A stretch of DNA of 64,000 nt from Tricholoma matsutake (lineage: Eukaryota; Basidiomycota; Agaricomycetes; Agaricales; Tricholomataceae), in the NCBI GenBank assembly GCA_026075535.2, contig AP026548.1, forward strand, positions 8,928,001 to 8,992,000, given 5' to 3'. The notes under the pieces are model-generated. The model was not told where the DNA came from. It saw only the letters and a list, made by a program, of their open reading frames with translations, and did no database searches. The position numbers and the translations under genes were made by a program. Shown here piece after piece: positions 1-64,000 of this stretch (position 1 is its first letter; each line of letters opens with the position of its first letter).

Positions 1-319
1 TGGATTCACCCAGAGATCCAGTAGAATCTGTCTCTGATGATGAGAGATAAACATCCACCACATCAGACGCAGTGGCAACAGCTGAAAGGGGATTTGAGGG
101 TGGAGATGAAGAGGTAGAATCATCAAGGTAGAAGTCAGCAGCATCAAAGCCAGTTGGGGAACTCGTAGGGGCAGAATGATGAATCAGAATCATATTCCAT
201 GGCTGCCTGAAGGGCGGTATGCTGATCAGCATCATTTGCTACATCATCTTCACCTTGCCAAACCATGAGCACCTCAGCATTGGCAGTGGGAGTGGGGACA
301 AAATTGGCATTGGACAGGA

Positions 320-745
320 TCAGCAGTGGGAGTGGGGATTGGCATTGGCAGTGGGGACAGGAGCAACAGGAGTGGTGCCAGCACCAGCATTGGACACATC
401 AGATCCAGCGCCTGAAAAATAGAGGCCAGCATCATGACCAGTAACCGTGGGTGGTCGACTGTAGGCAGAGACAACTGTTGGGAGACTTGGTGCATCTGAC
501 CACCCCTGTTGCAGCACACCATCAGGTAGAGACCCTGCGTACCCAGAATGCTGTGCCTTTCCCTTGTGCTTGGTCACCTGATTGATTGCTAGAACCTCAT
601 TCTCTGTAATATCAACACCCCAGGTCCACTTGTAGGAGGTTGGGGGAAGGGCCTTCAGGTGCTCAAGTTCAGCCTGTGCATGTGCAGATACCAGTTCCGA
701 TTGTCTTCTTATGGTCGATTGCCTTGACTGTCTCCCAGTGTGTCC
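320..745 (-). CDS. possible hypothetical coding fragment
   Basis: An open minus-strand frame reads as ordinary protein for about 130 codons. It has a charged helical start (around QAELEHLKALP), a WTWGVDI stretch, then a Ser/Pro/Ala-rich tail. I do not recognise the family. The region upstream of about 745 looks non-coding, so the real start may lie in an exon I cannot place. It could also be a fragment of a mobile element, as nearly all its neighbours are. Confidence 0.3.
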   Translation of the reverse strand, partial: GHTGRQSRQSTIRRQSELVSAHAQAELEHLKALPPTSYKWTWGVDITENEVLAINQVTKHKGKAQHSGYAGSLPDGVLQQGWSDAPSLPTVVSAYSRPPTVTGHDAGLYFSGAGSDVSNAGAGTTPVAPVPTANANPHSHC

Positions 746-819
746 ATGGTTAGTGTTTAAGGGTCCAGTCCAGTTCGGTTTTTTGACCCAAAAATGTAAA
801 GACCACAACCTAAACCAGT

Positions 820-1948
820 CCAGGACTGACCCAGATACTGCTAAAACTGAACTGGAACACCTATGACCAGTCCTTTCCAGTTAAAAGACCAAAAAAGACT
901 GGTTCAGACCGATGTTTTGTTGTGACATCTGTTGTATTAATATAACCCATATGTATCTTAGCAAATATTACCAAGACCTTATAACCACTGTACAGATGGA
1001 TAGACATTGTAATTCCCCATCATTCGGTCTAACTTTTAAGACATTTCATTAAGATTTGACTTGGCTATGATCAATATAAAAATACATCTACTGAATGACT
1101 TGTGCTGAACACCAAGAAATGCAATGTGACAACCATAAATTATGTGATGCATAGCATGCATTGACAAATGGTGGGAGTATTATTATACATGTTAGTCCTA
1201 TGATCATTAATAGAATCAAGCAAATGATCAACATATGGGTAAGATGAAATGAAAATCAATCTGATACAACAAAATACTCATACAAAAATAGATTTGGTTA
1301 AGGTAGAGCAAATCCATATGCATCCAATGTCTTGTGGCTGTGGCATGATTTTTCATGACAATCTAAAGAATTTGAAACCATAATTACTATGAGCACTTTA
1401 CAGGAAATCAACGACCCAGGAAATTTTTCTTTTCATGTTTTGCAAATTTCAGCGGTTTCACTTTTTTGAGAGACAAACCCAAAGGGATGTTGTTAATTAA
1501 ATACTATGGATTCATGCAAATGATATGACCATGTGATACAATTAAATCACATCCCTCATCCACATCAAAGCTTGTACATTCAGTCTTGGATGTTGGGTGA
1601 TGCCTAGATTTACAAAATGAAAGCTCAGTAACCTCCTCAATTTAGGAAACTTCTGTACAAAGAAAAGCAACAAACCACAGCTGAAACTGAGGTCGAGGAT
1701 GCTGAAAAGGAGAATGCCAGTCGGCTCGGACATCTCTTCACAAATAACCAACACTCAACTGACCTTCTCACTAGGTAGAACCAACACACCCATATTCTCA
1801 TGATACAATCAGGAGCAGGGCAACATCCTTCTATAATATGATCAAAAGCTCCATCTTTCAGCAAACCATCTCAAGGGAAAGTTCAGTAGCCAAAAGTCCA
1901 CTGTGAAAAGGACCGCCACCTGTATGGGAGTTTGCTGCCCAGTTCTTT
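820..1948. other. AT-rich stretch without a recognisable gene
   Basis: No frame longer than about 75 codons looks like protein, and I see no repeat or structural RNA. The sequence is AT-rich. It may include the 5' flank of the transposase pseudogene that follows. Confidence 0.5.
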
Positions 1949-3672
1949 GTGCCCCAGATTCTTGAAACTGTTGTCAAACCAGAGGCCACTGTAGAACTAA
2001 GACCTATGGAAATGGATGACGTGTTGCATCACAGTGTATTTGAGGATCAAATGGGCACTGATGATGATCCAAATGTTGGTGAACATGTGGATGATGAAGA
2101 AACATATGGAGATGAACCAGATGAGCCTGGGATGAGTGACAAAGATGGGGAGTGAGAGGCACACAGTGATCAGAAGGAGATGAGGTGGAAACCACCCACC
2201 CTTGAAGCTGTGCAGACTGCGCATGCAAAGATCAAAGCCATTATTCATCCACCACAGAATACTGGGAAAGGCTACAAGGATCCAGGCCTTGATCTGCTTC
2301 TGCAAAGCCAGCTTGAATCAATGCAGCAGTTCCTGTGGGCATACATTGACATAAAATCACCTTTCTATAACAAATGGATTGCTGCCTCACTGGATATAGT
2401 GCACACGGCTGAAAAGGGCTTGTGGTTTGCTTGTTGCCTCTGAGAGTGGACTTCCGCATTCATCAAATATGCTGAAGACCTTCCGTTAAATATCTATGGC
2501 AGCTGGAATAAGTCACGAGTTGATGACGAGGGCCTACAACAAGAACTCTTCAATCATTTGCAATCAATTGGTAAATATATCTCTGCAATGGATGTGGTTT
2601 GCTACATGGCACAGCCAGATGTGCAGAAGTGATACAGGATGAAAAAAGGGCTTACTGAAATGACAGCAAGAAATTGGCTCAGCCAGATTGGATTTCGATG
2701 GACGCTTGAGCCATCAGGGCAATATGTGGATGGCCATGAATGAGATGACATTGTGGAGTACCACCAGAAGGTTTTCCTGCCACAATGGAAGGAGCTCGAG
2801 CCAAATTTGCACACTTGGACACAGGACGGAACAGAAGAGGAAGTTGGTGAGTGGCCACCACCACAACAGGTTGTAGTGTGGTTCCATGATGAGTCCACAT
2901 TTTACACGAGCGATCACTGGAAGAAGTGCTGGGTCCACAAATCTGAAAAGGCAGTTCCACATGCAAAAGGTGAGGGGGCATCCTTGATGGTTGCTGACTT
3001 TGTGTCTGCCGACTATGGATGGTTGCGATCCCCTGATGGAACTGAATCAGCTCGCGTCAATTTCAAAGCAGGAAAAACAAGAGATGGATACTTCATGAAT
3101 GTTGAGATCATTCTCCAGCTGGAGCTTGCAATGGACATTGTCCAGAAACATTATCCCAATGATCACCATATCTTTGTGTATGATAATGCGACTATGCACA
3201 TGAAGCGACCAGCAACCGCTCCTACAGCTACCAAAATGACAAAGAATCCCTCTATGAAGTTTGGGGCAGAGGTCACTGTGACTATGGATGGAAAGATTCA
3301 GTATGCTGCCAATGGAAAACCTCAAAAACACACTGTTCAAATGGGTCCTGGCATCCTTCCTAATGGCGAGCCACATTATCTTTACAACACACCAAGTACA
3401 ACAGTCCTGGGCACTTTTAAAGGAATGACAAAGCTTTTGCAAGAATGTGGATTTACTGAGGAGGCAAAGCTAAAAGGATCCTGCAAAAATTTCAAGTGCC
3501 CAATGGGTGTGAGATGATGCTGTCAGAAGCACATGCTGTATAACCAGCCAGATTTCACTGATCAGCTATCTGCCCTCGAGATTGCATGCAAGGCTAGAGG
3601 TTTTGAGGTGATCTTCTTGCCCAAGTTCCATTGTGAGCTCAATTTTGTTAGGGCAACACCCACTATCTGCTA
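1949..3672 (+). pseudogene. Tc1/mariner-like DDE transposase (basidiomycete family), inactivated
   Basis: One continuous plus-strand frame encodes a DDE-superfamily transposase as found in many copies in Agaricomycetes. In order it has an acidic N-terminal stretch, a helical DNA-binding part (near the YGSWNKSR motif) and the catalytic core. The core has HDESTFY with the first Asp (about 2,887), ADFVSADYGWL, FVYDNATMH with the second Asp (about 3,180), and FLPKFHCELNF where the terminal catalytic region starts. The usual QCWG and following residues are missing; the frame ends at TAG about 3,670 after an unrelated VRATPTIC. In-frame TGA codons lie at 2,153, 2,441, 2,630, 2,741 and 3,515, with no TAA or TAG before the end. 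Family members often have Arg at such sites, which fits CGA to TGA change. No terminal repeats were identified. Confidence 0.85.
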
Positions 3673-4127
3673 GCTAAGACTGTGCAGGTTCTCTGTACAA
3701 GAAGGGGGCGGGATCCATGCGTGTGATTGGGGAACTGATGGTTTTGATGTGAGGGGTGATTAATAGGTGAGTTTGTTGAGATAGGCTGTTCACACCACAA
3801 GCGTAGGTGGAATACCTAAGAGAACACAACTGGGGTCCCCTAGGTAAACTTTGCACTCCCCCCTGTATTCCTATCGGAGTCCTAGGAGTCCAAGTTTTCT
3901 GATAAGAGTCCGATCAGAGTCCTTCTAGTCCGACAAGTCCGACAATAGTCCTAGGAGTCCGATAGGAATCCGATCAGAATGTATCTTGATGACCACGTAC
4001 TTTTATTTCCAAGAAATTCCTAGTAAATTCTGAGTAAAGTCCTATGCAATTCCAACAGGTAGTAGTCAGAATACCACACCATTTCAGAAGACTTAACTTG
4101 ATGAAAGTGCTTACAAAATAAATGGGC

Positions 4128-4206
4128 AGAGCAGGAATTGAACTCTAGACCTTGGGATATAAGTGACATGACTACCAAACAAGTGCTCAACCAGTTGAGC
4201 CACAGG
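4128..4206 (-). repeat. tRNA-like (SINE head-like) segment with A and B boxes
   Basis: On the minus strand the sequence contains TGGCTCAACTGG, a good match to a tRNA A box, and about 45 nt later GAGTTCAATTCC, a B-box match with CA where CG is usual. A closely similar segment lies at the same distance from the left TIR in the second composite element (15,784-15,868). It does not fold into a clean cloverleaf, so I call it tRNA-derived and not a tRNA gene. Confidence 0.6.
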
Positions 4207-4357
4207 AGCATTAATAAATATGTAATATAAAGTCCATTTAAAGCACTTAGGATTAGTTCACTTATTTTTAACCTCTCTCACAAGAGCTCGAAAAAGAATT
4301 GTTGAGCCTTCACATCTTCGTGAGGGAGTAGATAACTAATATAGAGTTAAAAAAAAA

Positions 4358-5100
4358 ACCCCATGCAAATGCAAGGGGGAGAATTAATTATACTATTTAA
4401 TTATACTATTTTAAATTCTACAAAAAAAACCCACCCCCCCGTTTCACAGGGGGGAGGGGGTGGTGGTGCATCGCGTTGGCTGTCTCGTCAGCCCTGTCCC
4501 ATCGTTTCCCCTCCCTCTTGTCTCCGTCATGTCTCGCCTCTCTCACCTCACCTCCCCCGTGGCTTCCCTCCCCTCCCTCCTCTTCCCTCCCTCCTCTTCT
4601 GGTCGTCGTCTCCCTTTCCCCTTGTCATTTTGTCCCCCCCCCCCCCTTGTCACCCTTGTAGTTCATACCCCTCATTGTCTGCACCCACAAACCACCCTAC
4701 AGGCAGCTGCTTGTAGGCATGTCATTTGGTGCCATCATCGTCCCTCCACACCATTCCTGTGCTCTCACACCCCATATACACCCCGCGAGCAGTTGCTCAC
4801 AGCGGTGATGGGGGGTGCTGGATGTCATTGGTGTCGTGGATGCACTCACAATCCACCCTACAAGCAGCAGCTTGTAGGCATGGGGTGGGTGCGTTGTCGG
4901 TTTGTCAGTGACATGGCACAAGGGAAGGGGTCAGGTGGTGCTTACCGGGCAGGTATTCCCCTTCTGGGGTCTCCTGGTGTTGCTCCCCACACTCCTGACC
5001 ACAGTTGATACCCTCACATCCTGTTTTGACAGGGAGGAGGGGGGTTGCCAGGGGCGTCATTGGGTGTGGGTTTGGCTCCCATGTCCATCATTACTCATGT
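4358..5100. repeat. G/C-rich hairpin and palindrome block inside composite element 1
   Basis: Visible units are a C-run/G-run hairpin around GCAAATGC (about 4,358-4,380), a larger C-rich/G-rich hairpin (about 4,430-4,462), polypyrimidine sequence, and palindromes centred in 4,698-4,717, 4,786-4,797 and 4,858-4,877. The last is a perfect 8 bp stem, CTACAAGC with GCTTGTAG. The same palindrome type recurs at 10.7-11.2 kb and 16.3-16.6 kb. Long reading frames here are low-complexity Pro/Ser/His translations and are not called as genes. Confidence 0.6.
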
Positions 5101-5740
5101 AGATTAGAACCTAGAAACAAAACAAATGAATTAGTTAGTTTACAAAAGTAAAAAATGAATGAAAAAAAAAACTTACTACTGCCCATCATTTGGGCATTGT
5201 TCAGCATCGAAACCAGTCATTTCTGGTCTTGGGGGCTCGTCTAGAGATGGGGGTGAAGTGGGAGTGGTGGGAGTTCCTGGGTTGAGGTGGTTGAGGTGGG
5301 GGGGATGGAGGTGGCATGCTTGTCATCATTGGTGGTGGTGGTGGGAGTTGATGAGCTGGCAGGTGTGATGACATGGCTATGTGCTTTGTCATCACACCCA
5401 CGGGAATGGTATGTAGTGTAGTATGATCACCTACCTGTAATGACTGTTTAGCCTAATATTACTAAGCAAGGCTGCTTTCATTCCTATCGGAATCCTATGT
5501 TGTCTGATGTCTTAGCATAACTTTGGACTAGTCCTATGTGATTTCTATGATCAGAAATTCCTAGGAAATTCTGATAGTCTGATCAGACTCTGATCGGACT
5601 ACATTGGACTGGACTAGGACTAAATGTGCCATTTCATGTCAATTTGGCCAGTGAAAATGACATCGGAATATGGTTGGATTCTGATCAGAATCATCAGAAT
5701 CATCGGATTCCTATAGGAATATGGGGGCGAGTGTAAAGAC

Positions 5741-7425
5741 CTCCAGCAGCTCCACCCTGTCATGTCAGGGAGGACATCCAACATTTGCCCCACCTCTGGG
5801 TGCAATCAAACACGCATCCATGTTGACTGCCCTCGCCGTGTTTGTTGCCTGCACTGCCTTGCAGTTGGTGGCTGTGCTCTCAAGTCGCATGCAGTGTCTG
5901 GGCAATTTGTACCCTCACAGCCCATGGACGTTGCTGCCATGCCACCACAGCTCAAAGAAATGGTTTGTTTATTGTTGGATGACTCAAACTCAGGCTCTAT
6001 CCCATCTACAAGTTCAGCCCTACTTGCTGCACCTGAAACGCAAAGCAATGCGCCCATCGTCAACCCAAGACCAAACCCGCAGTATGTGTCGCATATGCCA
6101 CCTATCTTCACAGACCAGTATCATCGTGAGCAGGAGCTGCACGAGAGGATCGTGTCATTGAGGCAGAGTGTCAGCAGCATGCAAAGCTATCCAAGCAGGG
6201 AATTGTTGTATATGCATGGACTGAGGTGTGTTTTTGTTCGGTATGATGGTTTATATCTAATCTAAGTTGGTTATATGCTATTGTGTATAGGATAACAAGC
6301 CGCCGACTGTTCAGGAGCTGCAAGAGGGATTCATGTGGCCATATCTGGTGCTCAGTGGTGATGTCTTGTCTGATCTCAGACTCAATGGTCTTCATGTCCA
6401 ACTCTACCGACGGGATCTAGGTACCTGGTTGAATATCAAGGTGGGGCACCAGATCACTGTAAAAGAGCATGATCACATCTTTCTGAAGGCATGCAATGTG
6501 AAGAGCTACCAGGACTTTGATGAGCATCTTGAGGCAGGCATGGCATCAACTGTTGTGCATCTGCGTCATAACCTTGTGGGTGAGCGTGCATATCTGTGAA
6601 AAGAAGCCCTGCGATGGAAGGACCAGAGTCTCAAGGATCAGCCCCAGGTTCTTGAGCTAACAGATGAATCAGACCAAGAACAAGGAGCCAGCAAGCTGAG
6701 GAAGAGCAAACTGTTGGATGCCCAGCAACTGGCCAGCTCTCGGTCTCCTTTACCCCAGTGGTGTCCCCACTGTCAACTGCTGCAACACGCAAGTGTTCTC
6801 CCTCTCTGTCCCCGTTGCAGCCAATGACTATTTGGTCACACAAGCAAAAACCGTCAAACCAGCCTGTGCACCTCAATGATAACTGGGCCCACCAACGACA
6901 TGCCTCACCTCAGCTATTGTCAGCTCGGTCGCCTTCACTTGGTTCTCGCTATACAGCATCACTGTCACCAGGTCCAGCTTCACCGTCACAGGTCTATTGA
7001 TCAAAAAGGAGCCAGCAGCTATTCTCATACCTATGAATGCTGGATCACCAGGATCACTATGGGATCCGATCATTCTAGATAGTGAGGAGGAAGACTAGGA
7101 TGATGCTGAGGACACAAAGAGCTGGCTGGCCGATTTGTATGTGATTGACGTGGTGAAATATTTCCAAGCTCATAAGGCATGGCCGAGGGCTATTCCTGCA
7201 GCAGCCTTTTTTCAGCAACAGTTTGGGCTTCCGTTCCCCAGCTCTACCTACTCCGACCATCTTGCATGCTGGAAGTCAGCACCTCAATCATCGAAGGATG
7301 CTGTGCTTACTGCTTGAAGAACTCCTGCTGGACTGTGGTCTGCTTTCATGCATGACAACCCTGTGAAGGATGCTGATTGGAAGACTACATTGCAGAGGCT
7401 CAAGTGTGCAGCCAGTATCTTGGAC
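5741..7425 (+). pseudogene. cysteine-motif protein of a basidiomycete-expanded family, broken
   Basis: The N-terminal part has a compact Cys/His cluster (CNQTRIHVDCPRRVCCLHC, then GGC and KSH), a likely zinc-binding module. A linker follows, then a domain starting near IVVYAW-TE and FMWPYLVLSGDVLSDL, and a C-terminal helical region with LADLYVIDVVKYF and FFQQQFGLPFPSSTYSDHLACW. I remember this order from many Agaricomycete predicted proteins of unknown function. A canonical intron at 6,226-6,290 (GTGTGT to TATAG, branch-like CTAAT) joins the AWTE and DNKPP parts. A one-base frameshift lies near 6,165. In-frame TGA codons interrupt it near 6,597, 7,096 and 7,314. The function is unknown; repeat-associated spread is an inference. 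Confidence 0.6.
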
Positions 7426-7595
7426 TAGCGAATTTCTGTTCTCATTCACGTTATTATATATTGTCTATACCTTGTCTACTATTATTCATTTTGTATGCCA
7501 CATGTATTCTCATAGCTCATTTGTTTTGTACCTTCCTTAATTGTCATGTACATGAATGCGATGGAATTCCAATAAGGCTGTATAATGGGAACATC

Positions 7596-9932
7596 TTAAT
7601 TTAATGACCAGTTTGTCGGCTGCTTTCCCTCCTTCTCCAGCTTCATATTTGTCATCCTGTTCCTATGCATGACCATCTCATCTAGAAAGAAATGGTACTT
7701 ATCTACCACCATCTCCCAGCATATTGAATGATACCCTCCCAGCCAGACATTAGTTTGTTCCACAATCGACGAGTTGAAGTACCATCCTTTGCCATTTTCT
7801 CCCAAAAGTTTGGGAAAGCTTACTGGGTTGCAGTTCTCCTGGCAGTATGTGTCCTTCTCTGAATGCTTGCAGTTGAAGTGGAAAACATCAACTGAGAGTC
7901 CAACATTCTTAAAGATATCCTCCTTTTTCGCAATTGGAGCAAGCTGACAGTTGTTGTAAAAGAAGATGTGATTGGGCATTGATCCTGGCATGTGGAAGGT
8001 CCTCTTTACCATCTCCTAGGCACAAGTGAATATTGACAACTTGTTCATGAGAACTGGTTTGACCACTTACAATAACACTAGTGACTGCCTCAGTACCATA
8101 GAATGTCTCATGTGCAATAATCATCCCACAAGGGGCCACAATGATCTGCTCATTGTGGGTTCTTTTGTGGCCAAACTGAGTGCACACCTTTCCATCCTTC
8201 ACTTGCGAGGCCTCCACTGGCTGAGCAGAACACCCCTCGACAATAAACTCCTCTTCCTCACCATCATCCTCATCAACCATTGCTGAGTCGACCACATCGG
8301 AGTTGGGTGAGCAACACAGGCACGTTGTAAGTGTTCCTTCAACTGAAATCGGGCCTGGCCATGCTCCCTGTGAACACGCTCCACTGCTTGATGTTTGTCC
8401 TCAGCACATGCCAGTTTCCCCTCCACCACAGGCTGCTTGCAGCCAACAATGGCACACACAAAATTATGCCCCTTGTGCTCAGGGCAGAAGCGATTGTGGT
8501 TGCTGGATAAGGGTACGTGACAGTTGTGGATACTGCAACAACAGCAGCCAATGGTGACCCCATCAATAACCACTACCCAGCATTTGTGAGTGACTGCAGA
8601 GTATACATGCCTCTGAGCTGGGTCACATTCAACAAGATAATAAGTCCCATCACCTTTACCCTCAGAATTAGCATAAAACCGACAACACCCTTTGCAGTGA
8701 TGATGGACCTCTGGCTGGCTGTAGAGCCACATGGGTTGGTTTCGTCCTTTCATGGTATCCCAGAGACAATCCTTTTGCAAGCCAGTATGAGGGACCTTGA
8801 GGGTATCGTTATGTCTCTCATGGTCCTCCAAGAGAGAAAGAATGACAAATCCATTGTATACGTTATCTGATGAGAGCTCAAAATTAAATGCCCAATCAGG
8901 CGGAGCTTGATGTCCCTTTGAGAGTGTGAGATTGTAGAGTCAGGCACAGTTGGTGGCAGAAGTCCTATGATGTGTTACTCAGGTACAACCAACCAAGTTC
9001 ACAGTAAGTTGAGAGTACATACCACGAGACCAACATCAATGTGATAAACATGTCAATCACCCTCTGCTCAACAAACTGATGTTCTCCAACCTGAATGATA
9101 TCTGGGATTGTGTCATAATACATGTGCTGTCCTGCCTCGATGTAGAAATTATGATGATAATTGATATTACAGTCTATGTGAATGCATCGTTACAACAGGT
9201 GGTTGAAAGACAGAAGAACAACACTCACTGGTGCAGTACAGATGAACAGACCATGTCAGAAATACACCATCCATCATAAATAGGACAGTCTGACGCTGTT
9301 CAGCCTTTTTCAGCACAACTTTCTGGTTGTTCCGAGTGCAATCAGCTTTGACACAAGTATGTTGAGGTGGATAAAGGGTGTGCGAGGCTGCATCTGATCA
9401 TCTATAAGATTACTAGAAAGAGGGAAACAAGTATCATACTGATTCCGAGCCCTTGTCCATGTTCTGCAAATGCAGCACCCTCCTTCTCCACTGAGATCAC
9501 TGGCTCTTGATTCCATATCATATCTTTTAACAAGTCCCAACAGTGGTCTATTTGCTCCAAACTCGCTATCCCACATGCTTTCCTGAGGAATATAGCTACA
9601 CTCTGAGGTAAAATTGGAGGGGGTACAGATGGTAAATGCTCAGCAGTTTGAACTAGCAGTATGTCATCCTTAAGCTTGCCAGCATACACTACAAATTTCA
9701 TCAAGTGGGCGAGGGTTATTCCCTGGAAAGCATCAGGCTGTAATTTGACGGCTGAGAGCAGTGTTGTGAGCTCCACCATTGATAGGAAGATGTTGAACAA
9801 CAATGTAGGGGTTAGCAGACTGACAGTAGTATCATTTGCGCAAATTTTTGTAGCCGGCTCGGATGTTTGGATGTTTGGACACACCCAGATGTTCGGGGAT
9901 TCCAATATTGAGATGTCCTCCAAAAATTTCAT
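7596..9932 (-). pseudogene. CxC5/CxC6 cysteine-cluster protein associated with KDZ transposons
   Basis: Read on the minus strand this is a nearly complete multi-exon gene. Exon 1 (to 9,440) resembles the CxC5 N-terminal region. The next exon has LYPPQHTC and a KKAEQRQTVLF stretch. Then come YHHNFYIEAGQ, GEHQFVEQRVID, the CxC6-type cluster (WVVVIDGVTIG, CSIHNC, NRFCPEHK, CAIVGCKQPV), GHKRTHNEQIIVAPCG, and a C-terminal region with VGLSVDVFHF and WYFNSSIVEQTNVW. Proposed introns are 9,389-9,439, 9,174-9,228, 8,965-9,022 and 8,016-8,070, all about 51-58 bp with GT-AG ends. Lesions are a TGA near 8,943 (usual CARLYN) and a one-base frameshift near 8,295. A Trp near the end (ICWEM) replaces the usual Arg, also explicable by CpG change. 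The start may be ATG 9,932 or the internal ATG at 9,779. No KDZ transposase is in the window. Confidence 0.75.
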
Positions 9933-9984
9933 TGTGTCACATGGCTATGCCCCAACTGACAAAACCATAAGTTTGGGCCACTGA

Positions 9985-10505
9985 TCAACATCACAAGGGG
10001 TGACAGATTGAATGAAATGGTACAGTAGGTCCACTGCCAGTCATCTCACTCATCAGAAATTCTGGGAAGTGTGACCGACAAATGAAATGGTACATTGGAT
10101 GTTGATGGTCAAGTGACATGGAGTGACAATTTGGTAACGATCAATCAAGGAACAGATGCTTTATCAGCCAGTTGCAGCAAAAGGTTGTGCAGTTTGACAT
10201 GTGGGGATACATATACTTAAAGTTGTTTGCACTCATATCCAGAGAGGAATGTTGTTGGTGCATATTATCACATGAGCGGTGAATGTTTGGAGAGCCACAC
10301 AGCCAATTGAACTTGATGCACAATCATCAATGTTCATGCCAATGACTCCATAGCCTCAGGCTGTGGGTAAATGACTTGTACATTGTTCACCTTTCAACTC
10401 TTTTATTTACAAGTTTGATGTAGACTACATAGTAATTATATATATTCTGTCGTACTACTCACAAAAAAAAAACTACAAGAGAAAAACTAAACTAAACAGC
10501 ACCAG
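9985..10505. other. no gene seen
   Basis: Mixed-composition sequence with no convincing frame, motif or repeat apart from short A-runs near 10,470. Confidence 0.4.
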
Positions 10506-11330
10506 CTATGCGGAAAGCTGGTGGACATGAGCACTCTGTACCCTGCGATGGGGGCCCCTCATTGTCCCTGTCATTGTCTCCTTTCCCCCATTGTCCCGGC
10601 CATTGTTGTCAAGGTGGTCACCAGGCCATTAGCAACAGATCCACCCTGCAAGTAAGGGCTCACAGTGGTGGGCCATCTCATCCTCCTTGTCTCCACATGC
10701 CTGGCATTGTGCATTTATGATCCACCCTACAAGCAGTTGCTCATAGGCGTGGGGTGGGTGCCATGTCCTTTGTCGATGTTGTTGTTGCTGGTGCTGGCAT
10801 TCTCTGTCATTTCCAGGGATCCACACAGGTAACCCATGGGTACTTTTGAGCATGCCCTACCTGGGTTGTGGGTTCATGAGAGTGGGTATGGGTAGACCCA
10901 CCATCTCCTGCCATGTCACAGCTCCTGCATCTGGGAAGACCCACAATTGCGGGCTTCTTTGAGCACAGGAGCTGAAGACAACAACGAAATTGTGTTGTCG
11001 TTGTCAGGGCTGGGATAGGGATTCACCCCATGAGCAGATGCTCATGGTGGTGTCATCATGGGCCCATCATAACTGCTGAGATAGGCCAGGGAGCAGCAGT
11101 TGTGCCCCCTGTTCCTGGTGACACAGAAGGGGTCCCACCCTGCGACCAGCTGCTCACGGGTGTGGGTGTCATCTCATAGGGATCCACCCCATGAGCAGAT
11201 GCTCATGGCAGTGGTTGGGGGTGCTGTTTGGGTTGCTCCCCTCATTGTTGTTGTTCCTCACCCCATCATCCCATTGTGGTTCTCCCCGTCATCCCATTGT
11301 TGTTCCCTCTCATGTTAGTACCTAAAAGGT
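10506..11330. repeat. palindromic GC-rich repeat block related to the composite elements
   Basis: Contains several members of the family CCACCC-(palindrome)-GTGG, for example GAGCAGATGCTC centred near 11,040 and 11,203, with degenerate versions near 10,648, 10,740 and 11,158. Left and right arms often differ by CA versus TG, as if one CpG in the ancestral arm had decayed in opposite directions. It shares these modules with 4.4-5.1 kb and 16.3-16.6 kb, so it is probably a remnant of the same element type. I could not find its TIRs. Confidence 0.5.
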
Positions 11331-11378
11331 TTGTTAGTAAAGTGAAAATGAAATGAGAAAAGAAAAAAAATACATACC

Positions 11379-11413
11379 TGTGGCCCAAGAGACATCATTG
11401 ATGTCTCTTAGGC
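11379..11413. repeat. near-perfect palindrome GGCCCAAGAGACATCA / TGATGTCTCTTAGGCC
   Basis: Two 16-nt arms with a single mismatch meet almost without a spacer. Nearly the same palindrome occurs at 40,849-40,878. Looser versions with GGGCCCAAA and TTTGGGCC arms lie at 16,786-16,822 and 16,932-16,966. Its recurrence in separate blocks suggests a conserved structural module of one element family. Confidence 0.65.
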
Positions 11414-11490
11414 CTTTTTTCATTCAGTTTCCCTTGTCCTCATCACCTCCCAGTCATCAGTCATTGCTCCGTTGGTTTGCTGCTGTTGAT

Positions 11491-11521
<31 letters not shown>

Positions 11522-12640
11522 CACCATTGGTGGTGGGTGCCTCCTGTCCCTCTTCCCATGGTTGTGGTTGGCATTGTCATGTTGGCGGGCCCTTTAGGGG
11601 TCATGTCATTGGTGGTGGGTCTCCTTACACCATCTCGGCATTGTGGTGGCAGTGTTTCCCATTTCGAGAGGTGGTTGGATGGTCAGTGGTCAGGTGGCGG
11701 AGTTTGGGGCATTTCGTGTGCTCACCTCCTGTGTACCCTGCTACCCAGGCCTCCCTGGTACCTCCCTGGGGTCTTGTATCCCTGAATGAGCCCTCACATC
11801 TCATTTGGATGGGGAGGAGGGGTTGGGCATGCATCATTGTAAAAAGTAGTAGATAATCTAAAAACAACAGAAAAAACCAATTAGTACTTGAAAAAGAATG
11901 AAAACAACAATAAAATACTTAGTTTACATGCCCCTCAACATGAGTCAACAGTTGTCAACATCCAAATATGCATGTGATGTGGCACTCTTGCAGCCACATG
12001 GTTCACCATTTTGCTCGGCAGCCTGTTGATGGAGTGGAATGGCGTTGGGGGCTGTTGATGGTGGTTGGAGCAGTGGGAGGCAGTGGTGTTGATGGTCATG
12101 GTGGTGGTGGTTGTAAGGCATGGGTTTGGGCATGGGTCACAGGCCACATTGTTGTGACCTGTACCCCTATCCATGACTACCCTTACACATAATCCTCATG
12201 GGTATGCCAAACCCATGCAGAACCCTAATTACCGGTAGTATAGATCTTAAAAATGGAAAGTCCAGTTAGTTAGCTTATAAGAAGAAACAAACAAGAAGCA
12301 ATGTACCCTAGAGGGTTGCCATTGTTTGGGCATCAAAAATAGATCATTTGCAGGCACTCATGGCTCTTGCAGGCATGGTAGTGGGCATGGAAGGGGTGAC
12401 AGCAGGTGGTGATGGAGTTGTGGTGGTGGTAGAGGATGGAGGGAGGGGGCGTCATTGTTGGTGGTGGTGGTCACTGCAAAGGATTAGGCATCAGAGTGGA
12501 GTTTGAAATAATGACAAAAATGGAATGTGAAAATCAATGTAAAAATGACCATTTTTGTGAAAGTGAGGAAAGGTTCAATTTTTCAAAAATGATCTCATTC
12601 TCTCATTCTGAAGGCCATTCTTGATAATGAGATTAAAAAT
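11414..12640. repeat. low-complexity region with a GTT microsatellite and a CATGGGT hairpin
   Basis: A (GTT)n run spans about 11,492-11,522, and GGT/GTGGTG-rich stretches lie near 12,050-12,110 and 12,415-12,475. At 12,197-12,217 a hairpin with 7 bp stem CATGGGT/ACCCATG and loop ATGCCAA is followed by CAGA; the identical hairpin is found at 60,479-60,499. No supported gene. Confidence 0.5.
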
Positions 12641-12864
12641 AAAATGAGCCCAAAATGGCCTAAAGAAGTATTAGTGATATCACCAGCATTACTGATGTAG
12701 TGCATCAGTGACTTCCAGTAAGTACATGCACATATATCTATTTATACATCTAGCTAGAGTTCTTTAATGCAATGAATTTGAGTGGGGGAGAAGGGAGGGA
12801 GGAGGGGACACTGCAGGGGAGAGCAGGACAGGGGAGAATGGTGCAAAGGCAGTGGGATTAGCAG

Positions 12865-13147
12865 AGGATCTACCCCAATGAAGCTCAGTCACATGTCTGA
12901 GGCTCATTCTGGTAGATTGTGAGGTCATCATTGAATATCACTAAACAAACCAAGCTGATGTCCCAAAAAACCTCAGTCACATGACCACGGCATGTTGTAA
13001 ATTCTGAGGTCATAAGTGAATATCACTAAATAAACAAAGCTGACATCATTCTACCCCAACAAACCTCAGTCACATGACTAAGGCACATTGTGGAAGATCC
13101 TAAAGTCAATGATGTCATCCCTGAATATCACTAAACAAACAAAGCCA
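12865..13147. repeat. three tandem copies of a ~90-100 bp repeat
   Basis: Each copy contains ACCTCAGTCACATGAC (or a near variant), then a G-A rich part, then GAATATCACTAAACAAAC. The spacing is about 90-105 bp and the copies differ by scattered substitutions. Function unknown. Confidence 0.7.
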
Positions 13148-13209
13148 AACTTGTCAAATAAATTGACCAATAGTGTTGCTTCATCTTGCTGCCTTGTCTG
13201 GACCTAGGC

Positions 13210-13700
13210 CCTGGTGTGTGAGGGAATACTGGTTAGTGAATTACAGTCAACACACAAATTGTGACATCCACCAGCACTGGCACAGCCACCATCACACTCC
13301 TTCCCCCAGTGCCACACAACCACCAGCACAGCCACTAGCGACAACAGCAGCAACACACAGGCAACACATAACACATGCACCAGCAACAATACTCCTCGCA
13401 TTATTGCCTCCCTATCCACACCCATCAGTGCTGACATTGCACTGCTGATGCAGTACCTGCCTAGTATGTCACCACACCTGATTACATGACCAATCTTTCT
13501 TATATATCACTTATTTTTTACTCCATGACCTTCATTCCCACTTTCACACAACAAAGGTATAGTATTATTTTGCCTCCTTATTTTGTAGTAGCTTATGTTT
13601 CCACTTTCATGCAACAAAGATAACATAGTCCTGTCTTTCCAGTCCACCCTAAGTCTAGTGTAGGTTGCCAAACCAGGCACCCTTCCAAACAACACAAAAA
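13210..13700 (+). repeat. LTR-like remnant related to the chromodomain Gypsy LTR at 42.3-43.1 kb
   Basis: From about 13,492 to 13,700 the plus strand aligns with the reverse complement of about 42,290-42,490. Shared blocks include TTATATATCACTTATTTTTTA, two TTTC(A/C)(T/A)GCAACAAAG-like blocks and CTAAGTCTAGTGTAGG. Upstream CACCAGCACAGCC-type minisatellite sequence also resembles the LTR's internal repeats. The 5' LTR end is not recognisable, so this is a degraded or partial LTR. Confidence 0.5.
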
Positions 13701-13905
13701 ACAACAACACAAAAAACACAAAAAGGAACACCAAAAGGACAGCTCTAAAAATTGGCATCATTTTCTTTAGAAAATATTAGGATACTGTATATAAATTTAG
13801 AATAATTTTCCCTATCTTCTGGAATGATGAGAAATGAGTGTCGAGTAAACTTGAGGACTCATACAAACCTCCCACCAGACTCTAGTTGGTATTACAAAGA
13901 TGTCA

Positions 13906-14140
13906 TTACTTCATTTTTCAAAGATCACATCTCCTTCAACTTGCCAGCCATGTGCTGGGCATCCAGGATGCCCAGATGAATGGGTGGCAGCTGGGTGGTA
14001 TGTATTACATTGCTTCTTTTGTCAATGATTACATCTGCTTCAACTTGCCAGCTATGTGCTGGGCATCCAAAATTCCCAGCAAACATCATATATCCAGGAC
14101 TCTCCATGTTCAGGCCATCCTGGATGCCCAGATTGCTACT
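13906..14140. repeat. duplicated ~115 bp segment carrying a GGGCATCC palindrome
   Basis: CTTCAACTTGCCAGC plus GTGCTGGGCATCCA occurs twice, about 113 bp apart. The core CTGGGCATCCAGGATGCCCAG is palindromic, and a third half-copy (CATCCTGGATGCCCAG) lies near 14,115. Short CATACAACT iterations follow at about 14,160-14,200. Confidence 0.6.
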
Positions 14141-15783
14141 AACTAAAAGATACATTCTTCATACAACTCATACAACTCATCCAACTCACACAACTCCATT
14201 TCATCTATCCCAACCCCACTGATCATCCATCCATCCAATCTATGACATTTTAAACCTTAATCTAGGGTCTAAGTCAATCTACAAAGTCCAAAATCCTCTA
14301 ATAAGCCTAAGCCTAAGCCTCTAGGTATACAGAACCTTACATGTGCAATATAAAACTTAGCCCTGGGACATATGTCCAGAGCAAATTATTACAGAGTAGT
14401 AACCATATGGTTCAAGCCATCAGGTCATTTTATTTCTTATATTTTCCTCAGGATCTGGGCCTTCACGTCCTTGCAAGCTTACATATTCAATATAATGCCA
14501 GGCATCATTTCATGCATCAGGACTTTTACAATGATTACAGAGCTGCGGCCAGGCACTAGCCATAATTTTCAATCAATTTATTTCCTATTTCATGCTACAA
14601 ACCTGTGTTTGTTTGAGCAGCCATTATACAAGCACTGTAAAGGTTATTGGTTGGATGAAGCTCCTCAATATTTAGGACTAATCACCTCGTGGTGATGCTC
14701 CACTTTATCCAAATTCAGGAGATGTAAATGCAGTCAGGCATCAGGACATATATTGGCAATTCCAGCTGTACAAAATGTATATAACATCTCTCCTTATTCA
14801 TTGGTGGTCACCAAAAATCACACATGCCAACTGATACTCACCCTCTCTCTCTTCTTCTGTTTGACCAGAAGGATCCCAAGTGCCCTGACCAGGATTTGTC
14901 AGTCTGGACATGGTCAGAATGGCAAAAGATCACTGGTCTTCCTGCTGCACCATATGATCCTATGTTCAATACACTTGTTCATCCATCCACGGCCATCCCA
15001 GAGAAGGAATATCAAGCCCTCATTTCATTCATCAATAAATTCCAAACCATCATGGACACCAAGAAGATTCAATACTTCATGAAGAACACTTTGGACAAAA
15101 ATCAAGAAGGACATGTTTATTGGAGGGCTTGGGTAACACGTTACTGGAAGAAATTGGGTTTGCTTCGATTGGTGGAGAAGCAATTGAAGGAATGTGGCAT
15201 CAATCCCTGGATGATCATGGCTGAAGATAACACTCAAGAAGTAAGCAGAACCTTTTTATCTGAGTAGTATACTAAACGGGGACTTCATTTAGCTCCCAAT
15301 GCAGGATGAGGCCAATGTCCCCTTGCATATACCTGCCATTGCCATAGAGTTATTTGGTATCGATGCCCAAGTAAACCCGGGTAATCTCAACAGGATCAAA
15401 CTCAAGGCCCAGTGATTCACAGAAACCCTCATCACTCATTTATGGAATGCCTACTGAAAAACAATCGATCATGATCTAACCAAGATAGAAACTGCAAAGG
15501 GGGACTGAACTTTACACTGCCCCACATAGTCCTGGAGGAATCCTGGTAGTCCTACCAGGAAGACCAGGAATCCTCCAGGAATCCAGTAGGACTCACCAGG
15601 ACTCACCAGGAATCCAGTGGGACTCACCAGGAATCCAGTGGGACTCACCAGGAATCCAGTGGGACTTACCAGGATTCCTGGTATGTTACCAAACATCCAA
15701 CCATGATGGAAAGTCAATTTGATATCTTATGAGTTCAAGTGCCTCAACTTCAGAAATTTCACAACGTGCCCACAAAACAGATT

Positions 15784-15868
15784 TGTGCAAAGCAGGAATT
15801 GAACTCAAGACCTCATGATGAGGAGTCACACAACAAACCAGACAAGTGTGCTCAACCAGTTGAGCCAC
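15784..15868 (-). repeat. tRNA-like segment, second copy
   Basis: Minus-strand A box TGGCTCAACTGG and B box GAGTTCAATTCC, closely matching the segment at 4,128-4,206. It lies about 275 bp from the left TIR, as in copy 1, so it belongs to the element's architecture. Confidence 0.6.
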
Positions 15869-15969
15869 AGGTGAATTAGTTGTTATCTATATAAAGTTTA
15901 TTTATGACTCAAACTCAAACTCAAGCATGTAAGTCACTATTAATATCAAATAATTTTAATCAACTACAT

Positions 15970-16225
15970 CCCTCGTGTCTAACGCAAGGGATACAATACA
16001 ATTAACTACATAAAAAAAGCCCTCCCATGCACCTTGTGCAAGGGAGAGCCATAAAAATATTACAGATAAAACTAAATCCCCTCACATTGAATGCGAGGGG
16101 AGGGCAACAATTATGAATAAATAAAGAAAATCCCCTCACCATTGTAAAACACGGGCAAGGGGGAGGCATTAATATGAAAGAAAAAAAATGAAAAAAACCC
16201 TCCCCACGCAAAATGCGGGGGAGGG
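15970..16225. repeat. series of five C-rich/G-rich hairpins
   Basis: Hairpins with CCCT(C) arms and AGGG arms occur near 15,970, 16,020, 16,078, 16,131 and 16,198, about 50-65 bp apart. Several have cores like CGCAAAATGCG or ATTGAATGCG. The AT-rich spacers differ. The same motif (C-run, CGCAAATGCG core, G-run) is tandemly repeated at 41.0-41.6 kb. Confidence 0.65.
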
Positions 16226-16359
16226 GGCAGCCTGGTGGTGTCTCATTGTGGTGTGGGCGCATGGGTCCTGCTCCCGCTCCCCGTCCTTGTCCCCATCCCT
16301 GTCCCTGTCTCCATCTCCCCGTCTCCCTGTTGTCCCCATCCCAATGGTTCCCTGTTTCC

Positions 16360-16545
16360 ACCCCATGAGCAGTGGCTCATGGGGCTGGAGGTGGGTGGTG
16401 TGTTGTTGGCCCTGTTGTCATCATCCGTTGTGGTTGGCGGCCGTGCTTCGCATTCTCAGGGTTCTGGTGCTGGTAGGCAGTGTTGTTGTTGTTGTTGTTG
16501 ACTGCACACACTCACGATCCACCCTACAAGCAGAGGCTGGCAGGC
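16360..16545. repeat. palindromes of the CCACCC...GTGG family
   Basis: CCATGAGC-AGTG-GCTCATGG (about 16,363-16,382) is a perfect 8 bp stem, and a weaker member lies near 16,520-16,540. A short GTT run separates them. Same family as at 4.7-4.9 and 10.6-11.2 kb. Confidence 0.6.
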
Positions 16546-16579
16546 GTGGGGTGGGTGTGTTGGGTTGTCTTGTGTCTGG

Positions 16580-16990
16580 CCATCATTACCAGTAGAGTAG
16601 AACCTATAAAACAAAATAAATGAGTTAGTTAGTTTATAAAAAAAAAAGCAAAAATAAAATAAAATAATGTAGGGTCCATCCAGTCGGCTCGTTTGCCATC
16701 ATTACCAGTAGAGTAGAACCTATAAAACAAAAGAAATGAGTTAGTTAGTTTATAAAAACAAAAAGCAAACAAAAAAAAATTATGTAGGGCCCAAACAATG
16801 TGATCTACATCATTTGGGCCTGTGTTCCATCCAGTCGGCTCGTTTACCATTGTTACCATTAGAGTAGAACCTATAAAACAAAAGAAATCAGTTAGTTTAT
16901 AAAAACAAAAAGAAAACAAAAAAATTACGTAGGGCCCAAATGACATGATCTGCATTGTTTGGGCCTGCATTCTGTCCAGTTGTTTGGGCC
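16580..16990. repeat. three-copy tandem repeat with GGGCCCAA palindromes
   Basis: AGAGTAGAACCTATAAAACA followed by GTTAGTTTATAAAAA and an A-rich stretch recurs three times, each followed by a GTAGGG(C/T)CCA segment. Two copies carry GGGCCCAAA...TTTGGGCC palindromes. CCAGTCGGCTCGTTT is repeated between units. Part of composite element 2. Confidence 0.7.
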
Positions 16991-17225
16991 CGTTTCCTGT
17001 GGGTTGTGGCGTGTTCATTGTTGGCTAGAGGGGCAGCGGTTGGTAACGGCATGGTGGTGGTGGTGGTGGTGAGAGAAAGGAGGGAGGGAGGGAGGTGGAG
17101 GGGGCATTGTTGATGGTGGTGGTGGTGGTTGAATGATGAGCTGGCAATGTTGATGATGCAGCTGTATGCTTTGTCATACACAGCCACTCGATGTGGTACT
17201 TAGATCAACTTCATTGTATATTAGA

Positions 17226-17297
17226 ATGGCACTATGGTCTAATGGTATATTGCACCTATTTAATTCAACCCTGAGGTCCCAGGTTCAATCCTCAAAG
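17226..17297 (+). repeat. tRNA-like segment near the right TIR
   Basis: TGGTCTAATGGTA matches a tRNA A box and CAGGTTCAATCC matches a B box, about 45 nt apart. The anticodon arm does not fold properly, so it is not called a tRNA gene. With the minus-strand copy at 15,784-15,868, composite element 2 carries outward-facing tRNA-like modules near both ends. Confidence 0.5.
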
Positions 17298-20200
17298 GTT
17301 TCCTTTTTAATAGTAAGGACTCCTGGTTAAATCCCAGTAGAGTCCCCAGGATTCCTGGTGAGTCCTGATGAGTCCTGATGAGTCCTGATGAGCTCTACAG
17401 AGTCCTGGTTACTCTTATATGAGTCCTGGTTAGTCCTACAGGATTCCTGGTCAGTCCCCCCCAATTCCTGAGAGGACAAGTCCTGGGGAATTCCTGGGAT
17501 AGTACCAGGAAGAGCCTGATTTACCAGGAATATACCAGGACTGAACCAGGAATCCCACTGGAGGAAAAACAGCCAGGAATGCAACATTTGGTGAATCATG
17601 GCTGTGGCAGGGATAACCAGGAATCCTGGAGGAATCCTGGAGGAATATGTGGGGCAGTGTAAAGAGCTCAAGGGGGAGTTGGAGGATATGTGGAAAGGTT
17701 CAGTTGTTTATTACAGTACTATGTGATACTTATTATATTATATTCAGATTTGCAGGCTAATCCAACTGCGTCTACCATTCACTCCTATTTACAGAAGATG
17801 GAGAAACTCATGGTTGTCCTCAAAAAATATGGGGATGAAGAATCACTCACCTTGATGATGGATAAAAGGGCTCAGCTTGAAGGGATGTTGCAGGCTCTGG
17901 GGCTTGACCATAAGGGCAAGAGTGCTATGGAACATGAGTACAATCATTTTGCAACTTGGTATCACCAGCTAACTACTTGCAGGTCTCCCTAAATCCATTC
18001 ACAATGCTCTTGTTTACCTTGCATCTACCAGTGATATCCAATCACTTTCACTAGAAATTCATGAATGACTCTTACAGGTAGACCAGGAGCACATGGAAGC
18101 ACCTGAGTTGGATTTTGACTGGGCACCTCCTGTGGAGTGGGAGGAGGGGGCTGAGGAGTATAAAGATAAGTCAAAGGATAAACTATGGGCCATCCTCAGC
18201 CTCTCGCACAGCTCTGCCCTCCCAGATTTCAATCAGTACATTGATCCTAATGTGCATGATTATTGGTCTGACCCTGACTACATGCATAAACATAAGGATA
18301 CTCTTCATCCATTAACTCCAGCTGGTAGGCATCATCACGATTATCCATCAGGGTTTTAAAGGTGAACCTTTGATGCTCATGGATGAGGTTGGTGTCGGTA
18401 AAACACTCCTGTCACATATCATTTATCCCCTCTCGATGCTTTTCTACATCCCTATAGTCTATCCTCAGCCTGTTGGAGCTGTAGTTATCCTGACGTTTTT
18501 CCATGACTATTACAACAAAAATGGCAAGTTCCCTGGTGCCTTTGGTAAGTGGTCACTGCTTTTGCATATGCGTCGCTGACATGGGTAATCGAAGCAGAAC
18601 TAAAATGGCAGGGAAAAGATAGCAACATCTCAGCACAACCCATTTTGATTACCATCCCTAAGTCACTTGAAATTCAATTCATGAATGAGCTTTGGTGCTA
18701 CCTTCATCCAAAATCATTTGACTTTCTACCTTACACCAGCACTTGGGAAAAGCATCAAGACTGGTGGGCTTGAGTCTGGTCAGCTAGCAAGCATGATGTT
18801 TAGCAACAAATTGTAGTGGCAGCTGCAACAGTGATGATATCCTTTTATTCCAGCATTCACAGTACTAATAATCCTTACTGACAGGCAATTGAAAGTGATG
18901 TGTGTTCATGGCATTACACTGCTGATGATCATTGCACTGCAGTACCAACTGCTTGGTTGAAGACAGGGGACAACAAGAAGACAACAGTTTATGGTCAAGA
19001 ATGGTAAGTCTTTGGGTGCGACAAATTCCACTTTGCATGAAGTCAAAATAAGCACTATTCTTCCATTGGTGAGACAGCTACTCCCATCACAATGAGTGCA
19101 TTGGTAAGCATCCAGGCTCATACAATATCTGATCACTCAATGTTTAGCAAAATCCTTAGGATATTTGGAATCTGGGCCAAGTCCTGGACATTTTCAAGAC
19201 TGCTGACAATTCACAATTCACAGACATGAAATGGGAGCTTAATCGGGCATGTGCTCATGACCGAAAGGCTTGAGATTAGGATGGTCAATCTCAAGCAGAA
19301 ACTATTGTTCAAGGTGTTCTCACAGTTTCTACTCTGACTGACATTGAATTACAGCAGCCAGTTGTCACTTTGAAGTGGATTACGATGATCCAGGAAAGAT
19401 TTTGAGGTAAAGTGATGCATCACACGGGCAATTCCCTGGACAACAAAGGAAACTTGATTTCCAGCATTGCTGCTCCCTCTGACCACCTAGTCCTCCTTGA
19501 TTCATATGATTGGGAGAAGGATAATATGGAACAGCTTGCCAGCAAACTTCTGAAATCCCCAAATGCTGGTGCCCGCCTTGGAAGTTCTCAGGTAAGCATC
19601 ATTGTTGTCCAATTATTTTGACCATCCAGGATGCCCACACAGGCAACAGAGTGCAACATAGGGCTGGGATATTGATCAGTGCTCTGAGCACATGCAGGTG
19701 TCTGGGATGCCTTTCTACCACAGCACTACCTTACATGTTGTTGTGCTTCTCAGCAGTCTGTGCTTGTGTGGGCATCCACTATGCCCATAACCATGTTTAT
19801 TTTGTGTCAACTGATTATTATTGCAGAATTTCCATTTAGAAACCCATTGTGCTCTGCTACACCCCAGCTGCAATCCAGGTCACCATGAATTGGTTGAGCC
19901 AAAAACTACTGAGGAGTGGAAAGGGATGGCATCCCCTAAACTTGATGCCCTTGTTGACATTGTCTGGCATCATATTTCATCTGACAACACACCTCCCCTT
20001 CATGTCATCAATGGTCAAAAACTGGAGCCAGATCTTGAATACATGTTACCTTCACAGCCAGAAGGGTTACATTCTAACAAAATAGTGATATACTCAGAAT
20101 TTCCTTCTAGTAATCCACAAATCATTTCTGTAAGTGATACTACACTTCTTATTTATGGAGATATATTCAGCCTTCACCTAAACAGGTATTGAACCTGCAT

Positions 20201-21136
20201 GGTATTGAGGTTCTCGAGTACCATGGCGGCATGACTCAGAAGCAAAGGGCCAAGGTTCTTGACCATTTCCACTCTAATGATGGCTCAGCACCACGCACTC
20301 TTCTTGTCTCCGATGTTGGTGCTACAGGTCTGAATCTAGATATTGCCTGTATTCTTATCATCATTGTGGGTAATTTCCATTCATTATAATAACTTTGCTG
20401 ATCTCTTCTGCTTAGCATACCTTATGGTCTGCTCAGGATGATAATCAGCTGCGGGGATGGGTTGTTCAATATCCACAGGTTTATATCTACTGACTTATCA
20501 CAAAGAACACATCTGACGTATTCCTGAATAACAACTCATGTGGCAAGGCAGCAATACAGGAAGCATTCCTTGGAGCCAACCCTAGCATGTGTGAGTTCCT
20601 GTCACAATGTAATGAAATACAATATTTAGCTAACAATGTCTGAGCAGAATCTCTCTTTCAATGACCTGCAGATGGGGACAATGAGGATGATGATGATGCT
20701 GATGATCGAGATGGGGCAGCCAATCAGGGCACCAAAACTAAGAAAGCAAAGGTCAGGGGCAAGGATGACAAGAGAGGGGAGGACAAACGAGAGCAGGCCA
20801 TGAAAGAGTCCCAATCACAACCCAAACCTAAGGCAAAGTTGCATAAGAAGAACCAGAAGTCCTCCCATGGCCCCATATCAAAGGATGCTCCCCTTCCTGA
20901 ACCTGCTACTGCAGCATCTGATGCTAACCCTCCAGATCCAGAAAATCCTACAGAATCACAACCAAAACCCAAGGCCAAGTCCCGAGCCAAGAAACAGATG
21001 TCTACCACTATTGCACCCTCTCCTATCACTCCTGAACCTATGACAACCTCACCATCCCCTGTGGGTACTGCACCATCTGGAGTTAGCTCTCCTGATCCCA
21101 TGGTCACTCAGAAGAGCACAGATCAAATGCAAGTGT

Positions 21137-22327
21137 TGATGATACTCAACCCAGGAAAACCACCAAAACTGCCGATGATATTTGCACAAGTCAGAGGAAG
21201 GGTGTGAGATGTTCTGAGTGTTTGTGGTCCAAACAAAGGGAAGACAACTAGTTTGTACTAGTCATAAAGGTAGTTCTATAAGAGAGGAAGGTGTTTGGCA
21301 TGGTCCGATGGAATATTGATTGATATCAAAGAGGATCGATGAGATTGATGGCGAACGATGTTTATCGTCAAGGGTCAATGTGTGAGTTCTAAGGACTTTT
21401 TGGTGGATTGATAGTATATGAAGGTTATATCTGATGGCTAGGAAGTGTCAGAGTGGTTACTAGTGCTAATGATAAGAGGATTGAAAATCAATCGAGGACG
21501 ACAATGATTGCAGAGGTTTCTTGTCAATCAAGAAAACTCATAGAAGTTTAGATTGTTTAGAGGATAGATCAGATTCTTAGAACTTTATGCGAGGCAATAT
21601 GTGAAGACGATTTCTTGTATTCCCAAGTAGATACTACAGAGTTTTATATGTTTTAAGAGAAACTTCCTAAAATGGTATAAGAAACATGTGTAAGAACATG
21701 AGGCAAAAGATATGACTTAAAACATGAGGCCAAAATGAGACTGTAATCTGAACAGGAAAGAGATATATCATATGATGAAAGAGTAATAAAGGGAAAGAAC
21801 TAAAAGGAGACTGTCCTTTGTGTATAAACCATGCTAAGTGTCACAATAATCCATCCAGCGGGTTCCATACACGATAGGGACTTGGAACGAGGCTGACCTA
21901 CTATCAGCAGGTTTAAGCACGAGTTGGAATACTCCCTGGCACATGGTATTCCACCATTTAGATAATGAATGTGGCCCCTGATGTTGCTTGTAGTTTCTCG
22001 ATGTCGATCAATAATGCTCAACAATGGTCAACAATGGTCGACAATGTTCGATCGCAGTCGTGGTTGTTTGAAGTTGATTGGGGATACTCAATGTTCATTC
22101 AGAGGGATCTTAGGGTGTTTTGAGGTAGTCCTAAGGTTGTGCAATGTGGTTTCTAAGTACGATCAATGTTGCTGGTGATGTTTCAACGTGGTTGATACAA
22201 TATTGTGCCGGGTAGACTTGGTCGAGAGTGGTCACGCTGCTTCTGGGACATCGTAGGAGTTAGCCGATGTGATTAGAATGTGGTTGTAATGGTGAATTGG
22301 CCTTTGAGCCAAGGAGACAACCTATCA
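21137..22327 (-). mobile_element. solo LTR of the 30-40 kb Gypsy family, in the SNF2-like tail
   Basis: The reverse complement starts TGATAGGTTGTCTCC and ends GAGTATCATCA, matching the LTRs at 30,151-31,336 and 39,280-40,465 in order and length (1,191 versus 1,186 bp). It is flanked by GTGT at 21,133-21,136 and 22,328-22,331, a 4 bp target duplication. It interrupts a Ser/Pro/Thr-rich coding tail whose repeats continue on both sides. The lack of internal sequence implies LTR-LTR recombination. Confidence 0.85.
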
Positions 22328-22331
22328 GTGT

Positions 22332-22590
22332 GCTGACTCTAATTCCACTGCAATTGACCAGCCTGGAGTCACTGATACTGCTGCACTATCTGGAGTTAGC
22401 TCTCCTAATCCCGGAGTCACTCAGCAGATCACAGATAAAATGCCAGTTGACAAAGAGTGTGCTAACTCTGATTCCACTGCAATTGATCAGCCTCGAGTCA
22501 CTAATACCGTTGTCCACAACAACAATGATTCCAATTCATCTCATCCCACTCCACCAGATCCTCAAGATGATCTTAATATAGGATTCATGC
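22332..22590 (+). repeat. 129 bp in-frame tandem repeat in the SNF2-like tail
   Basis: TGTGCTGACTCTAATTCCAC (22,330) recurs as TGTGCTAACTCTGATTCCAC (22,459), a period of 129 bp or 43 codons. The repeat includes GGAGTTAGCTCTCC, which also lies upstream of the solo LTR near 21,079. It encodes a Ser/Asp/Thr-rich low-complexity segment. Confidence 0.65.
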
Positions 22591-23099
22591 ATACTCCAGA
22601 CTACATAGTTCCCCTGCCCCCTCCCAGTCCTATGCCATCATCCCCCCTCACTCAGTTGGGGCCTGATTTCCCACATTCATCATGTCCCTTCAACAAGTTT
22701 GAGCCACCACCTCAGATGCAAACCAATGTAGAAGATCCACCAAGCCAAAAGCACACCCTTTCAACTTTGCTATCAACACCTTCCAAGGATCGATCCAAAT
22801 GCCAATGGATGCCATTGACCATGCCTGACAGTGAAGAAGAAGGTAAGCAAATAAATTATATTCTCAGACCCTTCTCAAGTGACCAACATGCAGTTCATGA
22901 CCTAGTGGGTACATCATCCATTACTGTCTGAAGTGTGCAACCAGCAACACTCCAACCATTTGATGCTCATGATACACCTCTTGGTCAAGCTTTTGTGAAA
23001 GGCACTGCATCCACATTGCAGTTGCCTAAACCTTCACCCATAAAGCACAAGGTAAAAGGAAAGGGGAAGGTCAAAGCATAGATACTAAGGGTTTCAATT

Positions 23100-23693
23100 T
23101 CATGCCTAAGTTTGTTGAAGGTCATCTGATAGAGGTCAATGATGGAAGGTTATGTAACATTCACCCAAATTGGCATGATACACAACAACTACCAATAATA
23201 TTATCGCTATTAAATGCCAGTCCAAGAACTACCTGTGTGTTGCTTTCCTCTCTATAAACCCCACTATGGTTTGCGGTACCCTGATGAGTGGTTACCCAAG
23301 TCCCAGTTGTCTCTCCAGGAATTCTCTTATTGTGCAATGGATCTTCTCTGAGACCAGGAGAATATTCCTGAATTTGTTCAATTTGTGCTTGCAGGGTGTG
23401 ATACCAACTGCAATGATGTTCAACACAGAATATTCCTTAACACACAGCAAGGGCTACAGCTCATAGACCCTCGTTCATATATTCAATCCCATGATTATGA
23501 CCCTTGCTGTTTTGAAAGACCTTCCATTCTCAGTTCCCTTGGCCGTCTTTCCAGTTGCTTCATTCAGGGACACTTTGACAAAGGATATTCATCTTCTTGG
23601 AAAAGCTTACAACAATATGTTAAGGCCTGGGAAGTAAACTATTTTTTCTATGCACTGAATGTGTTACAATTTTGCTATCATAACCCACAATGA
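23100..23693 (+). pseudogene. unknown protein fragment downstream of the SNF2-like gene
   Basis: Two adjoining frames look coding. The first contains GFNFMPKFVEGHLIEVNDG and the second LRYPDEWLPKSQLSLQEFSY, then EFVQFVLAGCDTNCNDVQHR. A frame change lies near 23,245 (an intron or a lesion), and one TGA lies near 23,350 where the frame otherwise continues. I do not recognise the family. Confidence 0.4.
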
Positions 23694-24000
23694 CTAAAGC
23701 ATACTCCAGTGAGACTGGGTATTTCATTTTTCTTTCCCTCTGCTCACGACACGACTCATCCTGATGGGACCTTCCGATCTGACTCCCACTGATTGACAGG
23801 CTGCGCCGCAGCACTCCATGACATTGGATGCCTCATGCTAGGCATGAGGATTACTTTTCCATTGTTCTTTCTATATTTACTTGACAAGCTGATTGGACAA
23901 TAAGTAGTCTAGAAACCATATATAAGCTGTAGTTACACTCAGTGTATTCCTCAGCTTGACCTAATTCAATCAACAGTCTTAAACTCAACCAGAACACTCG

Positions 24001-24214
24001 ACAACTTAGAAAGCCTCTAAGTTGTGATAACTCGAACTCGAACTCAACAGTTGAAAAGCCTCCAACTGTGATACACAAACAGATGGTCTACTCAGAAAGC
24101 CTCTGAGTATGGATAGCCATATTGACTAGGGAAGCACCCAAGTCCAGGAAGAACCTGATCCAGTAAGAAAGCCTCTTACTGCGATAACCGATACAGTTGG
24201 AAAGCCTCCAACTG
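24001..24214. repeat. cluster of six hairpins with variable stems and a near-constant 7-nt loop
   Basis: Stems pair at 24,001-24,025 (ACAACTTAG/CTAAGTTGT), 24,047-24,069 (ACAGTTG/CAACTGT), 24,089-24,109 (TACTCAG/CTGAGTA), 24,161-24,181 (CAGTAAG/CTTACTG) and 24,194-24,214 (CAGTTGG/CCAACTG). All five have the loop AAAGCCT; the second has one extra A-C mismatch closing it. A sixth at 24,124-24,144 (GACTAGG/CCAAGTC, one mismatch) has loop GAAGCAC. Most are followed by G-N-GATA. Stem sequences differ while pairing is kept. They lie between a fragment after the SNF2-like gene and an unknown ORF. They may be a retroelement leader, a structured RNA or a DNA-level array. Confidence 0.75.
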
Positions 24215-24269
24215 CAACACATGAAGCCTAGGCTGAGTTGAGACCTATAGTCTTAACAGAATGCAGTTG

Positions 24270-26271
24270 AAGGGTGCAGAAATCAGGATACCTTTGCACA
24301 AAATTCCAAATGTTGCCTTTGGAAAGGTTCTGCAACATCACATTATGAGGACCTCTGCTGGGATACTTAGCAGAACTGAATAATGGGACAACCTTACCTT
24401 TAGGAAGTCCTAATGTTGGGAACTCCTTAGCCCAACATCCAGAATCCCTGCTGAAAGGGAATAGTATCAATCAGTCAATGACTTGGGAACAAATTGAATT
24501 TAGAACATATCATGAAAGGCATCTTGATGCCAAACACACTGCTATTGCCAATTGTCAAGCTTGCTGAGCCAACATGTCTCTCGAGGAGTCCAGCACTGAT
24601 AAGTCCACCTTGTCGTTCAAGCTCTGAGAACACATCTATGATCATTGTCAAAGCACTATGAGTCTCTACAGACCTCTACGAAGCTCTACAAACCCATATG
24701 AACCCCTCCAAAGCTCTACGAACCACGAAAATGCTTCAAAAATCTTTGCAAAACCTCGAAATTCTTTGTATGCCTTTGGCCGCCATAATACAATTCCCCC
24801 AACCTTTGTACAGCTCAGGATATACACTTGGAACATCGTCGATGAGTTCCGAACCAGTCTCAAGCAATATCGCAGCGATATTGGCCTTTGAACAAGTCCA
24901 ATATTTCCTCGAAAGACTTCGAAAATCATCGAACATCGAAAATCGATATTGGACACTATATCGGTATCCGAATGGTCATCGCACACGTGCCAGACGTATC
25001 CCCTACCATTGTCAAACAGTATCGCACCGATTCCGGGCCACGAACAAAGTCTGAAGAAACTTCGAAAATCTTCGAAAAACCTTGAACCTCGAAAAACATC
25101 TTTGGACACAGTATTTCCTATTCCAACGATCTTCGGATGCATGCTGGACACATGGGACACTATCTCGAGTATATTGAACACATTTTGACCGCATGTGCAT
25201 GCATACAATCTGCTCGAAGCGGTTTCCAATGTTTGATTCAATTTATAACAAGGACAGTCCACTTTTAGCTATTCTTTCTTATTATTTCTTCATCATGTGT
25301 TATATTCACCCTTTCTAGTCTCGCTTTATTGTTCTGATATACTTCTATTGTCTTTTGCCTCGAGTTTTCCACATGTTTGCCTCATGTTCTCTAGCCTTTT
25401 TTAGGTAGTTTCTTTATTTTATATAAAAAGATGTACTAGATACAAAGAAAAACAAGAAAGTCGTCGTCTTCCTCCCAGATCATAGTGATTTGAGAGTACA
25501 GTTTAGTCTTATTCAGTCCAAAGTTTGGTGTTTTACACTAAACTTCCTTGAAATTCCTCAAATTATGCTGCTTTCACTCTCGTTTCCCTTGATTTGCCTT
25601 GGTTTCACTTCTACTACTCGTCTAGTCCCCCAATCTTGCATCCAAACATATTTGTGCACTTGAAATTCCTCGAAACTTCTTCGAAAAAACCTTGAAAAAT
25701 ATCACAACTCCTCAAAAATCCTTGAAAGTCCTTGAAACACATTCTTTTAGCTTTGAACTGCTTTGACAAGCAGTTGTTTTATGACTATTTGATGGTCGGT
25801 CTGACAGGTGACATCTAGAGGGCCTCGCATCCTTCCTCTGACTTGTGTTATACCATCTGAAGCCATTTAGTAGGTTTTGTTTGGGTTTCCAGGTTGAGCA
25901 TCATCAGCACATCAAATTACATCAAGAAGAGACATCCCAAAAATAGAACACATCATGTCGCATCATCCAGAGCCACTTCCCCCACCAATTCATTCACATC
26001 CATCCAGCCCAATCAATTTACTGGCATGGAAGAAGACCGCCAGGACTTGTTAACAGATGAAGTAGAAGGATATGAGAATGGCAATTTCAAATCTGATGAG
26101 ACTCTCATTTCCCCCATCAAATCAATCATCAATCACGAACCTGTCAATGGATCGATTAGTGGAGTTGAATTCTCCACCAGTGTTACCGAGCCACTCCCAC
26201 AGCCATTGCTAACAATTACCAGAGCAGTTATCTACAACAACTGCTGGAGGGCGTATGTGATGGATGCATAG
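24270..26271 (+). pseudogene. unknown ORF split by a solo LTR
   Basis: A plus-strand frame runs from about 24,270 to the LTR at 24,597 and resumes directly after it, at 25,911, in a compatible frame to TAG 26,269. The left part contains LGSPNVGNSLAQHPESLLKG and WEQIEFRTYHERHLDAKH, with a Cys pair (CQAC). The right part contains NYIKKRHPKNRTHH and a Ser/Thr/Asp-rich tail. TGA codons interrupt the left part (about 24,345 and 24,568). I do not recognise the family; a retroelement gag is possible but unproven. Confidence 0.5.
24597..25906 (+). mobile_element. divergent solo LTR of the same Gypsy family
   Basis: It starts TGATAAGTCC and ends GTTGAGCATCATCA. The 3' half aligns with the other LTRs (GGACAGTC, TTTTGCCTC, CACATGTTT, TTTAGGTAGTTTCTTT). 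It is flanked by GCAC on both sides (24,593-24,596 and 25,907-25,910), again a 4 bp duplication. The 5' half is rich in CTTCGAAAA/CCTCGAAA iterations absent from the young LTRs. Length 1,310 bp. Confidence 0.8.
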
Positions 26272-26279
26272 CCACATCC

Positions 26280-27470
26280 AAGGGGTGTCAGAAAAAAATT
26301 AAGAATACTGGGTCAAATTATTTTTTTAAGCCATGAAGTGAGGAACTCACTAACCCATTGTGTGAACTAATGTCCTAATAAGGCAATTTAGCTTACAAAT
26401 CATTGATGGCAGACAGAACAAATGTTTGCATCTTGTGTTGCAGCTGCTTTTACAATGACTTTCTGGCTTAGCTTTGGGTGAAGGAAATGTAGATAAAGTA
26501 TCTACAAGGACCTGTATCTGTAAAATAATAATATTAACTCACTCTTGGCTGTGTCACATGCATAATTCTGAGCTATTTCTTGAAATCCATCTATTACAAG
26601 TTGACAACTAGCTCAGATTCTCATCTGAATAGAAAGGAACATTCATACACCATTTTTAGACAATTTCTCCACCAAAAAGGAATGCCAAGGGTGGTGTGAA
26701 AGTCAGAAACCAGGGTGGACACAAATGCCTGGCAGGTGTGCAGGTGCTATAATCCTTTCCACTGCACATTTCAAGCTTCATTTTTGGTGACAGAGTATGA
26801 TGCTACACATTTAAAATAGATCACCAGAAGGTTCTGGATTGTATATGACTTAAATATTGTTATTGTTCTACTTCTTCTGAGTACAATACCCCAGAAAAGA
26901 TGTAAAATAATATGTTTCCTTGATAATCATCTTCTGAGATCATATATCTACAAGACATTCCCCCAACAGTAAGCCAGAAAGTTGTTGTAGAAGCAATAAA
27001 ATGAGCTGCAATTCAGCTGATACTGCAAGATTATATTTGCTCATGTTTATTCATCAAGGGCCAGCTTTATTCAGTGCAAATGTTGGGTTATAATAGTACA
27101 GTATCTGCCCAGCTGCATGTCTCTGTGTTTGTGAGATTGCCAATGGCCCTCCAGCACAATTATGTTACCAAATTTTTTCTTAAGAGCTCGAGAGCTGGAC
27201 TAACTAACCATCCCTATATGGTAATTTGACCCATCAGGAAAATTGCAGGCCATACTGTCACAAATAAGAGTAGCAGCATAAAAAATGTTCGAAGCCATTC
27301 TTTTTTGTGGCTGCCATATTTGATTGTGGTGCATCACAAAAGTACTGTGGAGCCATTCTTTCGTGTAGAGTCAGACAGTACCATTCTCTCAATTCATTCA
27401 TTTAGCTGGTAGTAGAATAATCTGTTGATTCATTTACAATGGTCCTAGATTCCTAATACTACATACGATA
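26280..27470. other. AT-rich stretch without a recognisable gene
   Basis: No long frame, repeat or structural signal was found. It may be unique intergenic DNA between element remnants. Confidence 0.4.
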
Positions 27471-27474
27471 AGTC

Positions 27475-29647
27475 CTACTCATCATCAGAAATTGTGATGA
27501 CAGCATGTGGATCATCAGCATCAGGGCCATCATCGAGAATATTGTCTACAGAGTTCAGGTCAATCATCCTTGTAGCCAGCTCAAAGACCTGTGGCCACCA
27601 CGACTCCAATTGCAAAAGAGTTTTGATGGGAATGAGGTATGCTGCAACCCAGGATGTCCATGGTTTCTCCAAGAACCCTTCCAGCTTTGCTGGAGTTGGG
27701 GCTATCCCCTCACTCCAGAGTGTCAATGCATGCTCGTTTCAACAATAGGATGTTAACTAGCATGTGAAAAGATGGGGAGGGGACACTCACTGCTGCAGCA
27801 CAAAGCACCAATGCCCCCAGAGGTTTTCTGTGATCTTCATGGGGCCACTTCAAGATAGTCTTCAAATGATGAGTGAAGAGAGCCATCATCATATCTGACC
27901 TGAAAGATCTGGATCTCATCTTAAATATTAGGAGTAAGTAAGCAAAAATGCAAAGAAACCGCTATCACGCACATTTGGGTCATGGTACACAAAGTTCATA
28001 TGAGTCAAAGAATGTTTGACATAAGATTTGATCGCAGGAGCAGATGACTTGAACGGCTCCCTTTTGAAAGTGTGAGAAAGGTTTGCAAGTGCGCACTTGC
28101 TGATCCCGCTCCACCAGTTCCTAATAGCTGATGACGCCTGGGAGGACATATTGTGACAGTCTGACAGTACATAGAACTCGATGACTCACTACTGCATAAA
28201 CCACATCTGTGGGCTCCACGGTTTGAAACAACTGGTCCCAGAATTCCTTCACAATTGTCTTGAAGCTCAGATCAGCACCAATGGCAAATGGATCGTCACA
28301 TCAGTTGATGATCAGTGGTAATACTTTGTTTCTCCAGGTGGCGAGATCTTGACTATGGTTTTCAAAGGGAAGGTCGCCATTGTTGTAGTGTGTTTTTGGC
28401 TCATGATGTTTCCTTGACGATTGGACTTCATTCTTGATTGGCTTCAGTGCAATACCCATCTGTAAAGCATGAACAGCAAGAGTTAAGTTACATAAATCTG
28501 ATGAAAAGTATATGCACATTGCTAGTAGTAGCAGTCCCTGTTTTTGTATGAGTCAACATCATTTGTGACTTACAGTGTGCCTTCCTCTCATGCACTGCCT
28601 TTAGCATAGCTGCACTTTTATCTTCAGCAAATTCCCCTTCAATATCCAAAAGATCATCTGCATTTTGACCTTCAGGGGAGGACTCACGGCGAGATGTGGT
28701 ACCAGTAGCGTTTGCTTTTGGAGCAGTGAGGCCAGCAGTGTTCTTCAAGTTTGCTTTCAAACCCCCAATCTCCATGGCCTTGGCACATTTCCCCTTTCGT
28801 CTGATTTTGTAAGCAACCTGGAATGTGCCGAAAATCAGTATTGATTACTTTCTCAGGCTTGTCTACAGTTTGCACTGGAACTGGATCACTGTTCACCTCT
28901 GTAGTCACCTTCCGCTTCTTCTCGTTCAATGGGTTTTTGGCACCAGCATCACGAGCCTTATTGATAACAGCACGGAGTTCACCCTATGAAATAGGTAAGC
29001 CCCAATCAATTCTGATATGATAATACTAGACTGACCTTTTCCTTTGCCTTCTCCTTTTTCTTAGTCTTCCCTATGATGTCCTTCTCCTTCTCCTTAGTCT
29101 TCTTGATGACATCCTTTCCCTTACTGCCTCTAGTCTTTAACCACAACTTAAAAGCCACCTCCAGATCTTTGTCTTCCAACTCCTTTTCATCATCCTCGCC
29201 TTCAGCTTCGGGAATGAAATCCTCGTCACCATCACCGTCCAATTCATATTCACCAGCTGCTCCAAAAAATTCTGATTCAGACTCACTAGTATCCACAGTA
29301 GACATCGGAGGAAAATCTGGTGGATCATCTGTTTCTACTCCAAGATCATCTGCCTCACCAAGCCCCATGTCATTGTCGTTTGCTGGCGAGATGGGCCTCA
29401 ACATGAGTTCTCTCTCTGCCTGCCACTGCCAATGTTCCTGGTAGAGATCCTGGTTGACTTGGTCTGGACATGCTGCATTGTGGCGCCCATGTTCGACCTG
29501 CTCCTGGATCTCATTCTCTTTAGCAGCAACATGTTGAACTCCTACTAGATGATGCTTTTCAGCTTCTTTTACTTTTGCCATGGCTTTCTTCTTTTTCTCA
29601 GCCTTCTCCTCCTTCTCCACTTCAACCTCCTCCTTGGACCATCTCAC
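27475..29647 (-). pseudogene. member of an Agaricomycete-expanded unknown protein family, multi-exon
   Basis: The minus strand starts with a Lys/Glu-rich coiled stretch (about 29,640-29,530), then an acidic Asp/Glu/Ser segment, a Lys-rich linker (KKTKEKEKDIIGKTKKKEK) and a conserved C-terminal region. That region has NGDLPFENHSQDLATWRNKVLP, then KTIVKEFWDQLF, ISKCALANLSHTF, MMMALFTHHLKTIL, RKPLGALVLCAAAV and KPWTSWVAAYLIPIKTLLQLE. I recall this order from many mushroom genomes without a known function. The parts are separated by probable introns near 29,000, 28,800, 28,550, 27,930 and 27,730. Stops in 27,920-28,320 suggest decay. The acidic C-terminal ending (VITISDDE) is typical of the family. 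Confidence 0.55.
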
Positions 29648-29714
29648 CTGCTTCGCTTCAAGTATGACTTGGCCTGGATGGCCATTGTATGTTGTTGTGC
29701 ATCACGGTCACCCT

Positions 29715-30030
29715 TCAGACATCAGTCAGTAACTCAGGAAGTGCTCCTGTCAATGTCATGGGTAAAGTGTGGAAGGTATTTGTGTTGACTGTGTGAGTAG
29801 CTCGAGGAATGTTCAGTAAGCCAAGAAATACTCATGTCAGCATCACGGACTCACAGGTAGAAAGTTGAGGTGGGACAGGTGATGCATTCACATTGACTGT
29901 GCAAGGAGGAATGTTCAGTAACTCAAGAAGTACTTGCTTCAATGTCAAGGGTGGAAAGTCGAGGTGGGAAAGGTGACACGTGTTCGCATTGATTGGTCAA
30001 GGAGGAATGTGGTCAAGGAGGAATGTTGGC
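29715..30030. repeat. three tandem copies of a ~100 bp repeat
   Basis: GTTCAGTAA followed by CAAGAA(A/G)TACT and, later, GGAGGAATGTT recurs at about 29,721, 29,811 and 29,913, with 90-102 bp spacing. A partial fourth copy (GTCAAGGAGGAATGT) ends near 30,028. Confidence 0.65.
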
Positions 30031-30150
30031 AGTTCGGGTTGAAGGTGTAGAAGTTCAACAAATCTGCCATCCCAATGGCACTTCATACTAGGCTATAGCA
30101 CGGGTACAGGTAACCCGTGCGGGGTGTGGGGTTGTGGATCTGTCACCCGC

Positions 30151-31336
30151 TGATAGGTCGTCTCCCTGGCTCAAGGACCGATTCACCACTTTAGCATCAT
30201 TCTAATCATGTCGGCTAACTCTTACGATGTCCCAGACGCAGCGTGACCCACTCTATCAATTGCAATATCATATCGACCGCATCAAAACATCACCAGCAAC
30301 ATTGATCGTATCAAAAGCCCACATTGCACAACCTTAGGACTACCCCAAAAGTCACTAAGATTCCCCTACATGACCATCGAACATCCCCGACCAACTTCGA
30401 ACAAGCCGCAACTGCGATCGACCATCGTCGACCATCGTCGAGTGTCATCGATCGATATCGAGAAAGTACGAGCAACATTGGGCACTGCCTTTGTTATCTA
30501 AATGTTGGAAGACCATGCACTAGGACATATTCCAACTCGTGCTCAAACCTGCTGATCATAGGTCAGCCTCGTTCCAAGTCCCTATCGTGCACAGAACCCG
30601 CTGGATGCATTATTGCGAGACTTAGCACAGTTTATACACAAAGGACAGTCTCTTTTAGTTCTTTCCTTTTATTACTCTTTCATCATATGATATATATATC
30701 TTTCTTGTTCAGATTCCAGTCTCCTTTATGGCCTTGTGCCTTAACTCATATCTTTTGCCTCATGTTCTACACATGTTTCTCATTCCATTTTAGGAAGTTT
30801 CTTTAAAACATATAAAACTCTGTAGTATCTACTTGGAAATAACAAGAAATCATCTTCACATATTGTCTCATATACAGTTCTAAGCATCTGATCAACTTTC
30901 TAAAACAATCTAAGTCTCTGCAGGTTTTCTCAATCGATGAGAAACCTCTGCAATCGTTGTGTCCTCGATCCTCCCTCGATCTGCTTGTCATTAGTTCTAG
31001 CAACCCTTCCAACACTTCATAGCAGTTTGCTGCACCCTTCATATACCATCGACCTATCGAAAGGTCCCCATAATTCACATATCAACCATCGACGATAAAA
31101 CTTGTTTGCCATCGATCTTGTCAATTGCCCTCAATATTGATCAATACTCGATCAGACCATGACAAATGCCTTTGTCTCTCATAACACTATCTTCACGACT
31201 AGTGTTAACTAGTAATCTTCTCAGAGGTTTGACCACAAACATTCAGAACGTCTCGCAACCCTCCTCTGACTTGTCGCAAACATCATCGATTGCCTCATTG
31301 GCAGTTCTGGTGGTTTTCCCAGGTTGAGCATCATCA
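30151..31336 (+). repeat. 5' LTR of the Gypsy element
   Basis: Starts TGATAGGTCGTCTCC and ends GTTGAGCATCATCA. Compared with the 3' LTR, the first ~350 nt show roughly 27 differences, about 20 of them CG versus TG or CA. Downstream the two are nearly identical where CpG is scarce. Confidence 0.9.
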
Positions 31337-31340
31337 TTTT

Positions 31341-31358
31341 TGGAGCCCACCGCGAGGG
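31341..31358 (+). promoter_or_regulatory. candidate primer-binding site
   Basis: Four T residues after the 5' LTR comes TGGAGCCCACCGCGAGG, which starts with the TGG expected of a site complementary to a tRNA 3' CCA end. I could not assign the tRNA. Confidence 0.45.
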
Positions 31359-31668
31359 TGTCTGAATCATTTCATTGTTGGACCAACCTCGACTTCCTTG
31401 GCTTAGGCCAACACAAGCAAGAACCCTTCGCATTGATACTCGCCACGCCTTCGAATCTCTCAAACAATTGGGAGATATTCTAATTCCAGTTTCCAAAGCA
31501 GAATCTACTCATCGTAGACTATTTCCTTCACCTATATCATCGCCTTCCACATCATCATCTACTTCTTTGTCATCATCATCGACCTCTTCATTTATCCTTC
31601 CAACAGCTTCGACACCTCTACCATCTATTACACAAGTCTTAACCCCTACCCCTAGAGTCATCACATTC

Positions 31669-33435
31669 ATGACTACCCAAACCACGATCCCAGCTTGTGG
31701 GCACTCGACCGCTCCGAAATTTGACCTGACTCAGCCTTGAGAGCTTCGATGATACTTCGAAGAGCTTGAACTATTATTCCTGACCTGCAGCGTTACCGAA
31801 TTGAATCTCATGAAAAAACACGCTTGTCGCTACCTCGACATCAACTCATCAGAACTCTGGGAATTGCTTCCAGAGTATCAACCTGGCACATCATTCAACA
31901 AATTTAGAACAGCAGTACACAAACTCTATCCCGGCTCGGAAGACGATCACAAGTGGAGCATATTGGACATGGAAAAATTAGTGGGAGAACAGCTATGCAT
32001 TGGGATATTCGACGCGAGCGATCTAGGAATGTATTATCGTGCGTTCTACAACATTACTCACTTTTTGCGAGCAAAGAATAGGATCTTGGAAGCCAAGCAA
32101 AGCAGAGCTTATGTTCGAGGATTCCAACCCGGCTTATGGACTTGAATTGCTCGATGACTCGAACTCAAATTCCCTGATCATTATCCCGATGATCCGTATC
32201 CACTCAATGACATTCACGACGCGGCAAAATTCATTCTAGCTGGCTCCAACACATTGAACTCAGTAATCCACCAATCGACCTCTTCATCACACTTGACATT
32301 GAACGTCAGAAATACAGGCACCTCATCACCTGGAACTATTACAATCAAAACTGAAGATCTAAATGTGATGTTTGAACGATTCGCTAGCACCATTGCTATG
32401 CATATCGCAGGTACTAAAAATCCTTGCACTAATTCAGCAGACAGACAGGCACATATTGACACACTCCTTTGCATATTTTGCGGTTTATCTGGACATTTTA
32501 TCCCTGACTGTATGGTTTGTCAGTCATACCTGAACAAAGGGAAGTGTAAGCAAAACGTGGAAGGAAAGATCGTACTTCCTAACGGACAATTCACCCCTCG
32601 AAGTATCCCTGGCAGGTTTATCAAGGAACGCATCGATGAATGGTGGAAACACAACCCAGACGCAACCCCAGCAGCAACACTTTTATTCAGCATCACACCA
32701 TCGGCACCTTCGACTTCGACTAGTTCAACCTTGGCTGCGATCACTTCGATAACAGAGTCCGACGCTGTATCTATATCGGGATTGGAGACAAAAGGCATTT
32801 ATCATAACTCGACGTTGACAGCTGACTCCGAAGATAGAATAGCAGCTCTTGAGCGCGAAATATTTGCGCTTCGAAGTGGTCGACCATTTTTGCGTCCAAA
32901 CAAAGAGGTTCGAAATTCGGTTCCAGCCACGACAACTCCCATCCCTGCATCGTCAACGTCTACTGGTATAGTCCCACCACCCTCAACATCTTCATTGACA
33001 ACGGTCAACCCTTCAACTTCAACTACTGCTCCAACATCAACATCGACCACTTCGCCATCGACCACCATACCCCCAATGCAAACCTCGGTACACCCATATG
33101 CATCGGTCAGGGAGAACGCCTATTTGCCACCACATGAAAGGAACTTCACTGGTGCATCAAAGGGTAAGGAAAAAGACAGACCATTGTATGCGACACAGGC
33201 ACCGGTACAGAATGAGAAAATTGCACACGATATATTTGCGTGCTGGATGAAGATGCCAATTGTCACACTGACATCCAAAGAACTACTCTCGCTTTCACCA
33301 GAGGTTCGAACAAAATGGAGAGAACAGGTCACACCAAAACGAGTCCCACAATCTGGAAACAATGCAACGAACATGTTTAGTCCCAACGCGATCATCATGC
33401 CTGACCCATATGAGACTTATATTAGCAGTCTCTGA
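31669..33435 (+). pseudogene. gag: Gypsy gag (nucleocapsid CCHC)
   Basis: The frame starts at the first plausible ATG (31,669), though it stays open upstream to 31,375. The capsid-like part contains YFEELELLF-type sequence, SELWELLPEYQPGTSF and MEKLVGEQLCIGIF. A CCHC zinc knuckle (C-IF-C-GLSG-H-FIPD-C) lies at about 32,469-32,510, followed by a long Ser/Thr/Pro linker and a PYASVRENAY block. TGA codons interrupt at about 31,738, 31,756, 32,143 and 32,155, often where an Arg (CGA) reads well. Gag and pol are in the same frame, separated by TGA 33,433. Confidence 0.8.
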
Positions 33436-36400
33436 CCCGGTGAAATCCCTCAGCCTTTTGTCGTTGCTAAAGAAACTTCATCAATTAGATCAGTTATTAT
33501 GGATGTCCATGGTAACAACCAGGTAGAAAGCGTCGTCGATCCCGGTTCCTCGATCATATCAATGGCCAAAGATGTTTGCCATGAACTCGGTCTAGCATAC
33601 GACTCCTCAATTAGGCTTCCGATGCAGTCTGCTAACAGGACTGTGGATGAAACACTTGGTTTAGCATGCAACGTACCCTGTGATCTCAGTGGAATCACCC
33701 TATACATGCAGATACATATTATTTGGGACCTGGCATACAATATTCTACTTGGACAACCTTTTGACATCTTAACAGAAAGTGTCATTAGGAACTATCAGAA
33801 CAAAGCGCAAACCATCATGATATGCGATCCTAACTCAACTCAGACCGCTACAATTCCCTCGATACCTCAATCACACCATCATCGAAAAGTAGTTCGAGAG
33901 GATTTTCAGCATTAGAGAATGAAATTTCGGAACAGTGCACTTTCATCATCTCGTTCGACTCTTCTAACTCCTCTATATTTATCGAGCGCACTGCAAATAT
34001 CCCCGAAATCGACTCCTCCAAAGAATTATCTGCAATGCTTTCCGACTTATATTTATCTGCGTGCGACGACTTCCACATTCCTCGAAATGCCTCAATGGTG
34101 TTTATACCTATGTGACCTTCTTCATCGTCAGTTTCCCCTTCCTCAGTTATTTCCGACAATCCACAGTCTAGTTATTTATCGACGAAGAAAAAGTATAAAC
34201 CAGTCGCACAGAAGGTCCGTCCAATTGTGGCCGGACTACCCGATCATTTTAGAATTATTCAATGCATCGAGGGCGATCCCCTCCAAGACATGCCTCCACT
34301 AAATCCCCATCCTCCGATATTCAAACCAACTCCTTGATATAACCTCGAATGCAAAAACATCTTTGATCGAAATCATCCAGGAGATTTCTTATGGCCTCAA
34401 GAATGAGACCTGATGCATGACTTCATTCAAAACCAGCAAGCAGGGTTCACATGGACCGAAAACGAATGAGGAAGGCTTCGACCCGATTTCTTCCCCCCTA
34501 TCGAGTTCCCAGTTGTCCCGCATACCCCTTGGGTCGAACACAATATCCCCATACTGCCTGGTTTGTATGAACAAATTTGTGAGATGCTGAAAAAGAAGAT
34601 CGAAGCAGGAGTCTACGAGTCGTTGAACTTGTCATACTGATCACGATGGTTTTGCATTGCGAAGAAAGATGCAAAATCGCTCCGAATAGTCCACAGCCTC
34701 GAGCTGCTAAACCAAGTTACGATTCAGCACTCAGGTGTTGTCCCGATCCCCAAGCATTTAGCCAAACAGTTTGGAGGATGCGCTTGAGGTGGAATGTTGC
34801 ATTTATATGTTGCATTTGATGAAAGGCTTGTATCTGAATCCTCTTGAGATCTAATGACTTTCCAGACACCATTTGGCGCACTTTGAATCGTCACCCTACC
34901 AATGGGTTGGACGAACCCGGTTCCAATCCTACACAACGACATAACTTTCATCCTACAACCCAAGGTCCCTCACATCATGATCCCTTATATTGATGACACA
35001 CCAGTGAAGGGTCCGAAATCGGAATATCGAATGATCGGTGGGTCTTATGAAATGATTGTCGACAACTCAGGCATTCGACGATTCATGTGGGAACACTTCG
35101 AGAACCTAAATCACATCATCCAGCGCATGACGTATTGTGGTGGGACGTTCTCTGGACCGAAATTATTTGCTTCTGTCCCCGAGATAATCATTTTAGGTCA
35201 TCGATGCAATATTCAAGGCCGAATGGCTGACCCGACACGTATCGATAAGATCCAGAAATGGGGTCCGTGTCGTACGCTCACAGAAGTTAAGGCATTCTTA
35301 GGAACGATACGAGTTTGTCAAATTTTCATCCAGAGTTTCACACATTGAGCAGCTCCACTAATCAATCTTACTCAAAAAGATGTGCCCTTCAAATTCGGCC
35401 CATCTCAGGTAGCAGCGCAAGAAGATCTCAAGCATGCGCTCCTAAACTCGCCAGCGATTTGAGCCATCGACTATACCTCAAATGCCCCAGTAATCCTCGC
35501 AGTTGACACATCGAGCATCGCCATTGGCTATTTCCTAATGCAATGCGACCACAATAACCCTCGAAAGTGATATTACAGTTGATTCGGCTCGATCACGCTC
35601 AACAACTGCGAATCGCAGTTTTCGCAACTGAAACTCGAGCTTTATGGTCTATATCGAGCCCTTGGGGCACTTTGTTTATACTTGATAGGGGTACGAAACC
35701 TTATCATCGAGGTCGATGCAAGGTATATTAAAGGCATGCTCTCAAATCCCGATATTGCGCCTAGCGCTAGCATAAACCGATGGATAGTCTCCATTCTAAC
35801 GTTTCACTTCACCCTAGTTCATGTTGCAGGTACGCACCATGGACCGGACGGTCTTTCGTGATGTCCTCGACAAACCGAAGACGACAATGTCGAAGTAGAA
35901 GAAGAATTTGGCGACTGGATCGACAAACTACATGGTTTCGTTCACCAAATCAACCCAATCTCAATTTGACCATTCCCCTCTCACACGACTTATCCCACTT
36001 TCGCCCAAGCTTCAGATTTCAGTAAGGGGGAGGATGTTTCGTACGAAGACATACCTAGATTGGACAAAGCAAAGAAAGACAACGAACAATTACTGCTCAT
36101 TCATAAATGGTTAGACGATATGGTGCGACCCCCACATCTATCAGACACAGAGTATGCTACCTTCATGCAATATTGCACTGAGTTCTTCATAGATTCCGGC
36201 AAACTATGGCAAAAAGATTGTCATGGTGAACACAAGATCATCGCAATTCCAGAGCGTCGCATCGATATTATCTGGTCATTGCACAACCATATCGGCCACA
36301 AAATGATCTTCGCCACGAAGTCTCACGTCGCACTATGATTCTGGTGGCCCAACCTGAAAGCCAATATTGCATGGTACATCCAAACGTGCCACTACTGTCA

Positions 36401-37452
36401 GTTGCGACAAACACAAAATCTTCTTATTCCACCAATCATCGCCACACCTGCTCCTCTATTCAGAAAAGTCTATATCGACACAATGCACATGCTGCCTTCT
36501 GGTGGATATTGCTATATAGTACAAGGTCGATGTTTGATATTGTACTGGCCAGAGTTCAGGATGCTTCGCAATGAAACAGCGAAGACCATTGGCGATTGGA
36601 TCTTCGAAGAAATCATTTGTTGTTGGGGCTCGCTTTATGAGATCATTACTGACAATGGCGCAGCATTCCTTTCTGCTCTCGAGTATTTGTCGAAGCAATA
36701 TCATATCAATCATATTTGGATAAGTAGGTACAATTCTCGTGCCAATGGCCTCGTCGAACCAGCCCACTTCAATGTATGACAATCGCTCTACAAGGCCGTT
36801 GATGGTGATCAAACTCAATGGTCGGTTGGGACCTACTCGGTCTTTTGGGCAGAACGGGTAACAGTTCAAAAACGAATGGGCTGTTCGCCCTATTTTGCGA
36901 TCACAGGTTCTCATCCACTCATCCCTCTCGACATTTCAGAAGCGACATATCTACAACCACCACCCGATTCGATACTCTCCTCCACCGATCTCATCGCCTG
37001 ACGTGCTATTGCACTCCAGAAATGCTTGACCGATCTCGAGGTACTCTACTCTAGAGTCTACACCACTCAATGAGAAGCTGCGAAACGCTTCGAAGAAGTT
37101 CACAAGCGAACGATTCGAGACTACAATTTCAAAAAAGGTGATGTCATACTCGTGCGAAACACACAGATCGAAAAGGCTCTTAATCGAAAAATGCGAGCTT
37201 GATATCTTGGCCCACTCATAGTCATCACAAGAAACTACAGTGGCGCTTATATTCGTTGCAAGCTCGATGGATCAGTTCTTCATCGACCAGTAGCAGCTTT
37301 CCAAATTTTACCCTATCTAGCACGGAAATCGATTCCCCTTCCTCCAGACTTCTTCAATATCAATGATTGTCAGCTCGAACAACTTTGAACAACATCGGAT
37401 GTTGACAGAGACATTGACGAGGGCATTCCTGACCTCGATGAAGACGAATAAA
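33436..37452 (+). pseudogene. pol: Gypsy pol: protease, reverse transcriptase, RNase H, integrase
   Basis: The protease has VVDPGSSIISM (about 33,534) and NILLGQPF. After a one-base frameshift near 33,866 the frame shifts and stays constant. The RT has the YIDD motif near 34,986, and the RNase H contains ILAVDTSS. The integrase has an HHCC-type zinc finger (HNHIGH...CHYC), DDE residues in YIDTM, ITDNGAA and NGLVE, and a C-terminal part ending at TAA 37,450. I counted about 20 in-frame TGA codons and no in-frame TAA or TAG in the corrected frame. The RT core is eroded between 34,638 and 34,890. Confidence 0.85.
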
Positions 37453-37764
37453 CCATTTTTCTTTTCTTTTTCTACTTGCAATATTGAAACAAACTCTCGA
37501 TTTTATAACAGTGTACTATTACAAGTCATGATATTGTTCAAAATGTGTTCGCGCAAGCTCAATGGGGTTTTTCAGCTATGAAGGAGTTCTGAGCCTTTCC
37601 CCTATGTCTCGTTTTGATGAATTGTCCATCTTACTCTCTTTCCTATGTTTCTTTGCATATATCTTACATTTCCTGGCTTCGATCGCACGCGATATTTCTC
37701 ATTTCAACCTTATCTTGCTCAGACACACAAAAAACAATAAAATTAAAACGATAAAAACAGAATT

Positions 37765-39203
37765 CTACTGGGATTCCTCCCACTTCCTCTCCAACACCTC
37801 TATTTCCTCCATCAACACTTCCACTTCCAACTTCCTGCGCACCAGCACTTCCACGAGATATCGACAATGGAGTCTTGCTGCATCCAACTGCATCATTTTG
37901 TCCTCCACTGCCATCGATGCTTCCTTGACCATACCTGTGACCTCGGGTTCGACTTCTCGTGCTTTCCCTTTCCCCTTTTCCTTCCCCTTCTCCTTCTCAG
38001 CCATCTTTGGCTTTGCCTTCACTGTTTGTTTTGGGCGCTCATCAAGTTTTGAGGGCCCAGCCTCCACATTTTGGATGGGCTGGATAGCCCGAATGCATAT
38101 GGCTAAGGAATCATACAGATTACCAATCATACTCATGGATCGAAAAGGATCACTTACTATGTCGAGGAGTAGACACCTCCGTCGACTCCTCAGTACCCTT
38201 TGTAGCTCGTTTAGAGCCCGCCATTTTCCTCGATTTGCCTCGACGGAGTTCTCGCCTCGATACTCCCTCCCAGTAGCACCCCTGCAGCCCCTGAGTGCAT
38301 TTCTTGCACTTTGGGGCGCCCTCCTCGACGACGCATTCCGGAGCCATTTTCACCCCGGCGCAACGATCACACTAAAGCAATATTGGGAGCATGATTAGCA
38401 TGAACGATATCAAAAGGAGACAACTACTTACCGGCCCATGGAAGGTGATCAGATCACCCTCCTCCAATCGCACCCGCCTTGCGACCACAGGTTCTTCATC
38501 CAACTCATCCTCACCTTCTTCCTCCTCGTCCATCTCGTCCACCTTCCTCTTCTCAATGACTTGCTCAACGACCAGTAGGTCGTCGACCAGGGGTGCTGCT
38601 TCGTCCACAGCCTCATCCTGATTGATCGAGAGGCGCATCAGCTCAAGCGCAGCTGTACAATCGCAGAATTTGTCCTTTGAAATGGTTTTGGCCTGGACTT
38701 TGGCCAAGAAAGCTCGACGCGCCTTGACCAGCGCATCTTGTTGTTCCTCAATCCTCTTTGCTTTTGCCTCAACAGCCACCTGCCGAGCCTCCCTCTCCTC
38801 CTCTCTCTTCCTCTCTTCCTCGACCTTCCTTGAATACTCCACAAAAAGATACTTCCCACCCCACAAAACCCAATCCTCGCAAGCGAATGGTGCGAAGAGG
38901 CCAACTGCCTCGTCTAATGTTGCCTGCACACATTTGTCGTGTGCCTCGTCGTATTCAGCCTATCAAATGAGATTAGGAAGCAGATAAACCAAAGAAAAGG
39001 GAAGGACATTCCATTTTCTCACAAAAACCTCGACCCCATACTTTGAAGTCCAGTTCTTTGGCTTTGCCGGCCTCGGGCATCAATTTCACATGTTCAAGGA
39101 TGGGAAGAGCGAGTTCGGCGAGGATGGACATGTTCTCGAGGAGGTGGATGGAAGAGATCGAATGGAAAGAGAAAAGTTCAAACCATGACGCGTCATAAAT
39201 CAA
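37765..39203 (-). CDS. antisense spliced gene inside the Gypsy element, cysteine cluster and coiled coil
   Basis: The minus strand has four open segments. A helical N-terminus (39,200-38,985) is followed by an exon from about 38,960 with a long Arg/Glu/Lys coiled coil (VEEERKREEEREARQVAVEA) and an acidic stretch. Next is a cysteine cluster (CDRC...C...CKKC...C, about 38,371-38,285) with a basic tail. The last exon starts ICIRAIQPIQN and ends in a Leu/Glu-rich helix at TGA 37,765. Two introns are clear: 38,372-38,431 (GTAAGT...TTTAG) and about 38,099-38,153 (GTAAGT...CTTAG), the latter phase-consistent. The intron near 38,961-38,985 is less certain because phases do not match. No internal stops occur although several CGA codons remain. 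Similar cysteine-cluster proteins recur in Agaricomycete gene sets. The function is unknown. Confidence 0.6.
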
Positions 39204-39266
39204 TGATCAACAATGTCACATGACCTGGTTATTTCGGCTCGACGGACTGGGATGGTCAGAATTTCA

Positions 39267-39279
39267 GTAAGGGGGAGGA
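39267..39279 (+). promoter_or_regulatory. polypurine tract
   Basis: AGTAAGGGGGAGGA directly precedes the 3' LTR. An almost identical purine run lies at 36,015-36,030 inside pol. Confidence 0.7.
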
Positions 39280-40465
39280 TGCTAGGTCGTCTCCTCGGCT
39301 CAAGGACCAATTCACCACTTTAGCATCATTCTAATCATGTCAGCTAACTCTTACAACATCCCAGATGCAGTGCGACCCACTCTATCGATTGCAATATCAT
39401 ATCGACCGCGTCGAAACATCACCAGCAACATTGATCATATCAAAAGCCCACATCGCACAACCTTAGGACTACCCCGAAAGTCACTAAGATTCCCCTACAT
39501 GACCATCGAACATCCCCGACCAACTTCGAACAAGCCACAACCGCGATCGAGCATCGTTGACCATCGTTGAGTGTCATCGATCGATGTCGAGAAACTACAA
39601 GCAACATCGTGCGCTGCCTTTGTTATCTAAATGTTGGAAGACCATGCACTAGGACATATTCCAACTCGTGCTCAAACCTGCTGATCATAGGTCAGCCTCG
39701 TTCCAAGTCCCTATCATGCACAGAACCTGCTGGATGCATTATTGCGAGACTTAGCACAGTTTATACACAAAGGACAGTCTCTTTTAGTTCTTTCCTTTTA
39801 TTACTCTTTCATCATATGATATATATATCTTTCTTGTTCAGATTCCAGTCTCCTTTATGGCCTTGTGCCTTAACTCATATCTTTTGCCTCATGTTCTACA
39901 CATGTTTCTCATTCCATTTTAGGAAGTTTCTGTAAAACATATAAAACTCTGTAGTATCTACTTGAAAATAACAAGAAATCGTCTTCACATATTGTCTCGT
40001 ATACAGTTCTAAGCATCTGATCAACTTTCTAAAACAATCTAAGTCTCTGCGGGTTTTCTCAATTGACAAGAAACCTTTGTGATCATCATGTCCTCGATCC
40101 TCCCTTGATCTGCTTGTCATTAGTTCTAGCAACCCTTCCAACACTTCATAGCAGTTTGCTGCACCCTTCATATACCATCCACCTATCAAAAGGTCCCCAT
40201 AATTCACATGTCGACCATCGACGATAAAACTCGTTCGCCGTTGATCTCGTTGATCCCCCTCAATATTGATCGATACTCAATCGGACCACAACAAACACCT
40301 TCATCTCTCATAACACTACCTTCACGACTAGTGTTAACTAGTAATCTTCTCAGAGGTTTAACCACGAACATTTGGAACATCTCGCAACCCTCCTCTGACT
40401 CGTCGCAAACATCATCGATTGCCTCATTGGCAGTTCTGGTGGTTTTCCCAGGTTGAGCATCATCA
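39280..40465 (+). repeat. 3' LTR of the Gypsy element
   Basis: Starts TGCTAGGTCG and ends GAGCATCATCA; same length as the 5' LTR. Confidence 0.9.
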
Positions 40466-41029
40466 CTGCAACCTGTGGCTACCCGCCACCAAGGGGAGGC
40501 AGCCAGAGAGTACAAATATTATTTAATACTATGTATGTAAAAATATATAAAGACTACATATTAAGAAATAATTAATGGGTTGAGCCCAGCTCAAATCTTC
40601 GAGATGCGAGGGTTTATATACCCCCAGAATGCGCACAGGCCATTTGGCCTTGTGTGCAGTAGTCCGAGTTGCGTCTTCATTGATTGTTGATGTGTTATTT
40701 ACATACATTTGTACACTACATTATTGGAAGTACTGGCACTTGCACCTTGATGGCTTGGTATGGCTGTCACGACCACGACCTCCAATGAAGATGATGAGAA
40801 CAAGACAAGGCAGGGAGAAGATGAGGAACAACGATGATGAGGGCCCAAGAGACATCAACATCTCTTGGGCTGGAAGTTTATTCTCATTCTTATTCTTTCT
40901 CTTTTAATTCTTACTGACTACTCCATTTTTAGGCTTAATTATGACAATGACGACTGGCATGGCATTCAACTGCCACCCTTCTCACTCACAACCCCTCCTG
41001 ACAGCCGCCACGTCATGACAACCACCCCC
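40466..41029. other. flank with a GGGCCCAAGAGACATCA palindrome; no gene
   Basis: At 40,849-40,878 GCCCAAGAGACATC pairs with a near-exact complement ending TCTTGGGC, the same palindrome as at 11,379-11,413. A T-rich stretch and C/T-rich sequence lead into the hairpin array. No supported gene. Confidence 0.5.
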
Positions 41030-41550
41030 TCTCTCTCCCAAATGCAAGGTGGGGGGGTGGTTCTTTCTTTCTTTCAGGTGAGACAGATGTCATGACCACC
41101 TCTTGCTTGCAAATGCGAGGTGGGGGTCATTCTTCATTCATTTCACTCAAAATGGCCGCCATGTCACAATGATGACCCCCTCTTGCTCGCAAACATGAGG
41201 TGGGGGTTGTTCTTCATTTGTTTCACTCAAGACAGCCACCATGTCACAACAACGACCCCCTCTTGCTCGCAAATGCGAGGTGGGGGGTCATTCTTGCTTC
41301 ATTTCACTTGGGATGGCCGCCACATCACGATGACCACCCCCTCTCGCTCGCAAATGCGAGGTGGGGGTTGTTCTTCAGTTGTTTCACTCAAGATGGCCAC
41401 CACGTCACAAAGACAACCCCCTCTCACTCACAAATGCGAGGTGGGGGGTCGTTCTTGCTTCATTTCACTTGGGACAGCCACCACATCATGATGACCACCC
41501 CCTCTCATGACAACGACCCCCTCTCACTCGCAAATGTGAGGTACCATAGT
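41030..41550. repeat. tandem array of seven hairpin-bearing units, ~80 bp period
   Basis: AAATG of the core lies near 41,040, 41,111, 41,191, 41,271, 41,352, 41,432 and 41,532, mostly 80 bp apart. Each unit has CCCCCTCTTGCTCGCAAATG or a variant followed by CGAGGTGGGGG, giving nested pairing CTCGC/GCGAG inside a C-run/G-run. A TTCATTTCACTCAA and GGCCGCCA(C/T)GTCAC spacer follows. Most differences between units look like CG/TG/CA changes. Open frames across it are repeat translations. Confidence 0.8.
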
Positions 41551-41559
41551 TAGTTTAGA

Positions 41560-42290
41560 TAGAATTAATGTATATAATCTGTATACTATGAAACCTGGGC
41601 AGGAATCAACACCCGCCTGTACCCACCCATCCCATGGTGTATAAACCCGTGGGTCGATGGGTACAGGTAGAGCTCTGGGTACCCATGCTATGCCTACTGC
41701 ATACAGAATAGGGGGATGGATGAGAGTTTTTGGCCATAGGGTTATTGATGCTGCGGCTCAATATCGAGGTTTAATTTGTTGATGGTGCCAGTCGGCGGTG
41801 GATGATGCACTTTTTTGCTGATGCTGTCGCAGTTCTAATAGTTCCTGAGTCTTATTGCAAGTCCAACTTCAGCTTGTGCTTGTTACTTTTGAGATCTTGA
41901 GTTTTCATGATGTTTGCCCCAGGTTGAGGGAAGAAAGCTCGATGTGGTGTCCCACAAAGGATCCCATGCATTGAACCAACCTGCCCCTCAACCTTCCTCA
42001 TCTGACGAGGCCTCACTTATCATGTCAATACATTTCATCAAGATACTCATCAAGTTTATGCAAGTCACCCATGAAGTACACCATTGCATGATGGGATAGC
42101 ATTTGACAATCCTCAACCCCACTCTGACTCATTACCCAATATACCACCTGGGGCATCACCTCCTCCAACTCTCCTACAACTGAAGAAAGGTGCAAAACTG
42201 TACCATCCAATACTAAATGGTGTGTTTGCTATCACTCAGAAAGAGAAAAACACTGAATAAATTTGGATACAATATTTCAGGTCAGCCTTG
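41560..42290. other. unassigned sequence with possible coding-like stretch
   Basis: Around 42,120-42,250 one frame reads PNIPPGASPPPTLLQLKK and then LYHPILNG, which looks protein-like and ends just before the LTR remnant. It could be a truncated element protein. No firm call. Confidence 0.25.
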
Positions 42291-42296
42291 CTGGAA

Positions 42297-43109
42297 GGTT
42301 GCCAAGTTTGGCAGCCTACACTAGACTTAGGTTTACTAAAAGACAGGATCAAATTATCTTTGTTGCATGGAAGTAGGAGCCATAAGTTACTACAAATAAA
42401 GGAATAGGAAGTTACTATACCTTCGTTGCATGGAAGTAGGAACGAAGGTTAAGGAATAAAAAATAAGTAATATATAAGAAAAAGATTGACTGTGTAAGTA
42501 AAAGGCCACATCAAGCATAGTGTATGATTTGGGAAGGCCACATCGGGTGTAGTCACAAAATAGGAAGGGACCACATCAATAGGATAATGTCAGCACTGCT
42601 GGATGTGGATAGAAGGGTAATAAGGATGTATGGTGCCATTGCCAGGATGCATGTCGCTGGTTGTTGTTGTTGTATTCACCGGTGGCTGTGCCGGCGGCGA
42701 GGGTGATTGTGTTGGCGGTGTGTGTGGCTGTGTTGGTGCCATGGGAGCATGTTGGCGGCATAGGGTGGCCATAACTCACTGTAACACAGATATTGGTATA
42801 TCTGGTGTTGGTGAGTTGTTTATGCACCATAGGTGGCTATGCTATCGCCGGTGGTAAGGGTGGTTTTGTCAGCGATGTGTGTGGCTGTGCCGGCACTGTG
42901 GAAGTGTTTAATGGTGGTGTAGTAATGTAACACAGACATTGGTATGTCTGGTGTTGGTGAGTTGTTTATGCACCGTAGGTGGCTGTGTCGGTGGCGAGGG
43001 TGGTTGTGTAGGCAATGTGTGTGGTGTGCCGGCGCCGCAGAAGTGTGTAACGGTGGTGTAGGTAAATTAACTTGTCATAATGTCATGAGTCTGTGGGGCC
43101 AGACTTACA
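42297..43109 (-). repeat. 3' LTR of the chromodomain Gypsy, with an internal minisatellite
   Basis: On the minus strand the LTR begins TGTAAGTCTGG at 43,109, right after the polypurine tract AAGTGGGGAGGAG. It contains three copies of a ~150 bp repeat (near 42,679, 42,831 and 42,978) rich in GTGGCTGTG and GGCGAGGGTG, then AT-rich sequence shared with 13,492-13,700. The far end near 42,297 is approximate. Confidence 0.6.
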
Positions 43110-46100
43110 CTCCTCCCCACTTGAAAAAATTGTGTGGGTCTCAGACCTCCATCCCATTTTCATCTTCCCACTGGTCAAGGGCATCAGTGTTGGCTATTTT
43201 AGAGCTGGGGCACCACTCATTGTGTTCTTTCCCATATCCTTCATAATGGACAAGGTATTGTACACCCTTGCCGTGTCGGTGTGCATCCACAATTTTGTCA
43301 ATGTACCACTCCTTGGTGCCATCTTCAGTGACAATTGGCATTGGCCAAGCTGGCTCCTGGTCAGGGAAGAGGAGTGGGTCATTGGGGACATATCATTTTA
43401 GTAGGTGTGCATGGAACCCAGGGAAGGTGTTGGGGTTGTTGGGAAGTTTGAGAGTGTATTCAGAGCATTCAGGGAAGGTATGTGTGACTGTGTAGGGGCC
43501 ATCATGTCACGGCATGAATTTGGCAACTCGTGTTTTGCCTTTGCATTTGTAATTGTGGCGGCGATTTTTGGTGGAGAGCACGACAAGGTCACTGACCTTG
43601 TAGACATCCTCTGGCACCTGGTGCTCATTGGTGTGATATGCCTGGTGAATTTTGGCAGCAAGGAGATTGTCCTGTGCTTTCTGAACATCGAGGTGGACAC
43701 ATGTAATGATGTTGTGTGCAGTGATCTGCTCAGCAGTGGCATTTTCAGCAAGGGGCACAATAGGCAGGATGATGCATGGAGATTGGCCGGTTTTGAGTTG
43801 GAAACCAGAGAAGCTAGTGGATGCATTCATGGTGTTCATGATGGTGAACCGTACACAGGGGAGTTTAGCTAGCCAGCCCTTCTGGTTGTTGTCAACATGG
43901 TACCAAATGGCTTGGTTCATGGTTTGGTTTGTCCATTCACTGCTGCCATCAGTTTCAGGGTGATAGGATGTGAACATTTTTAGTTTAACACCAGTGAGCT
44001 TGTGGAGTGCAGTCCAAAGGTCAGCGGTGAAATGTGCATCTCTGTCAGAGATGAGGTGTAGCATGAGGCCATTTTTGCAGTACCATTCGTCAAAGAGCAC
44101 AACAGCGACCTGGGCAGTGGTGTATGAGGAGTGAATGCCGACAATGCATATGTCAGCACTGAGGAGTTCTGTCGTGGTCAGGATGGTGTCCTTTCCATTC
44201 TCCTCTGGTAGTGGGCCAATGAAATCCAGGGGCACAGTGTCGAAGCGGTCATCAGGTACTGGTAGTGGGTGCAAGGGACCAGTGGGTTTTGTGGTCTGGT
44301 TTTTGTTTAGCTGGCACTCAGTGCATGATGGGATGTATGCATTTTCCAAGTCCCAGTGCATGTTTGGCCAGTAATAAGAGCCACGGAGGGATTCGTAGCT
44401 TTTGTCAAAGCTGAAATGTCCCAAGGTATCATGTGCCAGGTTGTAGAGTAGTTTGCATACCTTGAGATCTTGTGGGATCACAAGTCGGCAGCCGACATAG
44501 AGGAGTTGATTGGTGAGGGTTGCCCCTTTGATGCTCCTCATGTCAATATCCTTCATAAGTTGTTTGCCAAAGGAATCAGTCTCATAGCTGGTGATGATGG
44601 CATCAAGAAGTGACTGGTCTGCGGTAATGTTTAGTATGCCAGTGGTGTGTGTAGCTGGTGCATTGCATGTGTATGCGATTGCACAGGCAGCGAGGCATGC
44701 ATCTGGTGTGACATCAGGCATGTGGGATAGTGCATCTGCAGTGGTGTTTTCTTTGCCACAGATGTAGGTAATGTTGTAGTCAAAATTGGCCATGTACATT
44801 GACCATCTCATTTGTCATCTGGACATCTCCTTCTGTGATTGGAAGTATTTGAGTGTTTGGTGGTCAGTGAAGACCTCAAAATGGGCACCGAGGAGGTGGG
44901 ATCTCCATTTCTTAAATGCCTTGACAATAGAAAGGAGTTCCTTCTTGTGAACAGGGTAATTCTTCTCAGCATTGTTGAGTTGGTAGGCATTGTAGGCGAC
45001 TGGTCTCACAGTTTCCCAAGTTGTACCGAAACTCAACACGGTGCCGGTTTGGCAGTCGCTGGCATCAGTGGTGACATAGATGTTTGATGCCTTGTCTTTG
45101 TAATTAATTATGGTGAGACAGTCGGCGCTGAGAACAAGGTCTTTGATGTGTTCAAAGGTGGCCTGGTGTTCTGTGGTCGATGGGGGGAATTCTCGGTCAC
45201 ATTCCTTGGTGGTGAGCCATGTGAGTATGCTTGTATATTCAGCGAGTGCCAGAAGGAAAGTGGCAATGTATTGGTGAGTCCCAGGAACCCCCTGACATTA
45301 GTGGCAGTCGTTGGTTGTGGCCAAGATGCAATTCGGTCAGTTTTGCAGGGGTCAGGTTTGATACCTATCCCCGAGATGACATGACCAAGGAAACATAATT
45401 CAGTGGCAAAGAGGTTGGATTTCACCTGATTGCAGTAGATACTGGCTTTTTGGAGGGCTTCAAGAATAGTGGCGCAGTTTGTTCATGTTCCTCCAGAGTT
45501 TGTGACCATATGATGATATCATCAAGATACACATGACCTTGCCAATACAAGAGGCAGAGAAATATATTACCCTGGAGAAAATGTTGGGAATAATGGGAGA
45601 AAAAGACACTTTTTCACTGGGGAAAAATAAAAGGAACCATCAGTAAAAATATGTTATTTTCCCACACTTTGTCCTTTTGGTTGCTACAGGAAAACAACTA
45701 ATCTGTTTCCAGGAGAAAAACTTGTGAAAATTAGGGGGAAAAAGGTCATTTTCCCACATATTCCCACTTTTTTCTCTGTGGAAAAATAACTAATCTGTTT
45801 CTAGGTGAAAAAATTGTGGAAGTCAGGAGAAAAAATGTTGTTTTCACCAGATATAGAGAAAATGTGGAAAAAAAGATATATTTCCCCTCCATCTTCACCT
45901 GATTTTCTCCCAGGAATGGATGAGTTATTTTTGCTGAGCAAGAGCAAAGAGAAAAGTGTGGGAAAAACAACATTTCTTTACTGATGGTTCCTTTTATTTT
46001 TCCCCAGGGAAAAAGTGTCTTTTTTCCCTATTATTCCCAACATATTCTCCAGGGTAATATATTGCTCTGCCTCTTGTGCAATGAGTTCTCATAGTGCATC

Positions 46101-46185
46101 AGTCATTCGGTGCTGATGTGTGGCCAGAGCATTGCATCCACCCTGTGGCATGATGGTCCACCCCACGGTGTTCTTACAGCAGTGA
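43110..46185 (-). pseudogene. pol: chromodomain-containing Ty3/Gypsy pol, 5'-truncated
   Basis: Reading the minus strand: an RT core fragment (WTIMPQGGCNALATHQ, about 46,170-46,090), a MITE insertion, then HVYLDDIIIW (about 45,520), LFATELCFLGHVIS, RNase H with HFEVFTDHQTLKYF (about 44,870), an integrase zinc finger ending CTECQLN, DFIGPLP, LISDRDAHFTADLW and YHPETDGSSEW. A C-terminal chromodomain follows (EWYIDKIVDAHRHGKGVQYLVHY, about 43,310-43,220). Four in-frame stops, at about 46,095, 44,815, 43,505 and 43,398, are all TGA. There is a frameshift near 45,490. Sequence upstream of the RT core is missing. Confidence 0.85.
45547..46077. mobile_element. foldback MITE with ~105 bp TIRs inside the Gypsy RT
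   Basis: The left arm from 45,547 (ACAAGAGGCAGAG, TATATTACCCTGGAGAA, GTTGGGAATAAT) is the near-complement of the right arm ending at 46,077. The arms match over about 105 nt, with some further self-similarity inside. Length 531 bp; no coding capacity. It splits the chromodomain Gypsy RT between the NALATHQ and HVYLDD parts. The target duplication is unclear; CAAT lies near both ends. Confidence 0.8.
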
Positions 46186-46199
46186 GGTTATCAGGAGAT

Positions 46200-46305
46200 A
46201 TATTTGAGATTGTAGGGCAGGGTGGAAAACTAGGGGAGTAGAGGACTAGGGGAGCAGGGTGGTGGGGCAGGGGGAGTAGGGTGGTGGGGCAGGGGGAGCA
46301 TTCAC
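46200..46305. repeat. G-rich minisatellite
   Basis: GGGGAG(T/C)AGGGTGGTGGGGCAG repeats with a unit of about 25 bp, two to three times. Confidence 0.7.
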
Positions 46306-46309
46306 TTGA

Positions 46310-46666
46310 CATTGTAGATGATGCATGTAATGTATTGGACCACTGCACAACATCTCCAGTAATTGTCTGAGGAGTACTGTACACAGAAATGCAACATGAG
46401 TTTTGTAGCAATTGTCCTGAGGGCTCATACTGTTGTGAGAGCATGTGTATACATTCCATTGACATTGTAGACGATGCAGGTAATGCTGCAGATCACTGCA
46501 CAATTATTACAGCACAAATGAATTTGCAGCACTTCTCAGAAGTACACCAAAGAGAAAAATGCGAAATGACAATTGTTGCAGCACTCCCTAGGACTTTGTG
46601 CTGCAGTCAGAGGATGGGAACACACTCCATTGACATTGTAGACAATGCAGGTAATGCTGCAGATCA
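46310..46666. repeat. ~170 bp tandem repeat, left part
   Basis: ATGCTGCAGATCACTGCAC occurs at 46,483 and ATGCTGCAGATCA at 46,654, 171 bp apart, with a degenerate copy from about 46,310. The array continues at 52,513 after the LINE. Confidence 0.8.
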
Positions 46667-46804
46667 TACACACACCTTGACCTAGCACCGCCATCTGCTT
46701 CGAAAATTCCCATGGTCTAACAGGGTTTTTTCAAGGGGGACTGCTCAACTAGGCCATAGAAAAGTGTATATATGCTCTGAAAAAGGCTAAAAAGGCTAAA
46801 AAAT

Positions 46805-48090
46805 ATGACTATCGACATGCCAGACAACCAGGCGCTGACCGGTACCTCAGGGTTATGGCAGACGACATTGTCGGAGAATGCCATACCAACCCAAAGAAGG
46901 TCAAACGTTATGGCTGCGACTCCGGAACAGACTGCAAAAGAAAAGAACCCCGTACTGCCGCAAGCAGAAAAGGGAAGGACCACGAGGCGATCGGCCACAG
47001 TTGGCCCAACAGAGAACAACTTAGGAGATATCCCCGATGCAGAGGCAGGACACACATGGCTAGCAGCTAAGGGCTTACTAGTTTCTTCAGGCAACGCGCT
47101 GATGCTGACCTCACTGTCTGAGGCACTTTTATTAGTAGGGACTCTGCCGAACACCCCACTACAGACATTGAATGGAATTCGGGCGGTAGCACTACTACTA
47201 CGAGGGCTGGAGACCGAGAATATAACAAAGGAAGTATCAATGGCAGTGACAAAAGAGCTGACCCCTCTCCTAAATGGAATACAGGATACTTTTAGGGAAA
47301 AATCAGATGAGGCCATCACTAAACTGCGAGAAGACACCAACAAAATAATGGCCCAGGCCAAAGCTGCGACAGAAGAAATGAATAAGGTAATTAAAGGTAT
47401 AGCTAACTCCATGGAAAAGGAAAGGGAAGCAAACACGACCTACCAGGATGCCCTACTCCACAGCGCAACCAGCCCACTGGTAAGGATAGACCCAAGGATC
47501 AGAGCGAGGGAGAGCATTAGGGCCAGACAATTCTAAATGGGCTCGTCATCTGCAACAAGAAAGTCTCGGTATCTAAGTGTAAAAAGCAACTGGTAAGGTG
47601 CTTAAAATGCCAAGGTTACAATCATGTAGCGAATGAATGCGTAATTCGGAGAGACATTTGCGCCAAACCACAGATCAAACTTATGCCACGCGACCACCCT
47701 CAGATGCACCCCCTGCGACACACATGGGCATGCGAGTAGCGATAGGACCTGCCCCACTTTCCTCAGGAAATGCGAGGAACACGATACGAGGAACCCAGAA
47801 AATGTGTTACCCTTCTATCCATTGACAGAACCCTGGATGTGGGAAGCCATGCCACCGGGAGGACAGAGAACAGCAGTACCAGTGGGACTAACAGATTACA
47901 TGCGCTCTAAAGGAGGTGGTAGGTTGAGGCTAGCCCAGCTCACTTTTTCACAGAGACAGATAGCACCAAATGGGAGGGAACTGGAACACCACTCATGGGA
48001 CAGACACACAAGCCAAGTGTTGCATTCACAACATATTGAAGATCAGGACAACACCCAAATGCACTCAAGAATGAATCTAAATGAATAGCG
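46805..48090 (+). pseudogene. LINE ORF1 (gag-like, zinc knuckles)
   Basis: The N-terminal part (46,805-47,536) is Ala/Lys/Glu-rich, with a coiled region near REDTNKIMAQAKAATEEMNK. A one-base loss at about 47,529 produces an apparent TAA; in the next frame the protein continues with CLKCQGYNHVANEC, a CCHC knuckle. A second frame change leads to a further Cys/His motif (LRCTPCDTHGHASSDRTC) and a PENVLPFYPLTEPW segment, as in Tad1-clade ORF1 proteins. The end near 48,088 overlaps the ORF2 start. Confidence 0.7.
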
Positions 48091-51000
48091 AACCAAATGA
48101 TATGATGAAGCTGAGGATACTACAATTGAATCTAAATAAATCACTGACCACGCATTTGGAGCTTATCAACGACTCACTGGCAGCCCAATGGGATATAGTA
48201 TTAATCCAGGAACCTTATATAACATTTTTCAACAGCATCAGAACCCCAAACTGCTTCGTATCAGTAATGCCCACCTCAAGAACAACACTGGACACAACAG
48301 TCCAATCCACAATATGGGTAAATACCGCACTGACTACTAACGATTGGAAAATACTAGATATACCAGAAACAAATGACATAGTTGTGATAGAACTGAAGGG
48401 AGAATCAGACTACAGGTCTACAGTGTATACAACGTGGGCGAGAACTCACATGCACTATCGACACTACGAAAGTATGCACTCGACTGCCAGGGAGATCCCA
48501 GAGAAGGAAGAGACTGCCACATAATCTGGGGGGGGGACTTCAATCGGCATCACCCTATGTGGGACAAGGATGAAGACACTCATCTCTTCACAGCAAAAGT
48601 GCTCGAGGATGCCAGGGAACTGATAGAGCTAGTAGCAGATATGGGAATGACAATGGTCTTACCAAAGGGAATACCAATGCTTCAACATATGGTTATGAAG
48701 TGCTACACTAGGCCAGACAACGTATTCTGCACGGACAAGCTCGCTGCCTGCGTAATCAAATGTGACACAATCCCAGAAGCACAGCCAGGTAAAACTGACC
48801 ATTTCCCAATAGCGATAGTCTTGGAAATTGTGCAGGGAAGGATGGGAAACAGGGAATCGAAGAATTTTAGGGCAACAAACTGGGAAGAATTCAACAAGCA
48901 TTTGGAGGTGAAGCTCACAATGATTCCAGTACCAACAGAGATAACAATGGAGGATGAGCTAGGTAAAGAAATAACCCAACTGATGGAAGCGATACAGGAA
49001 ACTATGGAAAGCAAAGTATTGAAAAACAAGCCGTGCCCTCTCTCCAAAAGGTGGTGGACAAACAACTTAAAGAAGAAGAAAAAAGAGGTAGACCATGTGA
49101 GAGCCGAAGCTTACAAGAACCAGGCAGTAGAGGACCACCCATGTCACCAAAGGTTGAAACAGATATGACAGGAGTACACAAAAGACATAGTCAGGACTAA
49201 AATGGCTCACTGGAATGAATTCTTGGAGAACGCGACAAACGCAGACATATGGACAACAAACAGGTACTTATTGAACTCCACAGGAGATGGTGGACAAACA
49301 AGGATCCTGACCTTGAAGGTGAAGGATGAAGATGGAAGGGTAAAAGAGGTAAACACAAATGAGGGTAAGGCGAAGGTACTGGCAGAAGTGTTCTTCCCAC
49401 CGAAGCCAATCGTGTCAGTGGTACCACATGGATATGACTACCCCAAAGCGAGTACAGAAATGCCACAAGTCACGGAAAGGCAGATATGGGTACATGTGCA
49501 GAAATTGGCGCCATACAAAGCCCCTGGACCGGACGGGATACCGAACATAGTTCTACAAAGGTCAGTAAACCCAATAATAGTGTACTTACTACCCATCTAC
49601 AGGGCAATACTGGAGCGAGGCATATATTATCGTGGCTGGCAAGAGTCAACAACCTGCGTATTACAGAAAGGGGAAAAACCAAGCTACGAAACACCCAAAG
49701 CATACCGCCCTATAGCCCTACTATGCACTATGGCTAAAGTTCTCACGTTGATAGTATCCAAAGGGCTAATTGCAGTGACAGAGAGGCATCAACTGCTACT
49801 GGAGATGCATTTCGGAGGAAGGCCCTGCAGAAGTACAATGGACGCGGTACACCTTCTGGTTCATCGGGTCAAGGACGCTTGGAGGAAAAAGAAGGTAGTA
49901 TCAATACTATTCTTGGACATCGAAGGGGCCTTCCCAAACGCAGTAATGGACCGATTATTACACAACCTGAAGAAGAGAAGAGTGCTGGGTTCGATAGTGA
50001 AGTTCATGGAGCAATTACTGGACAGAAGGAACACACAACTCAAATTTGACAACTATGTCTCAGATGCTATACCCATAGACAACAGAGTGGGCCAGGGAGA
50101 CCCAGCATCACTCCCAGTTTTTAACTTCTATAACATGGACTTGTTGGAACTAAATGACACCCTACAGGCTCTCGGGTACATGGATGATGCAATGATAATG
50201 GCAACAGGCAAAAACTATGAAGAAATCACCAAGGTGATACAAGAACACATGGAAGGAGAAGGTGGCAGATTCAACTGGTCCACTGAGCACAACTCAAGAT
50301 TCGAAATGACCAAACTGGCAGTCCTACACCTTGGACACAAGAAAGAAAGATTGCCAAATGGAAGCGCACGACAAATGCACAGGCCGAAACTATTATTGCA
50401 AGGCAAAGAGGTTAAAGCAGTGGACAGCTACAAATACTTAGGTATAGTCATTGATGACAAACTAACATGGAGGAAACACGAGGAGAGGGTCATAGACAAC
50501 ACAACAAAATGGGTTCTGCAATGCTGGAGGCTAGCAAAAATGGACTCAGGTCTATCCCCAAAACTTATGCGACAGCTATACATGTCGGTAGCGATACCCA
50601 AGATGACTTACGGGGCAGAAATATGGTATGACCCCCCGAAGAGGAAACCAGGCACTAAAAGACAAACAGGATCAGCAAGGGTAACAAGACAGCTAACTAC
50701 AATACAGTGAATGGCTACGATAGCTATAAATGGAGCACTATGCACTACACCGACAGACATACTGGACATGCACACAGATATACCCCCCGTGGAGCTAAAT
50801 ATGCTGAAAGCTTGTTACAGGTCTTTAATGCGTGTATGCACCCTCCCCGAAACACACCCCTTACACAGCTTAATATGCAAATACCGCTTGGTACATGCAA
50901 AGCGACATCGTACACCACTTCATAACCTTCTGGGTCACTTCATAGAAACAAATCCAGATAGAATCGAGAACATAGCGCCCAACACAACATCCTCAGCGAT

Positions 51001-52038
51001 TGAAATAGCGACCTTCACAATGGAAATCGCACAGGACAGAACCACATCCATACAAAGCGAGGCGAACGACACCCCAGAGATCAAAATCTATACAGATGGC
51101 TCAGGAGTAGATGGAAATATAGGAGCGGCTGCAGTAATGTATAGGAAAGGTAGGGCTACTCCAGTGAAGATACTAAGATACAGATTGGGAACCTCGAAGG
51201 AATACACTTCATTTGAGGCTGAAGCAGTAGGGGCAACTCTGGGAATGTACCTAATAAGATCGGAACATATAGCAGGACAATTACCAATAACTTTACTAAT
51301 GGATAGCCAATCACTCATCAGAAGACTACACACATGAAAGGTGAGCACAGCCCAATACTTAGTGGAGGAGTTCATCAGGCTAGCCAGAGGGATCAATTCG
51401 ATGAACCTAAACCCGAACGCAAAGAGATTCCACATGGCCTGGATCTCTGGACACAGTGGCATCCAAGGAAACGAGAGGGTAGATGAAGAAGTGAAGAAAG
51501 CAGCTCAAGGAGATGTCAGCGCTATTCACAGACTCCCACCTATACTACAGGAAACTCTACCAAGGAGCGTAGCGGCACTGAAACAGGACTTCAAGCACAG
51601 GATCCGGGACAAATGGGACGAGATATGGAGAGACTCACCCAGGCAGCCAAAGCTGAGTCGACTCAATCCAAAATTCTCATACAAAAAATACACTGAAACC
51701 CAGGCAAAACTCAAGAGGCGACAGATTAGCTTATTGACACAGATATGCACAGGACATATACCATTTAATTTCTACCTACACCAGATCAAGAAAGTAGATT
51801 CAAGCGACTGCACGGCTTGCGGAAGAGATGGCCTGACAACCAGAGAAACAATAACACACTTCTTATTCGAATGCGAGGCATACAACGGAGCCTGACATGA
51901 ACTCGACCACCAGATGAGAAGAGACTCAAGAGATCTCACCATGCTAATGAGCTCGGAGAAAGGAATAATAGCCCTACTCAGTTACGTGGCAAAAATGGGA
52001 AGACTGACAATGACAAAAGGTGAACACCCAGTTTCATA
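48081..52038 (+). pseudogene. LINE ORF2: endonuclease, reverse transcriptase, RNase H
   Basis: An apurinic-type endonuclease starts KLRILQLNLNKS and contains IQEPYI and WGGDFNRHHPMWD, and ends around GKTDHFPI. An extra base near 48,430 shifts the frame once. The RT has YKAPGPDGIPN, FLDIEGAF, RVGQGDPAS and YMDDA (about 50,177). RNase H follows, with IYTDGSG, a Glu in FEAEAVGA, LLMDSQSL and GNERVDEEV. A C-terminal C-x2-C...H...C motif (CTACGRDG...HFLFEC) is present. In the corrected frame the stops are TGA at 49,166, 50,708, 51,335 and 51,893; each reads well as Arg. This is the order of Tad1-like LINEs. Confidence 0.85.
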
Positions 52039-52512
52039 GCGAACACACACTGGCACAATAATTACAGGAAGAGATCCGAACAAGTAAAAATGGGAATACT
52101 GCAAACCCCACAAACTCAATCTAAATTGCCTGCGACACAGAGGACTATGGAAAATACTACAGGTACATGTACATGCAGAAATTGAAGAACAGTCGACACA
52201 TGCACTCACATCGTCCACACTGTGCCTACCACAAGGTGGTCAGGCACTTATCAGACATATACATAACACGATTGGGAAACAAACACACGAGTGAAGGGAA
52301 AAGGAGGTTGGAAGGAGGCCTGCAGTCCTAAACAGCTCCAGTGAACAGGACCTCAGGGGGAGCAAATGCCATGGCATGCTGTCTGAGGGGCAAGGACTGG
52401 GGCGAGGGTAGGCAAAAGGGGCCTTTGTTTAGATATTCTAGTATGTAAGGACCATTATAGGGCTCGCCCTGAGAGGTCAAAAAAATAACACAAAAAAAAA
52501 AAAAAAAAAAAA

Positions 52513-53190
52513 ATGCTGCAGATCACTGCACAATGATCACAGCACAAATGAATTTTCAGAACTTCCCAGAACTACATAGAACAGAAAAATGTGAAGTGAC
52601 ACTTGTTGCAGCACTCCCCAGGACTTGGGATGGAGTCAGAGGATGGGAATGCTCCATTGATGTCATAGACAATGTGGTTAATGCTGCAGATCACTGCACA
52701 ATTATTACAGCACAAATGAATTTGCAGAATTTCTCAGAAGTACACAGAGCAGAAAAATGCAAGATGACACTTGTTGCAGCACTCCCCAGGAGTTGTGCTG
52801 GAGTCAGAGGATTGGAACACAATCCATTGAGATCATAGACAATGCAGGTATTGCTGCAGATCACTGCACAACAGAAATACTTGTGCATCCAGAACATCTA
52901 CAACAAACACAGCACAAGAAAAATATATGGCAAGCATTTGATTGTGATCACAGAATGACTATGACAAACACAGCATGCAAAAAAAAATTAACAGTGAGCT
53001 CAGAACGTCTATGACGAATTGACAAACATGGCACATGAAAAATATATGGCAAGAATCTAATTGTGAACTCAGAATGTCTATGACAAATTGACAAACACAG
53101 CCCAAGAAAAACAATTTAATTGGAATCCCAGAATGTGTACAACAAATACTGCACCCAAAATGTACAGCAAAAATTTAACTGTGAGCTCAT
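52513..53190. repeat. ~170 bp tandem repeat, right part, grading into ~80 bp units
   Basis: (A/T)TGCTGCAGATCACTGCAC recurs at 52,513, 52,681 and 52,851. From about 52,885 shorter units follow, each with CAGAATG(T/A)CTATGAC, AACACAGC and AAAAATATATGGCAAG-like blocks. The last unit is cut at 53,190 and seems to resume at 53,934. Confidence 0.7.
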
Positions 53191-53933
53191 TGTAAAAGCG
53201 GGTCCCAAGGGTAAGGAGCTTTTTTGCAGGCCTCTGCGCCACCTCAAGATCATGCATCTAGCTCCACTACCCACATGGTCTCAGTGAGCTCTGACCAAAC
53301 TCCTTTTTTGCATGGTCCGTGACTTGGTGCTAGGGGCTAGCAGATGCCAGGTTATAAGACAGCTGAAGTGCAACTAGGAGATCCTGTGTTGCTTCTTTTC
53401 AACCCCCATCTTACTCATAAGCAACACAGGTAAGTGCACCGCACTTCATATTGTTTTCAGCTTCTTACCCTCTCAGTTTTGTTATTTAAGGCCTCACCTC
53501 TCGTAATAACATCTCCTTGCTTTGTAAGAGCTCTCGCAATCTCATATGGATTAGACTCAACTAGATTATCACTCAACAGGATTCTTCTGGGATTGTTTAA
53601 TAGCTTCACTACCTCATCCAGTCGAATTCTATGTGAGTCTATTCTTTATCTGACACACATGCAGGGTTCATTGAAGCATTCTATATGTTCGATTTTCGTG
53701 GCCCTCCCACCTCTGCCCTTATGTTGATGAATGGTTGGCTCGAATCGAGCATTCAAGCCATTCGAGCCATGACTAAGTCAAGTATGTACAAATACAATGT
53801 TTCATCTTCATTCCCACTACTTCAGTAGTGGGTTTTACTTTCTGTCAAAATTTAGCTTACTCGCCTATGTAATTTTGGGGTCCATCCAGGTGGGCCTCAG
53901 TTTTCCTGCTACTACCACTCTGAGCATGCAACA
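53191..53933. mobile_element. putative solo LTR (TGT...ACA)
   Basis: The segment begins TGTAAAAGCGGGTCC, ends GAGCATGCAACA, and interrupts the ~80 bp repeat units. Flanks GAGCTCA and GAGGCCA could be a decayed duplication. Internal sequence has a TATAAGAC-like box and a TGTGTTGCTT/AAGCAACACA inverted repeat (about 53,382-53,428). It is not related to the other LTRs here. An ordinary intergenic segment is possible. Confidence 0.45.
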
Positions 53934-53939
53934 GAGGCC

Positions 53940-54760
53940 AGAATGTCTATGATGAATTGGTGAACATTGCATAAGGCTGGTGCAAAATATGAACATATGA
54001 ATAAAGGGAAGACTTTCTGTATAAAATATCTAAGATTGAAAATTTAGAGCCCATAAGCTTAGGGCTTAGACTTCTTTCCATGTTTACCCTTCAGAGCAGA
54101 CATTGGTGGCACAGAAACGTTGTCCAATCGTCTGGGTTGATGACTGGGAAACTTGTGTTGCATGGGTGGGCGGGCAAAGGGATTGGGGTTGGCCATGGGG
54201 GGTATATGGGGGAGATTGGTTTGTGTAGTTGTCAGTTTTTTAGCGAAAGGATTGGTCTTTTTTGGTTCTGCTGGTGGGACAAGGAATTGTCTTGGTAAAC
54301 TGTTTGATGAGGTCCCAGAGGTCCCACCCCTGTTTTTCTCTGCAATGCAACTTGATGAGGCATGTGAGACGGCTGTAACGGTGTGTGGTTTTATTCTTCT
54401 ACATGTTTATTTTGACCTCAATTGAAAGACTCACTGGCTGACTTTGATGTGGCATTGTTCTCCCCACTCATTTCCTTTTCCGTGCTGGTAAAAGAGGCTG
54501 TATAAAACATAAGCATGTTTCATTCCTTGAAATTATACTGCAGAAGACTTACAAGTAGTGTGCTGCTCAGCTGGATGTGCTCAGCCATTATTTGAGCCCT
54601 GCCTTCAGCACCAATCGTTCCTTGTCACAAAAGTTTTTGTGGAGGGCTCTCTTGGTCAGAGTTTAAGGGGGAGCTTCCATGTAGGACCATGGGAATTGGG
54701 GCAAAGTTATCTGTAACAATGTTGCAAGTAGAGTATAGCCCAGAACGGACTAAGGGCAGT
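53940..54760. other. no recognisable gene
   Basis: Several short frames exist but none resembles a known family. Confidence 0.35.
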
Positions 54761-54859
54761 ACCTTCTTCTTCCATGATGATCTTGGGTAACCTCCAGCAT
54801 TTGGTTAGGGGTCTTCTTTTTGCTGGCTTCTCTGTCTTGTCCAATTTCATGTCCTCTGC

Positions 54860-57800
54860 ATAAGGAATAAATCGGAATTTACCCTCCCTATATAGCAGTA
54901 AGGTTTACCTTCAAGTGGAAGGCCGTCCAACATGTTTGAGCTTGGTGCATCACTGGCAATTGGGGGTGACCTCCAGCAGCCTGCTATGTGTCTTCTTTGC
55001 GTCGGCTTCTCTGTCTTGTCCAATTCTATCTCCTCTGCATAAGGAATAAATCAGAATTTACCCTCCCTATATAGCATGTAAGGTTTACCTTCACATGGAA
55101 GGCCATCCAATATATTTGAGCTTGGGACATCACTAAGCCCCTCTCCATCCAAAGTACCTACATCTGGTTCTGATGGGAAAACAGAGTTATCCGGATCTGA
55201 TGGGAGTATGGAGGTATCTGGCTTGCTGACATGGGGTATTTCATCATTGATGATGATCGACTTTTTGCTCCTTTTCCGATTTGTGGAAGAAAGGTTGGGC
55301 TTTGTGTCATCATGAAGGTCAGGAATGCAGCCCTTTAACAGTTGTTCCAACTCTACAAATTCAGTTTGAATCTGTAAGGCTGTAACAACAAATGAGAGGA
55401 TGAACCATCTCGAAGTTCCTTACTGACAAAGGGATCAAACTGATTGCATTTGTCTCATGCCACGCCATTCATCAGGAGATCAGCTGAGTCATTTGCAAGG
55501 AGATAAATTACTTTGACAATATTCCTCTGGGGCTGTCGGTGGGCACATCCACATATTTGTCTCTCGCCTTGAGTGGACCATGGTTGGTCCTGTGGGTTTA
55601 CAATTGATATCAATGGAATGTCAGGCAAATGGGGAATGGCGATACCCACAAAGAATATAACTGTATTGGCCACTGAAAGGTTAAGCCCAGCAGATCTGAT
55701 GCTGGAGAAGATGAGGACTCTGATGGGGTTGTTAGGGTCATGGAACTCCCTAGTTATCTTGTCGTGCTTTTCGAAGGAGATCTTGCCATTGATGGCAAGG
55801 CTCCCAACCCCATACAGGTGGATAACCTCAATAGATAGCATCAGACATGAAAGAAATGAAGGATGACTTGGAGATACACACATTTTGTAGTAGCTGTGCC
55901 ATCAAGGAAAACTCCTGGAAGATGATGATTTGGCACATCTTTTGTAGCGGTTGTTCTGGAGTAACCACAATCTCCGGGAAAACAGGCTGCTCATCTACAA
56001 AGGACACATTGTCCACCTTGTTGTAGGTTAGGTAATGGGCACAAACTTTTGCACAGATGTCCATTTTTGTACTCTTGACCGGCACTCATTCCTCAAGCAT
56101 CTTGAAAGATGGCCACATTGTGGTAGAGTCTTCCTTGGCATACCCAATGGCTGTGCAATACTCCAGATAAAACTTCTACATGGTGCTCGTCAGACTGGAC
56201 CATATGGCACTTGCAGCAACTTACTTTCATCTGAATCTTCAACAGGTTAGTGGTCGATTTGAGACTGTGTACCATGTTAGAAATGAAGGGAGAAAGTGGA
56301 TGGTGTTATACTTACGCTGCTTTGGCACTTGCCGCTCGAGTTTTAATAATGTCCATCTATCTTTTTGTCAATGTTACGATGCCCAAGATCTCTTTATACA
56401 GGGGTAGTGGAAGCAGTGGGTTGTCCTTGTAATCAAAGCCTCCGGAGGAAATGGCCCATGAGATGGCCTTGCAGACGCTTCACAGCCTGGACTTGCTCAG
56501 CAAGCTGAGTCTCTCCATCATTGTCAAGCTTCTTTGCTCTCCAAACTGCAGCAGCATCATCCTTCTCCCGTAGCCATGCGGCCTCTGTGAAGAAGTGGGA
56601 TTTACTGACAAGACGCCCCATGGCTGCAATATCCTAGAAGAAACAATGTCGAGCATTATAATGCAGAGTAGTGACATCATTGACTTACCTTCGAAGATGT
56701 GTGGAGAGGAGTGGCAGTCATAATAAGCCAGACTGTTGCCCGCTCAAGGAGTTTCAAGGCACTAAGATGCTTTTTGCCGGGGTTCTGCATGTGGTGTGCT
56801 TCATCGATGGTGGTTGTGAGAAAGGAGTGGCCAAAGAGGGTGTGCTCAAGGGATCCTATGGCAGTTTGCAAGTCCCAAGGACATTTGTCTCTCGTCTTCT
56901 TCTTGGATGAATGAAAGTTATTGTTCATTTCTTTGAATAAAACCTTCAATGCTAGCTGGTCAGTAACTCGACTAAAGTTCCATGCAAAAGCTCAATGCAC
57001 TGAATGGGAAGCAATAGTAATCTGGCTGTGCAGTTGATGTTTGGAGAGATGCATGGGTCCAGAGGAAGACCAGAAGTCTTCTCCATTGGTTTGACTATCA
57101 TAGACGAATATGTCCACAGATTTCGGGTGTAAAAACACCTTTACTTTGCCCACCCACTGTGCCACGAGGGTACCGGGGCAAATAATAAGGTGCGGGAGTG
57201 ATGGAAACTTGTCTGTGCCCCCAAGAAAAGGCCAATCCACTGGAATAAGTTGGGATTAGTGCATGGGTCAATGTCATCTTGGTGGTAAGATGCTCTTACC
57301 CAGGATTCTTGGTAGCTTTTTCTTGGTCTGCCGTAAGAAGATGGCCTGCATGAAAAACACGAGCATGGCAATTGCTTGGGCTGTTTTGCCAAGGCCAACC
57401 TCGTCCACAACAAGGACTCCAAGGACACATGAGGAGTCTGGGACCTTCGAAACGACAGATCATATAATGGAATGATTGCCAGCAAGCTGGTGCCAGTGAA
57501 GGCATAACTTGCTAAGATTGTCCGGTAGGGAATCAATATTCACATTAGAGAAAGCATTGGGCTTGTCCCAGGGGGTTAAGCTGGATCAATCATGGACCCT
57601 GTTGAACAATGGAGGTAGGCCTGTCCTGTAGCCTAATGACAGCGCCAAGGATGCAGGGGTCATCTTCGCCTCTTCTTCCATGCCAAAATTGCCACCACAA
57701 TCATTGAGCTTCTGTTGTTCAGGGAGAGCATCAGACATCGGTGGCTCTTCTTCCTCAAGATCCTGGTCGAAGTACTCGTGGTAGAGGTTGAGCACGTCAC

Positions 57801-58774
57801 TCATGTCTTCTTTGCTGGCTCAGTGCTGCAGGGCAGCAGGGTTTACCTTGGAGGAACCTGGGTATGCATGCAATTGGTCAAAGAGGAAGGAAGATTAAAA
57901 GAAGACCATGGCTACCTTTCTCAGCTACTCACTTCTCGATCTTCATGCCCAAACCCTCAAGGATTGTCTGGAGCTCAGCCTGCATATCCTTGGCCTTCTC
58001 GATGTTATCGACTGTGTGGAAGAGCTCGGTGGTGTCCCTCCACTTGGCGACAGTGCAGATGGCACGCAAGACTTTCATCTTTGTTACCTTGCCAGTCTCA
58101 AGATCTATGATTGGTTGAGGCAAAACAAATAAAGGGCAAAACAAATAAGGCTTACCTTTGAATGCGGGTAGGGCCACTTCCTCAATCTCTGCTGGATGGT
58201 TCTTCATATTGTTGACTTGGATGCAGATCGTGGTCCAGGACCCCTGTGGAATAATTCGAAATGCTTCCCACAGTGCTGGTCTCAAGATGACTTTGCTATT
58301 CGGAAATGCCTCTTCACCAAACAACTTGAGCATGAGAGAGTCAATAATGATGGGTAGATAGCTATCGGCGGCAGGCCAGGGTGCATCTATGTTGTTTTCA
58401 GAGATAAGGATATTGAGGGGGTGGATACCCCACTCCTTGAGCTCCTCAATGACAGTGGTATGAATATTCCACAAATCCCATTTTCTCAGGATGAAATTGT
58501 TCCAGAACTCACATCCTGGATAGGCCAAAGCACCCTTTGCTTTGACTGCAAAGGCATACTTCTTGTCTTCAGAGGGGAGAAGATGATATGCTCGGAAGTA
58601 GGACTGGATGTCAACAGCATCCCTAGGAGTCCACCCTTTGGGCAATTTCAAGTTGTTGTCCGGGAAGAGGCCATGGAGGATGCCGGTATGCTCCTGCCAG
58701 GTGGGCCACTGCCAGGGAGCACCGTCAAACGAGAAAAGTTTTATCAAAGCACTGGCAGCAGTGTGAGTAGGCAT
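54860..58774 (-). pseudogene. second SNF2-like helicase of the same family
   Basis: The first exon starts MPTHTAASALIKLFSF (58,774), followed by a family N-terminal domain (to 57,929). A probable 50-odd bp intron near 58,103-58,155 (GTAAGCC...CATAG) leaves the frame open. Downstream come motif I VVDEVGLGKTAQAIAM (about 57,395), LIICPGTLVAQWVGKVKVF (about 57,180), motif II IDEAHHMQNPGKKH (about 56,810), motif III MTATPLHTS (about 56,710) and HFLRRL (about 56,440). A decayed stretch follows, then VIHLYGVGSLAING (about 55,820), motif V SSIRSAGLNL (about 55,690) and a motif VI region reading QICGCAHRQ (about 55,550). Both Cys residues there are TGT codons where Arg is expected, so ATP hydrolysis is probably lost. 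An acidic Ser/Pro tail ends near 55,050, and a 180 bp piece of it is repeated at 54,860-54,955. Confidence 0.75.
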
Positions 58775-58819
58775 AACAAAAGTGGGACAAGGATGCGAGT
58801 TTGTGTTTCATGATAACAT

Positions 58820-59365
58820 TTGGGGTCTTATATATATCCTACAAGACATAATATGGATGAGAAAAAAAAAATACTGAATAACCCTATGGTAGAATTTACT
58901 TCAACAAGGGGTGAGGCGATAGTTACAACAAAAGGAATAACTCATTTAGTGTTAAGCTGCACTGAGGGTTGGAAGGCATTTTACACGAGTTCTCAGGTGA
59001 CCTCCCAAATAACTTGGGCTTGAATAATTAGCCATCAGTCCAACGTGCAGACATTGAGAAAAAAAATGACAGACGTTCATATAAGGGGCACACAACATGC
59101 CAAACAAGGTACTATAGGAATTCCAGTAAGCAAAAAGCAAAAAGCATGACATAAGAGACACATTGAAGTTACTAGATTCGATCAGAGATGACATGGGATC
59201 TAAGAGGTTTAGGGATTGTTGAAGGCGAGCAGGAACCACTGGAATCTTGAAGGCGGAGACTCGAGAGGATGAGGATAGGCCACCACAGGGATGCAGGATG
59301 GGTTCATATTGGGGACTACTCCCTAATAGAACCCATCGTTGCTGATGAGGAGGAGCTGCATGGAA
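58820..59365. other. no recognisable gene
   Basis: Upstream region of the minus-strand SNF2-like gene. A TATATATCC box lies at 58,832-58,840, close to its presumed start. No other feature seen. Confidence 0.35.
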
Positions 59366-59495
59366 CTACTTCCGTGCAGCGTGCATTTGCTTGGGAGGAG
59401 GAGAGGCAGAGAGAGAGAGCTGTTTGTCTTTGATGAACAACTCTCTCTCTCTGCCTCTCCTCCTCCCAAGCAGATGCATGCTGCATGGAAGTAAG
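59366..59495. repeat. 130 bp hairpin with ~54 nt arms
   Basis: The left arm (CTACTTCCGTGCAGCGTGCA, then TTTGCTTGGGAGGAGGAGAG, then GA repeats) pairs with the right arm ending at 59,495 over about 54 nt with only three or four mismatches, and a loop of about 20 nt. Two mismatches are CG in one arm against CA in the other. It borders the inverted duplication that starts near 59,505. It could be a small foldback element or a small-RNA precursor. Confidence 0.75.
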
Positions 59496-59504
59496 TCCAA
59501 AAAA

Positions 59505-60290
59505 CATGCCCTAAAGTCATTAGCATCATGTGACATGAAGGATTGTGTCCCTACAGTAACATTACACATTGCTGAGGTATATTTGCAATTTCAATATTAA
59601 GTGCTTGGCTGGATATCAGTGTTCAGAGCTAAAACAACAGTTCCAGTTTGAAAAATACCAATACTGCTGGAAATGTGGTCTTCCACAGAATGAATTCATT
59701 CCTATCACTCATCCAGTTTTCAAGCCAGGTGTCAAGTTGGTTTGTCCCTTTGATGACTTGACACCTTTCCTGATATGGTACATCATCAACACAGAGGATA
59801 TCTGGGCAAAAGCCTGCTCTGTTATCTCAGGGCTCAAAAGTAACATGTCTACAAGCCCCATTTATTTTACAATGGATGAGAATTAGTTATTTAGTATTAG
59901 ATTACATACAAGAAAGAATTTAATGGATAAGTAGAATTAATAATGAGCTTAGTATATTAACCCAATTACAGTGTTAATAGTTTCCTGTTCATTCTATGTA
60001 ATGACTGATATTATATCATGATCTGCAACCCCCCCCCCCCCCCCTACAGTCACACATTTTCCTACACAGAATCATGAAAACTGACATGGCCAATATACCT
60101 ATTATGAGAAGACAGCACCTCAACAACTTATTAACATTACATACACAAGCTAGAGAAATTATTCATTCAAAGAATAATAATTACATAGATCGGCTGGACA
60201 GGGCCAGCACCAACATACAGGGTGGGTGGGGTGAGAAACATGTAACCCAAGGACATAACATGTTGCATTGGGCGGTGTCATGAGTGTTAG
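59505..60290 (+). pseudogene. CxxC-motif gene fragment, copy 1 of an inverted duplication
   Basis: The frame has QYCWKCGLPQNEFIPITHPVF, then CPFDDLTPFLIWYI and WAKACSVISGLKSNM. A later segment (60,074-60,283) reads RRQHLNNLLTLHTQAREIIH and DRLDRASTNIQGGWGEKHV. I recall this C-x2-C...C pattern from proteins next to RecQ-like helicases in Agaricomycete repeats, but no helicase is present here. Compared with copy 2 this one lacks about 450 bp after GGCTGGAT. Confidence 0.5.
60031..60047. repeat. poly-C tract
   Basis: A run of about 16-17 C residues. The equivalent place in copy 2 (about 62,797) has a short G-run on the plus strand. Confidence 0.8.
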
Positions 60291-60818
60291 CCTGTAAAAC
60301 CAGTAGATTTAGTGTAAAAGCAAAGAATAAAACGAGTAAAACTTATGAGGAGGGAGCGACACCCCTGAGCACTGTCCAATGTGCCATTGTTGGGGTTGCT
60401 ATTGCTGTGGTATTGTTGTTCTTGCTGCTAGCGTTGTCATTGTCTTTAGTGTTGTTGGTGTTGTTGGTGTTGTTCCCTCATGGGTATGCCAAACCCATGC
60501 AGATCCCTGTTGGAACTTGAGGTAATGAACAAGGACCACAATCTCTTCGTCCAACTGCTGGTAAGGCATGGAGTTCTTCAAAAAATGCCAAGATTTGGGG
60601 GAAACAATTTGGCCGACCAAGTTGTTTCCCACCCCTCTTACCAACACAACACTTTCCCTGTGTTTTGTGCTTTGCTCTCATGTTTAATCTAGAATAGTTC
60701 TATATAAAATGTTTGAGATTTCACCTCACTTGCCAGTGCACACTAAATCTGAGTCCATTCTAAATGACACCATGACCTACAACTTGTAAAGTTGTAACAA
60801 GTTGATGAGTTCTGCTTT
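60286..60818. other. spacer between the inverted copies, with the CATGGGT hairpin
   Basis: Contains GTTGTTGGT iterations (60,405-60,475) and the hairpin CATGGGT-ATGCCAA-ACCCATG at 60,479-60,499, identical to 12,197-12,217. No supported gene. Confidence 0.45.
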
Positions 60819-61660
60819 GTGATCTTTTCTAATATTCATGTCATTCAGAGCACAGAGGCCTATGATATGCTGTCCTTTCGTATGTTGATGTTTTTGTTTC
60901 AAAGTGGCTACAACATGAATATGGCAGAACTTGGTGAGTTCTGCTTCATTTTTCATGATCTTATATTTGATTCTAATCTATATACATGTAGTTTGAAGTG
61001 CCAAATGAGACGAGAGGCCTACGTCAATTTGTTCTTTCGCATTTCGACATTTTCACTTTGTAGGGGTTACAACATACTAGGTATGGCAGAACTCAATGAG
61101 TTCTGCTTCGTTTTTCATGATCTTACATTTGATTCTAATCTATTTACATGTCGCTTAAAGGGCCCAGTGAGACGAGAGGCCTACGCCAATTCGTTCTTTC
61201 GCATTTCGATGTTTTCACTTTGCAGGGGTTACAATTTGGGTATGGTAGAACTCGTTGAGTTGTGCTTTGTTTCTCATGATCCTATATTTGATTCTAATCT
61301 ATTTACATGTCATCTGAAGGGCCTAGTGAGACAAGAGGCCTACGTCAATCCGTTCTTTTGCATTTCGAAGTTTTTACTTTGTAGGGGTTACAACATAGGT
61401 ATGGCAGAGCTCAGTGAGTTCTGTTTCGTTTTTCATGATCTTATATTTGATTCTAGTATGATTACATGTCGTTTGAAGGGCTCAGTGAGACGAGAGGCCT
61501 AAGTCAATCCATTCTTCTGCATCTTGAAGTTTTTGCTTTGCAGATGTTACAATTTGGGTCTGGCAGTTCTGCTTTGTTTCTCGTGATCCTATATTTGATT
61601 CTAATCTAGTTACATGTCGTTAAAATGGCCCAGTGAGTTGAGAGGCTTATGTTGATGTAT
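60819..61660 (+). repeat. tandem repeat of ~159 bp units that keeps one frame open
   Basis: GAGGCCT ends at 61,020, 61,182, 61,341 and 61,500, giving periods of 162, 159 and 159 bp, all multiples of three. An open frame of 227 codons covers four units; each unit reads about RREAY(V/A)N-FFRIS...GYN...MAEL-EFCFVFHDL-FDSNLFTC. A fifth unit (to about 61,648) has a 148 bp period and no longer fits the frame. Each unit also contains CACTTTG(T/C)AGGGGTTACAA, which looks like a 3' splice site. Confidence 0.7.
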
Positions 61661-61989
61661 CATTTGCATTATGGAAGTTTTGATTTGTGTAAGTAGAAAT
61701 ATAGATCAATTACTATGGTAGATACTCATGGTGTTTACTAAAACACCATATGTGTTTCTGAGGTACCCTGAGAACAGTCAGGAACCCTGGGAATATTCTG
61801 AGTCCAAAAGTGTTTTTCCTGATGGTGTTGCCTAGCGACACCCATCAAATGTCCATCAAATGTCCATCAACATTCATCCAAATCATTCACATGTCAAGCT
61901 GAGTTAGAATACTTTACTGATATCAATCCAATCCTTTTCATCTTTTCCCATTCTTTCTTTCTTTCCCCCCCCCCCCCCATCTCGTTGTC

Positions 61990-62272
61990 TGGGTTCTTCC
62001 CCCCTCTCTAGTTGTTCCCCTCTCTAGTTGTTCCCCTCTCTAGTTGTTCCCCCTCTCTGGCTGTTCCCTCTCTGTGGTTCTCCTCCCCTCTCCAGTTGTT
62101 CCCCCTTCTCTGGTTGTTCCCCCTATCTGGTTGTTCCCCCCTCTCTAGTGGTTCCCCCCTCTCTAGTTGTGTCCCCCTCTCTAGTTGTTCCCCCTTCTCT
62201 AGTTGTTCCCCCCTCTCTGGGTGTTCCCCCCTCTCTAGTTGTTCCCCCTCTCTAGTTGTTCCTCCCTACATT
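61990..62272. repeat. ~17 bp minisatellite CTCTCTAGTTGTTCCCC
   Basis: About sixteen head-to-tail units of CTCTCTAGTTGTTCCCC(C) with small length changes, preceded by a poly-C run (61,965-61,978). Open frames here are repeat translations. Confidence 0.9.
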
Positions 62273-62565
62273 CATATATTTACTTAGTGTACCTCTACAT
62301 GTTTTACATGGCAATCAATCATTTTATTTGTAACCCACCCCAGAAACAGGATGTGTGGCTTGGGTTTTCATGAATGCCCTCGTGCTTCATGGCAGATGAC
62401 TGGATGCTTCTGAACCTTGCATTGAGGATTGGGGAATGGGATTTTGGCACAGTTGGACTGCCTCGGCGGGCATTGCTTCGGTTATGTTACCAGGGTTCTT
62501 CCATGTATGACCCTGCTGTGCCTTAACACCTTTCTCAATTTTTGATTGCTTGGGGAGTGGACTAT

Positions 62566-63850
62566 TCAACAGTCTGTCATGTTATGTCCTTGGGTTACAT
62601 GTTTCTCACCCCACCCACCCTGTATGTTGGTGCTGGCCCTGTCCAGCCTATCTATGTAATTATTATTCTTTGAATGAATAATTTCTCTAGCTTGTCTATG
62701 TAATGTTAATAAGTTGTTGAGGTGCTGTCTTCTAGTAATAGGTGTATTGGCCATGTCAGTTTTCACCATGCTGTGCAGGAATATGTGTGACAGTAGGGGG
62801 GGGAGGGTTGCAGATTATGATATAATATCAGTCATTACTTAGAATGAACAGGAAACTATTAACACTGTAATTGGGTTAATATACCAGGCTCATTATTAAT
62901 TCTACTTAAACATTAAATTCTTTTTTGTATGTAATCCAACACCAAATAACCAATTCCCATCCATTTTAAAATAAATGGGGCTTGTCCTCCTTTGTCAGCC
63001 ACTTTGTTATCTCATCAAGAGACATGTTACTTTTGAGTCCTGAGAAAACAGAGCAGGCTTTTGCCCAGATATCCTCTGTATTGATGATGTACAATATCAA
63101 TAAAGGTGTCAAGTCATCAAAGGCACAAAACAACTTGACACCTGGCTTGAAAACTGGATGAGTGATAGGAATGAATTCATTCTGTGGAAGACCACATTTC
63201 CAGCAGTATTGGTATTTTTCAAACTGGAACTGTTGTTTCAGCTGAATCCAGCCAATGGCATGGTGCACAAACCGATCCTGTTTTGACTTGCAATGGATGA
63301 ACTATTGATGACATGGGGTGTTTGGTTGCCATTTATTTTTCCACATCCAACATATAATGCAGTATCCAGATTATGTTCCATGAAGGATTCCCCTGATGAC
63401 AGCTCTGCCACCTTTACCTTTTTATCTTGCTACAATCTGAAACTGTGCATTGTTCAAATGCAGTGACATAGATGGCCCAGGAGTTGGATGATTTACAGAA
63501 CAAACAACTCGAGAGGTCATTGGTGATGATGAAGATGTCAGTGGATGATCGAGAAGGGTCAAATCCAGAGATGTCTTGAATACCCCCCACAACAAAGATG
63601 AAGCACAGAGAAACATGGAGAAGAAAACAGACAAACAAAAGAAGGATCAATAAGAAACCTACCATGGGTCCAAGTAGAAGGAGGCAGTAAGAAATTCTTC
63701 AGGATAAGATTTTGATAACTGGCATCCAGCCAAGCACTTAATATTGAAATTGCAAACATACCTCACCAATGTGGAATGTTACTGTAGGGACACAATTCTT
63801 CACTCTTCCAGTCACATGATGCTAGTGACTTTAGGGCAAGTTTTTTTGAC
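62566..63850 (-). pseudogene. CxxC-motif gene fragment, copy 2 (longer) of the inverted duplication
   Basis: On the minus strand the order is an exon with FVVGGIQDISGFD and CLFCKSSNSW (63,660-63,420), then QYCWKCGLPQNEFIPITHPVF, a longer C-terminal part than copy 1 (LDEITKWLTKEDKPHLF), and the RRQHLNNLLTLHRQAREIIH segment (62,769-62,566). A GTAGGT donor near 63,663 suggests real introns. It aligns with 59,505-60,290 across nearly the whole length of that copy. No helicase domain is present. Confidence 0.5.
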
Positions 63851-64000
63851 TTTCTGAAGGATGCATCTTGGAACATCAGAATTCTTTGTGAATATGACTT
63901 CCAGATCTTCTGATTATGTGGTGATGTCATCATTAGGGAGACATGTGGTGTGGAACCAACTTTTGCATTCCCAACAAAATCTATGCTCTTTTATATCAGG

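Follow-up and report, generated by a model that had tools for sequence, protein, structure and literature searches.

The closest described relatives of the element reported here are Tf1 and Tf2 of Schizosaccharomyces pombe, members of the Tf1/sushi group with a chromodomain Ty3/gypsy pol that includes SH3_Tf2-1; Tf1 reportedly also carries a U5 hairpin beside the PBS. According to excerpts of the respective papers, 11–12 nt at the 5′ end of the Tf1 RNA are complementary to the PBS (PMC7175516), and the PBS of Tj1 is complementary to the 5′ end of its mRNA (PMC4600332). The element that we refer to as family A shares the pol composition of Tf1 and Tf2 and, like Tf1, has a predicted RNA 5′ end complementary to its PBS and a possible U5 hairpin beside the PBS. 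It differs in its leader, in which one pentaloop recurs over six hairpins; an array of this kind is not mentioned in the excerpts of PMC7175516 and PMC4600332. The array resembles the packaging signals of RNA viruses of the MS2 type, which, in the excerpt of PMC6281560, are varied stem-loops sharing a coat-protein motif in the apical loop, but it is confined to the LTR leader, whereas the MS2-type signals are dispersed over the genomic RNA. In the open-licence literature searched, we found no same-loop hairpin arrays in LTR leaders. The kind of element is already known, and what appears to be new here is the same-loop array inside a leader that is self-priming as judged by sequence. To our knowledge, little is known about how self-primed retrotransposon RNAs join primer and PBS, or about how Ty3/gypsy RNAs are selected for packaging outside the model yeasts.

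We analyzed a window of 64,000 nucleotides, by which we mean the whole stretch of DNA under study, on chromosome 11 of Tricholoma matsutake (C11:8928001–8992000). The genome searched comprises 13 contigs and 161,040,721 bases, with 10,203,996 in chromosome 11; the same total and contig 11 figures are given for assembly TMA_r1.1 in the excerpt of PMC10211490. In an alignment of 30 genomic copies, conservation spans about 23662 to 24258, and the following features were assigned:

23662..24258, + strand: solo LTR of family A, 597 bp, TGTTACAA...TCTTAACA, with edges from the alignment of 30 genomic copies and the flanking target-site duplication
23657..23661, no strand: left target-site duplication GAATG, the identical 5 bp lying directly outside both LTR ends
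24259..24263, no strand: right target-site duplication GAATG, a place occupied in full copies by two bases followed by the PBS AGGTCAAGCTGA
23831..23849, no strand: U3 palindrome CCTCATGC-TAG-GCATGAGG, common to family A and a related family B

The ends TGTTA...TAACA and the GAATG duplication are those of an LTR retrotransposon. Family A LTR pairs lie about 6–7 kb apart, and those in element loci L031–L035 are 92–98% identical. The comparison of copies supports the view that the hairpin array belongs to the leader portion (R-U5) of a retrotransposon with LTRs, left here as a solo LTR. A sequence-only reading of this DNA had guessed at the leader of a lost retroelement, with which this assignment agrees; it had also placed that leader before an ORF, which is not supported, since the copy is a solo LTR with the target duplication on both sides and without the coding part. 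The U3 palindrome, written as CCTCATGC-N(1-4)-GCATGAGG, is found at 2594 places in the genome (reversed control, 0), and some of these sites hold two palindromes, 75 bp apart.

Comparisons across copies were based on three alignments: A1, with 48 distinct copies from loci L001–L055 (identical copies merged; L009, L044, L048, L049, L051 and L053 omitted for unmatched end motifs); A2, with 20 of these 48 copies, hand-picked for diversity; and A3, with the 20 hairpin units found at least twice, out of 59. Ten leaders, hand-picked among 20 with a PBS, were folded.

The array in the window copy consists of six hairpins:

24001..24025, + strand: hairpin 1, pentaloop AAGCC, 10-bp stem
24047..24069, + strand: hairpin 2, pentaloop AAGCC, one mismatch in the window copy
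24089..24109, + strand: hairpin 3, pentaloop AAGCC, 8-bp stem
24124..24144, + strand: hairpin 4, variant loop AAGCA, GACTAGGG-AAGCA-CCCAAGTC, internal stem mismatch
24161..24181, + strand: hairpin 5, pentaloop AAGCC, 8-bp stem
24194..24214, + strand: hairpin 6, pentaloop AAGCC, 8-bp stem

The motif AAAGCCT occurs at 24010, 24055, 24096, 24168 and 24201, together with one GGAAGCACC variant. Around a 7-nt loop, the stems are perfect in four of the five AAAGCCT hairpins (9, 7, 7 and 7 bp), and the hairpin at 24055 has an A-C mismatch adjoining the loop. In the RNA fold, the outer A and U of the 7-nt loop pair, which leaves AAGCC as the true pentaloop, with AAGCA as its counterpart in hairpin 4. 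The earlier description of six hairpins, five with AAAGCCT and one variant, is thus confirmed as to place and loop sequence, while its loop size of 7 nt gives way to 5 nt; the G-N-GATA said to follow most hairpins is present after three of the five, one being followed by TGGATA and the last by neither. The loop-closing pair of hairpin 1 is G-C in 38 of the 48 copies, A-U in 9 and unpaired in 1.

Hairpins with an AAGCC pentaloop and at least seven Watson-Crick pairs number four in the array, with none elsewhere in the window and none on the minus strand, and none arose in 60 dinucleotide shuffles of the whole window. When the 214-nt region was shuffled 1,000 times, pentaloop hairpins with any loop averaged 0.01, with a maximum of 1. 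Genome-wide, two GAAAGCCTC loops spaced 20–50 nt apart were found 624 + 662 = 1,286 times, against 0 for the reversed control, so the pattern exceeds what chance would give. Sense-strand matches (at least 6 bp) are confined to the LTRs in all five element loci, and outside the leaders of families A and B only four scattered single hairpins were seen in 360 kb of the same genome. Chance, or simple repeat duplication without function, is hardly credible as the origin of the array: hairpins 2 and 6 do have nearly identical stems, but the shuffles, the genome-wide count, the pairing kept by shared variants and the conservation across families all argue against it. In two copies (L039:464-807 and L040:464-807), the array opens on its 5′ side with an additional, seventh hairpin, ACAACTAAGG-AAGTC-CCTTAGTTGT.

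Upstream of the array, two further features would place it within a transcript:

23919..23926, + strand: TATA box TATATAAG, at fixed spacing to AGCTTGACC
23951..23962, + strand: self-primer TCAGCTTGACCT, predicted RNA 5′ end, complement of the PBS AGGTCAAGCTGA that follows the LTR in full copies

In all 36 distinct copies with both motifs, AGCTTGACC begins 34 nt after the start of TATATAAG, and the 12-nt primer segment begins 32 nt after that start; the first two bases of the segment differ among copies. Over 12 nt, the PBS AGGTCAAGCTGA is perfectly complementary to TCAGCTTGACCT of the window copy. In the first set of copies, GTCTTAACA stands at the end of 33 of 33 distinct copies and is followed by the PBS in 14, two of which (L004 and L005) have one base changed; in the later set, the PBS follows the LTR in 20 of 48 copies. 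Exact junctions of LTR end and PBS number 383 genome-wide (control, 0). Priming by a tRNA CCA end requires TGG in the PBS, and the family A PBS lacks TGG. As judged by sequence, the family A primer appears to be a self-primer of the Tf1/sushi type. From the distance to the TATA box we infer that the RNA starts at the primer segment, at about 23951; the RNA of full copies would probably prime itself. The array would then lie in a 5′ untranslated leader, and the scarcity of ATG there (1.9 per copy, against 4.2 predicted from base composition) fits a scanned 5′ UTR.

Family A has the Ty3/gypsy pol order with a chromodomain integrase: L034 matches Pfam gag, protease, reverse transcriptase, RNase H, integrase, SH3_Tf2-1 and chromo domains, with rve, the core of the integrase, scoring under the Pfam cut-off. 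The family A Gag has a CCHH-type knuckle motif, CFVCHQPGHRATEH, in L031–L033 and with one change in L034; against Pfam zf-CCHC it reaches only E 0.21, below the cut-off. Protein relatives occur in fungi, among them Moniliophthora, Trametes and Sparassis. Among viral_contigs, the protein scan returned no relative, and the pattern scan gave 98 stretches (101 matches on re-scan), none with two stems of at least 5 bp. In genome_contigs, the protein scan gave 13 distant matches (27–36% identity) on short contigs in bacterial or archaeal records, which are probably contamination.

Between the chromodomain and the 3′ LTR, L032–L034 contain an extra ORF with zinc-knuckle motifs (L034:6736-7047; best Pfam zf-CCHC E 0.027, below the cut-off). 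L031 has at the same place a different 198-aa ORF, for which neither a Pfam match nor a relative at E 0.001 was found. A tie between the array and the extra zinc-knuckle ORF was rejected, since L031 has the array but the other ORF.

Folding of the leader suggested a domain closed by long-range pairing, with one local alternative:

23976..23990, + strand: 5′ strand of the long-range closing helix, GTCTTAAACTCAACC, from RNAalifold on 20 copies and the L034 leader fold
24231..24244, + strand: 3′ strand of the closing helix, GGCTGAGTTGAGAC, from the same folds
24237..24257, + strand: alternative local U5 hairpin GTTGAGAC-CTATA-GTCTTAAC beside the PBS position, from the window-copy fold

In the unconstrained fold of the L034 leader with its PBS, an 11-bp primer-PBS duplex encloses the array; GUCUUAGACUCAACC pairs with GGCUGAGUUGAGAC in a second long-range helix, and each of the six hairpins forms. 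The energy of this fold, -101.9 kcal/mol (z -7.2), was reached by none of 100 shuffles. Across the ten folded leaders, the primer-PBS pairing has a probability of 0.98–1.0 in every case, the local U5 hairpin ranges from 0.0 to 0.97, and all six hairpins are present in six of the minimum-energy folds. The closing helix has a probability of 0.81–0.98 in eight of nine measured leaders but drops to 0.34 in L004, in favor of a local U5 hairpin (GUUGAGAC/GUCUUAAC); the minimum-energy fold of L042 lacks the closing helix. In L004 and L015, the stems of hairpins 2 and 6, which are so alike, pair with each other; the folds of L037 and L039 lack hairpin 6, and the 5′ end of L039 forms a further hairpin. 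In the window copy, which has no PBS, the primer segment pairs within U5 instead.

We next consider whether this structure is maintained. Across the 48 copies, 99.2% of the pair cells are paired. Doubly changed cells number 50, compared with 13.7 in shuffles and 0–3 when the partners were slid. The doubly changed pairs are modestly raised (6, compared with 3.9 in shuffles; 16 of 500 shuffles reach 6), and the pair types are not (28 versus 30.4). RNAalifold on the 20 copies of A2 gave the same main helices, with five doubly changed pairs. Between different hairpins, the 20 units of A3 gave 39 doubly changed cells versus 15.5 in shuffles, 6 doubly changed pairs versus 5.8 and 14 pair types versus 16.3; pairing among these units is 76%, in part because hairpin 4 and a variant of hairpin 1 hold mismatches or bulges. 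The covariation rests on few, subfamily-level events.

A second line of evidence comes from how widely variants are shared. Dead copies decay neutrally, and widely shared variants should therefore mirror the active lineages. Of five hairpin-stem variants present in at least four copies, none breaks a pair (four are double changes and one is single), compared with 13 of 30 rare ones; in the long-range helices, all four shared variants are one-sided and still pair, while 10 of 12 rare ones break the pair. Columns with shared variants make up 54 of 135 in linkers, 9 of 98 in stems, 4 of 26 in the closing helix and 2 of 30 in loops (Fisher p against linkers 2e-4 for loops and 9e-8 for stems), counts in which few and non-independent subfamily events are represented. 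Rare variants, by comparison, are spread at 0.52 (linker), 0.37 (stem), 0.54 (closing helix) and 0.50 (loop) per column. Position 4 of the loop tolerates C to U. We conclude that the leader array is a genuine RNA structure under selection, carried by an element of a kind already known, in agreement with the earlier suggestion of a structured RNA with conserved pairing.

The same suggestion had offered, as its other branch, a DNA array read through its shape. We regard a DNA-level signal, in the form of cruciforms or an array of transcription-factor sites in the LTR promoter region, as very improbable. The U3 part does hold a strong palindrome, but the TATA box is upstream of the array, the array is located between the self-primer and the PBS, its loop is present on one strand only, and the closing helix exchanges G-U, A-U and G-C among copies. 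Usual palindromic sites have fixed half-sites and a varying center; the array shows the opposite, with varying half-sites and a fixed center.

The same genome contains marY1, a Ty3/gypsy element that is also self-primed according to its sequence. We identified marY1-like elements by LTR and element length, as given in the excerpt of PMC10627285, rather than by a deposited sequence. The marY1-like copy L067 has AGAGTTTTCT with the PBS AGAAAACTCT, and its LTR of 426 bp, the length of sigma-marY1, compares with 597 bp in family A, with similarity of at most 10 bp; family A is thus distinct from sigma-marY1. The marY1-like reverse transcriptase is 49% identical to that of family A, and the gag region has a CCHC motif. 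Neither AAGCC nor AAGCA is present in any of 13 marY1-like leaders extracted from 15 loci (one extracted short). The marY1-like leader is only about 125 nt long, and the one folded, from L067, is near random (z -1.3). As these elements are self-primed by sequence and have no such hairpins, self-priming in general does not require the array. Several marY1-like copies among L056–L070 have long open pol frames of up to 1314 aa, and LTR pairs are up to 99.8–100% identical (L056, L063, L069 and L070), by which this family looks young.

The related family B was first found as an LTR nested in L035 (L035:3402-4302). A first look gave 1,226 candidate relatives, of which 40 were scored; seven copies were read (six and that of L035), three of them with a PBS. 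The self-primer TAGTTTAGATCT starts 33 nt after the start of TATAAG, and the PBS AGATCTAAACTA lies two nt past the LTR end, as in family A. The reverse transcriptase of one family B copy is 62–73% identical to those of family A over 348 residues. The LTRs of the two families match only in U3, over 34–38 nt around the palindrome and in stretches of up to 20 nt; in R-U5, no family A position was matched at E up to 1.

The hairpin CACUAAGG-AAGCC-CCUUAGUG is nevertheless present in all seven family B copies (with one base changed in L182) and forms in all seven minimum-energy folds. A second, bulged AAGCC hairpin, CUCUAcGCAG-AAGCC-CUGCUAGAG, is well formed in five of the seven, weak in L182 and absent from L186, and AAGCA occurs in two copies, as a 4-bp hairpin in L182 and with a probability of only 0.33 in L183. 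Shuffled L184 leaders gave an AAGC[CA] hairpin of at least 8 bp once in 5,000, and the fold of the L184 leader with its PBS has a z of -7.25. Between the families, AAGCC was thus kept while everything around it (primer, PBS, stems and linkers) was replaced. This favors a reading in which the loop as such is recognized, and suggests that some component of the cell or of the element reads it. The retention of AAGCC beside a different primer also speaks against pairing between loop and primer. We rejected the loop as a PBS mimic or primer partner: the family A PBS contains AAGC, but family B keeps the loop with a PBS lacking it.

These observations bear on two further explanations. First, the array might be purely architectural, with hairpins that compact the leader so that the primer meets the PBS, and loops that are alike as old duplicates. 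The position of the array between primer and PBS, the varying number of hairpins (extra in L039 and L040) and the short, array-free marY1-like leader are all in line with this. We nevertheless consider it rather unlikely, given that loops hold fewer lineage-level variants than linkers at an equal load of rare variants, and that the stems changed between families A and B and the AAGCC loop did not.

Second, the AAGCC loops might base-pair with a GGCU(U) toward the 3′ end of U5, either in cis or between two RNAs. A GGCU is present near 24232 (24232–24235) in family A and a GGCUU in family B, and among the 48 copies, a U at position 4 of loop 1 is confined to the three that have GACU instead (L036, L042 and L055). 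These three look like one subfamily, however, and hence one event; in two of them the U5 base also covaries with the closing helix, and in two a further change in the loop disrupts the match. In many copies, loops 4 and 5 have changed from C to U with U5 unchanged, and a match of 4–5 nt could easily be due to chance. Such an RNA-RNA contact is therefore doubtful at best.

We instead propose, as the probable explanation, that the array is part of the R-U5 leader of a self-primed chromodomain Ty3/gypsy element, in which the RNA would prime itself and the repeated loop is a candidate protein site. The first ~12 nt of the full-copy RNA would fold back on the PBS that follows U5 and serve, as in Tf1, as the primer for reverse transcription. 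The stretch of ~300 nt that separates primer from PBS would fold as a compact multibranch domain, often closed by the second long-range helix. Its six hairpins, or seven in some copies, would share an AAGCC/AAGCA pentaloop and differ in their stems. With less certainty, we take the loop to be a putative protein recognition site: a protein may bind the repeated AAGYM loops several times and thereby package the RNA, hold the primer complex, or both. Gag, with its CCHH-type knuckle, would be the first candidate binder, another RNA-binding factor being the alternative. An origin of the six hairpins in old duplications is possible.

More tentatively, the array could be a multivalent RNA handle of up to seven hairpins, coded in its loops, whose stems may drift freely while one protein reads AAGYM; its place inside the self-priming fold would couple binding and packaging to primer-PBS pairing, and retention of the loop between families in which primer, PBS and R-U5 flanks were replaced would be compatible with this possibility. 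With six parallel hairpins, two families and many hundreds of copies (by pattern count) in one genome, recognition of the loop is directly testable, and the array offers a signature by which leaders of such elements can be annotated in other fungi.

Elsewhere, the whole window gave no match to Rfam families at gathering score. It does contain tandem repeats at 41094-41506, 42780-43061, 52512-52871, 60920-61646 and 61993-62267, with units of 80/161, 146, 168, 159 and 18/53 bp, respectively.
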